Of a stretch of 47,580 bases of DNA, positions 1-47,580 are shown piece after piece (within the stretch, counting starts at the first letter, position 1; every line of letters begins with the position of its first letter). The notes beneath the pieces are model-generated. The model was not told the DNA's origin. It ran no database searches and was given only the letters and a program-made list of their open reading frames with translations. The translations under genes and the position numbers were made by a program. Origin of the DNA: Myxococcales bacterium (lineage in GTDB: Bacteria > Myxococcota_A > Polyangia > Polyangiales > SLQV01); NCBI GenBank assembly GCA_007131285.1, contig SLQV01000194.1, positions 1 through 47,580 of the forward strand, in the 5' to 3' direction.

Positions 1-348
1 AAAGAGACCGGTAGCGATAGTAGCGCTGAGCTTGCCGAGATAGACGAGCTTACGCAGCCACCCTTCAGTGCCTACAAATCCAAAACAGTGCTTTCGAAGT
101 CGGCGCTGCAGGTGGCTGTTGGTTCGGAGGGCGCGGTCACGCTGCCTAACGGGCGAAAGTTGCAGGTTCGTCTCGAGCGTATCATGCCGGACAAGCGCTA
201 TTTGGTTCGCGTGTCCATCACTAAATCCGGCGAGAAAGACTACTTGCCATTGCTCCAAGTTGCCGCCGAGCCCGGCAAACGTTTTTTTGTTGCAGGTCAA
301 CAACACAACGACGGCACGCTCTTCGTAGGCATTAAGCTGGGCAAGTAG
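1..348 (+). CDS. C-terminal fragment of a hypothetical protein (5' end outside window)
   Basis: Frame 1 is open from base 1 to TAG at 346-348 (KETGSDSSAELAEIDELTQPPFSAYKSKTVLSKSALQVAVG...LFVGIKLGK); the ORF-track start at 88 is internal. Confidence 0.7.
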   Translation, partial: KETGSDSSAELAEIDELTQPPFSAYKSKTVLSKSALQVAVGSEGAVTLPNGRKLQVRLERIMPDKRYLVRVSITKSGEKDYLPLLQVAAEPGKRFFVAGQQHNDGTLFVGIKLGK

Positions 349-750
349 CGCGAGGCCGTCTACGTTATCGATTGGGCTGGCCTGGGTCATGGTTTGAGGC
401 TGGGGCCATTGAAGCTTGCGCATGGCGTCGTGTCGCCCCCAGCGCGTGGGCCGCGTTCGTGCCGCCGTATCGTACGCTAAAGTTGAACCAGCGGTGAGCT
501 CGCTTATCACCTCGAGGCTTGCATCTTGACACCCTTGACCTAGATAGTGGGGCGGGTAGGCACGGGTGCTCGGCGGGTGTTGGTAGGCTCTGGCGGAACG
601 CGGGGTGCTACCGAGCGCGTATTGTTCGCCGCTGCGGGGGGCCGCGCATCGAACTTTGGGCCCGGATTCAAATGAGGCCGGGTCAGGGCACTTGGACCGC
701 GCTTGCCCCACAAGAACCGAACGAATCGGATGGGAAGGAGTCACGTAAAT

Positions 751-1227
751 ATGACACGTATATCAAAACTCTTGGGCGCAGCCCTTGCTGGCGCGACGCT
801 GCTTTTGGCGATGCCTGCGGGCGGAGCTTACGCGCTGGAAGGCGACGCGCTGATTCAGGTCCTCGACGACCTTGACTCCCAGGCCGCAGACAAGCGCCGC
901 CTCGATAAGCTGGGCGCCGTCAAACTCGAACTCGACCGCTTCAAGTCCCTCTCCAGCGAGGCTCGCGACGCGGTGCGAGAAGAGAAGAAGAGGGATGTCA
1001 TCGATCAGTACCTCACGCTTTTGCGTGCAGAGCTGAAGTTGATTCAGACGCGCATCGATCTCTCGCTTGTTCAATCGAAACTAGCTGAGCACCGCACCAA
1101 GCTGCAGGAGACCGAGCAGACGGTTGCCGCACGCCAGGCCGAGCTGAAGGACCGTACGGCGCGTCTGGATGCTTACCGTGTCAAGTCCGCTGATGCGTCG
1201 GACTCGGCGGAGAAGAGCGATTCGTAG
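751..1227 (+). CDS. Exported coiled-coil/helical hypothetical protein
   Basis: ATG at 751 preceded by GGAAGGAG; signal peptide MTRISKLLGAALAGATLLLAMPAGGAYA; heptad-rich charged remainder. Confidence 0.75.
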   Translation: MTRISKLLGAALAGATLLLAMPAGGAYALEGDALIQVLDDLDSQAADKRRLDKLGAVKLELDRFKSLSSEARDAVREEKKRDVIDQYLTLLRAELKLIQTRIDLSLVQSKLAEHRTKLQETEQTVAARQAELKDRTARLDAYRVKSADASDSAEKSDS

Positions 1228-1262
1228 TCGCGAGCGCTACTCGGAAAAAAGGAATTAACGCC

Positions 1263-2405
1263 ATGATATTCAGGAATGGAACCATAAAAATGACTAAAGT
1301 GACGCTTTTGCTGGCCGCGAGCGGCCTAGTAGCTTTGTTCGCGGGCCAGGGCTGTGCCTCCGTGCCCAAGCCTCAAGAGCTTGCCACCTTGGAGAAGGCT
1401 AAGCAGGCAAAGGAAGTCAAGGCGATACGCAAGACCCAGTCAGAGCTTGTCGCCAAGAGCGATGCTTCGCAGGAAGAGGCAACCAAGGCTTGGAAGAAAA
1501 AGAAGCTTGATACGTCCCGCTATTACGCACGTTTGGGTCAAGCTCAGCTCGACACCGCACTCGCGCTCCAGGCACAGAAGGATGCGAAGGCCGAAATCAA
1601 GCGAGTAGCCGAGGCCACCAAGGCAAGCGGTGCGCAGGTTGCAGAACTTGATGATGCGCTTGCAAGTGTCAACGAAAAGCTCGCGCTCTACGAAAAGATC
1701 GATCAGAAGGATGGCGCTTTTGCGGCTCAGGGAACCCTCGCGGAGCGAATCGACGCCGCAGTCGCAGCCGTGAATGAGGCCGCCAAGGTTGGAGCGGATA
1801 AATACGCCAAGACACCTTTCACGCAAGCTCAGACGGAGTTGGTTGCGGCACGTGAAGCCCGCACCCTCGGCAACGTCGCGCAGGCTCAGAAATCCGCTGA
1901 AGCGGCCATTATAGCGGCCAAGCAGGCGTATACGATAGCGAAACCGCACTACAATGAAGACGCAGCCAAGGGCAACCTTGCCGAGCGTGACGCTGCACTC
2001 CAGCGAGACCTCGCAACCATCGCTGGTGTTAACCCTCAGTTGCGCCAGGTGGGCAGTGTCCGGCAGGTCGCCTTATCGATTCAAGCTGCATTCGCAAAGA
2101 AGGGAACAGAGCTTACCTCGGCACGAGCACCTGTTGTCATGCAGATCGCTGACGTGTTGAAAAAGCACCCAGACTACAAAGTGCTAGTGGTTGGGTTCAC
2201 CAGCTTTGGAGTGCGCGCTGCAGACCGGTACTCTGTCTCGCAGGCACGCGCTCAGAACGTGGCCAACTACCTGGACCAGGCGGGTGTTGATCGTAAGCAA
2301 ATTTCGGCGACGGGTCGCGGGGCCGAAGAGTTTGCAGATAAGCGCAAGTTCAGCAACGCCAATGACCGGGTCGAAATCATTGTGGTGCTGAAAAGTAGCA
2401 CCTAG
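1263..2405 (+). CDS. OmpA-family lipoprotein with N-terminal DUF4398-like region
   Basis: Lipobox-like LFAGQGC; helical Ala/Lys-rich region; C-terminal OmpA-like peptidoglycan-binding motif (VVGFTSFGVRAADRYSVSQARAQNVANYLDQAGVDRKQISATGRGAEEF...NDRVEIIV). Confidence 0.88.
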   Translation: MIFRNGTIKMTKVTLLLAASGLVALFAGQGCASVPKPQELATLEKAKQAKEVKAIRKTQSELVAKSDASQEEATKAWKKKKLDTSRYYARLGQAQLDTALALQAQKDAKAEIKRVAEATKASGAQVAELDDALASVNEKLALYEKIDQKDGAFAAQGTLAERIDAAVAAVNEAAKVGADKYAKTPFTQAQTELVAAREARTLGNVAQAQKSAEAAIIAAKQAYTIAKPHYNEDAAKGNLAERDAALQRDLATIAGVNPQLRQVGSVRQVALSIQAAFAKKGTELTSARAPVVMQIADVLKKHPDYKVLVVGFTSFGVRAADRYSVSQARAQNVANYLDQAGVDRKQISATGRGAEEFADKRKFSNANDRVEIIVVLKSST

Positions 2406-2495
2406 TCATTTGAGGGCATGTTGAGAGAGGATGAGCGTGGCTCTTCCTCTCGCGTGCTCCCACTTCTCCTGACCGGTTGCGACGGGGAAGAGTTT

Positions 2496-2528
2496 AAGGG
2501 CCGGCGTGCGTTGAGCACCTCGGCCCTT
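2496..2528 (+). terminator. Hairpin AAGGGCCG...CGGCCCTT followed by T-rich sequence
   Basis: 8-bp perfect stem, 17-nt loop, then TGTATTTG; between the OmpA-like gene and trmH. Confidence 0.5.
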
Positions 2529-2549
2529 TGTATTTGACAGGAGATCGGC

Positions 2550-3299
2550 GTGCTGTCTGAAGCAGAAATCAAGGAACTTGCTGAGCTCAAGGAGCAGGTA
2601 GTGCCTCGGCGTCTGGAGCTGATCCGTCGCGTTGCGTCACAACGTACGCGTGCATTCGTGCCGGTTTTCGACCAGCTTTGCGATCCGCATAACATGTCCG
2701 CCGTGCTACGTAGCGCGGAAGCGATGGGGCTGGAGACCGTTCATGTGGTCGAGGGGGATGTCCCCTTTGCCGGTTCGCGGCCCGTAGCCCGTGGCGCGCA
2801 GCGCTGGATGGAAATTGTAACGCACCCCGATGCGAAGACGTGCGTCAGAGCGCTGCATGAGGAGGGGTATACCGTCCTCGTCGCGGCGCTAGGGGGCCAG
2901 CTTGGGCCCCAGTCATTGCCGGATCTCCGGCCCGTGGCCGTAGTTTTTGGCAACGAGCATCACGGCGTGTCCGAGGCGTTTCGCGCGGTCGCCGATGGTA
3001 GCTACGAAGTGCCGATGTTCGGTTTCGTTGAAAGTCTTAACGTATCTGTCGCAGCCGCGCTTACCGCCTTTGCAGCGTTGCAGGGGCTCGCGCGTCAGCG
3101 GCCAGCGGCTGAGGAGGATCGTCTCCTTCTGCGTTACCTTCGGACAAGCACGATGACCCGCCGTGAGAAGCAAATCGCCGATGGTATCCGTGGCAACACG
3201 GGCGCTTCGGATGACGTGCTGCCCGCTGCGCGAGCAGGGGCGGGTGACGCTGTGTCCCAAGATCAGAAGGTGCTGGGTGCCTCGAGCGTCGAAGGATGA
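2550..3299 (+). CDS. trmH: TrmH-family tRNA/rRNA 2'-O-methyltransferase (SpoU)
   Basis: GTG start after CAGGAG; conserved CDPHNMSAVLRSAEAMG, VVFGNEHHGVSEAF, MFGFVESLNVSVAAA motifs. Confidence 0.9.
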   Translation: MLSEAEIKELAELKEQVVPRRLELIRRVASQRTRAFVPVFDQLCDPHNMSAVLRSAEAMGLETVHVVEGDVPFAGSRPVARGAQRWMEIVTHPDAKTCVRALHEEGYTVLVAALGGQLGPQSLPDLRPVAVVFGNEHHGVSEAFRAVADGSYEVPMFGFVESLNVSVAAALTAFAALQGLARQRPAAEEDRLLLRYLRTSTMTRREKQIADGIRGNTGASDDVLPAARAGAGDAVSQDQKVLGASSVEG

Positions 3300-5554
3300 A
3301 GCCTTGGTTCAAGCGCGTGCTAGCTGGTGTGACGCTGCTCTTCTCGGTCACCGTGTTGGCGCTGGCTATTACCGTGAAGGTCTGGACCGCTGACCTTCCT
3401 AACCTTGACGAGGTCCGGGCCTATCGTCCTCCCGAGAGCACCTGGCTGCTCGACAAAGAAGGCCGTCTCGTGGGGGAGTTCTTTGAGGAACGCCGCCGCT
3501 GCGTCGAGGCGGCTGCGATTCCCAGACATTTTTTTCTGTCCGTGCTGGCTGCGGAGGATGCCAACTTTTTTCAGCATGGCGGTTTCGACGCAAAGGCGAT
3601 TGGGCGGGCCATCCTCTACCGCGTCACCGGCCGTCAGCTTCAGGGCGGGAGCACATTGACCCAACAGCTCGTCAAGCTCTTGCTCTTGAATCCAGAACGG
3701 ACTCTGAAGCGCAAAGTGCGTGAAGTCATCCTGGCGCGCCGCGTAGAGGCGGCCCTTTCGAAAGAGGAGATACTCACGCTTTACGCGAACCACGTGAACT
3801 TTGGGCATGGCCGCTACGGTATCGCTGAGGCGAGTCGCTTCTATTTCGGAAAGGCGCCTCAGGACCTTGACTTGGCCGAGAGTGCCTTGCTCGCAGGTTT
3901 GCCTCAGGCCCCAGCGCGTCTCAGTCCTAGGGTCAATCTTGAGGCTGCCGAGCGGCGCCGGGGCTACGTGCTGGGTCAGCTTGCGGCAAAACGTAGCACG
4001 CATTGGCCGGACCTTAGCGCGGCGGCGATTGCGGCGGCGGCGGAGCAACCCATTGAGCTGAAGGCGCCGCCTTCCATAGCAGACGGCGCCTTTGAAGTGC
4101 TCTCCGAAGCCCGCGAGCGGCTGGCCGCGCTCCATCCCAAGCTGAACCTCAACACAGCGGGACTCACCGTCACTCTCACGCTCGATAGGGCGCTCCAGAC
4201 CAAGGCACGGGCGGCGCTAAGCAGACAGCTCGGAGCACTGGATGCGCGTCTTTTTCAGCGTTTTCTTGTGGAAGGGCTCAAGGTGGCCAAGGCGCCCGAG
4301 CGCGACGCATCTGAGCTGGTGCGGGGAGCGCTTTTGCGCGGGGAACTCATAGCTGTTGACAGCCATTCCGGGGCCTTCGAGGTTCGGGTGGGGACCGGCA
4401 GCTACACGCTTGCTACGGCGCCGGATACGCGCGAGCACTCAGTCCGCGGTAAGCTTGAGAGCCTGCTTGAAAGCGGAAAGACCACGGTCCCGGTGCGCTT
4501 CGTTGGGGGAAAGCGCGTGGAGCTCGCACTCGGACCAGAAGGGGCGATCGTCGTGATTGAGCCTCGCCAGGGGGCACTGCGCGCTATGGTGGGTGGCAGC
4601 GCCGACCGGCCAGGCTTCAATCGCGCGGTGTCGGCATTGCGGCAGCCGGGGTCCGCCTTTAAGCCGATCGTTTTTGGGCAGGCGCTGGCATCCGGTAGGT
4701 ACACCCACGCATCTCGGCTTTTCGATGCGCCGGTGAGCTATGAGGCGTGGCAGCCGCAGAATTACGAGCCTTGGCACTTTAGAGGCCAAGTATCGCTGCG
4801 CGAGGCGCTAGCTCAGTCGATCAATCTCGCGGCGGTTCGGTTGACGGAAGCCGTTACCGTGCCCGAAGTGATTCGCTTCGCGCGATCCCTCGGCATTACG
4901 CGGCCATTGACACCGGACCTCTCGTTAGCGCTCGGCTCAAGCGAAGTCACCGTGCTTGAACTGACCCAGGCGTACGCGGTTTTCGCAGCAGGTGGCATGT
5001 ATCGTGCGCCGCGGCTGATTGAAGAGGTCCGCGATGCCAAAGGCGCGCGTCTTGAAGCTGAGGCGGTTTCATCAAAGCGCGTTGTCAGCGAGGCCGCCGC
5101 CTTCTTGCTGACGTCTCTACTGCGCTCGGTTGTGACCTCGGGAACGGGAAGACGCGCGCAATCTCTCCCTTTCGAGAGTGCTGGCAAGACGGGCACGAGC
5201 AATCGCGCTCGAGATGCGTGGTTTGTCGGATACTCCACCGAAATGTGTGCCGGCGTATGGGTTGGTTTCGATGACAGGCGTGTCCTCGGCGCTGGGGAAG
5301 GCGGTTCAAGTGTAGCTTTGCCTATTTGGATGGCCACAATGCAGGCAACCGCCTCCAAAGCTCCTCCGTTCACGGTACCATCATCGCTTATTGCCTTGCG
5401 GCTCGACCCACAAAGCGGGCGCAGGCTTACGCCGGAGCGATCCGCCGCAGGCGAAGGCGAAGTGGCCTACTTTATCCCAGGCACCGAACCCCCCCTCGAT
5501 GACGCGGCCGGTGACATCGACGCGAGTCTGGATGCCGCGTTTTTCGAAGAGTAG
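3296..5554 (+). CDS. Penicillin-binding protein, PBP1A family (GT51 transglycosylase + transpeptidase)
   Basis: GT51 motifs (AAEDANFFQHGG, QGGSTLTQQLVK, RRVEAALSKEEILTLYANHV) and transpeptidase motifs (RQPGSAFKP, AGKTGTSNRARDAWFVGYS). ATGA overlap with trmH. Confidence 0.93.
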   Translation: MKPWFKRVLAGVTLLFSVTVLALAITVKVWTADLPNLDEVRAYRPPESTWLLDKEGRLVGEFFEERRRCVEAAAIPRHFFLSVLAAEDANFFQHGGFDAKAIGRAILYRVTGRQLQGGSTLTQQLVKLLLLNPERTLKRKVREVILARRVEAALSKEEILTLYANHVNFGHGRYGIAEASRFYFGKAPQDLDLAESALLAGLPQAPARLSPRVNLEAAERRRGYVLGQLAAKRSTHWPDLSAAAIAAAAEQPIELKAPPSIADGAFEVLSEARERLAALHPKLNLNTAGLTVTLTLDRALQTKARAALSRQLGALDARLFQRFLVEGLKVAKAPERDASELVRGALLRGELIAVDSHSGAFEVRVGTGSYTLATAPDTREHSVRGKLESLLESGKTTVPVRFVGGKRVELALGPEGAIVVIEPRQGALRAMVGGSADRPGFNRAVSALRQPGSAFKPIVFGQALASGRYTHASRLFDAPVSYEAWQPQNYEPWHFRGQVSLREALAQSINLAAVRLTEAVTVPEVIRFARSLGITRPLTPDLSLALGSSEVTVLELTQAYAVFAAGGMYRAPRLIEEVRDAKGARLEAEAVSSKRVVSEAAAFLLTSLLRSVVTSGTGRRAQSLPFESAGKTGTSNRARDAWFVGYSTEMCAGVWVGFDDRRVLGAGEGGSSVALPIWMATMQATASKAPPFTVPSSLIALRLDPQSGRRLTPERSAAGEGEVAYFIPGTEPPLDDAAGDIDASLDAAFFEE

Positions 5555-5847
5555 CGGCACGCCCCTGAAAGCAAAAAATAGGCGCATGCCCGATTGAAGC
5601 GCGAAGAGCCTAGCGGTGCATCGATGGCATGCTAACTTCGAAGAGCGGAGTCTGCGGCCGGGGGGTCGCCCAAAAACACGAGATAGGTCAACGCCTATCA
5701 GGTGGAGTCAAGGGCGATCCGAGGAGCGGGCGGCGTATGGCAGCGGTCACCGCTGCAACCTTGGCGGTCGTGGCGGTCGGCGGAGCGAGGGTAGGTTTTG
5801 GGTACTCGAACCATGGGTTCGGGTCGGACGGCCGCTTGGAACGGTAA

Positions 5848-6282
5848 ATGGGTAATCGACTGTACGTAGGCAATCTCTCTTTCAACACGACTGACCAAAC
5901 GCTTCAAGAAGCCTTCGCCGCATGCGGCGAGGTTGTTGATGTGAAGGTTGTCACCGACCGCGAAACCGGTCGTTCGCGAGGCTTTGGCTTCGTGTCGATG
6001 CGGACTGATTCGGAGGCCCAAGCAGCCATCGAAGCGTTCGATGGTCGGGATCTCGATGGGCGCACGTTGCGTGTCAACGAAGCCGAAGAACGCCCCGCGC
6101 GCAGCGGTGGTGGCGGCGGTGGCGGCTTCGGCGGTGGCGGTGGCGGCGGCGGCGGCTTCGGCGGTCGCAGCGGTGGCTTTGACCGTGGCGGTGACCGCGG
6201 TGGCGACCGTGGCTTTGACCGTGGCGGTGACCGCGGTGGCGACCGTAACGGTGGCGGCTCGCGTCGCGGCCGTCGTTGGTAG
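5848..6282 (+). CDS. RRM-domain RNA-binding protein with Gly/Arg/Asp-rich C-terminal tail
   Basis: RNP2 RLYVGNLSF and RNP1 RSRGFGFVSM motifs, then GGGGF and RGGDRGGDRGFD repeats. Confidence 0.95.
   Translation: MGNRLYVGNLSFNTTDQTLQEAFAACGEVVDVKVVTDRETGRSRGFGFVSMRTDSEAQAAIEAFDGRDLDGRTLRVNEAEERPARSGGGGGGGFGGGGGGGGGFGGRSGGFDRGGDRGGDRGFDRGGDRGGDRNGGGSRRGRRW
6175..6246 (+). repeat. Perfect 36-bp tandem duplication inside the RRM-protein gene
   Basis: GGCTTTGACCGTGGCGGTGACCGCGGTGGCGACCGT at 6175-6210 and identically at 6211-6246, encoding GFDRGGDRGGDR twice. Confidence 0.95.
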
Positions 6283-6366
6283 CTAAGCGCTGCCGATGGG
6301 CTCAGGGCTCATGCAGTCCTGCGCTTGTTTGAGGCTTTGCGGCGTGAACACGATGAAGGTGTGTTT

Positions 6367-6420
6367 GGTGGACTAGCGCTGGTCGACTAGCTTAGTGGAC
6401 TGCCGTAGTGGACTAAGCGC
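6367..6420. repeat. Four imperfect 13-14 bp tandem repeats (GGTGGACTAGCGCT / GGTCGACTAGCTT / AGTGGACTGCCGT / AGTGGACTAAGCGC)
   Basis: Read directly at 6367, 6381, 6394 and 6407, in the 3' region of the RRM gene. Confidence 0.7.
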
Positions 6421-6464
6421 TCCTTGAAACACTGGAAGCGCGTACAGGCGCAAATCCAAGAGTC

Positions 6465-6501
6465 AATGCCCCCGGTGTCCTAGGCGGATATCGGGGGCAT
6501 T
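6465..6501 (+). terminator. Hairpin AATGCCCCCG...CGGGGGCATT
   Basis: 10-bp perfect inverted repeat, 17-nt loop, followed by TGTGTTTGT. Confidence 0.7.
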
Positions 6502-6584
6502 TGTGTTTGTAGTCCTTGGCAACTTTGAGGCGCGCGGGTTTATGCCTAGAAGCCGCAGGCTGATCGGTCTATACCGCAGCGACC

Positions 6585-8660
6585 GTGCACTCGGAAAGCT
6601 TTGTCTACGATCTCGGGATGGTGCTCGGTGTAGCCGCCGTGACCTCGCTGATTTTCCGGCTGCTCAAGCAGCCGAGTACACTGGGTTATCTGGTGGCGGG
6701 GCTGATTATCGGCCCGTACATCCCGGGGCCTCTTTTCGCTGACCCGGAACGCGTCCACGCGCTTTCTGAGTTCGGCGTCATTCTGGTCATGTTCGCCATC
6801 GGGCTTGAGTTTCGCATTGCGAAGCTTTTGCAGGTGCTGCCCGTCGCAGGGTTCGCAGCGCTTGTGCAGATGAGCGGTCTTTTCGTTGCCGGCTACATGG
6901 TTGGTCGCGCTCTTGACTTTAGTGTTGTTGCGTCGCTTTTCGTCGGTGCCTGCATCTGCATTTCCAGCACGATGTTGGTTTCCAAGATGTTTAGCGAGCA
7001 ACGCGTGGATACGTCTTCGCGAACCTTTGTGCTGAGCATTCTTGTACTGCAGGATGTTGTAGCCATCGCATTGATCGCGACCATGACGGCCGTGGCGAAG
7101 GGTGGAGGGCTTGATGGCACCGAGCTATTGCTCTTACTTCTCAAGCTGGGGCTCACCCTTGTAGGGCTCGCCGCGGGTGGTCTCTTTTTAATCCCGCGTT
7201 TGGTTCGGCTGACCTCGCGGCTTAAGAGTCCAGAAGCGACAGTCGTCGTATCGACGGGTCTCTGCTTCGTGATGGCGGTGCTCGCAGATCGGCTGGGGTA
7301 CTCCGTAGCTCTTGGTGCGTTCGTCGCCGGTATGTTGGTTGCGGAATCCGGTAGAGCCCAGGAAGTTGAGCATTCGGTGCAGCCAGTGCGCGACATGTTC
7401 GCCGCTGTCTTTTTCGTCTCCATTGGCATGGCCGCCGACCCCAGGCTGGCCTTCGAATACGCTGGGACTTCGCTGGCTCTCGCGGGTGTGATCATCGTGG
7501 CTCAACTCTCGATGCTTTTACTCGGCGGGGTGCTTTCGGGCGTGGGCCTGCGTCGCTCGGTCTTTGCCGGCTTGGCACTCGGTCAAATCGGTGAGTTTGC
7601 GTTTATCATTGTGGAAATCGGCCGATCGGCGCGAGTTGTTCCGAAGGAGTTGCCGCCGATCTTGGTCACCGTTGCGGTACTGACGACCTTCACCACGCCA
7701 ATATTGCTTAAACAGGCCGCACGCATCGTTCATGGGGTCGACGTGCTTTTGCCATCCCGGCTGAGTCACTTGCTCTCCCTCTACGAAGCTTGGCTCGAGC
7801 GCGCCCGCTCTGCACCTTGGGCCGGAACCTCACAGCGCTCTCCTCTGTTGCGCGCGCTACGCGCGGTGCTTATCGACTGCCTAGTGCTCTTCGGCATCAT
7901 GGCGCTCTGGAGCACGTGGTCCCGAGAAATCGGAACCTTTCTGGTATCCGCCCTCGACCTGCCAAAGCGGCACGGCAGCCTAGCCGCCGCATGTCTGGCT
8001 GCGCTTCTCTGCGCATTTCCGCTCTTCGTCTTGATCCACAATACGCGAACTCTCGCGAGCCACGTATCGAAGCGCGTCTTCGAGGGGGCTACGGGGGCTT
8101 CACGTCGGTTACTGGCTCTTGCGGTCGAGACGCTCGTGTTTGTGGGCCTCTCCTTGCCTGCCATCGCAGTTACCGCGCCGCTTTGGGAGCTGCGCTACAT
8201 CATGCCTGGGGTGGCGGTGATCGCTGTCATCTTGCTTGCGGTGCTGTGGCGCGCGGCGGGACGCGTGGAGGCCGAGCTCCAGAGTAGCGCGGCACGGTTT
8301 GGCACTTTGCTTGCGCGGCAGAGTCTCACAGCCCCCGTTGCGTCGCCGGAGGCCTCGGGCGTGGAGGTGGCCCCAGGCGTCGACCAAAGCGTCAAGGTAG
8401 CGGTTTCGGCGAACTGTTTCGCGACGGACCGTACCCTGGGTGAGCTAGACCTGCGAGCCAATAGTGGGGCGTCGGTGATGGCGATCCAACGGCCGGATAG
8501 CAGTGTGGTATTCCCTCGGGGGTCTGAGCGGCTTCGAGAGGGGGATGTCTTGGTGCTCGTCGGCTCGACCGAGGCCTGCGAACGCGCCTCGAGTCGACTA
8601 CTCCGCGGCGGTGAGGACGCCGATGATTCCGACCCAGACCAGGGGCTGCAGCCGGCCTGA
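6585..8660 (+). CDS. Kef-type (CPA2) monovalent cation:proton antiporter with C-terminal TrkA-C-like domain
   Basis: STLGYLVAGLIIGP, EFGVILVMFAIGLEFRIAKL, many TM segments, C-terminal GELDLRANSGASVMAIQRPDSSVVFPRGSERLREGDVLVLVGS. Start could be 6585 (GTG) or 6618 (ATG). Confidence 0.9.
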   Translation: MHSESFVYDLGMVLGVAAVTSLIFRLLKQPSTLGYLVAGLIIGPYIPGPLFADPERVHALSEFGVILVMFAIGLEFRIAKLLQVLPVAGFAALVQMSGLFVAGYMVGRALDFSVVASLFVGACICISSTMLVSKMFSEQRVDTSSRTFVLSILVLQDVVAIALIATMTAVAKGGGLDGTELLLLLLKLGLTLVGLAAGGLFLIPRLVRLTSRLKSPEATVVVSTGLCFVMAVLADRLGYSVALGAFVAGMLVAESGRAQEVEHSVQPVRDMFAAVFFVSIGMAADPRLAFEYAGTSLALAGVIIVAQLSMLLLGGVLSGVGLRRSVFAGLALGQIGEFAFIIVEIGRSARVVPKELPPILVTVAVLTTFTTPILLKQAARIVHGVDVLLPSRLSHLLSLYEAWLERARSAPWAGTSQRSPLLRALRAVLIDCLVLFGIMALWSTWSREIGTFLVSALDLPKRHGSLAAACLAALLCAFPLFVLIHNTRTLASHVSKRVFEGATGASRRLLALAVETLVFVGLSLPAIAVTAPLWELRYIMPGVAVIAVILLAVLWRAAGRVEAELQSSAARFGTLLARQSLTAPVASPEASGVEVAPGVDQSVKVAVSANCFATDRTLGELDLRANSGASVMAIQRPDSSVVFPRGSERLREGDVLVLVGSTEACERASSRLLRGGEDADDSDPDQGLQPA

Positions 8661-8757
8661 GCCTTGCGTTTTGGGGCGTACCGGTTTTTTGGCTAGAGCC
8701 AGCTTCACCGCTTCGGCAAGTTTCCGCCACGGTGTGCTAGAGAAAGGTGAAGAGCAG

Positions 8758-9267
8758 ATGACGCAGACACTAGAAGAGATGGTCGCGGCCAGGCTGGGGA
8801 TCATGCCCCCAGTGGGAGCGGCGGGTTTGTACCGCACCACGTTGCGGTCCGGCGCCCAGATTTGGGTGTCGGGTCAGCTCTCGCTCGCCGACGATGGTAG
8901 CGTTCTGACCGGCCGCTGTGGCGCGGATCTTGATGTCGAAACCGGTCGCGTTGCGGCACGACAGGCGTTACGCGGCGTGTTGTCTCAGGTCGTCAACGTG
9001 GCCAAAGGAACTCCTGCCACTTCGGTGCGCTGTCTAAAGCTTGGCGTATTTATCGCGGCGACACCGGAGTTTAGCCAGCAAACTCAAGTTGCGGACGGCG
9101 CTTCAGAGCTGCTTGCAGACGTGCTTGGCGAAGCCGCCCTGGGGACGCGGACTGCGGTTGGCGTGACTTCATTGCCGAGAGGGGCTGCGGTCGAAATCGA
9201 GGCGGTATTCGAGCTCATGGATCCTCCGATCGAGCGGGCGCGAGCGATTCACGCGCAACGAAGTTAG
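8758..9267 (+). CDS. RidA/YjgF-family protein
   Basis: ATG at 8758 after AAGGTGAAGAG; GAQIWVSGQLSLADDG, AARQALRGVLSQV, GTRTAVGVTSLPRGAAVEIEAVFEL match the RidA fold pattern. Confidence 0.85.
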   Translation: MTQTLEEMVAARLGIMPPVGAAGLYRTTLRSGAQIWVSGQLSLADDGSVLTGRCGADLDVETGRVAARQALRGVLSQVVNVAKGTPATSVRCLKLGVFIAATPEFSQQTQVADGASELLADVLGEAALGTRTAVGVTSLPRGAAVEIEAVFELMDPPIERARAIHAQRS

Positions 9268-9476
9268 GTGCGATGCGTGCTTGAAATGCAGGGGGGCAAG
9301 AAGGCATGTGCTGAGTAAGCCTGCTCGAAGCTGCGGGAGGCGCGTTTGCGCTCCTCGATGTCGGGCTAAGTCCGTCTACGACGACGCTGAGCCCGTCTCC
9401 AAATGGGCTGAGCTTCATATCGTCGGTCTGGGGCCGGTGCCGCTCTCCAATGCGTTCGCAGCTCACCAATTCGGTA

Positions 9477-9549
9477 GTTGAGCCTCTACAGCGCTGGGTT
9501 CGCCGCTGTGTTCGCCGCGCGCCTTCAATCGCTCACGCATGAAGGAAGG
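9477..9549. repeat. Dispersed 73-bp intergenic box, copy A
   Basis: GTTGAGCCTCTACAGCGCTGGGTTCGCCGCTGTGTTCGCCGCGCGCCTTCAATCGCTCACGCATGAAGGAAGG; about 66/73 identical to 47363-47435 in the same orientation. Confidence 0.85.
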
Positions 9550-9686
9550 CCGGGAGGCGCCCAGCGTGCTCCCTCGCCCGGCTGCCGCTGGCGCAACCTG
9601 TTCCTGCACCGTACGGATGCACTTCAGTCGAAGGCTGTCGGGCCCGGAACATACACGACTCTGCTGTCGGTTCGCGGCGCAACGAT

Positions 9687-9714
9687 ATCAGCAAGACGCC
9701 ATCAGCAAGACGCC
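9687..9714. repeat. Perfect 14-bp tandem duplication ATCAGCAAGACGCC x2
   Basis: 9687-9700 and 9701-9714 identical; intergenic. Confidence 0.8.
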
Positions 9715-10024
9715 GCCTCGGTGCTGGTCGTTTTAGGGTTCTCGGCAGGTGCTGCGTCCGGCGGCATTCAAGGGGGCCTCAGGCTGCGGAGCCGAGGCGC
9801 AGGAAGGCAAAGGGCACGAGCCAGCGGCTATCCATGCGCTCCACGAACTTAAGCTGACGCGTATTAGATAGCGTACGTTCGGATGAATACGCGTGGGCTA
9901 AAGAGATAGAGGCGCGGCGGGTTACGGTCGGGTTCCACGCGTGAGGAGCCGGGTATTCAGTCAAACAGTGCCATCTAACGCGTTCCAGGCGCAACGTCGG
10001 CGTTGCTGCGCTAGGCTAGCGATA

Positions 10025-10474
10025 ATGCCTTTGACGCCGCAACATGAAGTGCCCGCTGACCGGACGCTTAAGCTTCCTTGGGAAAGAGGTGAGGGGCTTT
10101 GGCGGCGATATTTAGGCGGGACCTGGTTGCGGCGTTTCGTTCTGCTCGGTGTTCTTGTTACGAGTGCGTGGTTGGGGGCACGCGCGCAGCTACGACGCGA
10201 GAAGACGCGCATCACTCGCCAGCGCCAGCATGCACTGAGCATTGCGATTGAAGGCTTTCGCCTGCAGATCGGACGCTGTCCGAGGGGGTTGGGTGAGGTA
10301 CTGCACCCTCCAGGTGAGCGTGTTGCGTTTTTGTCGTCACTACCCAACGATGGCTGGGATCGCCCCTGGCATTTTCTATGTCCGGCGCCGGGTCGGTTAT
10401 TGGGTTATGAAATTACCTCAGCGGGGCCCTCTGGTGACTTCTGGCTGCCGGATAATATTGACGGTACGCTCTAA
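10025..10474 (+). CDS. Membrane-anchored protein with GspG/pseudopilin-like ectodomain
   Basis: Single TM (FVLLGVLVTSAWLGA), then QHALSIAIEGFRLQIGRCPRGLGEVLHPP...LPNDGWDRPWHFLCPAPGRLLGYEITSAGPSGDFW, resembling the GspG RYPTTEQGL...LPxDPWGNPYxY...SxGADG layout. Confidence 0.6.
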   Translation: MPLTPQHEVPADRTLKLPWERGEGLWRRYLGGTWLRRFVLLGVLVTSAWLGARAQLRREKTRITRQRQHALSIAIEGFRLQIGRCPRGLGEVLHPPGERVAFLSSLPNDGWDRPWHFLCPAPGRLLGYEITSAGPSGDFWLPDNIDGTL

Positions 10475-10492
10475 TACGGGGCTTGAGAAGGC

Positions 10493-11206
10493 TTGGAAAA
10501 CAAGGGATTAGTCGACGCGCCATGGCTCGCATGCCAGGAAGTCTTAGGTCACGTTTTTGCGGCTCCGGGCTTGTTGCGTGAAGCGTTGACGCACCGGTCG
10601 TTCATCAACGAGCACCAGGGCTTAGGGCTAGCGGATAACGAGCGCCTTGAGTTCCTCGGCGACACGGTCCTTGCGACGGCGATATCCACCCTGCTGTGGT
10701 CGCGCTACCCGGGTGCGAGTGAAGGAGACCTCACCAAACGTCGCGCGGACCAGGTGTGCGAGGCTGCCCTCGCGGATGTGGCGCTCGCTATCGGGTTGGG
10801 CAGGTTTATGCGTCTAGGGAAGGGCGAAGCGCGGTCGGGGGGCGCAAGCAAGCCGCGTCTTTTAGCGAGCACGCTTGAGGCATGTATCGGAGCTGTGTAC
10901 CTTGATTCTCACCGCTTTGAGGTGGCCTGTGCGCTCGTCGAACGTCTGTTCAATGCGCGTCTTGGCGGCGTTGTGCCCGGTGCCCGAGATATCAAGGGTC
11001 GGCTCCAGGAGACACTGCAGGCCCTAGGTCGTCCCGTGCCGATGTATCAAGTAGTTGAGGTCCTTGGCCCGATTCACGACCCAACTTATGTGGTGGAGGC
11101 CAGCCTTGAGGATGGCACCCGTGTACGCGCCGAAGCACCTGGCAAACTTGAAGCGGAGGTCAAAGCTGCTGGTGAGCTACTCGCGCTCCTGAATGACGGG
11201 GCCTGA
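10493..11206 (+). CDS. rnc: Ribonuclease III
   Basis: LREALTHRSFINEH, NERLEFLGDTVL signature, LEACIGAVYLD, C-terminal dsRBD. Confidence 0.96.
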   Translation: MENKGLVDAPWLACQEVLGHVFAAPGLLREALTHRSFINEHQGLGLADNERLEFLGDTVLATAISTLLWSRYPGASEGDLTKRRADQVCEAALADVALAIGLGRFMRLGKGEARSGGASKPRLLASTLEACIGAVYLDSHRFEVACALVERLFNARLGGVVPGARDIKGRLQETLQALGRPVPMYQVVEVLGPIHDPTYVVEASLEDGTRVRAEAPGKLEAEVKAAGELLALLNDGA

Positions 11207-11281
11207 GCTCTTGTTGCACCGGGACCGCTGCGACTGGAGCGAACGGAGAAGTAATCATTGCGCCGGGCAGACTGCCAAAAC

Positions 11282-11328
11282 GCGACCGCCCCGATCACCC
11301 ATCAAGAATGTGTGATCGGGGCGGTCGC
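11282..11328. terminator. Bidirectional terminator between convergent rnc and outer-membrane protein gene
   Basis: Perfect 17-bp inverted repeat GCGACCGCCCCGATCAC / GTGATCGGGGCGGTCGC with 13-nt loop. Confidence 0.75.
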
Positions 11329-11345
11329 TCATGTTGCGCTGTGCG

Positions 11346-11987
11346 CTAGATGTCGATGTTGGCCTCAAACACTAGCGTGCCGAACACGCCCTGAGCGAAC
11401 GGACCACTTTCAATTACCTGAAGCGCCCAGCCCCACTCGGTGCCGATAGAAAATGCAGGGTGGACCTTGGCCCGGATGCCCGCGCCGATATTTGCACCAA
11501 AACGGAAGGCCGAGTTGGCGGTGCCCAGGTTGACGATGCCCAACCCGTAAAGGGCAGCATATTCTCTGTCGAGAAAATCGTACGTGGCCGTTGGGCTAAG
11601 GGCGAAGCCGCGAGGCCCGCCGTCGGAGACGCTGCCCCACTCAAGTCCGAGTCCTACGAAGAGCTTGTCATCCATGAGACGTGCACCCGGTGTGACGGTC
11701 GGAATGAGTGCGAAGGCTGGAGCGCCACTGAAGATGGCAAGGGTCTGTAAGCGCCCCTGCATGGCGAGTTTCCAACCCCCTGATGTGTCTGCGCCTCCTG
11801 TGTTTTCGGAAGCGCTTCTGCTGCCGGTAGCATTGGTATTCGGTGCGGCGGCCTGGCCCGAGGTCGCGCCGCCTGTCGATGCGCCGCTATCGACTTCGAA
11901 GCCCCCATCCCAATCTTGTGCAGCCACCGTTCCCGTCGCAAAACAAAGCGCCGCGCTAAGCGACAGAAAGTACGAATATTTCAGCAT
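11346..11987 (-). CDS. Exported outer-membrane beta-barrel-like hypothetical protein
   Basis: Start at 11987 with AGGAGA upstream; signal peptide MLKYSYFLSLSAALCFATGTVAAQ; alternating beta-strand-like segments. Confidence 0.7.
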   Translation of the reverse strand: MLKYSYFLSLSAALCFATGTVAAQDWDGGFEVDSGASTGGATSGQAAAPNTNATGSRSASENTGGADTSGGWKLAMQGRLQTLAIFSGAPAFALIPTVTPGARLMDDKLFVGLGLEWGSVSDGGPRGFALSPTATYDFLDREYAALYGLGIVNLGTANSAFRFGANIGAGIRAKVHPAFSIGTEWGWALQVIESGPFAQGVFGTLVFEANIDI

Positions 11988-12248
11988 TTTATCTCTCCTA
12001 AGTTCGGTCAGTTTAGTCCATACGCTTGTCGCACTGTTGGCGCAAGGTATCGTGCCTTTTGCCTCATGCACACTTGCGTGTCCAAGCTTGTGCAGCCTGG
12101 TTTGCTTGGTTGCCGTCGGCAAAAGTGCGTATCGCGGCCTCGCGCTCACTTCCGCGCTTTCCAGTTCGCGCTAAATTAGCACAGTGATTTCGGTGGTTCC
12201 ACGGGATATACCTGGGAGCATGTAGGCGTCGCGTCACGGGTGAGGGGG

Positions 12249-13496
12249 CTAGGTTGCGGGTGTACTCTCCGCAATTTCGGCGTCGATAAGTGCACGTAGG
12301 TCGTCGGCAGGCATCGCGCCGACGAGCTTGCGTCCGTTGATAAAAAACGTAGGCGTTCCTTCAATGCCCAACGCCTGACCACGCTCGTAATCTTCGGCGA
12401 CAATGCGTGCCGTCTCTGAAGACTGGGCGCAGGCGATAAGCTCCCCGAGGTCGATGCCAGCCTCCTCAGCGATAGGTTTAATTTGGGTCGGGTCCGTAAC
12501 GGGCATGCGCGCGAAAAGCGCATCATGCATCGGCCAAAAACGGCCCTGCTCGGCGGCGCATACCGCAAGGTACGCAAGTGCTGCCTGCTCTTCGCGGAGA
12601 GGATAGTGGCGAAACAGGACGCGTACTTTATCGCCGTGGGTGCGCATGACTTCCCGCAATTCGCTCGCGAGCCGAGCGCAGTAGGGACAGCCAAAGTTAG
12701 AGAACTCAACGATGACCACAGAGGCGTCCTCAGGCCCCTTTGCCGGTACGTGTTGCGCGACAAGCTTAGACAACGGAACACGTTCGCCCGATTCCGAAGC
12801 GCGGTCCACCTCGTTGGCAGCGGCGGCCGCGCGCAGCGCACTGGCTTTGTGCGCTTCGAGAAGTGGAAGGCCCAGTGCAACGACTGCAACCATCGCGGCA
12901 CCACTCAACCAGAGCACCGGCTGTTTGACAGCAGCCAGCCGTGCCGCCGCAAAGCGGCGCAAAACCGCAAGTGTCCAAGCTTGTCCCCAGAGCCCGGTCG
13001 TCACGACGCCTAGCGCGTTCACCCCATAAAGGATGCCGCATACCGGGCAAAAAGAGCCGATGACCGCCAAGCTAATGACCAGCAGAAAAACGCTGTAGAG
13101 CGTGCCGACGGCGAAGAGCAAGTGTAGCAAGCCTGCGGCTGTCACATCCCGTGGTGTGCCGTCGGCTTGACGGCGTTCCAGGCCAGCACCGAAAAGGGTC
13201 AACAGCGCCACAGCGACGTAGAAGCCAAGGCCTAGTAAAGCGATGGGCATGCCCAAAACATAGGCGTAGCCGGACGTGGCCACTGTGTTGCAGTTTACCG
13301 TCTCACTGACGCCGCAAAGACCGCCCGAAAGCTGCCCGGCCTCTACGGTGGCGTGAACATCGAGCAAATAAAGCGACGCCCCGATGCCCAGAAGGGCCAG
13401 CAATCCTGTGCTGATGCGTCCAAGGCCCGACATGTTGCGGCGCGCGCGGCCACTCGAAGCGAAGCGTTCCTCAGGATGTTCAGCAACAACGGTCAT
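12249..13496 (-). CDS. Vitamin K epoxide reductase (VKOR) domain fused to DsbA/thioredoxin-like domain
   Basis: VKOR features (GVSETVNCNTVATSGYAYVLGMPIALLG, GSFCPVCGILYGVNALG) and C-terminal FSNFGCPYCARLASELREVM plus GIEGTPTFFINGRKLVGA. Confidence 0.92.
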   Translation of the reverse strand: MTVVAEHPEERFASSGRARRNMSGLGRISTGLLALLGIGASLYLLDVHATVEAGQLSGGLCGVSETVNCNTVATSGYAYVLGMPIALLGLGFYVAVALLTLFGAGLERRQADGTPRDVTAAGLLHLLFAVGTLYSVFLLVISLAVIGSFCPVCGILYGVNALGVVTTGLWGQAWTLAVLRRFAAARLAAVKQPVLWLSGAAMVAVVALGLPLLEAHKASALRAAAAANEVDRASESGERVPLSKLVAQHVPAKGPEDASVVIVEFSNFGCPYCARLASELREVMRTHGDKVRVLFRHYPLREEQAALAYLAVCAAEQGRFWPMHDALFARMPVTDPTQIKPIAEEAGIDLGELIACAQSSETARIVAEDYERGQALGIEGTPTFFINGRKLVGAMPADDLRALIDAEIAESTPAT

Positions 13497-13804
13497 AATA
13501 GTTAACTAGTGCGTTGAATGCGTCTTTGGAACTAGCTTTCGACCCACCTGTGCGGAACGCGGCCCTGGGGGCGCTTGACCTTGCGAAGGCGCGCGGCGGG
13601 CGCAGCCTGCGCGCCGGATTAGACTGAGAACCCGCACCTCTGCGCATCTACATTCAAGCGCAAATCGCTCGGTGACGCAACGCCCGCGTCGCGCGTCCAT
13701 TCTTTTTCGCATTGCGAACGAAGCGAGGCTTGGCGCAGCCTGAAGAACGCAGTGATGCCTTGGCTGCTTTGCCTTGCGAAGAAACATTAGTAAGAGGATC
13801 TCCC

Positions 13805-14482
13805 ATGCGATGTGTTGCACCCTTAGCGTCCCAATGTCTCCGTGATTACGCACAACGTGCTGCTTTGCTGCTGGGGCTCGTGGCTGTCAGCATGACAGCT
13901 GCGGCACTCGCTGGTTGCGGGGGTGCAAAGCCGGTAGTCCAAGCGGAGGACCCCGCCTCGTGGAGGCACCGGGGGCTTTGGCTTGAATCAAGCGGCGATA
14001 CGACGTTGGTGATGGTCGTAGGCCGGGCAGAGAACGCAGCCATGGGCGAGAGCTTTGTGATGGCGAGTGCAGAGCAAGATGCGCGGGCGCGGTTAACCCT
14101 CTACCTGCAGGCCACGGTCAGCGCCTATCGCGAGCGTCTCGGCCGCGCGATGGCTGTGCGCGGCCAGGCTGCGGATAGCGACCAGGCCGAAGGTAGTTTC
14201 AGCACGTCGGAAGAACTGCGCCAGGGTGACCGCTCCATCGCAGACAACGTGATCGGTGGCATGGAAACCATTAACTCCTTCACCGACAAGGAAAACGACC
14301 GCTTCTATGTGCTGGGTCGTGTGGATATGCAGGCGCTCAAGAGCGTTTTGGATCAGTCCGCTTCTTTGACCGAGGCACAAAAGGCGTTCGTCGCTGAGAA
14401 CGCTGAGGTTGTTGCGGATGCCTGGGCGGACGCCGTTGAAGCGGGTCGCGTGCGCGCGCGCAGTCAAGACAGTGGGCAGTAA
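13805..14482 (+). CDS. LPP20-like (FlgP-type) lipoprotein
   Basis: Lipobox ALAGCGG; VVGRAENAAMGESFVMASAEQDARARLTLYLQ pattern typical of LPP20-like domains; tail RFYVLGRVDMQALKSVL. Confidence 0.65.
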   Translation: MRCVAPLASQCLRDYAQRAALLLGLVAVSMTAAALAGCGGAKPVVQAEDPASWRHRGLWLESSGDTTLVMVVGRAENAAMGESFVMASAEQDARARLTLYLQATVSAYRERLGRAMAVRGQAADSDQAEGSFSTSEELRQGDRSIADNVIGGMETINSFTDKENDRFYVLGRVDMQALKSVLDQSASLTEAQKAFVAENAEVVADAWADAVEAGRVRARSQDSGQ

Positions 14483-14506
14483 ACGTCGGCGAGATCAACC
14501 AGGGCA

Positions 14507-15775
14507 GTGGAGATGTCGCTAATCTCCGCTGCCGTCGTTGCTTTTACGAGGCAATGCTCAGCCATGGCTTCTCGGCTGTACCTGCGCGCGAAACACGGCC
14601 AAAGCCTCTTAGGCTCCGTTGTATCCAGTGGGCCCGCGGGGCGGCCAGCAGGCAGAAACTTGAGCTGCGCAGTGCGTGCGTGTCCAGTTCAGTGTTTGAG
14701 GTTGCTCTTGGGGGTGGGTCCCTTGATGCTTGTGTCAGGCTGTGGTGGGGGCGCCGTCCATGCGCCTGCCGCCACCGGCGTGCCCGCATGGTTCGTCCCG
14801 GGCAGATCTCCGTACGATTCAGGCACGTACTTGGTCGGTCGGGGCACGTGTGGGCCGAGTGAGGTCGCTCGTACGGGTGAGGCGGATGCACGGGTCTGCG
14901 CGACCGCGCGCGCGGTCGCGTCCCTGGTGCTTTCGGTGCGCGCGCAGGTAACCGTGGAGCAATCCCAGGTTTGCCGCGTCGCGACCCAGAGCGAAGGCGG
15001 TTCAGGCGCGGGTCGCACCAACCGCCGAGCCTACCAAACGGCCTGCGCGCAGCGTCTCGCGTCGCGCACGGCTGGGGTCCTTGAGGTCAGCAACACGGCG
15101 CCACGCGCGGCAGCGTGCGACACCACCGGGGCCACCTGTCACGTGCTCGTGGCCATCCCTAGGGCGCAGTTTGCCGCTGAGTTGCGGCAAGCACTCGACC
15201 CGGAGCTCGCCGCGCTCGAGGATGCGCTGGCCAAAGCCAAGGCGACGAGCCCGCTGACCGCCCAGCGCCACCTAAGTGACGCCATCCGCAGGGCATTGCG
15301 TGTCGATGAGGCGCTGCGACTCGTACAACTCATTGAGCAGCGGGTGCCGAAGCGTAGCTGGTATCGTGAGGTCCTGGCAGCGCAACGCGAAGCTCGGGCG
15401 AAGCTGCGGATCTGTTTCGAGAGCGGTGAGGCGCCCGACTTATTTGCTCCGGTTGCAGCACGGCTACGCCAAGAGGGGATCGGCGAAGTGCAAATCGCAA
15501 GTTCGTGCGCGGATGCGCCGGATGTCGCAACGCTCGCGCTGGTGACAACGCCCGCGACACTGAGTGCGGGCCGAGGCACGGGGGAGCATTGGCTCGCGTT
15601 GCAACAGGGCACACTTTCGCTGCGTCGCCCCACACAAGCAGACATCGAGCATATTCCGCTCGAGGCACGCACTTTAGCTGTGGACGGTGCCCGCGCGCTG
15701 CGACAAGTGAGGCAGGAGCTCGCCGCAGAGATAGAAACCGCGGTCGCGGCGCAGGTGCTAGGAGTGCAACGATGA
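14507..15775 (+). CDS. Large lipoprotein, possibly LPP20-like N-terminal domain (true start uncertain, possibly GTG near 14671)
   Basis: LLLGVGPLMLVSGCGGG lipobox; YLVGRGTCGPSEVARTGEADARVCATARAVASLVLSVRAQVTVEQSQV; stop overlaps the next start. Confidence 0.65.
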   Translation: MEMSLISAAVVAFTRQCSAMASRLYLRAKHGQSLLGSVVSSGPAGRPAGRNLSCAVRACPVQCLRLLLGVGPLMLVSGCGGGAVHAPAATGVPAWFVPGRSPYDSGTYLVGRGTCGPSEVARTGEADARVCATARAVASLVLSVRAQVTVEQSQVCRVATQSEGGSGAGRTNRRAYQTACAQRLASRTAGVLEVSNTAPRAAACDTTGATCHVLVAIPRAQFAAELRQALDPELAALEDALAKAKATSPLTAQRHLSDAIRRALRVDEALRLVQLIEQRVPKRSWYREVLAAQREARAKLRICFESGEAPDLFAPVAARLRQEGIGEVQIASSCADAPDVATLALVTTPATLSAGRGTGEHWLALQQGTLSLRRPTQADIEHIPLEARTLAVDGARALRQVRQELAAEIETAVAAQVLGVQR

Positions 15776-16497
15776 CGCGTTCAGCCAGACTCGGTGTAGG
15801 CCTTCAAAGGATCTGTCAGCCCAAGAACCCGCAAGGGAAGGCAGGTCGGTGGTGCGGCAACCCTTTTCTGCCGGCGGTGCTCGCTGCTGCGACGGGGTGG
15901 GGCGCGGCGTGCGGCGGTGCGTCGGCACCTGAGAGCGCTGCACGGCCGCCGGTGCTCGCTGCGGATTGGCGAGCTGAGGAGGCGGTGAACAAGCGGGCAG
16001 TCGAGGAAGTGCAACCGCAAAGCTGGCGTGATGCCATGCGATTGCTCGTCGAGCGGCTCGCAGAGAACCTAAATACGCCCGCGGATTCTACCCTGCGCGT
16101 CGCAGTGCTTGATGTGACCACGTCTACAGGTGAAGACTGCGCGCTAGGCGCCCCCGTGGCGGAGGATCTGACGACCCACCTCTTCGGCACGCCGCGCCTA
16201 GCCATCATCGAGCGGCGCATGCTCGGGCGCATTCTCGAAGAAAACGCCGCCGCGCAGTCAGATTTCTTTGACCCAGATCAAGTGGCGCGTCTCGGGCGCC
16301 TCGTGGGCGCGGATGCCGTCGTCACCGGTACCCTCGCGGCGGCCGCCCGCGTTTACACCCTCAATGCGCGTATCATTTTGGTGGAAAGCGCGGAAGTAGC
16401 CTCTGTCGCTCAGGTAGATATTCCCCGGTCCATCGCCGAAGAGCGCGGCCGGTGCCGCCCGCTGCCAAAATCGCCACCCCCGCGTCCCACGCGCTAG
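15772..16497 (+). CDS. FlgO/CsgG-like lipoprotein
   Basis: ATGA overlap at 15772; lipobox-like WGAACGG; LRVAVLDVTTSTGEDCALGAPVAEDLTTHLFGTPRLAIIERRMLGRILEE...GRLVGADAVVTGTL. Confidence 0.72.
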   Translation: MTRSARLGVGLQRICQPKNPQGKAGRWCGNPFLPAVLAAATGWGAACGGASAPESAARPPVLAADWRAEEAVNKRAVEEVQPQSWRDAMRLLVERLAENLNTPADSTLRVAVLDVTTSTGEDCALGAPVAEDLTTHLFGTPRLAIIERRMLGRILEENAAAQSDFFDPDQVARLGRLVGADAVVTGTLAAAARVYTLNARIILVESAEVASVAQVDIPRSIAEERGRCRPLPKSPPPRPTR

Positions 16498-16783
16498 CGC
16501 CCGATTTAAGACGCTGGAGAAAACGGCAGCGCCCGTATCGACCCGCGAGGTGCGAGGGGAAAGGGCGCTCCGGAGGGGGGGGCGGGCGTGTCTCTCGGAG
16601 CTCCCCAGAATTGGGCGCTGCGCTCTGTACGCAAGTCGGCCCCTCTCCGAGACTTTCCGCGAATGCCGCAGCCACGCGCCCGACGGAAGCCGTGCCTACA
16701 TAAATGTGAGCTTTTTGTGACAAGCGAACGTAGGACCGTAGCGCATCAACTTTATGCTGAAGCCCACTAAAGGAGTTCAAAGC

Positions 16784-18034
16784 GTGTATGATATCGCGGT
16801 TGTGATTGGGCGGTTCCAGCCGCTTCACTTCGGGCACGAGGCCCTTCTGGAGCGTGCGCTTGCGGTCGGGCGTGAGGTGGTTGTTCTGGTGGGGTCGGCG
16901 CATCAAGCGCCGAGTCCCCGCAATCCATTTTCCTTCGCGGATCGAGCAGCGATGCTCACGGCTTCGGTGCCGGCGCCGGAGCGGCATAGGCTGCATCTTC
17001 TGCCGTTGCGCGACTACTACGACCTCGCGCGTTGGGCCCGAGCGGCAATCCGGGCTGTGGGCGGGTTAAGCGCTCCGGTCCCGGCCGTTTCTGATACCGG
17101 GTCGGGCACCGACGTGGGTCCTGCACCTGCGGTGGTCCTTGTGAGTCACTCGAAGGATGTGAGCGCAGACTACCGCGATATCTTTCCGACTTGGGCGCAC
17201 GAAAGCGTCCCTGCGCTGAAACTGGCATCCGGCGTGTTCGCCGCGACCCGGGCGGTGGCTCCGGAGCCACCGCCGGTGGCCACTCGCGCTGCCCCCCAAC
17301 GATCTGACGCGAGTACCGAGGCGCCGAGTGGTATACGTCGCATCGATGCCAGCTGGGTCCGTGAGCAGCTCTTCGCAGCGGCGCCCTGGCTCGCCAGAGG
17401 TGCGTTGACGCCCGAGCAAGCGCTTCTTCCTTTCGAGACGGTGTGTTCCCCCGGGGTTCTACGCCAGCTGGAATCATGGCTCGGAACAGAAGCTTTCCAA
17501 CGCGTTGCAGCGGACGCACGTGCCTTGCGCGCCTATCGGGACGCGTGGGCAAACGCACCCTACGCACCGGTGTTTGTGACCACCGACGTACTAGTCACTT
17601 CCGGCGGCCACGTCCTGCTTGTCTCCCGGGGCAAGTCTCCCGGGCGCGGCCTGCTCGCATTGCCTGGGGGCTTTTTGGAGCAGGGGGAAAGGCTCTTCGC
17701 CAGCGCCTGTCGCGAGGTTCACGAGGAGACTGGACTGCGCCTGACCGCTGCCAGTGCGCGGCGTTGCCTCCGCGCTTCGCATATTTTCGATCACCCTCAG
17801 CGCAGCCAACGTGGTCGCACTATCACTCACGTCTTTCACCTCGCGCTTGATGCTGAAGCGCACCAGGCGCTCGCAACGCCACCTGGCGGCTTGCCCGCCG
17901 TTGCCGCCGGTGACGATGCCGCGGAGGCCTGGTGGTGTCCCAAGTGCCACCTTGTCGGCTTAGAAGACCGATTTTTTGAAGATCATTTCATTATCCTCGA
18001 CCACTTTCTCTCTCTCCTAGGCCTCAATGCCTAA
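16784..18034 (+). CDS. Bifunctional nicotinamide-nucleotide adenylyltransferase / Nudix hydrolase (NadM-Nudix)
   Basis: GRFQPLHFGHEALLERAL, GSAHQAPSPRNPFSFADRAAML and Nudix box GGFLEQGERLFASACREVHEETGL; AAAGGAG upstream of GTG 16784. Confidence 0.92.
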   Translation: MYDIAVVIGRFQPLHFGHEALLERALAVGREVVVLVGSAHQAPSPRNPFSFADRAAMLTASVPAPERHRLHLLPLRDYYDLARWARAAIRAVGGLSAPVPAVSDTGSGTDVGPAPAVVLVSHSKDVSADYRDIFPTWAHESVPALKLASGVFAATRAVAPEPPPVATRAAPQRSDASTEAPSGIRRIDASWVREQLFAAAPWLARGALTPEQALLPFETVCSPGVLRQLESWLGTEAFQRVAADARALRAYRDAWANAPYAPVFVTTDVLVTSGGHVLLVSRGKSPGRGLLALPGGFLEQGERLFASACREVHEETGLRLTAASARRCLRASHIFDHPQRSQRGRTITHVFHLALDAEAHQALATPPGGLPAVAAGDDAAEAWWCPKCHLVGLEDRFFEDHFIILDHFLSLLGLNA

Positions 18035-18230
18035 GCGTGACGAGTGGGGCCACACACCTGGGTCAAACCGAAACCGCACGGCACGAAGGCTTGCATGTCT
18101 GCTTGATGCCCGGGAAAACGCATTTGACGTGGGCGTTCCCGATACGCGCATGCTGTCGTCTGAGTCGTGCAGGAACGCGAATCTGAGTACGCGGAATGGG
18201 GCCCTCTATGCTAGCCTATTCCTCCGCGCT

Positions 18231-19067
18231 ATGTTGCGACGCTTGATGCACGCCTGGGCCCTTGGGCCAATTATCGCCCTGGGCGCGGGGGGATGCGTTG
18301 TCACTTACGCGCCGGTGGCCGCCCCCGATGTGCGACTGGTTGCCCGGGATGCACGGTTGGCGCCGGCGCCCGAGTCCGCTGCGACGGGCGGCGACGCGCC
18401 CGCCCGCCCTGCGCGCGCGCGTGCGGGTACGCGTCGGCAACGCGCTAAGCCCCGTGCCAAATCCCGAGAGTGGGGCGTAAGTGCGGCGTACCGCAAGATG
18501 CGAACGCACTGGCACCGGCCGGCGTCCGAAGCCGCCCGCGAGGCGTGGCTTGCCGAAGCGCCGCCGCCGCTTGTGCTGGTGCAGGCCGGCACGGGTGAGC
18601 GCTTCGTACTCGTTCCCGACGATGAGGAGGGAACCTTCTCAGGCATTGCTCTCGATCTCGCCGAAGAAGCCTTCGGCTTTCGCCGAACTGAAAAAACCAA
18701 GCCGGTCTCGCCTAGGCTACTCAGCCTACTCTACCGGACAGCACGACATTTTGAAGCGCCGTGGATAACCTTGGTGAGTGGCTACCGTCCGGGGCGCAAT
18801 GGCAGTCGCCACACCCACGGCAATGCTGCCGATATCGTGTTGCCTGGCGTCCGGAACACCCAGCTTGCCGCTTACCTGCGGCGCATTGGTTTTGTGGGAG
18901 TGGGCATCTATCCTAAGAGCGGCTTTGTCCACCTTGATGTCCGCGATGCCAGTTACTTCTGGATCGACCGCTCGCCGCCCGGCCGCCGCCAGCGCCTCCG
19001 CCAGATACTCCCGGACCTTGCCAAAGCGATGGATAAAGCTGCCCGCGCCCGCGGCGAGCGCCCCTGA
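18231..19067 (+). CDS. Lipoprotein with C-terminal DUF882/YcbK-like peptidase M15 domain
   Basis: MLRRLMHAWALGPIIALGAGGC signal; SGYRPGRNGSRHTHGNAADIVLPG...GFVGVGIYPKSGFVHLDVRD (H/D zinc-site layout). Confidence 0.82.
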   Translation: MLRRLMHAWALGPIIALGAGGCVVTYAPVAAPDVRLVARDARLAPAPESAATGGDAPARPARARAGTRRQRAKPRAKSREWGVSAAYRKMRTHWHRPASEAAREAWLAEAPPPLVLVQAGTGERFVLVPDDEEGTFSGIALDLAEEAFGFRRTEKTKPVSPRLLSLLYRTARHFEAPWITLVSGYRPGRNGSRHTHGNAADIVLPGVRNTQLAAYLRRIGFVGVGIYPKSGFVHLDVRDASYFWIDRSPPGRRQRLRQILPDLAKAMDKAARARGERP

Positions 19068-19112
19068 CCAGACACGCATGCCCCGAATCCCACATCCCAG
19101 GCAGTGTCGCAC

Positions 19113-19259
19113 GGGGCGCGGGGCGCGCGGCCTCGGCGGGGGTTCCTGGGGGGACCCCACATTTTGGTTCTCCGCAAAGCGGAGGGCTTAAATGTGGGGG
19201 GCGCCAAAGGGCACGCCAGCGTGCCCGGGCCGCCGCAGAGGCCGCACGCCCCGCGCCCC
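19113..19259. repeat. Large nested palindromic intergenic element (about 147 bp)
   Basis: Outer imperfect arms GGGGCGCGGGGCGCGCGGCCTCGGCGGG (19113-19140) / CCGCCGCAGAGGCCGCACGCCCCGCGCCCC (19230-19259); inner CCCCACATTT (19155) / AAATGTGGGG (19190), CTCCGC AAA GCGGAG (19170-19184), GGGCACG CCAG CGTGCCC (19209-19226). Confidence 0.75.
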
Positions 19260-19324
19260 TCCCGCTCCGCCACCTCGAGACCGAGCAGCCGCCGGTCGAT
19301 GCCGGTTGTCGCTAGCGCGTCAGC

Positions 19325-20491
19325 TCAGAGAAGGGTCAAAATCCAGGTCGCGCCCACCCAGGCGCCGACGCTCGACCCAACCCCCGCCGCCAGCGCGACA
19401 AGCATCACTCGCGTGACCTTGTTCGCGTAGACGCCCTTGAGCGAGAGCATGGCTTCGGGAATGCCCTCACAGTCAGCGACTTTGGGCTTCCGCTGCCAGG
19501 CCTCGATGAGGCCGGCGAAGATACCCACGCCAATGGTCGGGTTGAGCGAGGTTATCGGCGAGCCGACGAGCGACACGAAAACAGTGAGGGGTTTGGCGCC
19601 GGCAAGTGCGGTGAAAAGCGCCGCAAACACCGCGTTGGGCAACACCCACGCCAGCAGCATCTCCTGCAAGCCTTGGCCTTGATGCTTGTAGTAGCCCCAA
19701 CCGAACGCGGCGAGAATCGCCAAAGGCGCCACCCACTTGACGATGCGCCACAGCATGCCGGGCCCGGGTATCTCCTCCAGGGAGGCGTAGTCCGCCCGGA
19801 CGCCCTGATGGGTGAGCATGCCTTGCACGTGCGCCGCGCCGACGATGGCGACGATGCGTCGCCCCGGGGCCTCTTCGATCTTCGACATCAAGTAGCGGTC
19901 GCGTTCGTCGATGAGCGGCCCCTTGACCTCGGGCATTGCCTTGGCGAAGGCCTGCATCGCCTCGTTGATGTGGTCTCGCTCCTTCAGCTTCTCGATGTCT
20001 TCGGCGGAGATGGATTCCCGAACAAAAAGCCCGCCGAGCAGGGCAGAGAGCGTCTTGGCCTTGCCAAAAAAGCCTAAGTTGGCCCAGGTGCGCTTCAGGG
20101 TCGCCTGCACCGGCCGGTCCGCAAGGACAAGGTTTCGGTCCCCTTCCCGCGCCAGCTTCACCCCTTCGCGCATCTCAGCACCGGGCTCAATGCCCAGTTC
20201 GTTGGCGATGCGCCGCTGAAAGGTCGAGAGCGCAAGACTGGAAAAAAGGTAGAGCACCTTTTGCTCGCGGATGACCTGGAAGATGTCGAGATTGCGCCAG
20301 TGCGTCGGGTCTTCAAGGGCGGTCAGGCGCATCTGGTCGAGTTCGACGCAGATGGTGTCGGGCTGAACTGCCGCCACCAGCGCCTGCACGTCTTCCACGC
20401 TGCGTTGGCTGACATGCGCGGTCCCTAGCAGGTAGATCTCTCGCCCATCTTCGAGCTCGAGCTTGGTTGTCGCTGACGGCAAAGCTTCCAC
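19325..20491 (-). CDS. TraB/PrgY-family protein
   Basis: REIYLLGTAHVSQRSVEDVQALVAAVQPDTICVELD; IVAIVGAAHVQGMLTHQG; C-terminal hydrophobic region. Confidence 0.88.
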   Translation of the reverse strand: MEALPSATTKLELEDGREIYLLGTAHVSQRSVEDVQALVAAVQPDTICVELDQMRLTALEDPTHWRNLDIFQVIREQKVLYLFSSLALSTFQRRIANELGIEPGAEMREGVKLAREGDRNLVLADRPVQATLKRTWANLGFFGKAKTLSALLGGLFVRESISAEDIEKLKERDHINEAMQAFAKAMPEVKGPLIDERDRYLMSKIEEAPGRRIVAIVGAAHVQGMLTHQGVRADYASLEEIPGPGMLWRIVKWVAPLAILAAFGWGYYKHQGQGLQEMLLAWVLPNAVFAALFTALAGAKPLTVFVSLVGSPITSLNPTIGVGIFAGLIEAWQRKPKVADCEGIPEAMLSLKGVYANKVTRVMLVALAAGVGSSVGAWVGATWILTLL

Positions 20492-20548
20492 AGGGCACGC
20501 AGGCTAACCCACTTGCACGACGAGTGGTAGCTCGGCGCGTGGCATGTC

Positions 20549-22024
20549 TCAGTAGCGCAGCTCAAGGCGCGTCGTCGTCACAAACTCCGCGGAACGCCTC
20601 GCCCCCGCTGCTGCGCCGCCATTCGGGAAAATCCATTCGACATCCGTCTGCAACTCAAGATGGCGGTTGAGGTGCCACTGAAAACTGGATGCAAACCCGC
20701 GTGCCCGCGTTACCGAACGTTCCGGGTCGGCGAGCAAGGGAAAAGCATTCGAACCGATGTGCAGCTCCTGGTACCGCAGCGAGATCGTGGCGCCACCCCA
20801 GTCGCCTTTCGCGGGCGCGAAGGGCCGGGTTGGTGTCACACCAAAGAAGGTGTTCTCGTCGTCGGGATTAAGGCTCATGCTGGCGAAGATCTGCCAGGCC
20901 TGATTGGCGATGGTGCCGCTAGCCCGCGTTCCGTCGTCACTCGTCTTCGACACGCGCTGCGCTGACCGCATCCATTCGAAGAACGCCCGAAACTGCCGAT
21001 GTTGCCAGTGGGCCTGCACCGACTGTCGGTCGCGCTGGCCTGCGGCTACGACGCTGCCGTCATCATCGTCAAGCAAGGCAAAAAGCCGTGGGCCTGCCAG
21101 GCGACCGCCCCGGGTTTGGCTGCGAATCGCACTCACCCTGGGGTCGTTTTCATCCCCGGACTCTCTGCCGATGGTCCAAGAGAAACCTACGCCGAAATGC
21201 TTCAGCGCGGTCAAGTCGGGCATCAGACGAAAGGGCTGCACGTAGACCCGGCCCGCAAAGTCCGGCGACGCGCTTAAGCTGAAGTCGACGCTCATGTCAG
21301 GCGCGCCGCTGACCGCAGCGACCTCATAAGAGAAGAGCCCGTCTTGCGTTTGACCCTAGACGAAGATGCCTAAGTCTCGGTTCGGTGCGAGCGCCGTGGG
21401 CCAGCCGCGTTCGACAAAGGGCAGCGCATACGCGCGAGATCGACGTTCGAGGCCGAAGGGCGACTTGAATCCGCCGATACGCAAGTTGAACTCATGAATC
21501 GGCCGCCAATCCAGGTGGAAGTCGTAGGGCTGAAGCGGGTCGATAAGCGTGTCGAACATCACGCGATATTCGAATTTGCCAAAGAAGCGTCCGTCGATCG
21601 TGACCCGCGTGCGGCGCAAAAACATGCCGTACTCGCTGCCCCCATCCGGGTTCGCGCTTGTGTAGCGCGAATCGATGTGTGTGAAGCCGGCAAGGCGCAG
21701 AACAAAAGCGCGGTCGGCTGTGCCCGCCCAAAAACCGAGACCGTCGAAAATACCCAGGTTCTCCGGATACATGCCGGGCAACGTCTCCCGCGCCGACGGT
21801 CCGACGCGCGGGCGCAGCAAGGGTGCGACGTTAACCTCTTGCTCACCGTCCGCGTCCTCGTCCCCCACATCAGCGGAGCCGCCCAGCCAAGCGGGACGCT
21901 GAAGAATCAAGCGTTCCGGAGGCGCCGGCAGCTCCTCTGGGGTGTCGGCGCTAGCGCTGCTAGCCAACGTCCAAAGGCCACCGAGTACAAGTGCGGACCA
22001 AGATCTGAACCAACTCCGACTCAA
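20549..22024 (-). pseudogene. OprO/OprP-type porin copy interrupted by in-frame TAG (21356-21358)
   Basis: ORFs 21356-22024 and 20549-21295 lie in the same frame; together 1476 nt, equal to the intact paralog 22210-23685. The paralog has TAC (Tyr) where this copy has TAG. TTG start. Confidence 0.85.
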
Positions 22025-22209
22025 GCTCCGCTCCGTAGCGCCGCAGTCTCGCGCATGTTCCTAGATCTGGAACCAACGCGCTGAGACTCGCCCCGTTCAC
22101 TTGCTGCGCGCACTACGGCTAGCTGAATGACCTGCGCCTTGGGATGGTTGCCATGATGTGGCTCTATGATGTGACGGGTCATTCGAGGGCACTTCCTGCG
22201 TGCTGCGCC

Positions 22210-23685
22210 TCAGTAGCGCAGCTCGATACGCGTCATCGCCGAAAACTCCGTTGCCTTGTTCGCGCCGCCAGCGGCCCCGCCGCGGGGAAAGATCCACTCG
22301 AAGTCTGTCTGGAGCTCAAGGTGCCGGTTGATGTGCCACTGGAAGCTTGAAGCCACAGCGCGCGCGAGGGTGACCGAGTTTGCGGGGTCAGCGAATATGG
22401 GAAACGCGTTTGAGTCGATATGCAGCTCTTGGTAGCGCAGGGATACGGTCCCGCCGCCCCAGTCGCCTTTCGCTGGCGCGAAGGGCCGCGTCGGTGTGAC
22501 ACCGAAGAAGGTGTTCTCGTCGTCGGGATTGAGACTCACGCTGCCCACAATCTGCCATGCCTGGTTGGCGATAGTGCCGCTCGCCAGCGTTCCGCTTTCA
22601 TCGATTTTTGCCACGCGCTGCGCTGACCGCACCCACTCGAAAAAGGCATTAAATTGACGATGGTGCCAGTGCGCTTGCACGGACTGTCGGTCGCGTTGTC
22701 CCGCGGCGACTACGCTCGCCTCGTCGTCGTTGATGAGCTGAAAGAGACGTTGACCCGCAAAGCGCGAGCGCCTTGCTTGGGATCGTGTGGCCGTCATGCG
22801 GGGGTCGTTCGCGTCACCAAACTCTTTGCCGAGTGTCCATGAGAAACCCACGCCGAAGTACTTGAGTGCCGTCAGCTCCGGCAACAATCGAAAAGGCTGC
22901 ACGTAGATGCGGCCTGCAAAATCGGGTGTTTGGCTAAGGCTGAAGTCGACTTCAATGTCCGGTGCACCGCTAACGGCCGCCAATTCGTAAGAGAAGAACC
23001 CGTTTTGGGTCTGACCGTAGGTGAAAATGCCAAGCTCTCGGTTCGGCGCGAGGGACGTCGGGAATCCGCGTTCAATGAAGAGCAGTGCGTAGGAACGTGC
23101 GCGGCGCTCAAGGCCGAAAGGTGATTTGAATCCACCGATACGCACGTTGAACTCGTGGATCGGTCGCCAGTCTAAGTGAAAATCGTAGGGTTGGAGCGGG
23201 TCGATAAGGTTGTCGAACATCACGCGATATTCGAAGTTGCCAAGGAAGCGTCCATCAATCGTAATGCGTGCGCGCCGCCAAAACATGGCGTACTCGCTGC
23301 CGCCATCTGCGCTTTCGCTGGTGTAGCGAGAATCCAGGTGACCGAAGCCGCTTATGCGAAGTACGTAGGCCCTGTCTGCCGTGCCAGCCCAAAAGCCGAG
23401 CCCGTCGTAGATGCCGAGATTCTCGGGATACATGCCCGGCAGCGTCTCGCGTTTGGTCGCTTTAGAGCCCGGGCGCAAGACGGGAACGCCATCCTTGTTG
23501 GGCGTGCGCGCGGCGTCCTCATCGCCATCATCCGCCGAGCCACCCAGCCAAGCGGGGCGCTGCAGGATTAGGCGCTCCGGAGGCATGGGGAGTTCCGCAG
23601 GCTCCTCGGCGCGGCCGCGACTCTCCCACAGCGCTACAACGCTGAGCATGAGCACCGCGGCCGACTTCGGCACAACCCCGTTCAA
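22210..23685 (-). CDS. OprO/OprP-type (phosphate-selective porin O/P family) outer-membrane porin
   Basis: RRARITIDGRFLGNFEYRVMFD...DFHLDWRPIHEFNVRIGGFKSPFGLER motifs typical of porin O/P family; TTG start with GGAG upstream. Confidence 0.85.
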   Translation of the reverse strand: MNGVVPKSAAVLMLSVVALWESRGRAEEPAELPMPPERLILQRPAWLGGSADDGDEDAARTPNKDGVPVLRPGSKATKRETLPGMYPENLGIYDGLGFWAGTADRAYVLRISGFGHLDSRYTSESADGGSEYAMFWRRARITIDGRFLGNFEYRVMFDNLIDPLQPYDFHLDWRPIHEFNVRIGGFKSPFGLERRARSYALLFIERGFPTSLAPNRELGIFTYGQTQNGFFSYELAAVSGAPDIEVDFSLSQTPDFAGRIYVQPFRLLPELTALKYFGVGFSWTLGKEFGDANDPRMTATRSQARRSRFAGQRLFQLINDDEASVVAAGQRDRQSVQAHWHHRQFNAFFEWVRSAQRVAKIDESGTLASGTIANQAWQIVGSVSLNPDDENTFFGVTPTRPFAPAKGDWGGGTVSLRYQELHIDSNAFPIFADPANSVTLARAVASSFQWHINRHLELQTDFEWIFPRGGAAGGANKATEFSAMTRIELRY

Positions 23686-24174
23686 GCCGCGCTCCGTGAA
23701 GGCGCCGTCTGCCTCAGCTTTCCGTCAATGGCGGTCAATAGCCTGGCGTTGATAGCTGGGCCTTGGGCCCGCCCTCCTCCTGCTAACTGAGCAAGCCGCC
23801 CAGGCGCGCACGACTTGCAGGGGAGTAGTGCATGCGTCGCGGATGGGAAGGTGCGATGCGGCTCTGTAAGGTGACAGATCATGCGAGGGCACTTGGTCCG
23901 AGCGCTTGGTACGCCCGGTGCGCGAGGCAAGGGTTGCTCGAGAGGTGCGAAACCGGCCTGGGTGGCGTAAAGTCAGCCAAAAATGCGTTAATGCGCCTCC
24001 AGCATGCAGAAAGACACAGGCAACCGCAAGGTTTTCTTGCGCGGCACCCACTTGCTACCCCGTGGGTGCATGGGCTGTCCGGAAGGACGGTTTATCTTGG
24101 CCTCAAGCGCATATCGTGGGAATAGGGTGGACGTTGTGTTCGCATTTCGCCCCCTGACCGCACCTCGATGCTCC

Positions 24175-25404
24175 ATGAGTTTGTCCTCCTTCGCGCCACC
24201 CTGGTTCGCGGAGCGCGCGCTTCAGTCTGTCACCGGGGCCGCCGCCGTTGCGCTGGCGTTTTTGGCTCTTTCCTTGGTCGTGTCCCAAGCGGTCGCCGAC
24301 GAAGAGATGCCAGCCGGCGCGATCACGATGCCGGAGGCAAAGAGTGAGTTCGCTTCTAAGCCTGCCGAGCGCACGCTCCACGCCCGGCGCAAGCTTCTCC
24401 ACAATACCTGGGAGGGGCCAAGCGGTGGCTTGCGTATCGTCGACGCGAGCGGCGGCGCAACCGGCACATACCGCGTCATGCTCGGCGTTAAGCTCTTTGG
24501 CGTCAACGACTGGCTTGAACCTGAAGCGCACCATTTTCACGCGGGCACCGTCCTCGCGCTGGCGTGGACGCCGTTGGATTTTCTCGAGGTTTTTTCAACC
24601 ACGACGACGTGGCGCGACTCCATCTATGCTGTCGACCGTTCCTTTTTTCAGGTTCTCGGCGACACGCGCCTCGGCGCCAAGGGATATGTGCGTCCCCTGC
24701 CGTGGCTCACCGCTGGAGGCGACGTTACCCTCAAGGTGCCGTTTAATACGCTTGTCGATCTGAAGCAGACGGGCCGGAGCATGAGCTACAACCTTCGCGG
24801 CAACGTCAGCGTCGACTTGCGCGAGCTAGACCACCGCGCCTCCGTACCCTTCATCGGGCGCCTGAACGTGGGCTATTGGTTCGACAACTCGGCTAACCTG
24901 GTCTCGCGTCTGGAACGCGCCCGCTACGCGGAACTGGGTGCAGATGCGGACCCGGCCGTGCTGCCACCAGGCGAGGAAGACCGACACTTGCTCTCGCCCG
25001 GCGAGCGCTATGCGTTGCAAGTGAACCGCACCGATCGCGTTGTCATCGGTCTGGGTACAGAAATCCCAATGGATGTGCAGGAGATCGCCACGACCTTCAG
25101 CCTGATCACCGAGTGGACCCTCGAACTCCCGGTCAATCGCCAGGGTTTCTCCTGCCCTGAAGGGCCAGGTGGCAACAGCCCAAGCTGCAACGCCGGCGGC
25201 ATGGTTCAGCGCCAGGCACTCACCGTTGGCCTGCGCGTCCTACCGCCTCTGCCAGGCCTGAGCTTATCGCTAGCGACCGATATCGGCCTCGCCGGCACGG
25301 GTCCGGGCGTGCACGCATTCCACGCCCAGGCGCCCTATGCCGTTCTCCTGGGCATCGGCTACAGCTTCGACCCCCGCACCCAACGGCCCAAAGCCTCCAA
25401 ATAA
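24175..25404 (+). CDS. Outer-membrane beta-barrel hypothetical protein
   Basis: Signal-like hydrophobic N-terminus (AAAVALAFLALSLVVSQAVA), beta-strand periodicity, terminal YAVLLGIGYSFDPR. Confidence 0.7.
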   Translation: MSLSSFAPPWFAERALQSVTGAAAVALAFLALSLVVSQAVADEEMPAGAITMPEAKSEFASKPAERTLHARRKLLHNTWEGPSGGLRIVDASGGATGTYRVMLGVKLFGVNDWLEPEAHHFHAGTVLALAWTPLDFLEVFSTTTTWRDSIYAVDRSFFQVLGDTRLGAKGYVRPLPWLTAGGDVTLKVPFNTLVDLKQTGRSMSYNLRGNVSVDLRELDHRASVPFIGRLNVGYWFDNSANLVSRLERARYAELGADADPAVLPPGEEDRHLLSPGERYALQVNRTDRVVIGLGTEIPMDVQEIATTFSLITEWTLELPVNRQGFSCPEGPGGNSPSCNAGGMVQRQALTVGLRVLPPLPGLSLSLATDIGLAGTGPGVHAFHAQAPYAVLLGIGYSFDPRTQRPKASK

Positions 25405-25628
25405 CGCCTGCCGTGTCCACCGCTCAGTGCGCGTCGATTAAGCCTCGGCTTTGGCGCAATCTGCGCTCGCCCCTCAGCAACAATCCCTGCATTCATCAAC
25501 GCGATGTCCCAACGGGTGTCCTTGCATGGTCGCGCCCGTTGCCCGCCAGGCTCAACCCAGTACGAAGTGGGCGAAGCGCGCCACCCCGCGCCGCCGATCC
25601 GGTCCAAGTGGACCTGAGATCACCCGGC

Positions 25629-26705
25629 TCAGTGGGGGCTGTTGGTGCCACCGTGTGCGGGTGGCGTGCCGGGTGCAAGTTCTAGCTGAATCGGCACCAG
25701 GTTGTCTGCGTAAAGCGTAACCTCGTAGCGCTCCCGCAGGTCATCCATGATTTCCTGAACCTTCTCCTCCCGTGTTTGTCGCACCAGAATTTCACGGATT
25801 GAGGCCTCGACGTCCTCCAACGACTCGTCTTTTTCGGGGTAGAGCCGCACAAGCTTCACGATGCTCCAAGCATCGTTGACCGGAACTGGCTGGCTTGCCA
25901 CCTGGCCCGGCGCCAGTTTGAACGCTGCTTCGGCAATAGCCTTTTCTACGCTCGCATCGGTGCGGTTGCGGTAGCGGCCCTGCTGGTCGAATTCGCCGAG
26001 GTCGCCGCTGGAGAGCTTGGTCTCTTCGTCAATGGTATGCTTAAGCACCAGTTCACGGAAGGCGGTAGGACCAGCGGCTTTCGCCTTGGGTAACAGCTCC
26101 ATGGCCTCTTCGCGTGTTTTGACCTGAAGATGCAGCGCGCGAGCGAGGGCGGGGCGTTTGTAGGCCTCAGGGTGCTCCTCATAATAGGACTTCACTGCCG
26201 AGGCCGGTATCTTTGACGGGTCTAAATGCTCAGGATCGAGCTTTTTCAGGAGCACCCGCTGGATCGCCACTTGATACACCTTGCGGCGCACCGTGGGGTG
26301 GTTGCGAATCTCCGGCGAGTTTTCCGCGCCCCAAATCAATAGCTCTCGTTCGCGCAAGTTCTTGAGCTGCTGATTGAGTGCCTTAGGCTGATCGATGAGT
26401 TGAGCTATGCGCGCCGGTTCGGCGGATCCCAGTTCATTTACAATGTCTTCAACCGTCAATCGACGGTTGCCCACACGGAAATAGGTTGTGCCCTGTTCGG
26501 CGTCAGTCGGTGCATCCGCTGCAGGGCTGTCTGCCTGCTCGGGCTGGGCAAGTGTGACGTTCCACGCTCCCCCCAGGGAGATCGCCGTCAGGCTGCACAG
26601 CACCGCGAGTGGGCGACGTAGTGAGGGTCCAACGGGTGACCCATCTAGTCGCTGGTCGTGCGAACTTGGAAATTCTGTCTTCACAAGTCTTAGCCTTTCA
26701 TACAC
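25629..26705 (-). CDS. PpiC/parvulin-type peptidyl-prolyl isomerase (SurA-like, exported)
   Basis: Helical N-terminal chaperone-like region; ARALHLQVKTREEAMELLPKAKA...SGDLGEFDQQGRY...APGQVASQPVPVNDAWSIVKLV parvulin pattern. Confidence 0.85.
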   Translation of the reverse strand: MYERLRLVKTEFPSSHDQRLDGSPVGPSLRRPLAVLCSLTAISLGGAWNVTLAQPEQADSPAADAPTDAEQGTTYFRVGNRRLTVEDIVNELGSAEPARIAQLIDQPKALNQQLKNLRERELLIWGAENSPEIRNHPTVRRKVYQVAIQRVLLKKLDPEHLDPSKIPASAVKSYYEEHPEAYKRPALARALHLQVKTREEAMELLPKAKAAGPTAFRELVLKHTIDEETKLSSGDLGEFDQQGRYRNRTDASVEKAIAEAAFKLAPGQVASQPVPVNDAWSIVKLVRLYPEKDESLEDVEASIREILVRQTREEKVQEIMDDLRERYEVTLYADNLVPIQLELAPGTPPAHGGTNSPH

Positions 26706-26827
26706 GAGTCGCTCGCGTCAACGAGCGTCAAACAGCGGCCGCATGTGGAGCGGCGGCATGCGTTGCCCTGCCACCACCAGGCGTGCGGCTCATGTGAAGA
26801 TCGCGCGTGCGTAAAAACGCTCCGTGC

Positions 26828-27874
26828 TCATGTGCCCGCGACATCCCTCACCGTGACGTACACGATCAGCGCGAGAAGTAGCATGAGGCCCACCGCGTGA
26901 ATGAGCGCCTCGACCTTTTCATTGGGGCGCTGGCGGGTTACCGCTTCGAAGAGCAGAAACATGAAGCGTCCGCCGTCGAGCGCGGGCAACGGCAGCAGAT
27001 TGAAAAGTCCCAAGGCCACAGAGAGCAGCATGAGCACCGATAGGTACTCCACCCAGCCTGCATGGGCCTGCTCCGCAACGATTTTGCCCATGCCCACCGG
27101 ACCTGTCAGGCCTTCCGTTGTCCGGTCGCGGACGAGTTTTTGAATGCCTTCGAGCTGCATCATGGTCAGCTCCATCGGGAATACGATCGCTTTCGTTGCG
27201 GCTTCACCCGCACCGAGGGGCGCAAAGGTGCGCTCAATCTTGGCGACCACCCCGATAAGGCCGCGCCCGTCGACCTCTCGCGGCACGATAACCAGCGGTT
27301 CTAGCGCTTGGCCGCCGCGCTCGACCAAGTAGGTGGTGGCCTGGCCGCCCCGAGGTTTCGTGATGCGGATAAGGTCGTCGACGGTGGCGATAGCCTCGCC
27401 TTGGGCTTCGGTAATGACGTCACCGGGTAGGAGGCCGGCTGTGTCCGCGGGACTACCAGGCTCGACCTCTGCAACTACCATTGGGGAGCTGGCATTGGAG
27501 GACGGCCAGCCGTGCAGTGCAAGGCCGAAAATCATCACGCTGGCCAGGAGATAGTTTGCAAACGGGCCCGCAAGCACGGTGACGATCCTCGCGGTCAGGC
27601 TTTGATTGACGAAGCTGCCTTTGTCTTGCGGGTCGATGTCCTCGTGGGGGTTCATGCCCGCGATCTGAACGTAAGCCATGAAGGGGATGGCACAGACCTG
27701 AAAGGTGGTTGGGCTACCTGCCGGCTGATAGCGGGCGATGACCGGTCCGATGCCGATGCTGTAGCGCAACACCCGCATGCCGAACCCACGGGCTGCTAAA
27801 AAATGCCCGGTTTCATGCACGATGACCAGCACGCTAATGCCTAAAATCGCGAGAAGTATGTCAAAGACAGCCAT
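26828..27874 (-). CDS. rseP: RIP (site-2) metalloprotease RseP
   Basis: VIVHETGHFLAARGFGMRV (HExxH), PDZ region, LNLLPLPALDGGRFMFLLFE motif. Confidence 0.95.
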   Translation of the reverse strand: MAVFDILLAILGISVLVIVHETGHFLAARGFGMRVLRYSIGIGPVIARYQPAGSPTTFQVCAIPFMAYVQIAGMNPHEDIDPQDKGSFVNQSLTARIVTVLAGPFANYLLASVMIFGLALHGWPSSNASSPMVVAEVEPGSPADTAGLLPGDVITEAQGEAIATVDDLIRITKPRGGQATTYLVERGGQALEPLVIVPREVDGRGLIGVVAKIERTFAPLGAGEAATKAIVFPMELTMMQLEGIQKLVRDRTTEGLTGPVGMGKIVAEQAHAGWVEYLSVLMLLSVALGLFNLLPLPALDGGRFMFLLFEAVTRQRPNEKVEALIHAVGLMLLLALIVYVTVRDVAGT

Positions 27875-27949
27875 GGCTAAACCATTCTAGATCGAGGGAC
27901 GACGTTCGCGTTTGCCAATCGCGGGCAAAGTTTGCACTCCACGAGTCGC

Positions 27950-28393
27950 CTATGCCTGCGGGAGTCCCGGGGCTTGCTCGGCACCTAGCGCGGAACGGAT
28001 ACTAGCAGCCAGGGACTCCCCGGTTTCTGTTGTGAGGACACCAGGCTGCCATTGCAGGCCCAGCCCGGCGCTGCCGTCAGGTTTTGGAATGATGTGAAAG
28101 TGGACGTGCATCACCGCTTGGTGCGCGCCTTGACCATTATTTTGCAGCACGTTGTAGGCCGTGGCGCCGGTGGCGGCACAGACGGCAGCACAAATTCTCG
28201 GCAAGGAGGCGCCCAGTGCGGCGGCGCTTGCCTCAGAAAGCTCGTGAAGAAAAGCGGCGGGCTCTTTTGGAATCACCAGGGTGTGTCCCGGTGCCAGCGG
28301 GGCGATGTCGAGAAACGCCAGAACGCGGTCGGTTTCGAGAATGCGGTGGCATGGGATGGTGCCCGCGAGAATTGCGTCAAAAACCGTAGTCAT
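27950..28393 (-). CDS. HIT-family hydrolase
   Basis: FDAILAGTIPCHRILETDRVLAFLDIAPLAPGHTLVIPKE...NNGQGAHQAVMHVHFHIIPK (HxHxH). Confidence 0.95.
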   Translation of the reverse strand: MTTVFDAILAGTIPCHRILETDRVLAFLDIAPLAPGHTLVIPKEPAAFLHELSEASAAALGASLPRICAAVCAATGATAYNVLQNNGQGAHQAVMHVHFHIIPKPDGSAGLGLQWQPGVLTTETGESLAASIRSALGAEQAPGLPQA

Positions 28394-28591
28394 GGGTGCC
28401 TGGTGCTCGGAGGTGGTACGCTCTTTAGCGTGGCGCTATCGCTGAACGCGTTCGTGGCTTGGGTCGAGACTCTCGTATGCGATCCCCATGCGGGTAATCA
28501 GGCGGACCGGTCTGAGGAACGTCCAACGCCCCCGCGAACTCCCCGGCCGACTGTCTCTCTCTCCGCTAGTTTCGACAGCCCCAGTAGGATA

Positions 28592-29245
28592 GTGCCGTTG
28601 GCTTCGCGGGGCTATGCTTGTTGGGGGCTGTTCTGCGTCTTTTGTGCGGGATGCTCCTTCGGGCAAGAGCTTTTCCCAGAGCGGGTTCGCGTTGAATGGA
28701 CATCCGATGCCGAGCCCGTGGCGGCTGCCTACTTTTCCGAGACCTCGGTAGTGGGCGGCCGTGGTGTTCAGTTGCGCTTCAACGTGATCACGGGCTGCGT
28801 CTCCCTCGTCTCACCGCAGACCGTGAGTTTAAGTCCTTACCAGCGCTTCGAGACCAGCACTAACGCAGTCAGTTTTACCGCACCGGAGGTCGAGAGAGGT
28901 CAGCTGCGCAACCGCAGTGACCGCATGGAGTTTGGTCGGGAGGCGCCGGGCTTGCTTTCGCCGGAGACGTTGCCATCGCGTCTCGTGTTGTTTCCGTTGC
29001 TCTGGCAGGACTTAAACGGCAATGGTCTTCTGGACTTTCAGCTTGACGGGCCAAGCGAGCGTGCGTGCGTGGCCGAGGGCCTGCTCGCGGACAGGGCCTT
29101 TTGGCTTTTCGAGGTGTTGATCAACACACGCAACGGGCAAGCGCAGATAGTAGCGCTTGGCAAACAGCCTGCACCGGACAGCAATCTCCCCGAGCGCGTG
29201 CCCCTCACCGACGAGACCGACGCGCGCTGGACCCGAAACCTCTAG
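28592..29245 (+). CDS. Hypothetical lipoprotein
   Basis: Likely GTG start at 28592; WGLFCVFCAGC lipobox-like; DLNGNGLLDFQLDG motif. Confidence 0.6.
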   Translation: MPLASRGYACWGLFCVFCAGCSFGQELFPERVRVEWTSDAEPVAAAYFSETSVVGGRGVQLRFNVITGCVSLVSPQTVSLSPYQRFETSTNAVSFTAPEVERGQLRNRSDRMEFGREAPGLLSPETLPSRLVLFPLLWQDLNGNGLLDFQLDGPSERACVAEGLLADRAFWLFEVLINTRNGQAQIVALGKQPAPDSNLPERVPLTDETDARWTRNL

Positions 29246-29284
29246 GCCTTAGGTAAGTGCGCTGGGTTCCGTGATTTTCTGCGG

Positions 29285-29716
29285 TCACTGGTCGGCGGCA
29301 GCAAGCAGCGTGCGAATGCGCGCGATCATGGCGCCAAGTCCGTTGCGGCGCGAAGCACTCAAGTGCGCTTGCAAGCCTATCTCCCCGAGGATCGCAGCGG
29401 GATCGAGCTTCAGTGCGGCTTCAAGGCTAAGCCCCTCGTAGGCGCTTTGCAGCACGGCAAGCAAGCCACGAACTAGGAAAGCATCGCTGTCTGCGCGAAC
29501 ACGAACCCCGGTCGTCGGCGCGTATTCGAGCACCAGCCAGACCTGGCTCATGCATCCATGGACGCGTGACGCGTCATTTTTTTCGACGTCGCGCAGGCCG
29601 CCTAAGTGCTTGCCGAGGTCGAGTAAGTACTCGTATCTGGCGGGCCAATCTTCGAGGAACGCGAAGTTCTCGACGAGCTCTTGAAGTGAGGGCGCTTGGG
29701 CTGGCGGTGCGGTCAT
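29285..29716 (-). CDS. sufE: SufE-family Fe-S cluster assembly protein
   Basis: LEDWPARYEYLLDLGKHL...VHGCMSQVWL conserved Cys motif; C-terminal NGLGAMIARI. Confidence 0.93.
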   Translation of the reverse strand: MTAPPAQAPSLQELVENFAFLEDWPARYEYLLDLGKHLGGLRDVEKNDASRVHGCMSQVWLVLEYAPTTGVRVRADSDAFLVRGLLAVLQSAYEGLSLEAALKLDPAAILGEIGLQAHLSASRRNGLGAMIARIRTLLAAADQ

Positions 29717-29770
29717 GGGATTCCAGTCGGATGGTTTGCGCGGCTAAGCTCGCAGCCTGGCTGTGCTTGA

Positions 29771-31306
<1,536 letters not shown>

Positions 31307-31402
31307 GCAGCATGGATTCTCCAACCGGGCTAAGGTGTCCGGAGGGTGGGATGCGAGAGCGCATCGCCTGGGGGAACGTCCGCACAAAAGCGAGGCAGAC
31401 CG

Positions 31403-31795
31403 ATGCTCATGCAAGTAAAAGTGATCACACCCGAAGGCGTTGTTCTTGATCAGCAGGCCGAAGTGGTGACGCTGCCCGGTGCCGCGGGCGACCTGCAAGT
31501 CTTGCCGGGTCACCGTCCGCTCGCTGCGGCGCTTCGCGCGGGCAGTGTCGTGCTCGGCCAAGCAAATGCAAGGGCCACGCTTGTCATTGCGGGCGGTGTC
31601 GCCAGTGTCCGAGGCGATATGTGTGAGGTTCTGGCGCTTGAGAGCACGGCGGCCACCACGGTCGACCGTCAGGCGTGTGCTGCCGAGGTGGCTCGGCTTA
31701 CCGCGCATCTTGCCGAACAACCGCTCGCCGCGGCCGAGCCGGAGCGGCGGCGCCTAGCCTACTACGAAGCGCAACTCGACGCGCATAAGGCCTAA
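31403..31795 (+). CDS. atpC: F-type ATP synthase subunit epsilon
   Basis: MQVKVITPEGVVLDQQAEVVTLPGAAGDLQVLPGHRPLAAAL; directly follows atpD. Confidence 0.93.
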   Translation: MLMQVKVITPEGVVLDQQAEVVTLPGAAGDLQVLPGHRPLAAALRAGSVVLGQANARATLVIAGGVASVRGDMCEVLALESTAATTVDRQACAAEVARLTAHLAEQPLAAAEPERRRLAYYEAQLDAHKA

Positions 31796-32056
31796 AGTCC
31801 TCCGTATCGATAAACGGCGCCATAGCGAGCCGGCTGCGGCGGTCGCGCGCATGTTCTGTCTACAAGGTTTGAGAGCGCGGGCCCGCGGGGTGCACGCTGG
31901 CTTGCCCGCCGGATCCGAGCAGATTTCGCCGCCGAGCCTCGGCGTGCTTCTCCCACCAGGTTCACCACGCCCTACGTTGTTTCGCTCTGCTTGACACGCG
32001 TCCTCTTGGGAGCGGAGAAGGGGTGCCGGTGCTTGCTTGGACGAGGTGTTTTTGCA

Positions 32057-33136
32057 ATGAGAGCCAGGATGGGTCAGCAGCTTCTTCTTGCAGGGGATAT
32101 TGGCGGGACAAACTCACGCTTCTCGCTTTACGAGCGTGTGCCGCTCGCGCCGCGTTTTTCCCGAACGTATCCCTCTCGGTCGATGGAGTCACTAGAGGCA
32201 GCCGCGCTGCGCTTCTTCGATGACGCGCGGGCAGAGCTCGGGGACGAGGTGGAGGTCGTTGCAGGTGCTTTAGGCGTGGCGGGCCCGATCGAAGGTAACG
32301 TGTGCCGTGCCACTAACTTGCCGTGGGTCATTGACGCGCGGCGGCTCGGTCAGCGTCTGTCTATTCCTGTGTTGCGCCTGCTCAATGATTTTGAATCTAT
32401 TGCGCACGCCATTCCCGTTCTGAACGCCCAGGACCTCGTGGCTATTGGAGGCGGGTCACCCGAGACCGGCAAGCCGCTGGCGATTCTTGGTCCTGGCACC
32501 GGATTGGGACAGGCCTTCCTCTTGCCAGACGCTCACGTGAATCCCGGTGCGGATGCCTTGAAGCTGAGCGCTCCTTACACGGTTCTGGCGTCCGAAGGAG
32601 GTCACGCGGATTTCGCCCCGCGCACACCGATTGAAATGGGGCTGCTGCAATACCTTACGTTGCGTTACGGCCGCGTCTCGAATGAGCGAGTGCTTTCGGG
32701 TAATGGTCTTTCGGATATTTTCACATTTCTTCAAGAAGACCCTGCATTTCGTGCCCTCGTTACCCACGAAACACGCGAGCTTTTGGCCACTGCGGCCGAT
32801 AGGCCCGCGGTGATCTCTCGGCAGGCGCAGGCCGCGGCGGATCCGGTGTGTCAGGTTGCACTCGCCGTCTTCGCCTCGGTGCTCGGTGCTGTCGCGGGTA
32901 ACCTGGCGCTGACGGTGCTGGCCGCAGGCGGCGTCTACATCGCCGGCGGTATCGCGCCACAGATAGTGTCCTTTCTTGAGAAGAGCGCGATTCGTGATGC
33001 ATTCGAGCATAAAGGTCGTTTTCGACCACTGGTTCAGCGCATTCCGCTCTATGTTGTCGTGCGCGACGATGTCGGCCTCCACGGCAGCGCCGCGTACGCA
33101 AGCCGTCTCACCAGCGATCCGCTGCCCACCGTCTGA
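32057..33136 (+). CDS. glk: Glucokinase
   Basis: LLAGDIGGTNSRFSLY, GVAGPIEGN, LLNDFESIAHAIP, GPGTGLGQAFLLP, EGGHADFAPRTPIE. Confidence 0.93.
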   Translation: MRARMGQQLLLAGDIGGTNSRFSLYERVPLAPRFSRTYPSRSMESLEAAALRFFDDARAELGDEVEVVAGALGVAGPIEGNVCRATNLPWVIDARRLGQRLSIPVLRLLNDFESIAHAIPVLNAQDLVAIGGGSPETGKPLAILGPGTGLGQAFLLPDAHVNPGADALKLSAPYTVLASEGGHADFAPRTPIEMGLLQYLTLRYGRVSNERVLSGNGLSDIFTFLQEDPAFRALVTHETRELLATAADRPAVISRQAQAAADPVCQVALAVFASVLGAVAGNLALTVLAAGGVYIAGGIAPQIVSFLEKSAIRDAFEHKGRFRPLVQRIPLYVVVRDDVGLHGSAAYASRLTSDPLPTV

Positions 33137-33652
33137 GCCTCTGTGTCCGCTTCCTTGGAAGGATAGTTGACGCAGGCCTTAGTTGGAGGCGACGCCAGAG
33201 GGCGTTTCCGAGACGCGCGCGTCTACTTAAGGCATGCGCATCCGGTTTGCGGCCAAATCCGGCGGATATCCTCGCCAAAAATCCTCATAAACCGTGAGTT
33301 AGCTGCAGTCTTTGGCTGCGGACGCGCGAGCGCAGATCCTCAACCGAACACGTAGCTCGCTTCACCGATCACGCATGCCACTTAAGTATGCGTCGCGCGT
33401 GCTAGGGCGTTACTGCCAGACGTTACGTGGTTTCTCCCTGTGTCGATGGCAGGTGCGTGTGCCTCGGGCGAGTGGTTCTGCGCATGTCGACCGCGATGGG
33501 GTTCTCGAATGCGCATGTTCGTGCGAGACTGGGGCGCCTGAGCGCGTTAGGGTAACAGAGCGATTAACTGAGCCGGGGTTTTTTGCGCAGCCTGCTCAGA
33601 AAGATAAGCATCGGCGCGTAGCCGCGGCGGCGCATTAAATGGAGGGGACACG

Positions 33653-34216
33653 ATGGCTCGCGTAGGTGTCTTATTGGCTAAGGGCTTTGAGGAAATCGAA
33701 GCGGTTACCGTAGTGGATGTGCTTCGGCGTGCAGATATTGACGTTTGGACGCTCGGCGTGAGCAGTATTTCGATAGCGGGCGCCCACGGCATCGTCGTGG
33801 AAGCGGACGCGTTGCTGAGCGAAGAAGCGGATACAAAATGGGATGCCGTGGTGTGCCCTGGAGGGTTGCCGGGGGCGCATCATTTGCGAGACGATCAAGC
33901 AGTACAGCGCCTATTGCGCGCCCAGGACCGTAGTGGGCGCTGGATTGGCGCTATCTGCGCGGCGCCGATAGCGTTGGCCAAGGCAGGCATTTTGCGTGGC
34001 CGCAACGTGACCTGTTACCCCGGCTTTGAGGATGAACTCGAAGGAGCGAACGTCGTGGAGGCCCCGGTTGTCATCGACCGCAACCTGATCACGAGTCGCG
34101 GACCGGCGACGGCGCTTGCGTTCGCGTTCGCGCTTGTCAACGAACTCGGTGATAAAAAAATAGCCGAAAGTCTCAAGATCAGCACGCTTTACAGCGAACT
34201 AATGGAAGGCCTGTGA
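33653..34216 (+). CDS. DJ-1/PfpI family protein
   Basis: VGVLLAKGFEEIEAVTVVDVLRRA, VVCPGGLPGAHHLRD, GAICAAPIALAKAGIL nucleophile-elbow Cys. Confidence 0.93.
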   Translation: MARVGVLLAKGFEEIEAVTVVDVLRRADIDVWTLGVSSISIAGAHGIVVEADALLSEEADTKWDAVVCPGGLPGAHHLRDDQAVQRLLRAQDRSGRWIGAICAAPIALAKAGILRGRNVTCYPGFEDELEGANVVEAPVVIDRNLITSRGPATALAFAFALVNELGDKKIAESLKISTLYSELMEGL

Positions 34217-34644
34217 CCTCTTTACCCCCCGCTCCTGTGTACGCGCGCCGCATCCGCTTCGATGAAATCGACGCAGCAGGCGTGATGTATTTCGCGCGCA
34301 TCATGCACCTGGCGCACGAAGCGATTGAGCATGCCTACTGGACGCTAGGGTGGCCTATCTCCCGTCAGTTTTCCGAGCTTGATGTAGGCATGCCGATTCT
34401 CGAGACGCACGCTTCCTTTCGACGGCCGTTGCGTCTCGATGACGAAGTGCAGGTGGTCGTGCTGCGGAACTCGATGTCCGAAAAAACGGTGGAGCTAACG
34501 GTGCAGGTGTGGCTGGGTGAGGCGGTCGCCGCTGTCATCGACCTCACCTTGTGTTGCGTGACGCGAGGGTTTCAGTCGACGCCGCTTCCCGACTCGCTGC
34601 GCTTGGTTTTCGCGGCGCTCAAGCAGGCTCCGCGGTCGCCTTAG
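34213..34644 (+). CDS. 4-hydroxybenzoyl-CoA thioesterase (hotdog, YbgC-like) family
   Basis: RIRFDEIDAAGVMYFARIMHLAHEAIE hotdog motif; GTGA overlap with preceding gene. Confidence 0.88.
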   Translation: MTSLPPAPVYARRIRFDEIDAAGVMYFARIMHLAHEAIEHAYWTLGWPISRQFSELDVGMPILETHASFRRPLRLDDEVQVVVLRNSMSEKTVELTVQVWLGEAVAAVIDLTLCCVTRGFQSTPLPDSLRLVFAALKQAPRSP

Positions 34645-34687
34645 TCCCGGTTAGTTCAGGCAAGTGCGTGCGCTGAGCGCGTGCCCG

Positions 34688-34708
34688 AAGCCGGGGTAGC
34701 CCGGCTTT
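34688..34708 (+). terminator. Hairpin AAGCCGGG GTAG CCCGGCTT
   Basis: 8-bp perfect stem, 4-nt loop, followed by TCGTGTG; downstream of the thioesterase gene. Confidence 0.6.
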
Positions 34709-34960
34709 CGTGTGCTCGGTGCTTGTTCTCACAACGGCTGCGCGCCTACCTGACATGCTTCACGAAAAGACAATACTGAAGCTAACGCGGCCCCGCCCTG
34801 CCTTTGGGGCCATGACAGCTGGGAGAGGAAGTGTCACTCTACGGTTCTCAGGAGTGTGAGTTTGGAAGTCAATCATCAGAGTCGTTCGCCCCATGCCGCG
34901 CCAATGCAGTGCCAATCCGAGTTGGCGCCCTTTGTTGCTGGGTCCACCCCGAGGATTGGT

Positions 34961-37429
34961 ATGCGTAGGCCCCAAGACGTTCAGCGGGCACGTGGACTGA
35001 AGGATGCCTTGTTGGCGGCCTGCCTGCTCAGTGTCGCCGCGCTCGGATTCGGCTGCGATCGCAAGAAGACGGTAGATGTTCTCGACTTGGACGATACTCC
35101 TGCGAGCGAAGACGACAGCGCCCGTACGATCACGCCGCGTTCCGTCGATACACGGCCGGCGCCACAGCTTGACCAACCGGTTCCCGTATGGATCGAGGGA
35201 GAGACTCGTGATCCCGTCGAGGCTGCGGAGGCTGATGCCTCTGGATATTTGTTGATCGACTTGGGTGAGCACTGGACGCCGTATCTCTTTACGGAGCGAG
35301 GGGGACCAGATGAAGAGCCCGTGCCTAACGCCTACCGCGAAACTTACCTCGCATTGGCCCGCGGTGAGTTTCCCGATGATCATCATGGCGAGCGCGCGCG
35401 CGAGGACCGCTTTCTTGAACTCTACGGGATTCCTCCAACGTTAGGTGCGCTCAAGCAACGCTTCGACAAGGTTTCAGGGCTCAAGTGCTTTGACAAACTC
35501 GACCTTGAGCCGCTCAAGGCTTTTGAAGGTTTTTTGGTCTACACCGACAATCGCAAGGCGCATCGCCAAGCTGATATTTTTCGCATCGCCAAACATAACG
35601 TAGAGCGCTTGCTCAAGCAGTACAAGGTCGCGGTGCCCAGCGAGCTACCTGAGGCAAAGCTCTCAGTGCGTGATAAACGCTGGGTTCAAGATTACGAACG
35701 GAATGCAGTCGAAGCTCAAGCTATTTTTGCGGCTCAGGAGCGGCTCATCTGTGAGGGCTACCTAAGTCGGAAGTCGCGCTACAAGCCCTACGCCTTCGAT
35801 TGGGAGACCCACGAGGGCCTTGCGCTCTTTGAGAAGCGTCACCGTGTATACGGCTGGGGCTTTCTCGGTCGGGATACGCTAACCCATCTTAAAGAGCATC
35901 CGCTTGAGCTCGAGCGCCAAGCACTGGTGCGCATGCTTACCGAGCGCGCGATGCACGCGGCGGGCGTGATCGAGGACGGCAGCACGTCCTTCGTTAAAGA
36001 GAACGAGCCGCGCACCTTTGAGGGTGCTGACGGGCGGGAGCATCGTATTCCCAACCTGGAAGCAGAAATTGAGGCGCGCATCGTCAATGCTTTCGGTCTG
36101 CAGACGGTCGAGTCAACCCGCGCCTTCTACGAAAAATTCGGTGACATTCATGACGAAATGCTCGTGGCGGTTCCCGCCCCGAAGCTGCCCGAGTATTACG
36201 CCGGAGATATGGAGATCACCGTTGAGATCCATCGCGGTGACGTGTGGTACGAGTTTCCCTACGATGAGCAGGGTCGCGAGCGCTCGCAGCCCGTCGAGCG
36301 CCGCCCTCGGTTGGTGGTGTTCGTGAACTATCGGGACCAAAAAATTCCACTGGCGAGGTATGGCACGACAATCGGTGGTTGGCGTACCGAAAGTGTCGAG
36401 GGCACCGTGATGTGGAAATACAAGGATTCGCCTGTAGGCCCGCGCATCTGGACCCAAATCGTTGCATCACCGGTGTGGTTGCCGCCTGCAGGTACACCGG
36501 CAAAAGATATGATCAAGCGTCGCTGGGGAACGCACCCGGGCAAGGAGCAATACTACGTTAACTACCACGAAACTGGCCCAAGTTATGCCTCTGCCTATGG
36601 CCTTGTAGCCGCCTACCATCAAAAATACCATGAACGCACCGATGGTTCCCTCAGGTTGTTGGGTGACGAAGGTATTCGCACGCATGGCTCCGTTGACTAC
36701 ATGAGCATTATGCGCAGGCATTCCCATGGCTGCCATCGCCTACATAACCACATCGCGGTGCGCTTGATGTCCTTTGTGCTGGCACATCGGCCACATCGGC
36801 GAGCGGGGCAGCAGTCCATTGCCTACCGGCGGGACTTGCCCTTTAAGGAGTTCAACTATGTTCTTGAACTGAAGCGGGGTGGTTACGTCTTTGAGCTCGA
36901 GCGGCCGCTGCCCATCAATGTGACCGAAGGCCGAATTCGTGGGCGTGTCGACAAGCCTATCGTTGCGGCGATTCCACGTTATCGTGAGGACTTGGGCGGT
37001 TATGTTTCGCCGGACGGGCGTTACGTCAAGGTGTTCCCTAACGGACGCACCGAGGAAATTCCACCGCCCTCAACGCTTGAGGCACTACCTCCAGAGGTGA
37101 TTGCTGCGCGTGACAAGGCCGAAGCGAAGCGCCTTGCCGCCCTTGAAGCAGGAGAAGAAGTGTCTAGCCGGCCACCTCCGATCCCCTTCGGTTTTCAAGG
37201 ACCGAGTGCGCCAAAGTCCTTGGGGGCGACGCCGCTGGGAACGGACTCGAACGCGGCTACCAATACGGGCGTTTCTGCGTCGACGCCCCAGTCGCCCGCT
37301 GGTCGACCTGTGGACGGGGCCGCTCCGTCGGGTCCGGCCGCGGTTTCAGGAAGCTCCAGGGGTGTTGCGGGGGGCGGGGCAGACGCAGTACCCGCTGCGC
37401 CTGCCCCGAAGGAGCCGTCCCATAACTAG
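34961..37429 (+). CDS. Large L,D-transpeptidase (YkuD-type catalytic motif) lipoprotein with disordered C-terminal tail
   Basis: LAACLLSVAALGFGC lipobox; HGSVDYMSIMRRHSHGCHRLHN matches HGx(n)SxGC; Ala/Pro/Ser-rich C-terminus. Confidence 0.82.
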   Translation: MRRPQDVQRARGLKDALLAACLLSVAALGFGCDRKKTVDVLDLDDTPASEDDSARTITPRSVDTRPAPQLDQPVPVWIEGETRDPVEAAEADASGYLLIDLGEHWTPYLFTERGGPDEEPVPNAYRETYLALARGEFPDDHHGERAREDRFLELYGIPPTLGALKQRFDKVSGLKCFDKLDLEPLKAFEGFLVYTDNRKAHRQADIFRIAKHNVERLLKQYKVAVPSELPEAKLSVRDKRWVQDYERNAVEAQAIFAAQERLICEGYLSRKSRYKPYAFDWETHEGLALFEKRHRVYGWGFLGRDTLTHLKEHPLELERQALVRMLTERAMHAAGVIEDGSTSFVKENEPRTFEGADGREHRIPNLEAEIEARIVNAFGLQTVESTRAFYEKFGDIHDEMLVAVPAPKLPEYYAGDMEITVEIHRGDVWYEFPYDEQGRERSQPVERRPRLVVFVNYRDQKIPLARYGTTIGGWRTESVEGTVMWKYKDSPVGPRIWTQIVASPVWLPPAGTPAKDMIKRRWGTHPGKEQYYVNYHETGPSYASAYGLVAAYHQKYHERTDGSLRLLGDEGIRTHGSVDYMSIMRRHSHGCHRLHNHIAVRLMSFVLAHRPHRRAGQQSIAYRRDLPFKEFNYVLELKRGGYVFELERPLPINVTEGRIRGRVDKPIVAAIPRYREDLGGYVSPDGRYVKVFPNGRTEEIPPPSTLEALPPEVIAARDKAEAKRLAALEAGEEVSSRPPPIPFGFQGPSAPKSLGATPLGTDSNAATNTGVSASTPQSPAGRPVDGAAPSGPAAVSGSSRGVAGGGADAVPAAPAPKEPSHN

Positions 37430-37703
37430 TACACGGTTGTCTTGGCGGAGCAAAGTCAAGCGCTCGGCGGCGTGCGGGTGGCGCATGCGTATCGCTGGGG
37501 GCACGGGGGCTCTGCAACGCCAGCATCAAGTCTCTCTACCTCGACGGCGGGGGTGCATGGCGCTACAATCCCGGCCATCCGCGCAGAAACGTGGCATTGC
37601 CCGTTGCGCGCTTAGCGTGGTGGCGTGGAGTGCAGCGCAGGGCGCGTGCTCACTGTAGGTGCTGCCTAGCGGTGAGATGAACAGAGGGCGTAAGCGAGAG
37701 GTT

Positions 37704-38018
37704 ATGAAGATCCAGATTAATACAGATAACCATATCGAAGGAACGCAGGCGCTGACCGAGCAGGTGGAAGCGACGGTGCGTTCGGCTCTCACGCGATTTG
37801 CCGACAGCATCAGCCGGATAGAGGTGCATCTCAGCGATGAGAATGGACCCAAGGCGAGCGACGACGATAAGCGCTGTCTGATAGAGGCGCGTCTTGCGGG
37901 GCGCCAGCCCATCGCCGTGAGTCACCAAGGCGGGACGGTTCTGGAGGCGGTTGGTGGTGCGGCGGACAAACTCGAGCGAGCGCTTGAAACGGTCCAAGGC
38001 AAACAGCGCACTTTCTAG
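37704..38018 (+). CDS. HPF/RaiA-family ribosome hibernation factor
   Basis: MKIQINTDNHIEGTQALTEQVEATVRSALTRFADSISRIEVHLSDENG; short (about 104 aa) form. Confidence 0.85.
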   Translation: MKIQINTDNHIEGTQALTEQVEATVRSALTRFADSISRIEVHLSDENGPKASDDDKRCLIEARLAGRQPIAVSHQGGTVLEAVGGAADKLERALETVQGKQRTF

Positions 38019-38075
38019 CGGAGTCTCGCGCGGCCAAGAGCGAAATAGGTTTGAGATACGAGACTAGGCTCCTTC

Positions 38076-39074
38076 ATGCTTAAGCACACTCATCCTTTAC
38101 GGGTTGCGCGCCGCGCCGTTGCCGCTCTTGCTCGCCCGAGCACTCCTCTGTTGGCACAACTCGTGGTGACAAGGCGCTGTAACCTCGCCTGCGGTTACTG
38201 CAACGAGTACGATCACGTATCGGATCCGGTCCCCCTTGACGAGCTTCTGGCGCGGGTCGATCACCTTGCTGACCTGGGCACAGTGGTGCTTACGTTGACC
38301 GGAGGCGAGCCGCTATTGCACCCGCAGCTCGATGAAATCATCAAACGCGTCGTCGCTCGTGGCATGGTGTGTACTTCCATTACCAACGGTTATCCGCTTA
38401 CTCGTACTTGGATAGAGCGTCTGAATGCGTCGGGATTAACACTGCTTCAGATCTCGATTGACAACGTCGAGCCCAACGAGCTCTCCCAGAAATCTCTGCG
38501 CAAGGTCCGCAGAAAACTCGAACTGCTTAAAGAAAACGCTACCTTTTCAGTGAACGTTAATGCGGTGCTGGGCTCGGGCGATCCGGAACAGACAGAGCGG
38601 GTTGTTGCCGAGATCAAGGCGCTTGGCTTTTACATGACGGTGGGCGTGATGCACGATCACACCGGTCAGCTTGACTCCGGGCTTGTCGAAGACCAGCTCA
38701 GTGCGCTCTACGCGCGTTTGCGGCGCGGTAGCCGCAAAAGCATCTTCCACGGCTTGGGTGAAGGGTGGGAGGAAGCGATGATTCGGCAGGGCGCGTCAGA
38801 TTGGCGCTGTCGTGCTGGAGCCCGTTACTTATATATCGATGAGGCGGGCATCGTATCTTACTGTAGCCAACGGCGAAATGAGCCGGGCATCCCGGTTCTT
38901 GCCTACGGGCGAGAGCAGCTGCGTTTGGCCTTTAATACGCCGAAAGGCTGTGAAGCTCAGTGTACCATTGCCTGTGTGCGGCGCGCGTCGGCATTCGATT
39001 CATGGCGGACACAGCGACTTCAGCCAGATCCACCGCGCATTGCGCCTTCGCGCCATCTGCCTATTGTCGCTTAG
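38076..39074 (+). CDS. Radical SAM protein with C-terminal Cys-rich (SPASM-like) region
   Basis: VVTRRCNLACGYCNEYDH (CxxxCxxC), LTLTGGEPLLHP, C-terminal CRAGARYLYIDEAGIVSYCS...CEAQCTIAC. Confidence 0.92.
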   Translation: MLKHTHPLRVARRAVAALARPSTPLLAQLVVTRRCNLACGYCNEYDHVSDPVPLDELLARVDHLADLGTVVLTLTGGEPLLHPQLDEIIKRVVARGMVCTSITNGYPLTRTWIERLNASGLTLLQISIDNVEPNELSQKSLRKVRRKLELLKENATFSVNVNAVLGSGDPEQTERVVAEIKALGFYMTVGVMHDHTGQLDSGLVEDQLSALYARLRRGSRKSIFHGLGEGWEEAMIRQGASDWRCRAGARYLYIDEAGIVSYCSQRRNEPGIPVLAYGREQLRLAFNTPKGCEAQCTIACVRRASAFDSWRTQRLQPDPPRIAPSRHLPIVA

Positions 39075-39090
39075 TCATGTGGTGGCGAAA

Positions 39091-40335
39091 CTACATGATT
39101 GCGTGACGTTGAGAGTCACCTGACGTAGCAGCCGCCGCCGCATCTGGACGCGCTGCTGCACAGCGTAGGGCGGAGCTCAAGCTGCGGGACAGCGTCTCGG
39201 CATCAAAGCAGAGCCGCGCATGACCGGCGGCGCTTTCGGCACATTGCGTCCGCAGCTCGTCGTTCGTTAGAAGTTCGGTCAGCTTGCTGGCGAGGTCGTC
39301 GATATCGAGCGGACGAGCCCAGAGTCCATCCTTCCGGTCACGCACCACTTCTGTTGCGCCGCCATGCGCGTAGATGAGAGGTGGCACTCCGAGAGCCATG
39401 GCTTCAATCAGAACGCGTCCGAAGGGTTCCGGTGCGGTCGATGGCAGCGTCAATACATCGAAGTCCACAAGATAGGGTCGTACGTCGTCCCGAAAGCCAA
39501 GCAAGTGAATGCGGTCGCTAAGGCCGATGGCTGCGGCGCGCTCAGTGTAGCGTGCTCTCAAGTCAAGGCGCCGTCCGGAGTCATTATCGCCAACAATGGC
39601 GAGCACCGCTTGGGGTATGTCTGCCGCTACGCGCGCAAACGCCTCAATGAGATGATCTACGCCTTTCCAATGGGCAAGCCGGCCAAGATAGCCAACGACT
39701 AGCGCGTCCGTCTTGAGTCCGAGTTCGCTGCGGAGTCTGCCTTGCACTGTCTTGCTATCGAACCGCTTCAGATCGACGAAGTTGGGGATCACCGTCACTT
39801 TTTCGGGCGTCGCTTCGCGAAAGCAGGCCGCGGTAGCCTCCGAGTTTGCGATGATGGCCTTGACGTGACGGCGTCTGCCCAGGTTCTGAAAGAAATACTT
39901 CTCCGTCCACCGCTGACTGTGAATGTTTCTGGCATGCAGCACAACCGGAACGTTCGCGCGCGCGCCGACCCAGGCGGCTACTGGCTTGGCCAACATGTGG
40001 TTGGCGTAAACCAGGTCCGCATCGATCGCTTGCGCAATCGCGCGAATCCTACGAGACGCGCTCGCCAGATTGGCGAGCCCGAAGACAAGGTTGAGTCCCG
40101 GTAAAGCGCGCGCCCAGTGCTGGACCGGCCGCAGGGGGCGCTCGAGCAACTCGGGAACGATGTGAATAGTGACGTTTGCCGGTATCTTGGGGCCGATCAC
40201 ACCCGGTTGCGGCAGCACTACGTGAAAGTCCAAATCATGCGCTGCATGTTCGAGGTAGAGCGTGAGGCCTCGCCCAGGTCCGCCCCCACTCACGCAGGAG
40301 TTAATCACGAGGATGCGGAGCTTGCGTTGTGCCAT
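39091..40335 (-). CDS. Glycosyltransferase family 4
   Basis: VIPNFVDLKRF, VVGYLGRLAHWKGVDHLIEAFARV, PSTAPEPFGRVLIEAMALGVPPLIYAHGGATEVV. Confidence 0.94.
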   Translation of the reverse strand: MAQRKLRILVINSCVSGGGPGRGLTLYLEHAAHDLDFHVVLPQPGVIGPKIPANVTIHIVPELLERPLRPVQHWARALPGLNLVFGLANLASASRRIRAIAQAIDADLVYANHMLAKPVAAWVGARANVPVVLHARNIHSQRWTEKYFFQNLGRRRHVKAIIANSEATAACFREATPEKVTVIPNFVDLKRFDSKTVQGRLRSELGLKTDALVVGYLGRLAHWKGVDHLIEAFARVAADIPQAVLAIVGDNDSGRRLDLRARYTERAAAIGLSDRIHLLGFRDDVRPYLVDFDVLTLPSTAPEPFGRVLIEAMALGVPPLIYAHGGATEVVRDRKDGLWARPLDIDDLASKLTELLTNDELRTQCAESAAGHARLCFDAETLSRSLSSALRCAAARPDAAAAATSGDSQRHAIM

Positions 40336-40406
40336 CGACGCGAGCCTAGTGCAGCTACTGCTTCGGTCCAGACCCGATGCGCCTAAGCCCGCTCAGGGCA
40401 AAAAAC

Positions 40407-42080
40407 CTACGCAGCGGGGACCGCGCCGACGCGCTCGGCAGGAGCTTGCGCGGTGGGTGTCGGGCAATGAGCGGAACCGAAGTAGCGCTGCCATTCCCGT
40501 TCCGCATTGGTTCCGAAGAAGATCCTGCAGGCTTCGCGGAGTCCGTCTGCTTCGCGAAGCTGCGATTCCCTCAAAACAAGCGCTACTTTAGAGCGCCTGC
40601 GCAGAAAATCTTCAAGGGTGACGACCATCTCCCGCGCAGCCGTCTCTTCTATTTCGACGCGTAGATATTCTGCATGTTCGATCAACAGGTCTGCTTGGCG
40701 AGGATCTTGACGAATATGTTCGAGCAGTGCGAGCGAATGCGTGCCGTAGCGGCGCCAGAGGCGCGTCGAGATGGGCTCGGAAGCCTCGGCGCTCGTGAGT
40801 TCGTCGAGGCGCATGGCCCGTGCCTGCTGAAAGTAGGATTCACGCACGCTCTCGCTTGGCTCGCCGTACCAGACACGCGCCGGCTCGGGAAGATGCACGC
40901 CCATGCGCGCAATTGCGCGGGCAACTTCATCGCCCACATTAAGACAGTCAGTCAGTTTTCCACCAAAAATCGAGATGATATTCCGACTGATGTCAGCCTC
41001 AACGGCGTGCTTGCGCGAGAGCTTGACCCAGTCGACCTTGCCGGGGGTTTTGCCGCTCACCACGAGGGGTCTGACCCCGCAACGTTCCGCGATAACGTCT
41101 TCGGGTGTGATCGGCCGAGTTAAATTGAGACGTTTATTGATGTTATCGAGTACGAACGCGCGGTCTTCCTCGGTGACATGTGTGTCAGGTGACTCCACTT
41201 TTGTATCCGTGGTCCCGATGCAGGTCTTCGGTCCCATAGGAATAACGAAGAACAAGCGCCCATCATCCGCGAAGAATGTTAAAACCCGCTTGTTGGGTGT
41301 CACCCGGTCGACGATCAGATGGATCCCCTTTGAGAAGACATGCCGGTGACGTGTGTGGATATCTGCCCGTTCATTGAATAGGTCAGCATAGGGGCCGCAC
41401 GCATTGACCAGCGTGCGTGCGCGAATCTCGAATTCGGATGCGGTCTCGTCGTTCACGTCACGGACGGTTACCACCCAATCGTTGCCCTCACGTCGCGCCG
41501 CAATCGCGTCGATGTAGTTCGCGGCAATGCAGCCCTGATCAATGGCTGATCGGACGAAGTTAAAGACAAATCGCGCGTCGTTATCGTGGAGGTAGGCGTC
41601 GGAGTATTCGAACCCGCCGACAACACCGTCGAGTTTAACTACGGGCTCGTCCGCAGCGATCTTACGTCGACTTAGGAGGCGCGGTAGCCGCGTGAAGCCG
41701 CCGCCTATCACCCAATAAAACAGGGCGCCGAGGTATAGAAACCAGGTAGGGAAGCGAAATCCGCGCGCGATGCTCGCGAAGAAGCGAATCTCCTGCACGG
41801 TTGAGGGGTACGCGCGCATGAGCTTGTTGCGCGAGCGACATAGCTTGTGCACCAGCCCAAATTCCATCGTTTCCAAATACTTGATGCCGCCCCACGCCAA
41901 GTTAGAAGAGCTCTGACTCGTTTCAGACGCAAAGTCTTTGCGATCGATGAGCCCGACCCGGGCACCCTTGCCCGCTAGCGCTGCTGCCGAGACCGCCCCA
42001 TTAATGCCGCCTCCGACAACGAGGACATCGAAGCGCTCTCGCTGAAGCTTGTCGAGATTTGTCGTTCTAAGGCGTGACAT
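40407..42080 (-). CDS. glpD: FAD-dependent glycerol-3-phosphate dehydrogenase
   Basis: FDVLVVGGGINGAVSAAALAGKGARVGLIDRKDFASETSQSSSNLAWGGIKYLE; ARTLVNACGPYAD; IPMGPKTCIGTTDT. Start set at 42080 on alignment of the Rossmann motif. Confidence 0.93.
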   Translation of the reverse strand: MSRLRTTNLDKLQRERFDVLVVGGGINGAVSAAALAGKGARVGLIDRKDFASETSQSSSNLAWGGIKYLETMEFGLVHKLCRSRNKLMRAYPSTVQEIRFFASIARGFRFPTWFLYLGALFYWVIGGGFTRLPRLLSRRKIAADEPVVKLDGVVGGFEYSDAYLHDNDARFVFNFVRSAIDQGCIAANYIDAIAARREGNDWVVTVRDVNDETASEFEIRARTLVNACGPYADLFNERADIHTRHRHVFSKGIHLIVDRVTPNKRVLTFFADDGRLFFVIPMGPKTCIGTTDTKVESPDTHVTEEDRAFVLDNINKRLNLTRPITPEDVIAERCGVRPLVVSGKTPGKVDWVKLSRKHAVEADISRNIISIFGGKLTDCLNVGDEVARAIARMGVHLPEPARVWYGEPSESVRESYFQQARAMRLDELTSAEASEPISTRLWRRYGTHSLALLEHIRQDPRQADLLIEHAEYLRVEIEETAAREMVVTLEDFLRRRSKVALVLRESQLREADGLREACRIFFGTNAEREWQRYFGSAHCPTPTAQAPAERVGAVPAA

Positions 42081-42355
42081 GCGGCGTAACCTCTTAGTGT
42101 CGTCTCGGGTCAGGGGGGGACGCGGTGAGCGCCCGGTGCAAGCACCGCCCCTACGGTACGGCAAGCGCCAAGGATAGCGCTCCCAGGAAGGGGTCAGATC
42201 GAGGCGTGCGGAGCGGGAGCGCTCCGGGTCTCAAGCCATGCCCGACTTCAACCAGTCTTGCAATCGGTGTAGCCGCTTACATGTCTGGTAACGGGCCTAG
42301 GTAGCCTCGCTCGTTGCGTGTCAGTGGTACAAGCGAGCTGTGGCTGTGCAAGCGT

Positions 42356-42377
42356 GACCCGACGCTTTAGTCGGGTC
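42356..42377. other. Strong hairpin GACCCGAC GCTTTA GTCGGGTC in long intergenic region
   Basis: 8-bp perfect stem, 6-nt loop, about 300 bp upstream of the VWA gene. Confidence 0.6.
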
Positions 42378-42678
42378 TGGGTCCGAAAAGTCACGAGTCA
42401 AGTGGCAGTGTAGAGGGTACGGTATCGTTGGCCTTGTGTGTTTGCCCTGATGCATGGGTCCAGGCGCTAGCTTTGGCTCGAAGAAGCTCGTGGGGCCATG
42501 TCGGCTGGTTCACTACTTGCAAGCTACTCAGGCGTGTTTCGGCGAGAGAAGCGGCTTGGCGCTAAATTGACTCGGGTGAGTCGTCTCCTGCTCGATTTTA
42601 AGGATCAGCAGCGAATGAAGCCATGTGTGTCGCTGAGCTAACGCTTGCTCGTTACTTCTTGAGGGTGCTTGGAATAGT

Positions 42679-43851
42679 ATGTTGATCTTGCGGCGCTTTC
42701 TCATGTCCGTCGGCTTCCTTAACCGGCGCAGGTGCGGCGACGTGCGCGCATGGCGATGGCTCGTGATGGGGCTGGGGCTCATCGCTTGCGGCTGCACTGC
42801 GGATAGCGTTCGAGCCAGTCGCTGCACGACTGGGATCGACTGTCCCCAGAGCGGGGGGGGGCCATCAGGTGCCTCCGCGGCGGAGACCCTAGCCGGCTGC
42901 AATGATCCCTGCGAGTGCTCTAAGGCGCTCGCGCCGCAGGGCACCAAAGCTCGTGGTGCTGCGTTGCTTTTCGTTGTCGATCAGTCAGGGTCGATGACCT
43001 GGCCTTTTTCCGGCGGTGGCCGTGATGTCAATCGGTGGGAGGCGCTTACGGCTTCGATGACACAGGCTGTCTCTGATTTGCGAGGCAGTGATGTGCACTT
43101 TGGAATGCTAGCCTTTCCTGCTAGCGGCGCGGGGCAGGGTGGCGGAGGCTTGGTGATCAACCTGCCGTGGTTGCCACCGATCAGCCTTGGGTCTCAGTTA
43201 AGCTGCGGCGTCCCGGATCGTCCTCAGGTGCCTTTGGCGTCCACGCCCGACGCGATGCTAGCGCTTTTGCGTGCAGCCATGCCGGACGGCGCCACACCGA
43301 TGGGGGCCGCGCTAGCAAGCGCCCGCGCTTACCTTGAGCGTGCCCCTCTAGATGGCCGCCGTCCTGTGGTTGTGCTCGTCACCGACGGCGAGCCTAATTG
43401 CGACGACACAGAGGACTCAGTGAATCAGGAGATCCTAGCGCTGCGCAATGCCGGTGTGGTCACCGCCGTCTTGGGACTCGAAGTTCCTGAAAGCGTTAAC
43501 CTGGCACGACTGGCGGACTCCGGCGGTCTCGCGCCCGACAACCGTTTTGGCTACCATCGCGCGGAGTCACCGCGTGAGTTGACGCAGGCGCTCTCCAGCA
43601 TCACGACCTCCGCGGTTCGGTGCGATTTTGAGGTCAACGCAGAGCTGCCAACCTGGCAGGTGGTGCGTCTCCTGCTCGACGGACGCAATCTCCCAGATGA
43701 TCAATGGACAAGCGAGCAGGCGCACGATGGGAAACACAGCGTGACGCTCTCACCAAGCTTATGCGATGCGTTAAGCCGTAGTGGCGACCTCGGCCGTCTC
43801 CAGGTGCGCCTGGGCGACCCTCAGTGCACCCGTTTGCCGCAACTCATTTGA
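42679..43851 (+). CDS. VWA-domain lipoprotein
   Basis: LIACGCTAD lipobox; MIDAS motif LLFVVDQSGSMTWPF; VVLVTDGEPNCDDT. Confidence 0.88.
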   Translation: MLILRRFLMSVGFLNRRRCGDVRAWRWLVMGLGLIACGCTADSVRASRCTTGIDCPQSGGGPSGASAAETLAGCNDPCECSKALAPQGTKARGAALLFVVDQSGSMTWPFSGGGRDVNRWEALTASMTQAVSDLRGSDVHFGMLAFPASGAGQGGGGLVINLPWLPPISLGSQLSCGVPDRPQVPLASTPDAMLALLRAAMPDGATPMGAALASARAYLERAPLDGRRPVVVLVTDGEPNCDDTEDSVNQEILALRNAGVVTAVLGLEVPESVNLARLADSGGLAPDNRFGYHRAESPRELTQALSSITTSAVRCDFEVNAELPTWQVVRLLLDGRNLPDDQWTSEQAHDGKHSVTLSPSLCDALSRSGDLGRLQVRLGDPQCTRLPQLI

Positions 43852-43911
43852 GGCCGTTGCGCCAAGCGTGTCCTGCGCAACCGCAGTGCTAGTCATTGTG
43901 GAGCGGCCGCC

Positions 43912-43933
43912 CGCGTGCCTGGCCAGGCACGCG
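43912..43933. other. Perfect 22-bp palindrome CGCGTGCCTGGCCAGGCACGCG
   Basis: Exact self-complement with no spacer, between convergent VWA and mtnP genes. Confidence 0.8.
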
Positions 43934-44038
43934 CTTCGACTCTGGATGGGAGCCACGGTGCGTGTACGTCCGGCGGTTCGAAGCACATCCGGCGCGAGGC
44001 CCGGCTTCGGCGGGTGCGCGCTAGACCGGTCACAGATG

Positions 44039-44911
44039 CTAGCGGTGCCCGGCAAGGTAGGGCGCCAGCAGCAGCGCTAATCGCTCCTTGGATGCGTCGT
44101 CAACGGCATCTAGTCGGGTAATGAGGCCGCTGCTTAGCGCAGAACTGGCAGGGGAAAGGGCGGGGTCAGGCAGGCGTGGCAAAAGAGCGCGAAGCAGTTG
44201 TTGCGCGCTCTCCGTGTTGCGCTTGAGCTGACCCAAGACACCTTCGGCGCTCACCGCTTCCTCGGATTCGCGCCAGCAATCATAGTCTGTAACGAAGGCC
44301 GCGGTCACGTAGGGCAGCTCGGCCTCCCGCGCGAGCTTGGCCTCCGTGGCGTTGGTCATGCCAATGACGTCAAGGCCCCAGCTCCGATAGAGTCTGGATT
44401 CAGCACGGGTTGAGAAGTGAGGCCCCTCCATATTTAAGTAGGTGCCTCCGTTTTGATGCGGCAGCCCCAGGCTCGCCGCCGCCGCGGCTAGCGCCTGGCG
44501 CAGCGCAAGGTCTGTTGGGTCGGCTAGGCTGACGTGGGCTACGACGCCGGAGCCTTCAAAGAAGGAGGTCGCTCGGGCAAACGTGCGATCGATGAACTGG
44601 TCGCAGAGCACGAGATGGCCGGGTGGCAGCGCTTCGTTCAATGAGCCGACAGCTGAGATGCTCAGCACCTGAGAGGCTCCGAGCTGTTTGAGCGCCCAGA
44701 TGTTAGCCCGATAGTTCACTTCCGACGGCGACAGATCATGACCTCGGCCATGTCGGGGTAGAAAAAACAGGCGCACGCCTTCAAGCAGGCCGGTGGTTAC
44801 TTGGTCCGATGGTCTGCCAAAGGGTGTTGTCAGTGCGTGTGCCTCCACCTGCATCAGGTCCGGAAGGTCGTAGAGGCCACTGCCTCCGATAATCGCTAGG
44901 TTCTTGGTCAT
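44039..44911 (-). CDS. mtnP: S-methyl-5'-thioadenosine phosphorylase
   Basis: LAIIGGSGLYDLPDL, FLPRHGRGHDLSPSEVNYRANIWALKQLG, NMEGPHFSTRAES, GMTNATEAKLAREAELPYVTAAFVTDYD. Confidence 0.95.
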   Translation of the reverse strand: MTKNLAIIGGSGLYDLPDLMQVEAHALTTPFGRPSDQVTTGLLEGVRLFFLPRHGRGHDLSPSEVNYRANIWALKQLGASQVLSISAVGSLNEALPPGHLVLCDQFIDRTFARATSFFEGSGVVAHVSLADPTDLALRQALAAAAASLGLPHQNGGTYLNMEGPHFSTRAESRLYRSWGLDVIGMTNATEAKLAREAELPYVTAAFVTDYDCWRESEEAVSAEGVLGQLKRNTESAQQLLRALLPRLPDPALSPASSALSSGLITRLDAVDDASKERLALLLAPYLAGHR

Positions 44912-45240
44912 AGGGGCTAGGACTTGCTACTGTCACGCCCTGCGTGCAATAGCCCGCTGTGGTTTGCGCTCGCCGGGCGCGTGCGCCTGCCTGTGTTGGG
45001 TTGGCCATGTGGTCACTGAGCGGGTGCTCATGAGGGGTCTGCGAAGGCCCGTTCAGGCGCGGAGCGGTAGGTGACACGCATAACTCAGGATTGACAGGAC
45101 TTGGTGTCTGGGTACCATGAAACTAGCAGGATGCCGCAGGGAAGCGCGACCGCTTCAACGACCTAGCTTCGGGGGGCTAAATGCGGCTCGTGCAGTCTGG
45201 CCCCGTAAACGTGGCGAGCACTGAGGGCAGACGGAAAAGC

Positions 45241-47022
45241 ATGGCCAAACTCGTCATTGCGGATGATCAGGGGAGTACCCGAGAGATATCCCTAGATGCT
45301 TCAGAGATTACCCTAGGGCGATCCGAAGACAGTTCTGTGCGACTTGACGAGCGCAACGTATCACGGAAGCACGCGCGCATCCGGGCGGACGGAGAGCGGT
45401 TCATCCTCGAGGATGTAGGTTCGTACCTGGGTACCCGTATCAACGGTGAAGTGATCGCAGAACCCCGCGCCCTTGAGAACGGCGACCTGATCGAAATCGG
45501 AGACTTTGCGCTCAAAGCGCTGGAGCTGAGCGCTGCCTCAGATGACAGCCTGGCGACATGCGAAACGGGCGCGCAGCTAAGTGCGTCGACGGGCACGGCC
45601 TCGGGCCGGCTGCGTAGGGGGGGGCGGTCGTCACATCCCCCAACTACTTCGCCAGACGTCAAGCGCGTTGCCAAGGCCGGTGAAGAACGCGCCGGGGCAA
45701 ACGAGTTTCCACGCATTGTGATGGTGAGTCCGCCCGCGCCAGGCACTGAATACGTGCTGAAGGGCAGCAAGCTGAGAGTAGGGCGCGCAGAAGATCTCGA
45801 TGTGTGGGTGAACCATCGGTCCATCTCGCGAGAACACGCTGATTTTGTGATCGATGGTGCGGGCAAGGTCACCGTCATCGACCGTGGTAGCGCCAACGGA
45901 ACGCGCATCGACGGTGAGGAAGTGTGGGAGCGCCAGTTAGCGTCCCGTGACCTACTGCAGCTTGGTCAGGTCTCGTTTCGTTTCGTTCCGGCGCTTGAGC
46001 ACTACGTATTTGACGTTGGCGATACCGTTGACCTGCTAGCCCTCAAGGAGACGGGTCGTAATCGCGGCTGGGTTTGGGCCCTGGCGGCTGCTGCGCTGCT
46101 TTTGGGCGCAGCCGGAATCTTTGCGCTCAGTGGCGAACCTGCCCCGGGCATTGAGGAAGTTGCGCTCGAGGCGCCGGAGCCTCCAGCTAACGAGGACGAG
46201 GCGGAGCCGCGCGAGGATACGCCCGAGGCATCCGCTATCAAGCCAGAGGCGCTGCTCGCGGCGTGCGCTGAGGCGGTGGCGGCACAGGACCTTGAACATG
46301 GTCGCGAGGTGCTGCGGCGCTTGCAGACCAAGGCTGTTTCAGGCTCGCAGGCGTGCGCCGAAGGTGTTGGGCGTTTGAGCGAAGATAACGATGCTTTTCA
46401 GCGCGGCAAGGCAGCGCTCGCAGCAGAAGATTTGGCAGGCGCCTACCGTGCCTTCTCCGGAATTTCACCCGCTGCTTTCCAGCGGGCAGATCCCGTGGTG
46501 GAAGCAACGATGCAGCGCTACGCCGAAGCGCATATCGATGCGGCAGAAGTCGCGTTCGCGAACGACAAGCCTACGACTATTGCGGAAGCCTCGAAGGTGC
46601 TCGCGATGGGCGACGACGCACCTCCCCGGCTGGTTGAAAAAGCGCGCTCTTTACGCGAGCGCGCCGAACGCACGCTCCTAGATGAGCGTACGGCAAAATC
46701 AAAGCCAGAGGAACGTGTTGCGAGTCGGACGCGCCCTGCTTCGGGGCCATCAGCGGCGCGCACCGCGGGGGTTGAGGCTGCCAACAAGGCAAGCGATGAT
46801 CAAACGTGTTCACCGCTCGCACCTAACTACAGCCAGTGCGTCGTTACTAGCCTGGAAGGCAAAACCACAACACCCAATCAGCTTGCCTTGCTGATCGAAA
46901 GCTACCGTCAACTGGGCAAAGCGCCGAAAGCTCAGGCCCACATGGAGGATTTTGTCCGCCGCTTTCCTTCACACCGGCTAGCTGCTCACTACCGCCAAGT
47001 TCTCATGCGCGCAGGCGAATAG
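45241..47022 (+). CDS. Protein with two FHA domains, a TM segment and a C-terminal helical/TPR-like region
   Basis: Two FHA patterns (LGRSEDSSVRLDERNVSRKHARI...GTRING; VGRAEDLDVWVNHRSISREHADF...SANGTRIDGEEV); TM WVWALAAAALLLGAAGIFAL. Confidence 0.9.
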   Translation: MAKLVIADDQGSTREISLDASEITLGRSEDSSVRLDERNVSRKHARIRADGERFILEDVGSYLGTRINGEVIAEPRALENGDLIEIGDFALKALELSAASDDSLATCETGAQLSASTGTASGRLRRGGRSSHPPTTSPDVKRVAKAGEERAGANEFPRIVMVSPPAPGTEYVLKGSKLRVGRAEDLDVWVNHRSISREHADFVIDGAGKVTVIDRGSANGTRIDGEEVWERQLASRDLLQLGQVSFRFVPALEHYVFDVGDTVDLLALKETGRNRGWVWALAAAALLLGAAGIFALSGEPAPGIEEVALEAPEPPANEDEAEPREDTPEASAIKPEALLAACAEAVAAQDLEHGREVLRRLQTKAVSGSQACAEGVGRLSEDNDAFQRGKAALAAEDLAGAYRAFSGISPAAFQRADPVVEATMQRYAEAHIDAAEVAFANDKPTTIAEASKVLAMGDDAPPRLVEKARSLRERAERTLLDERTAKSKPEERVASRTRPASGPSAARTAGVEAANKASDDQTCSPLAPNYSQCVVTSLEGKTTTPNQLALLIESYRQLGKAPKAQAHMEDFVRRFPSHRLAAHYRQVLMRAGE

Positions 47023-47097
47023 GCTTACGGTCCCTGACGGGACCGGTTGAGGACCGAGCCGACCAAGCGGCCTTGCCGAAAGTCCAGTGCGGTCTCA

Positions 47098-47163
47098 GGA
47101 GCGTGCTTCGGTTGCGCGGTGGTGGGTACGCTTGCGCACAGGCCGTCAACCGAAGCACGCTCC
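47098..47163. repeat. Perfect 17-bp inverted repeat GGAGCGTGCTTCGGTTG / CAACCGAAGCACGCTCC
   Basis: Arms 47098-47114 and 47147-47163, 32-nt spacer. Confidence 0.9.
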
Positions 47164-47168
47164 CCGCT

Positions 47169-47224
47169 CGTCAGCGCGTCAGCGCGTCAGCGCGTCAGCG
47201 CGTCAGCGCGCCAGCGCGCTGACG
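47169..47224. repeat. Octamer tandem repeat (CGTCAGCG)x5 + CGCCAGCG + inverted CGCTGACG
   Basis: Five exact units 47169-47208, one variant 47209-47216, then the reverse complement 47217-47224. Confidence 0.95.
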
Positions 47225-47301
47225 TTAGGCTTGCTCGCGCCCATGACGCCTCGGCCCAAGGCTGAATCTCTAGGGTGCTGCCCCCCACGCCCGCACCCGT
47301 C

Positions 47302-47324
47302 GAGCCCGGTCGACGACCGGGCTC
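47302..47324. other. Perfect hairpin GAGCCCGGTC GAC GACCGGGCTC
   Basis: 10-bp stem, 3-nt loop, followed by ACGCTGTTTCTC; terminator-like. Confidence 0.7.
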
Positions 47325-47362
47325 ACGCTGTTTCTCAGCTTGTAAATACGCATCAGTTTAAG

Positions 47363-47435
47363 GTTGAGCCGCTACAGCCCTGGGTTCGCTGCTGGGTTTG
47401 CCGCGCGCCTTCAATCGCTCACGCATGCAGGCTGG
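47363..47435. repeat. Dispersed 73-bp intergenic box, copy B
   Basis: GTTGAGCCGCTACAGCCCTGGGTTCGCTGCTGGGTTTGCCGCGCGCCTTCAATCGCTCACGCATGCAGGCTGG; about 66/73 identical to 9477-9549. Confidence 0.85.
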
Positions 47436-47478
47436 GGTCCCGGCGCGCGCGTGGCTGCGGCGCCCGCGGAGGGTCTCG

Positions 47479-47531
47479 GGGGGACCCACAATTGGGTACG
47501 GAGCTGCGCGCAGTGCCCAATTGTGGGGGGC
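47479..47531. repeat. Palindromic element GGGGGGACCCACAATTGGG...CCCAATTGTGGGGGGC
   Basis: Perfect 12-bp stem CCCACAATTGGG (47485-47496) / CCCAATTGTGGG (47516-47527); flanks match those of the element at 19149-19201. Confidence 0.8.
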
Positions 47532-47580
47532 TCCGGAGGGTGCGCCTGCGCGCCTGAGCGCCCAGCCCCCCTGGGCCCCC

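Follow-up and report, generated by a model that had tools for sequence, protein, structure and literature searches.

An in-frame stop codon at the same position of a duplicated porin gene in two uncultured myxobacteria, with purifying selection on the reading frame behind it

Tandem porin genes at the locus

The window, i.e., the whole stretch of 47,580 nucleotides analyzed here (contig SLQV01000194.1), comes from a lineage of uncultured myxobacteria and carries a tandem pair of porin genes on the minus strand, termed here up (the upstream copy) and dn (the downstream copy). The features of the locus, in window coordinates and with the basis of each assignment, are the following:

24004–25404, plus strand: gene of a 466-aa protein, divergent from up and located beside up in the sister species too (ORF, synteny)
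22210–23685, minus strand: up, the intact upstream porin paralog, with TAC at the codon matching the dn stop (ORF, profile match, alignment)
22031–22034, minus strand: GGAG ribosome-binding-like site, six bases 5′ of the dn TTG, kept in the sister (inspection of the start region)
20549–22024, minus strand: dn, the downstream Porin_O_P gene of 491 codons plus stop, with one in-frame TAG (PF07396, E 4e-8 if read through)
21359–22024, minus strand: part of dn before the stop, with signal peptide and first barrel strands, 222 codons (ORF, model; dN/dS 0.126)
21356–21358, minus strand: in-frame TAG, codon 223 of dn, matching TAC in up and TAA in the sister dn; the next base is G in both species (alignment)
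20549–21355, minus strand: tail of dn after the stop, with the remaining barrel and the C-terminal ...LELRY, 268 codons (dN/dS 0.097 by NG86, 0.064 by ML)
21293–21295, minus strand: first ATG after the dn stop, kept in the sister species (sequence inspection)
19325–20491, minus strand: TraB/PrgY/GumN family gene after dn, in the same order in the sister species (profile match, synteny)

Both porin frames are 1476 nt long from the TTG start to the final stop (23685–22210 for up and 22024–20549 for dn), which agrees with the original prediction of two adjacent frames of equal length. Each TTG is preceded by a GGAG-type site six bases away. The two proteins share 74% identity and both matched PF07396 (Porin_O_P) above the Pfam cut-off, dn with 33.3 bits vs. 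a cut-off of 20.9 when read through. The replacement of TAC by TAG at 21356–21358, on which the prediction was centered, was found as described: it is the single in-frame stop of dn, and up has TAC at this codon. The rest of the frame is open, as had been proposed, yet its start at 21295 was set too narrowly, as the tail is open from 21355 to its TGA. The neighboring 466-aa protein gave no Pfam or NCBIfam match; a similar-looking frame adjoins a porin in Sandaracinaceae ACE_MYX11 (L058), and thus the porin and the 466-aa protein may work together.

A model of the read-through dn protein, based on a 16-sequence alignment, had 16 strands and a mean pLDDT of 70.9. Its best Foldseek matches in the PDB were OprP and OprO (2o4v, 4rjw). 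These phosphate/polyphosphate porins resemble dn in the PF07396 domain and the predicted 16-strand barrel, but are only 14–15% identical to it. To our knowledge, the OprP and OprO genes have no internal stop. Codon 223 lies in predicted strand six (216–225) of 16, so that the fragment terminated at the stop cannot be a porin: it has under six strands and is devoid of the ...LELRY terminus. The barrel-assembly machinery recognizes aromatic residues at C-terminal ends of this kind. The fragment should be exported and then degraded, without performing porin work.

The internal stop in a sister genome

The genome of the window (G000) has a sister (G001), CSSed162cmB_584, which is filed as Myxococcales bacterium and whose CSSed name points to soda-lake sediment. 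The two are the sole members of their family among the genomes compared, and both are metagenome-assembled genomes (91% and 82% complete). The gene order in the sister matches that of the window (466-aa protein, up, dn and TraB-family gene), spread over two contigs. Comparison of the locus in relatives, as the original prediction had suggested, showed that the sister dn is also 1476 nt long and contains exactly one internal stop, a TAA, at the same codon 223 that is TAG here (...GVYF(stop)GQTKDG... in the sister vs. ...GIFV(stop)GQTQDG... in the window). The two dn frames align without a single indel, and neither has a second stop. In the maximum-likelihood tree the two dn copies formed one clade (100/100) and the two up copies another (100/99), which indicates that the duplication is older than the species split. 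The dn genes share 79% DNA and 83% protein identity, with seven differences in each 30-base flank of the stop. Their dS of 0.94 exceeds that of the neighboring genes (0.44–0.82), which places dn on the fast side, yet as an ordinary ortholog pair.

The residue at the stop site is Tyr in all near relatives, and mostly His, sometimes Tyr, in distant homologs. No further carrier of the internal stop was found among 184 genomes of the order, nor in the viral contigs searched; a search of genome contigs gave, besides the sister MAG, just one homolog, from Sandaracinaceae, which is 51% identical and has Tyr at the site. Within the window genome we screened 757 kb (L121–L140, L171–L190 and the window; 510 predicted genes, 24% of the genome), judging candidates by reading their translations rather than by family searches, and detected no second gene interrupted by a lone stop. 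On inspection, the candidates in this sample read as pairs of neighboring genes (e.g., ilvC-leuA, hemE-hemG, ftsH-folP) or apparent antisense frames.

In another family of the order, one genome (G053; L119, G053:C47, about 8900–10350) has two porin copies ~5 kb apart. The second copy carries a frameshift ~20 codons before the stop site, with both halves otherwise intact. This may be an assembly error, real decay or a parallel case, and it calls for caution in the reading of dn.

Selection on the tail behind the stop

The values of dN/dS were computed separately on either side of the TAG, a check that the original prediction had put forward. By the Nei-Gojobori method (window vs. sister dn), the tail gave dN/dS of 0.097 (bootstrap 0.061–0.144) at dS of 1.08, much like the part before the stop (0.126; 0.073–0.198). 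Differences in the tail were distributed over codon positions 1, 2 and 3 as 42, 14 and 117. Pairwise codon ML estimates were 0.064 for the tail and 0.107 before the stop, and for the tail the comparison with omega = 1 yielded 2dlnL of 207.8. Branch-wise dN/dS of the two dn tails was 0.12 and 0.17, each being constrained. Under neutrality ~14.6 stops would be expected at d = 1 across both tails; we observed none, and no indels. Low dN/dS of the tail, together with the lack of any further stop or indel, indicates that dn is not an ordinary pseudogene. Extra stops, frameshifts and relaxed dN/dS downstream, named in advance as the marks of such a pseudogene, are absent in both species, in which the tail dN/dS is 0.06–0.10. 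Provided that the common ancestor already had the stop, the selection on the tail acted entirely behind a stop codon. An antisense gene as the cause of conservation was rejected, as every antisense frame has stops in both species.

Origin of the stop

The original prediction had considered a sequencing artefact and a very recent nonsense mutation. An error of sequencing or assembly at 21356 might be suspected because window and sister each stem from a draft metagenome assembly. Against it, the two were assembled separately, are 79% identical in DNA here and differ in the triplet that forms the stop at codon 223, which makes an artefact most improbable. A single, very recent mutation is unlikely given the stop at the same codon of the sister and the purifying selection on the tail over the whole divergence. 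More weight has to be given to two independent recent nonsense hits at the same Tyr codon, by which both dn copies would be fresh pseudogenes with a low dN/dS inherited from before. As a duplicate, dn might be dispensable, pairwise dN/dS cannot date the stops, and the frameshifted second copy in G053 illustrates that second porin copies can break. Yet a single base change would create a stop at only 104–111 of the dn codons, and the probability that independent hits in the two lineages coincide on the same one is 0.0105. Per 3000 genes, ~0.001 such coincidences would be expected at the upper bound (from 0 stop-split genes in 509), a figure that a redundant duplicate, possibly more prone to breakage, may exceed. 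Moreover, independent stops need two transversions, vs. one transversion from TAC/TAT and one A–G transition for a shared stop. Since redundancy may make a duplicate easier to break, we retain this explanation, which we regard as unlikely, with a small but real share of the probability.

Decoding of the stop codon

The dn stop codon works normally elsewhere in the same genome. In the 510 predicted genes sampled, TAG is the final stop of 229, TGA of 190 and TAA of 91, and prfA and prfB (RF1/RF2) are both intact and retain GGQ as well as the PAT and SPF triplets. A change of the genetic code was thus rejected. It was also observed that TAG is the commonest stop in the 757 kb sampled (229/510) despite a GC content of 61%, at which TGA would be expected to lead.

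A search for an amber suppressor tRNA, suggested by the original prediction, gave no CTA, TTA or TCA anticodon among the 43 + 36 tRNA genes typed in the two incomplete assemblies. The tRNA-Tyr looks ordinary. The anticodon stem of tRNA-Gln(CUG) in both genomes (L073, L091) is reduced to four pairs by a U31-U39 mismatch; the closest relatives form an A31-U39 pair there. Two other families, for which a protein search found no such porin, show this mismatch as well, and the change is therefore not specific. It could nevertheless be counted, as a departure from the closest relatives in both genomes, in favor of a dedicated suppressor tRNA for UAG and UAA that this lineage would carry outside the assembled sequence. 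Both codons would be read by a single tRNA of the ochre type (anticodon UUA), and the incomplete assemblies leave room for it; that such a tRNA is missing from them is unlikely. With all typed tRNAs lacking a suitable anticodon, UAG and UAA ending most of the sampled genes, so that general suppression would be costly, both release factors intact and the tRNA-Gln mismatch found in two other families, we consider a dedicated suppressor very improbable. Nor does it seem probable that dn now consists of two cistrons, with translation restarting after the stop and the pieces made separately and perhaps assembled. An ATG is present 20 codons past the stop in both dn copies and absent from up, which has ATT. 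However, no Shine-Dalgarno-like site was seen by eye before this ATG and no signal peptide was found by inspection on the second half behind it, which would leave half of an outer-membrane protein stuck in the cytoplasm. Unlike a non-coding gap, the 20-codon stretch that separates stop and ATG shows the substitution pattern of porin codons (differences of 2/0/9 by codon position, P = 0.0014, and 95% amino-acid identity between the window and the sister). This constraint indicates that the stretch is translated in frame with the porin, and the split into two cistrons is, in our estimate, hardly likely.

As to the context of the stop, the 114 bases that start at it fold no better than shuffled sequences (z of 0.42 and 1.56), so no stimulating RNA structure stands out, which favors plain leaky readthrough. 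The bases after the stop, GGT CAA/CAG, equal those of the intact paralog; the G at position +4 is present in up as well and hence is not a special feature of dn. From structure and context, no cis-acting signal of programmed readthrough was recognized in dn. Slippage or ribosome hopping over the stop was rejected on inspection, as there is no homopolymer run and there are no matching in-frame take-off and landing codons.

Discussion

What is observed is a stop shared in position by two species, the orthology of the two dn genes, the selection on the tail and the ordinary function of UAG and UAA as termination codons elsewhere. From these we infer, with a probability of about 0.68, that dn is still a functional duplicate, with a full-length product that would arise only by readthrough at codon 223, at a low dose. 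The stop would have arisen after the duplication and before the species split, and since then it would have persisted through one exchange of TAG and TAA. Most ribosomes would terminate at codon 223 and release the exported fragment that cannot be assembled. In a small share, a normal near-cognate tRNA would deliver an amino acid (in E. coli usually Tyr, Gln or Lys), in many cases the ancestral Tyr, so that the 16-strand barrel would be completed down to the targeting residues at its C-terminus, giving little full-length porin. The stop would thereby act as a fixed translational attenuator of the second porin, low dosage being the presumed benefit. Of the tolerated amber readthrough in the original prediction, readthrough combined with selection on the tail gains support from the comparative data, readthrough itself being inferred; the amber-specific part is not upheld, as the sister stop is ochre and no suppressor tRNA was found.

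A stronger version of this reading holds that selection maintains the stop as such: a long-lived attenuator that can switch between TAG and TAA but not revert to sense, and that sets a low, perhaps condition-dependent, porin dose, i.e., a bacterial ‘pseudo-pseudogene’ older than the species split, with the altered tRNA-Gln(CUG) possibly raising readthrough. This version is tentative, and we are inclined to doubt it. An unselected stop would persist neutrally in both lineages with a chance of 13–33%, so persistence alone does not prove selection for the stop. In Drosophila, olfactory receptor ‘pseudo-pseudogenes’ that seem dead by one internal stop are reportedly functional via readthrough, as shown experimentally and in a tissue-dependent manner. 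The likeness to dn lies in the single internal stop and the apparently dead gene, while those cases are eukaryotic and experimental. The term ‘pseudo-pseudogene’ also occurs in PMC7244557.

In bacteria, many orthologous in-frame stops with dN/dS below 1 have been described, and it was suggested that they lower expression through tolerated readthrough (Belinky et al., 2021; PMC7918605). Most of these cases are short-lived, with no mismatch in a 30-base window in 71% of pairs and >3 mismatches in 4%; one family displayed has dN/dS of 0.73 (PMC7918605). As in these cases, dn has its stop at one aligned position in two genomes and a tail dN/dS well below 1. It differs from them in the seven differences per 30-base flank, dS of ~0.9, tail dN/dS of 0.06–0.10 and the changed stop triplet. 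We conclude that dn is of the same kind, but unusually old and located in an outer-membrane protein gene that has been duplicated. The residues that E. coli mostly inserts on misreading UAG and UAA are Tyr, Gln and Lys, and readthrough increases there if a G follows the stop (PMC11126739). Both dn copies share the UAG/UAA stop and the following G with that system, in which basal readthrough was followed with reporters and proteomics, but no conserved arrangement inside a gene is involved. Among the papers searched, none on a porin with a readthrough stop was found.

Internal stops are routinely read as proof of a pseudogene, yet dn has kept its whole frame under strong selection over a species-level divergence despite one, in a genome in which that stop functions normally. 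With published bacterial cases being mostly short-lived, a long-lived one allows a test of nonsense codons as stable, heritable dampers of expression. If the proposed reading is true, automatic pseudogene calls lose functional outer-membrane proteins.

The intact up copy (22210–23685) showed a synonymous divergence of 0.17–0.35 between the window and the sister, far below that of the neighboring genes and dn, and its 5′ and 3′ parts differ in dS. The low and uneven values are perhaps due to recombination between species or to strong codon constraint.
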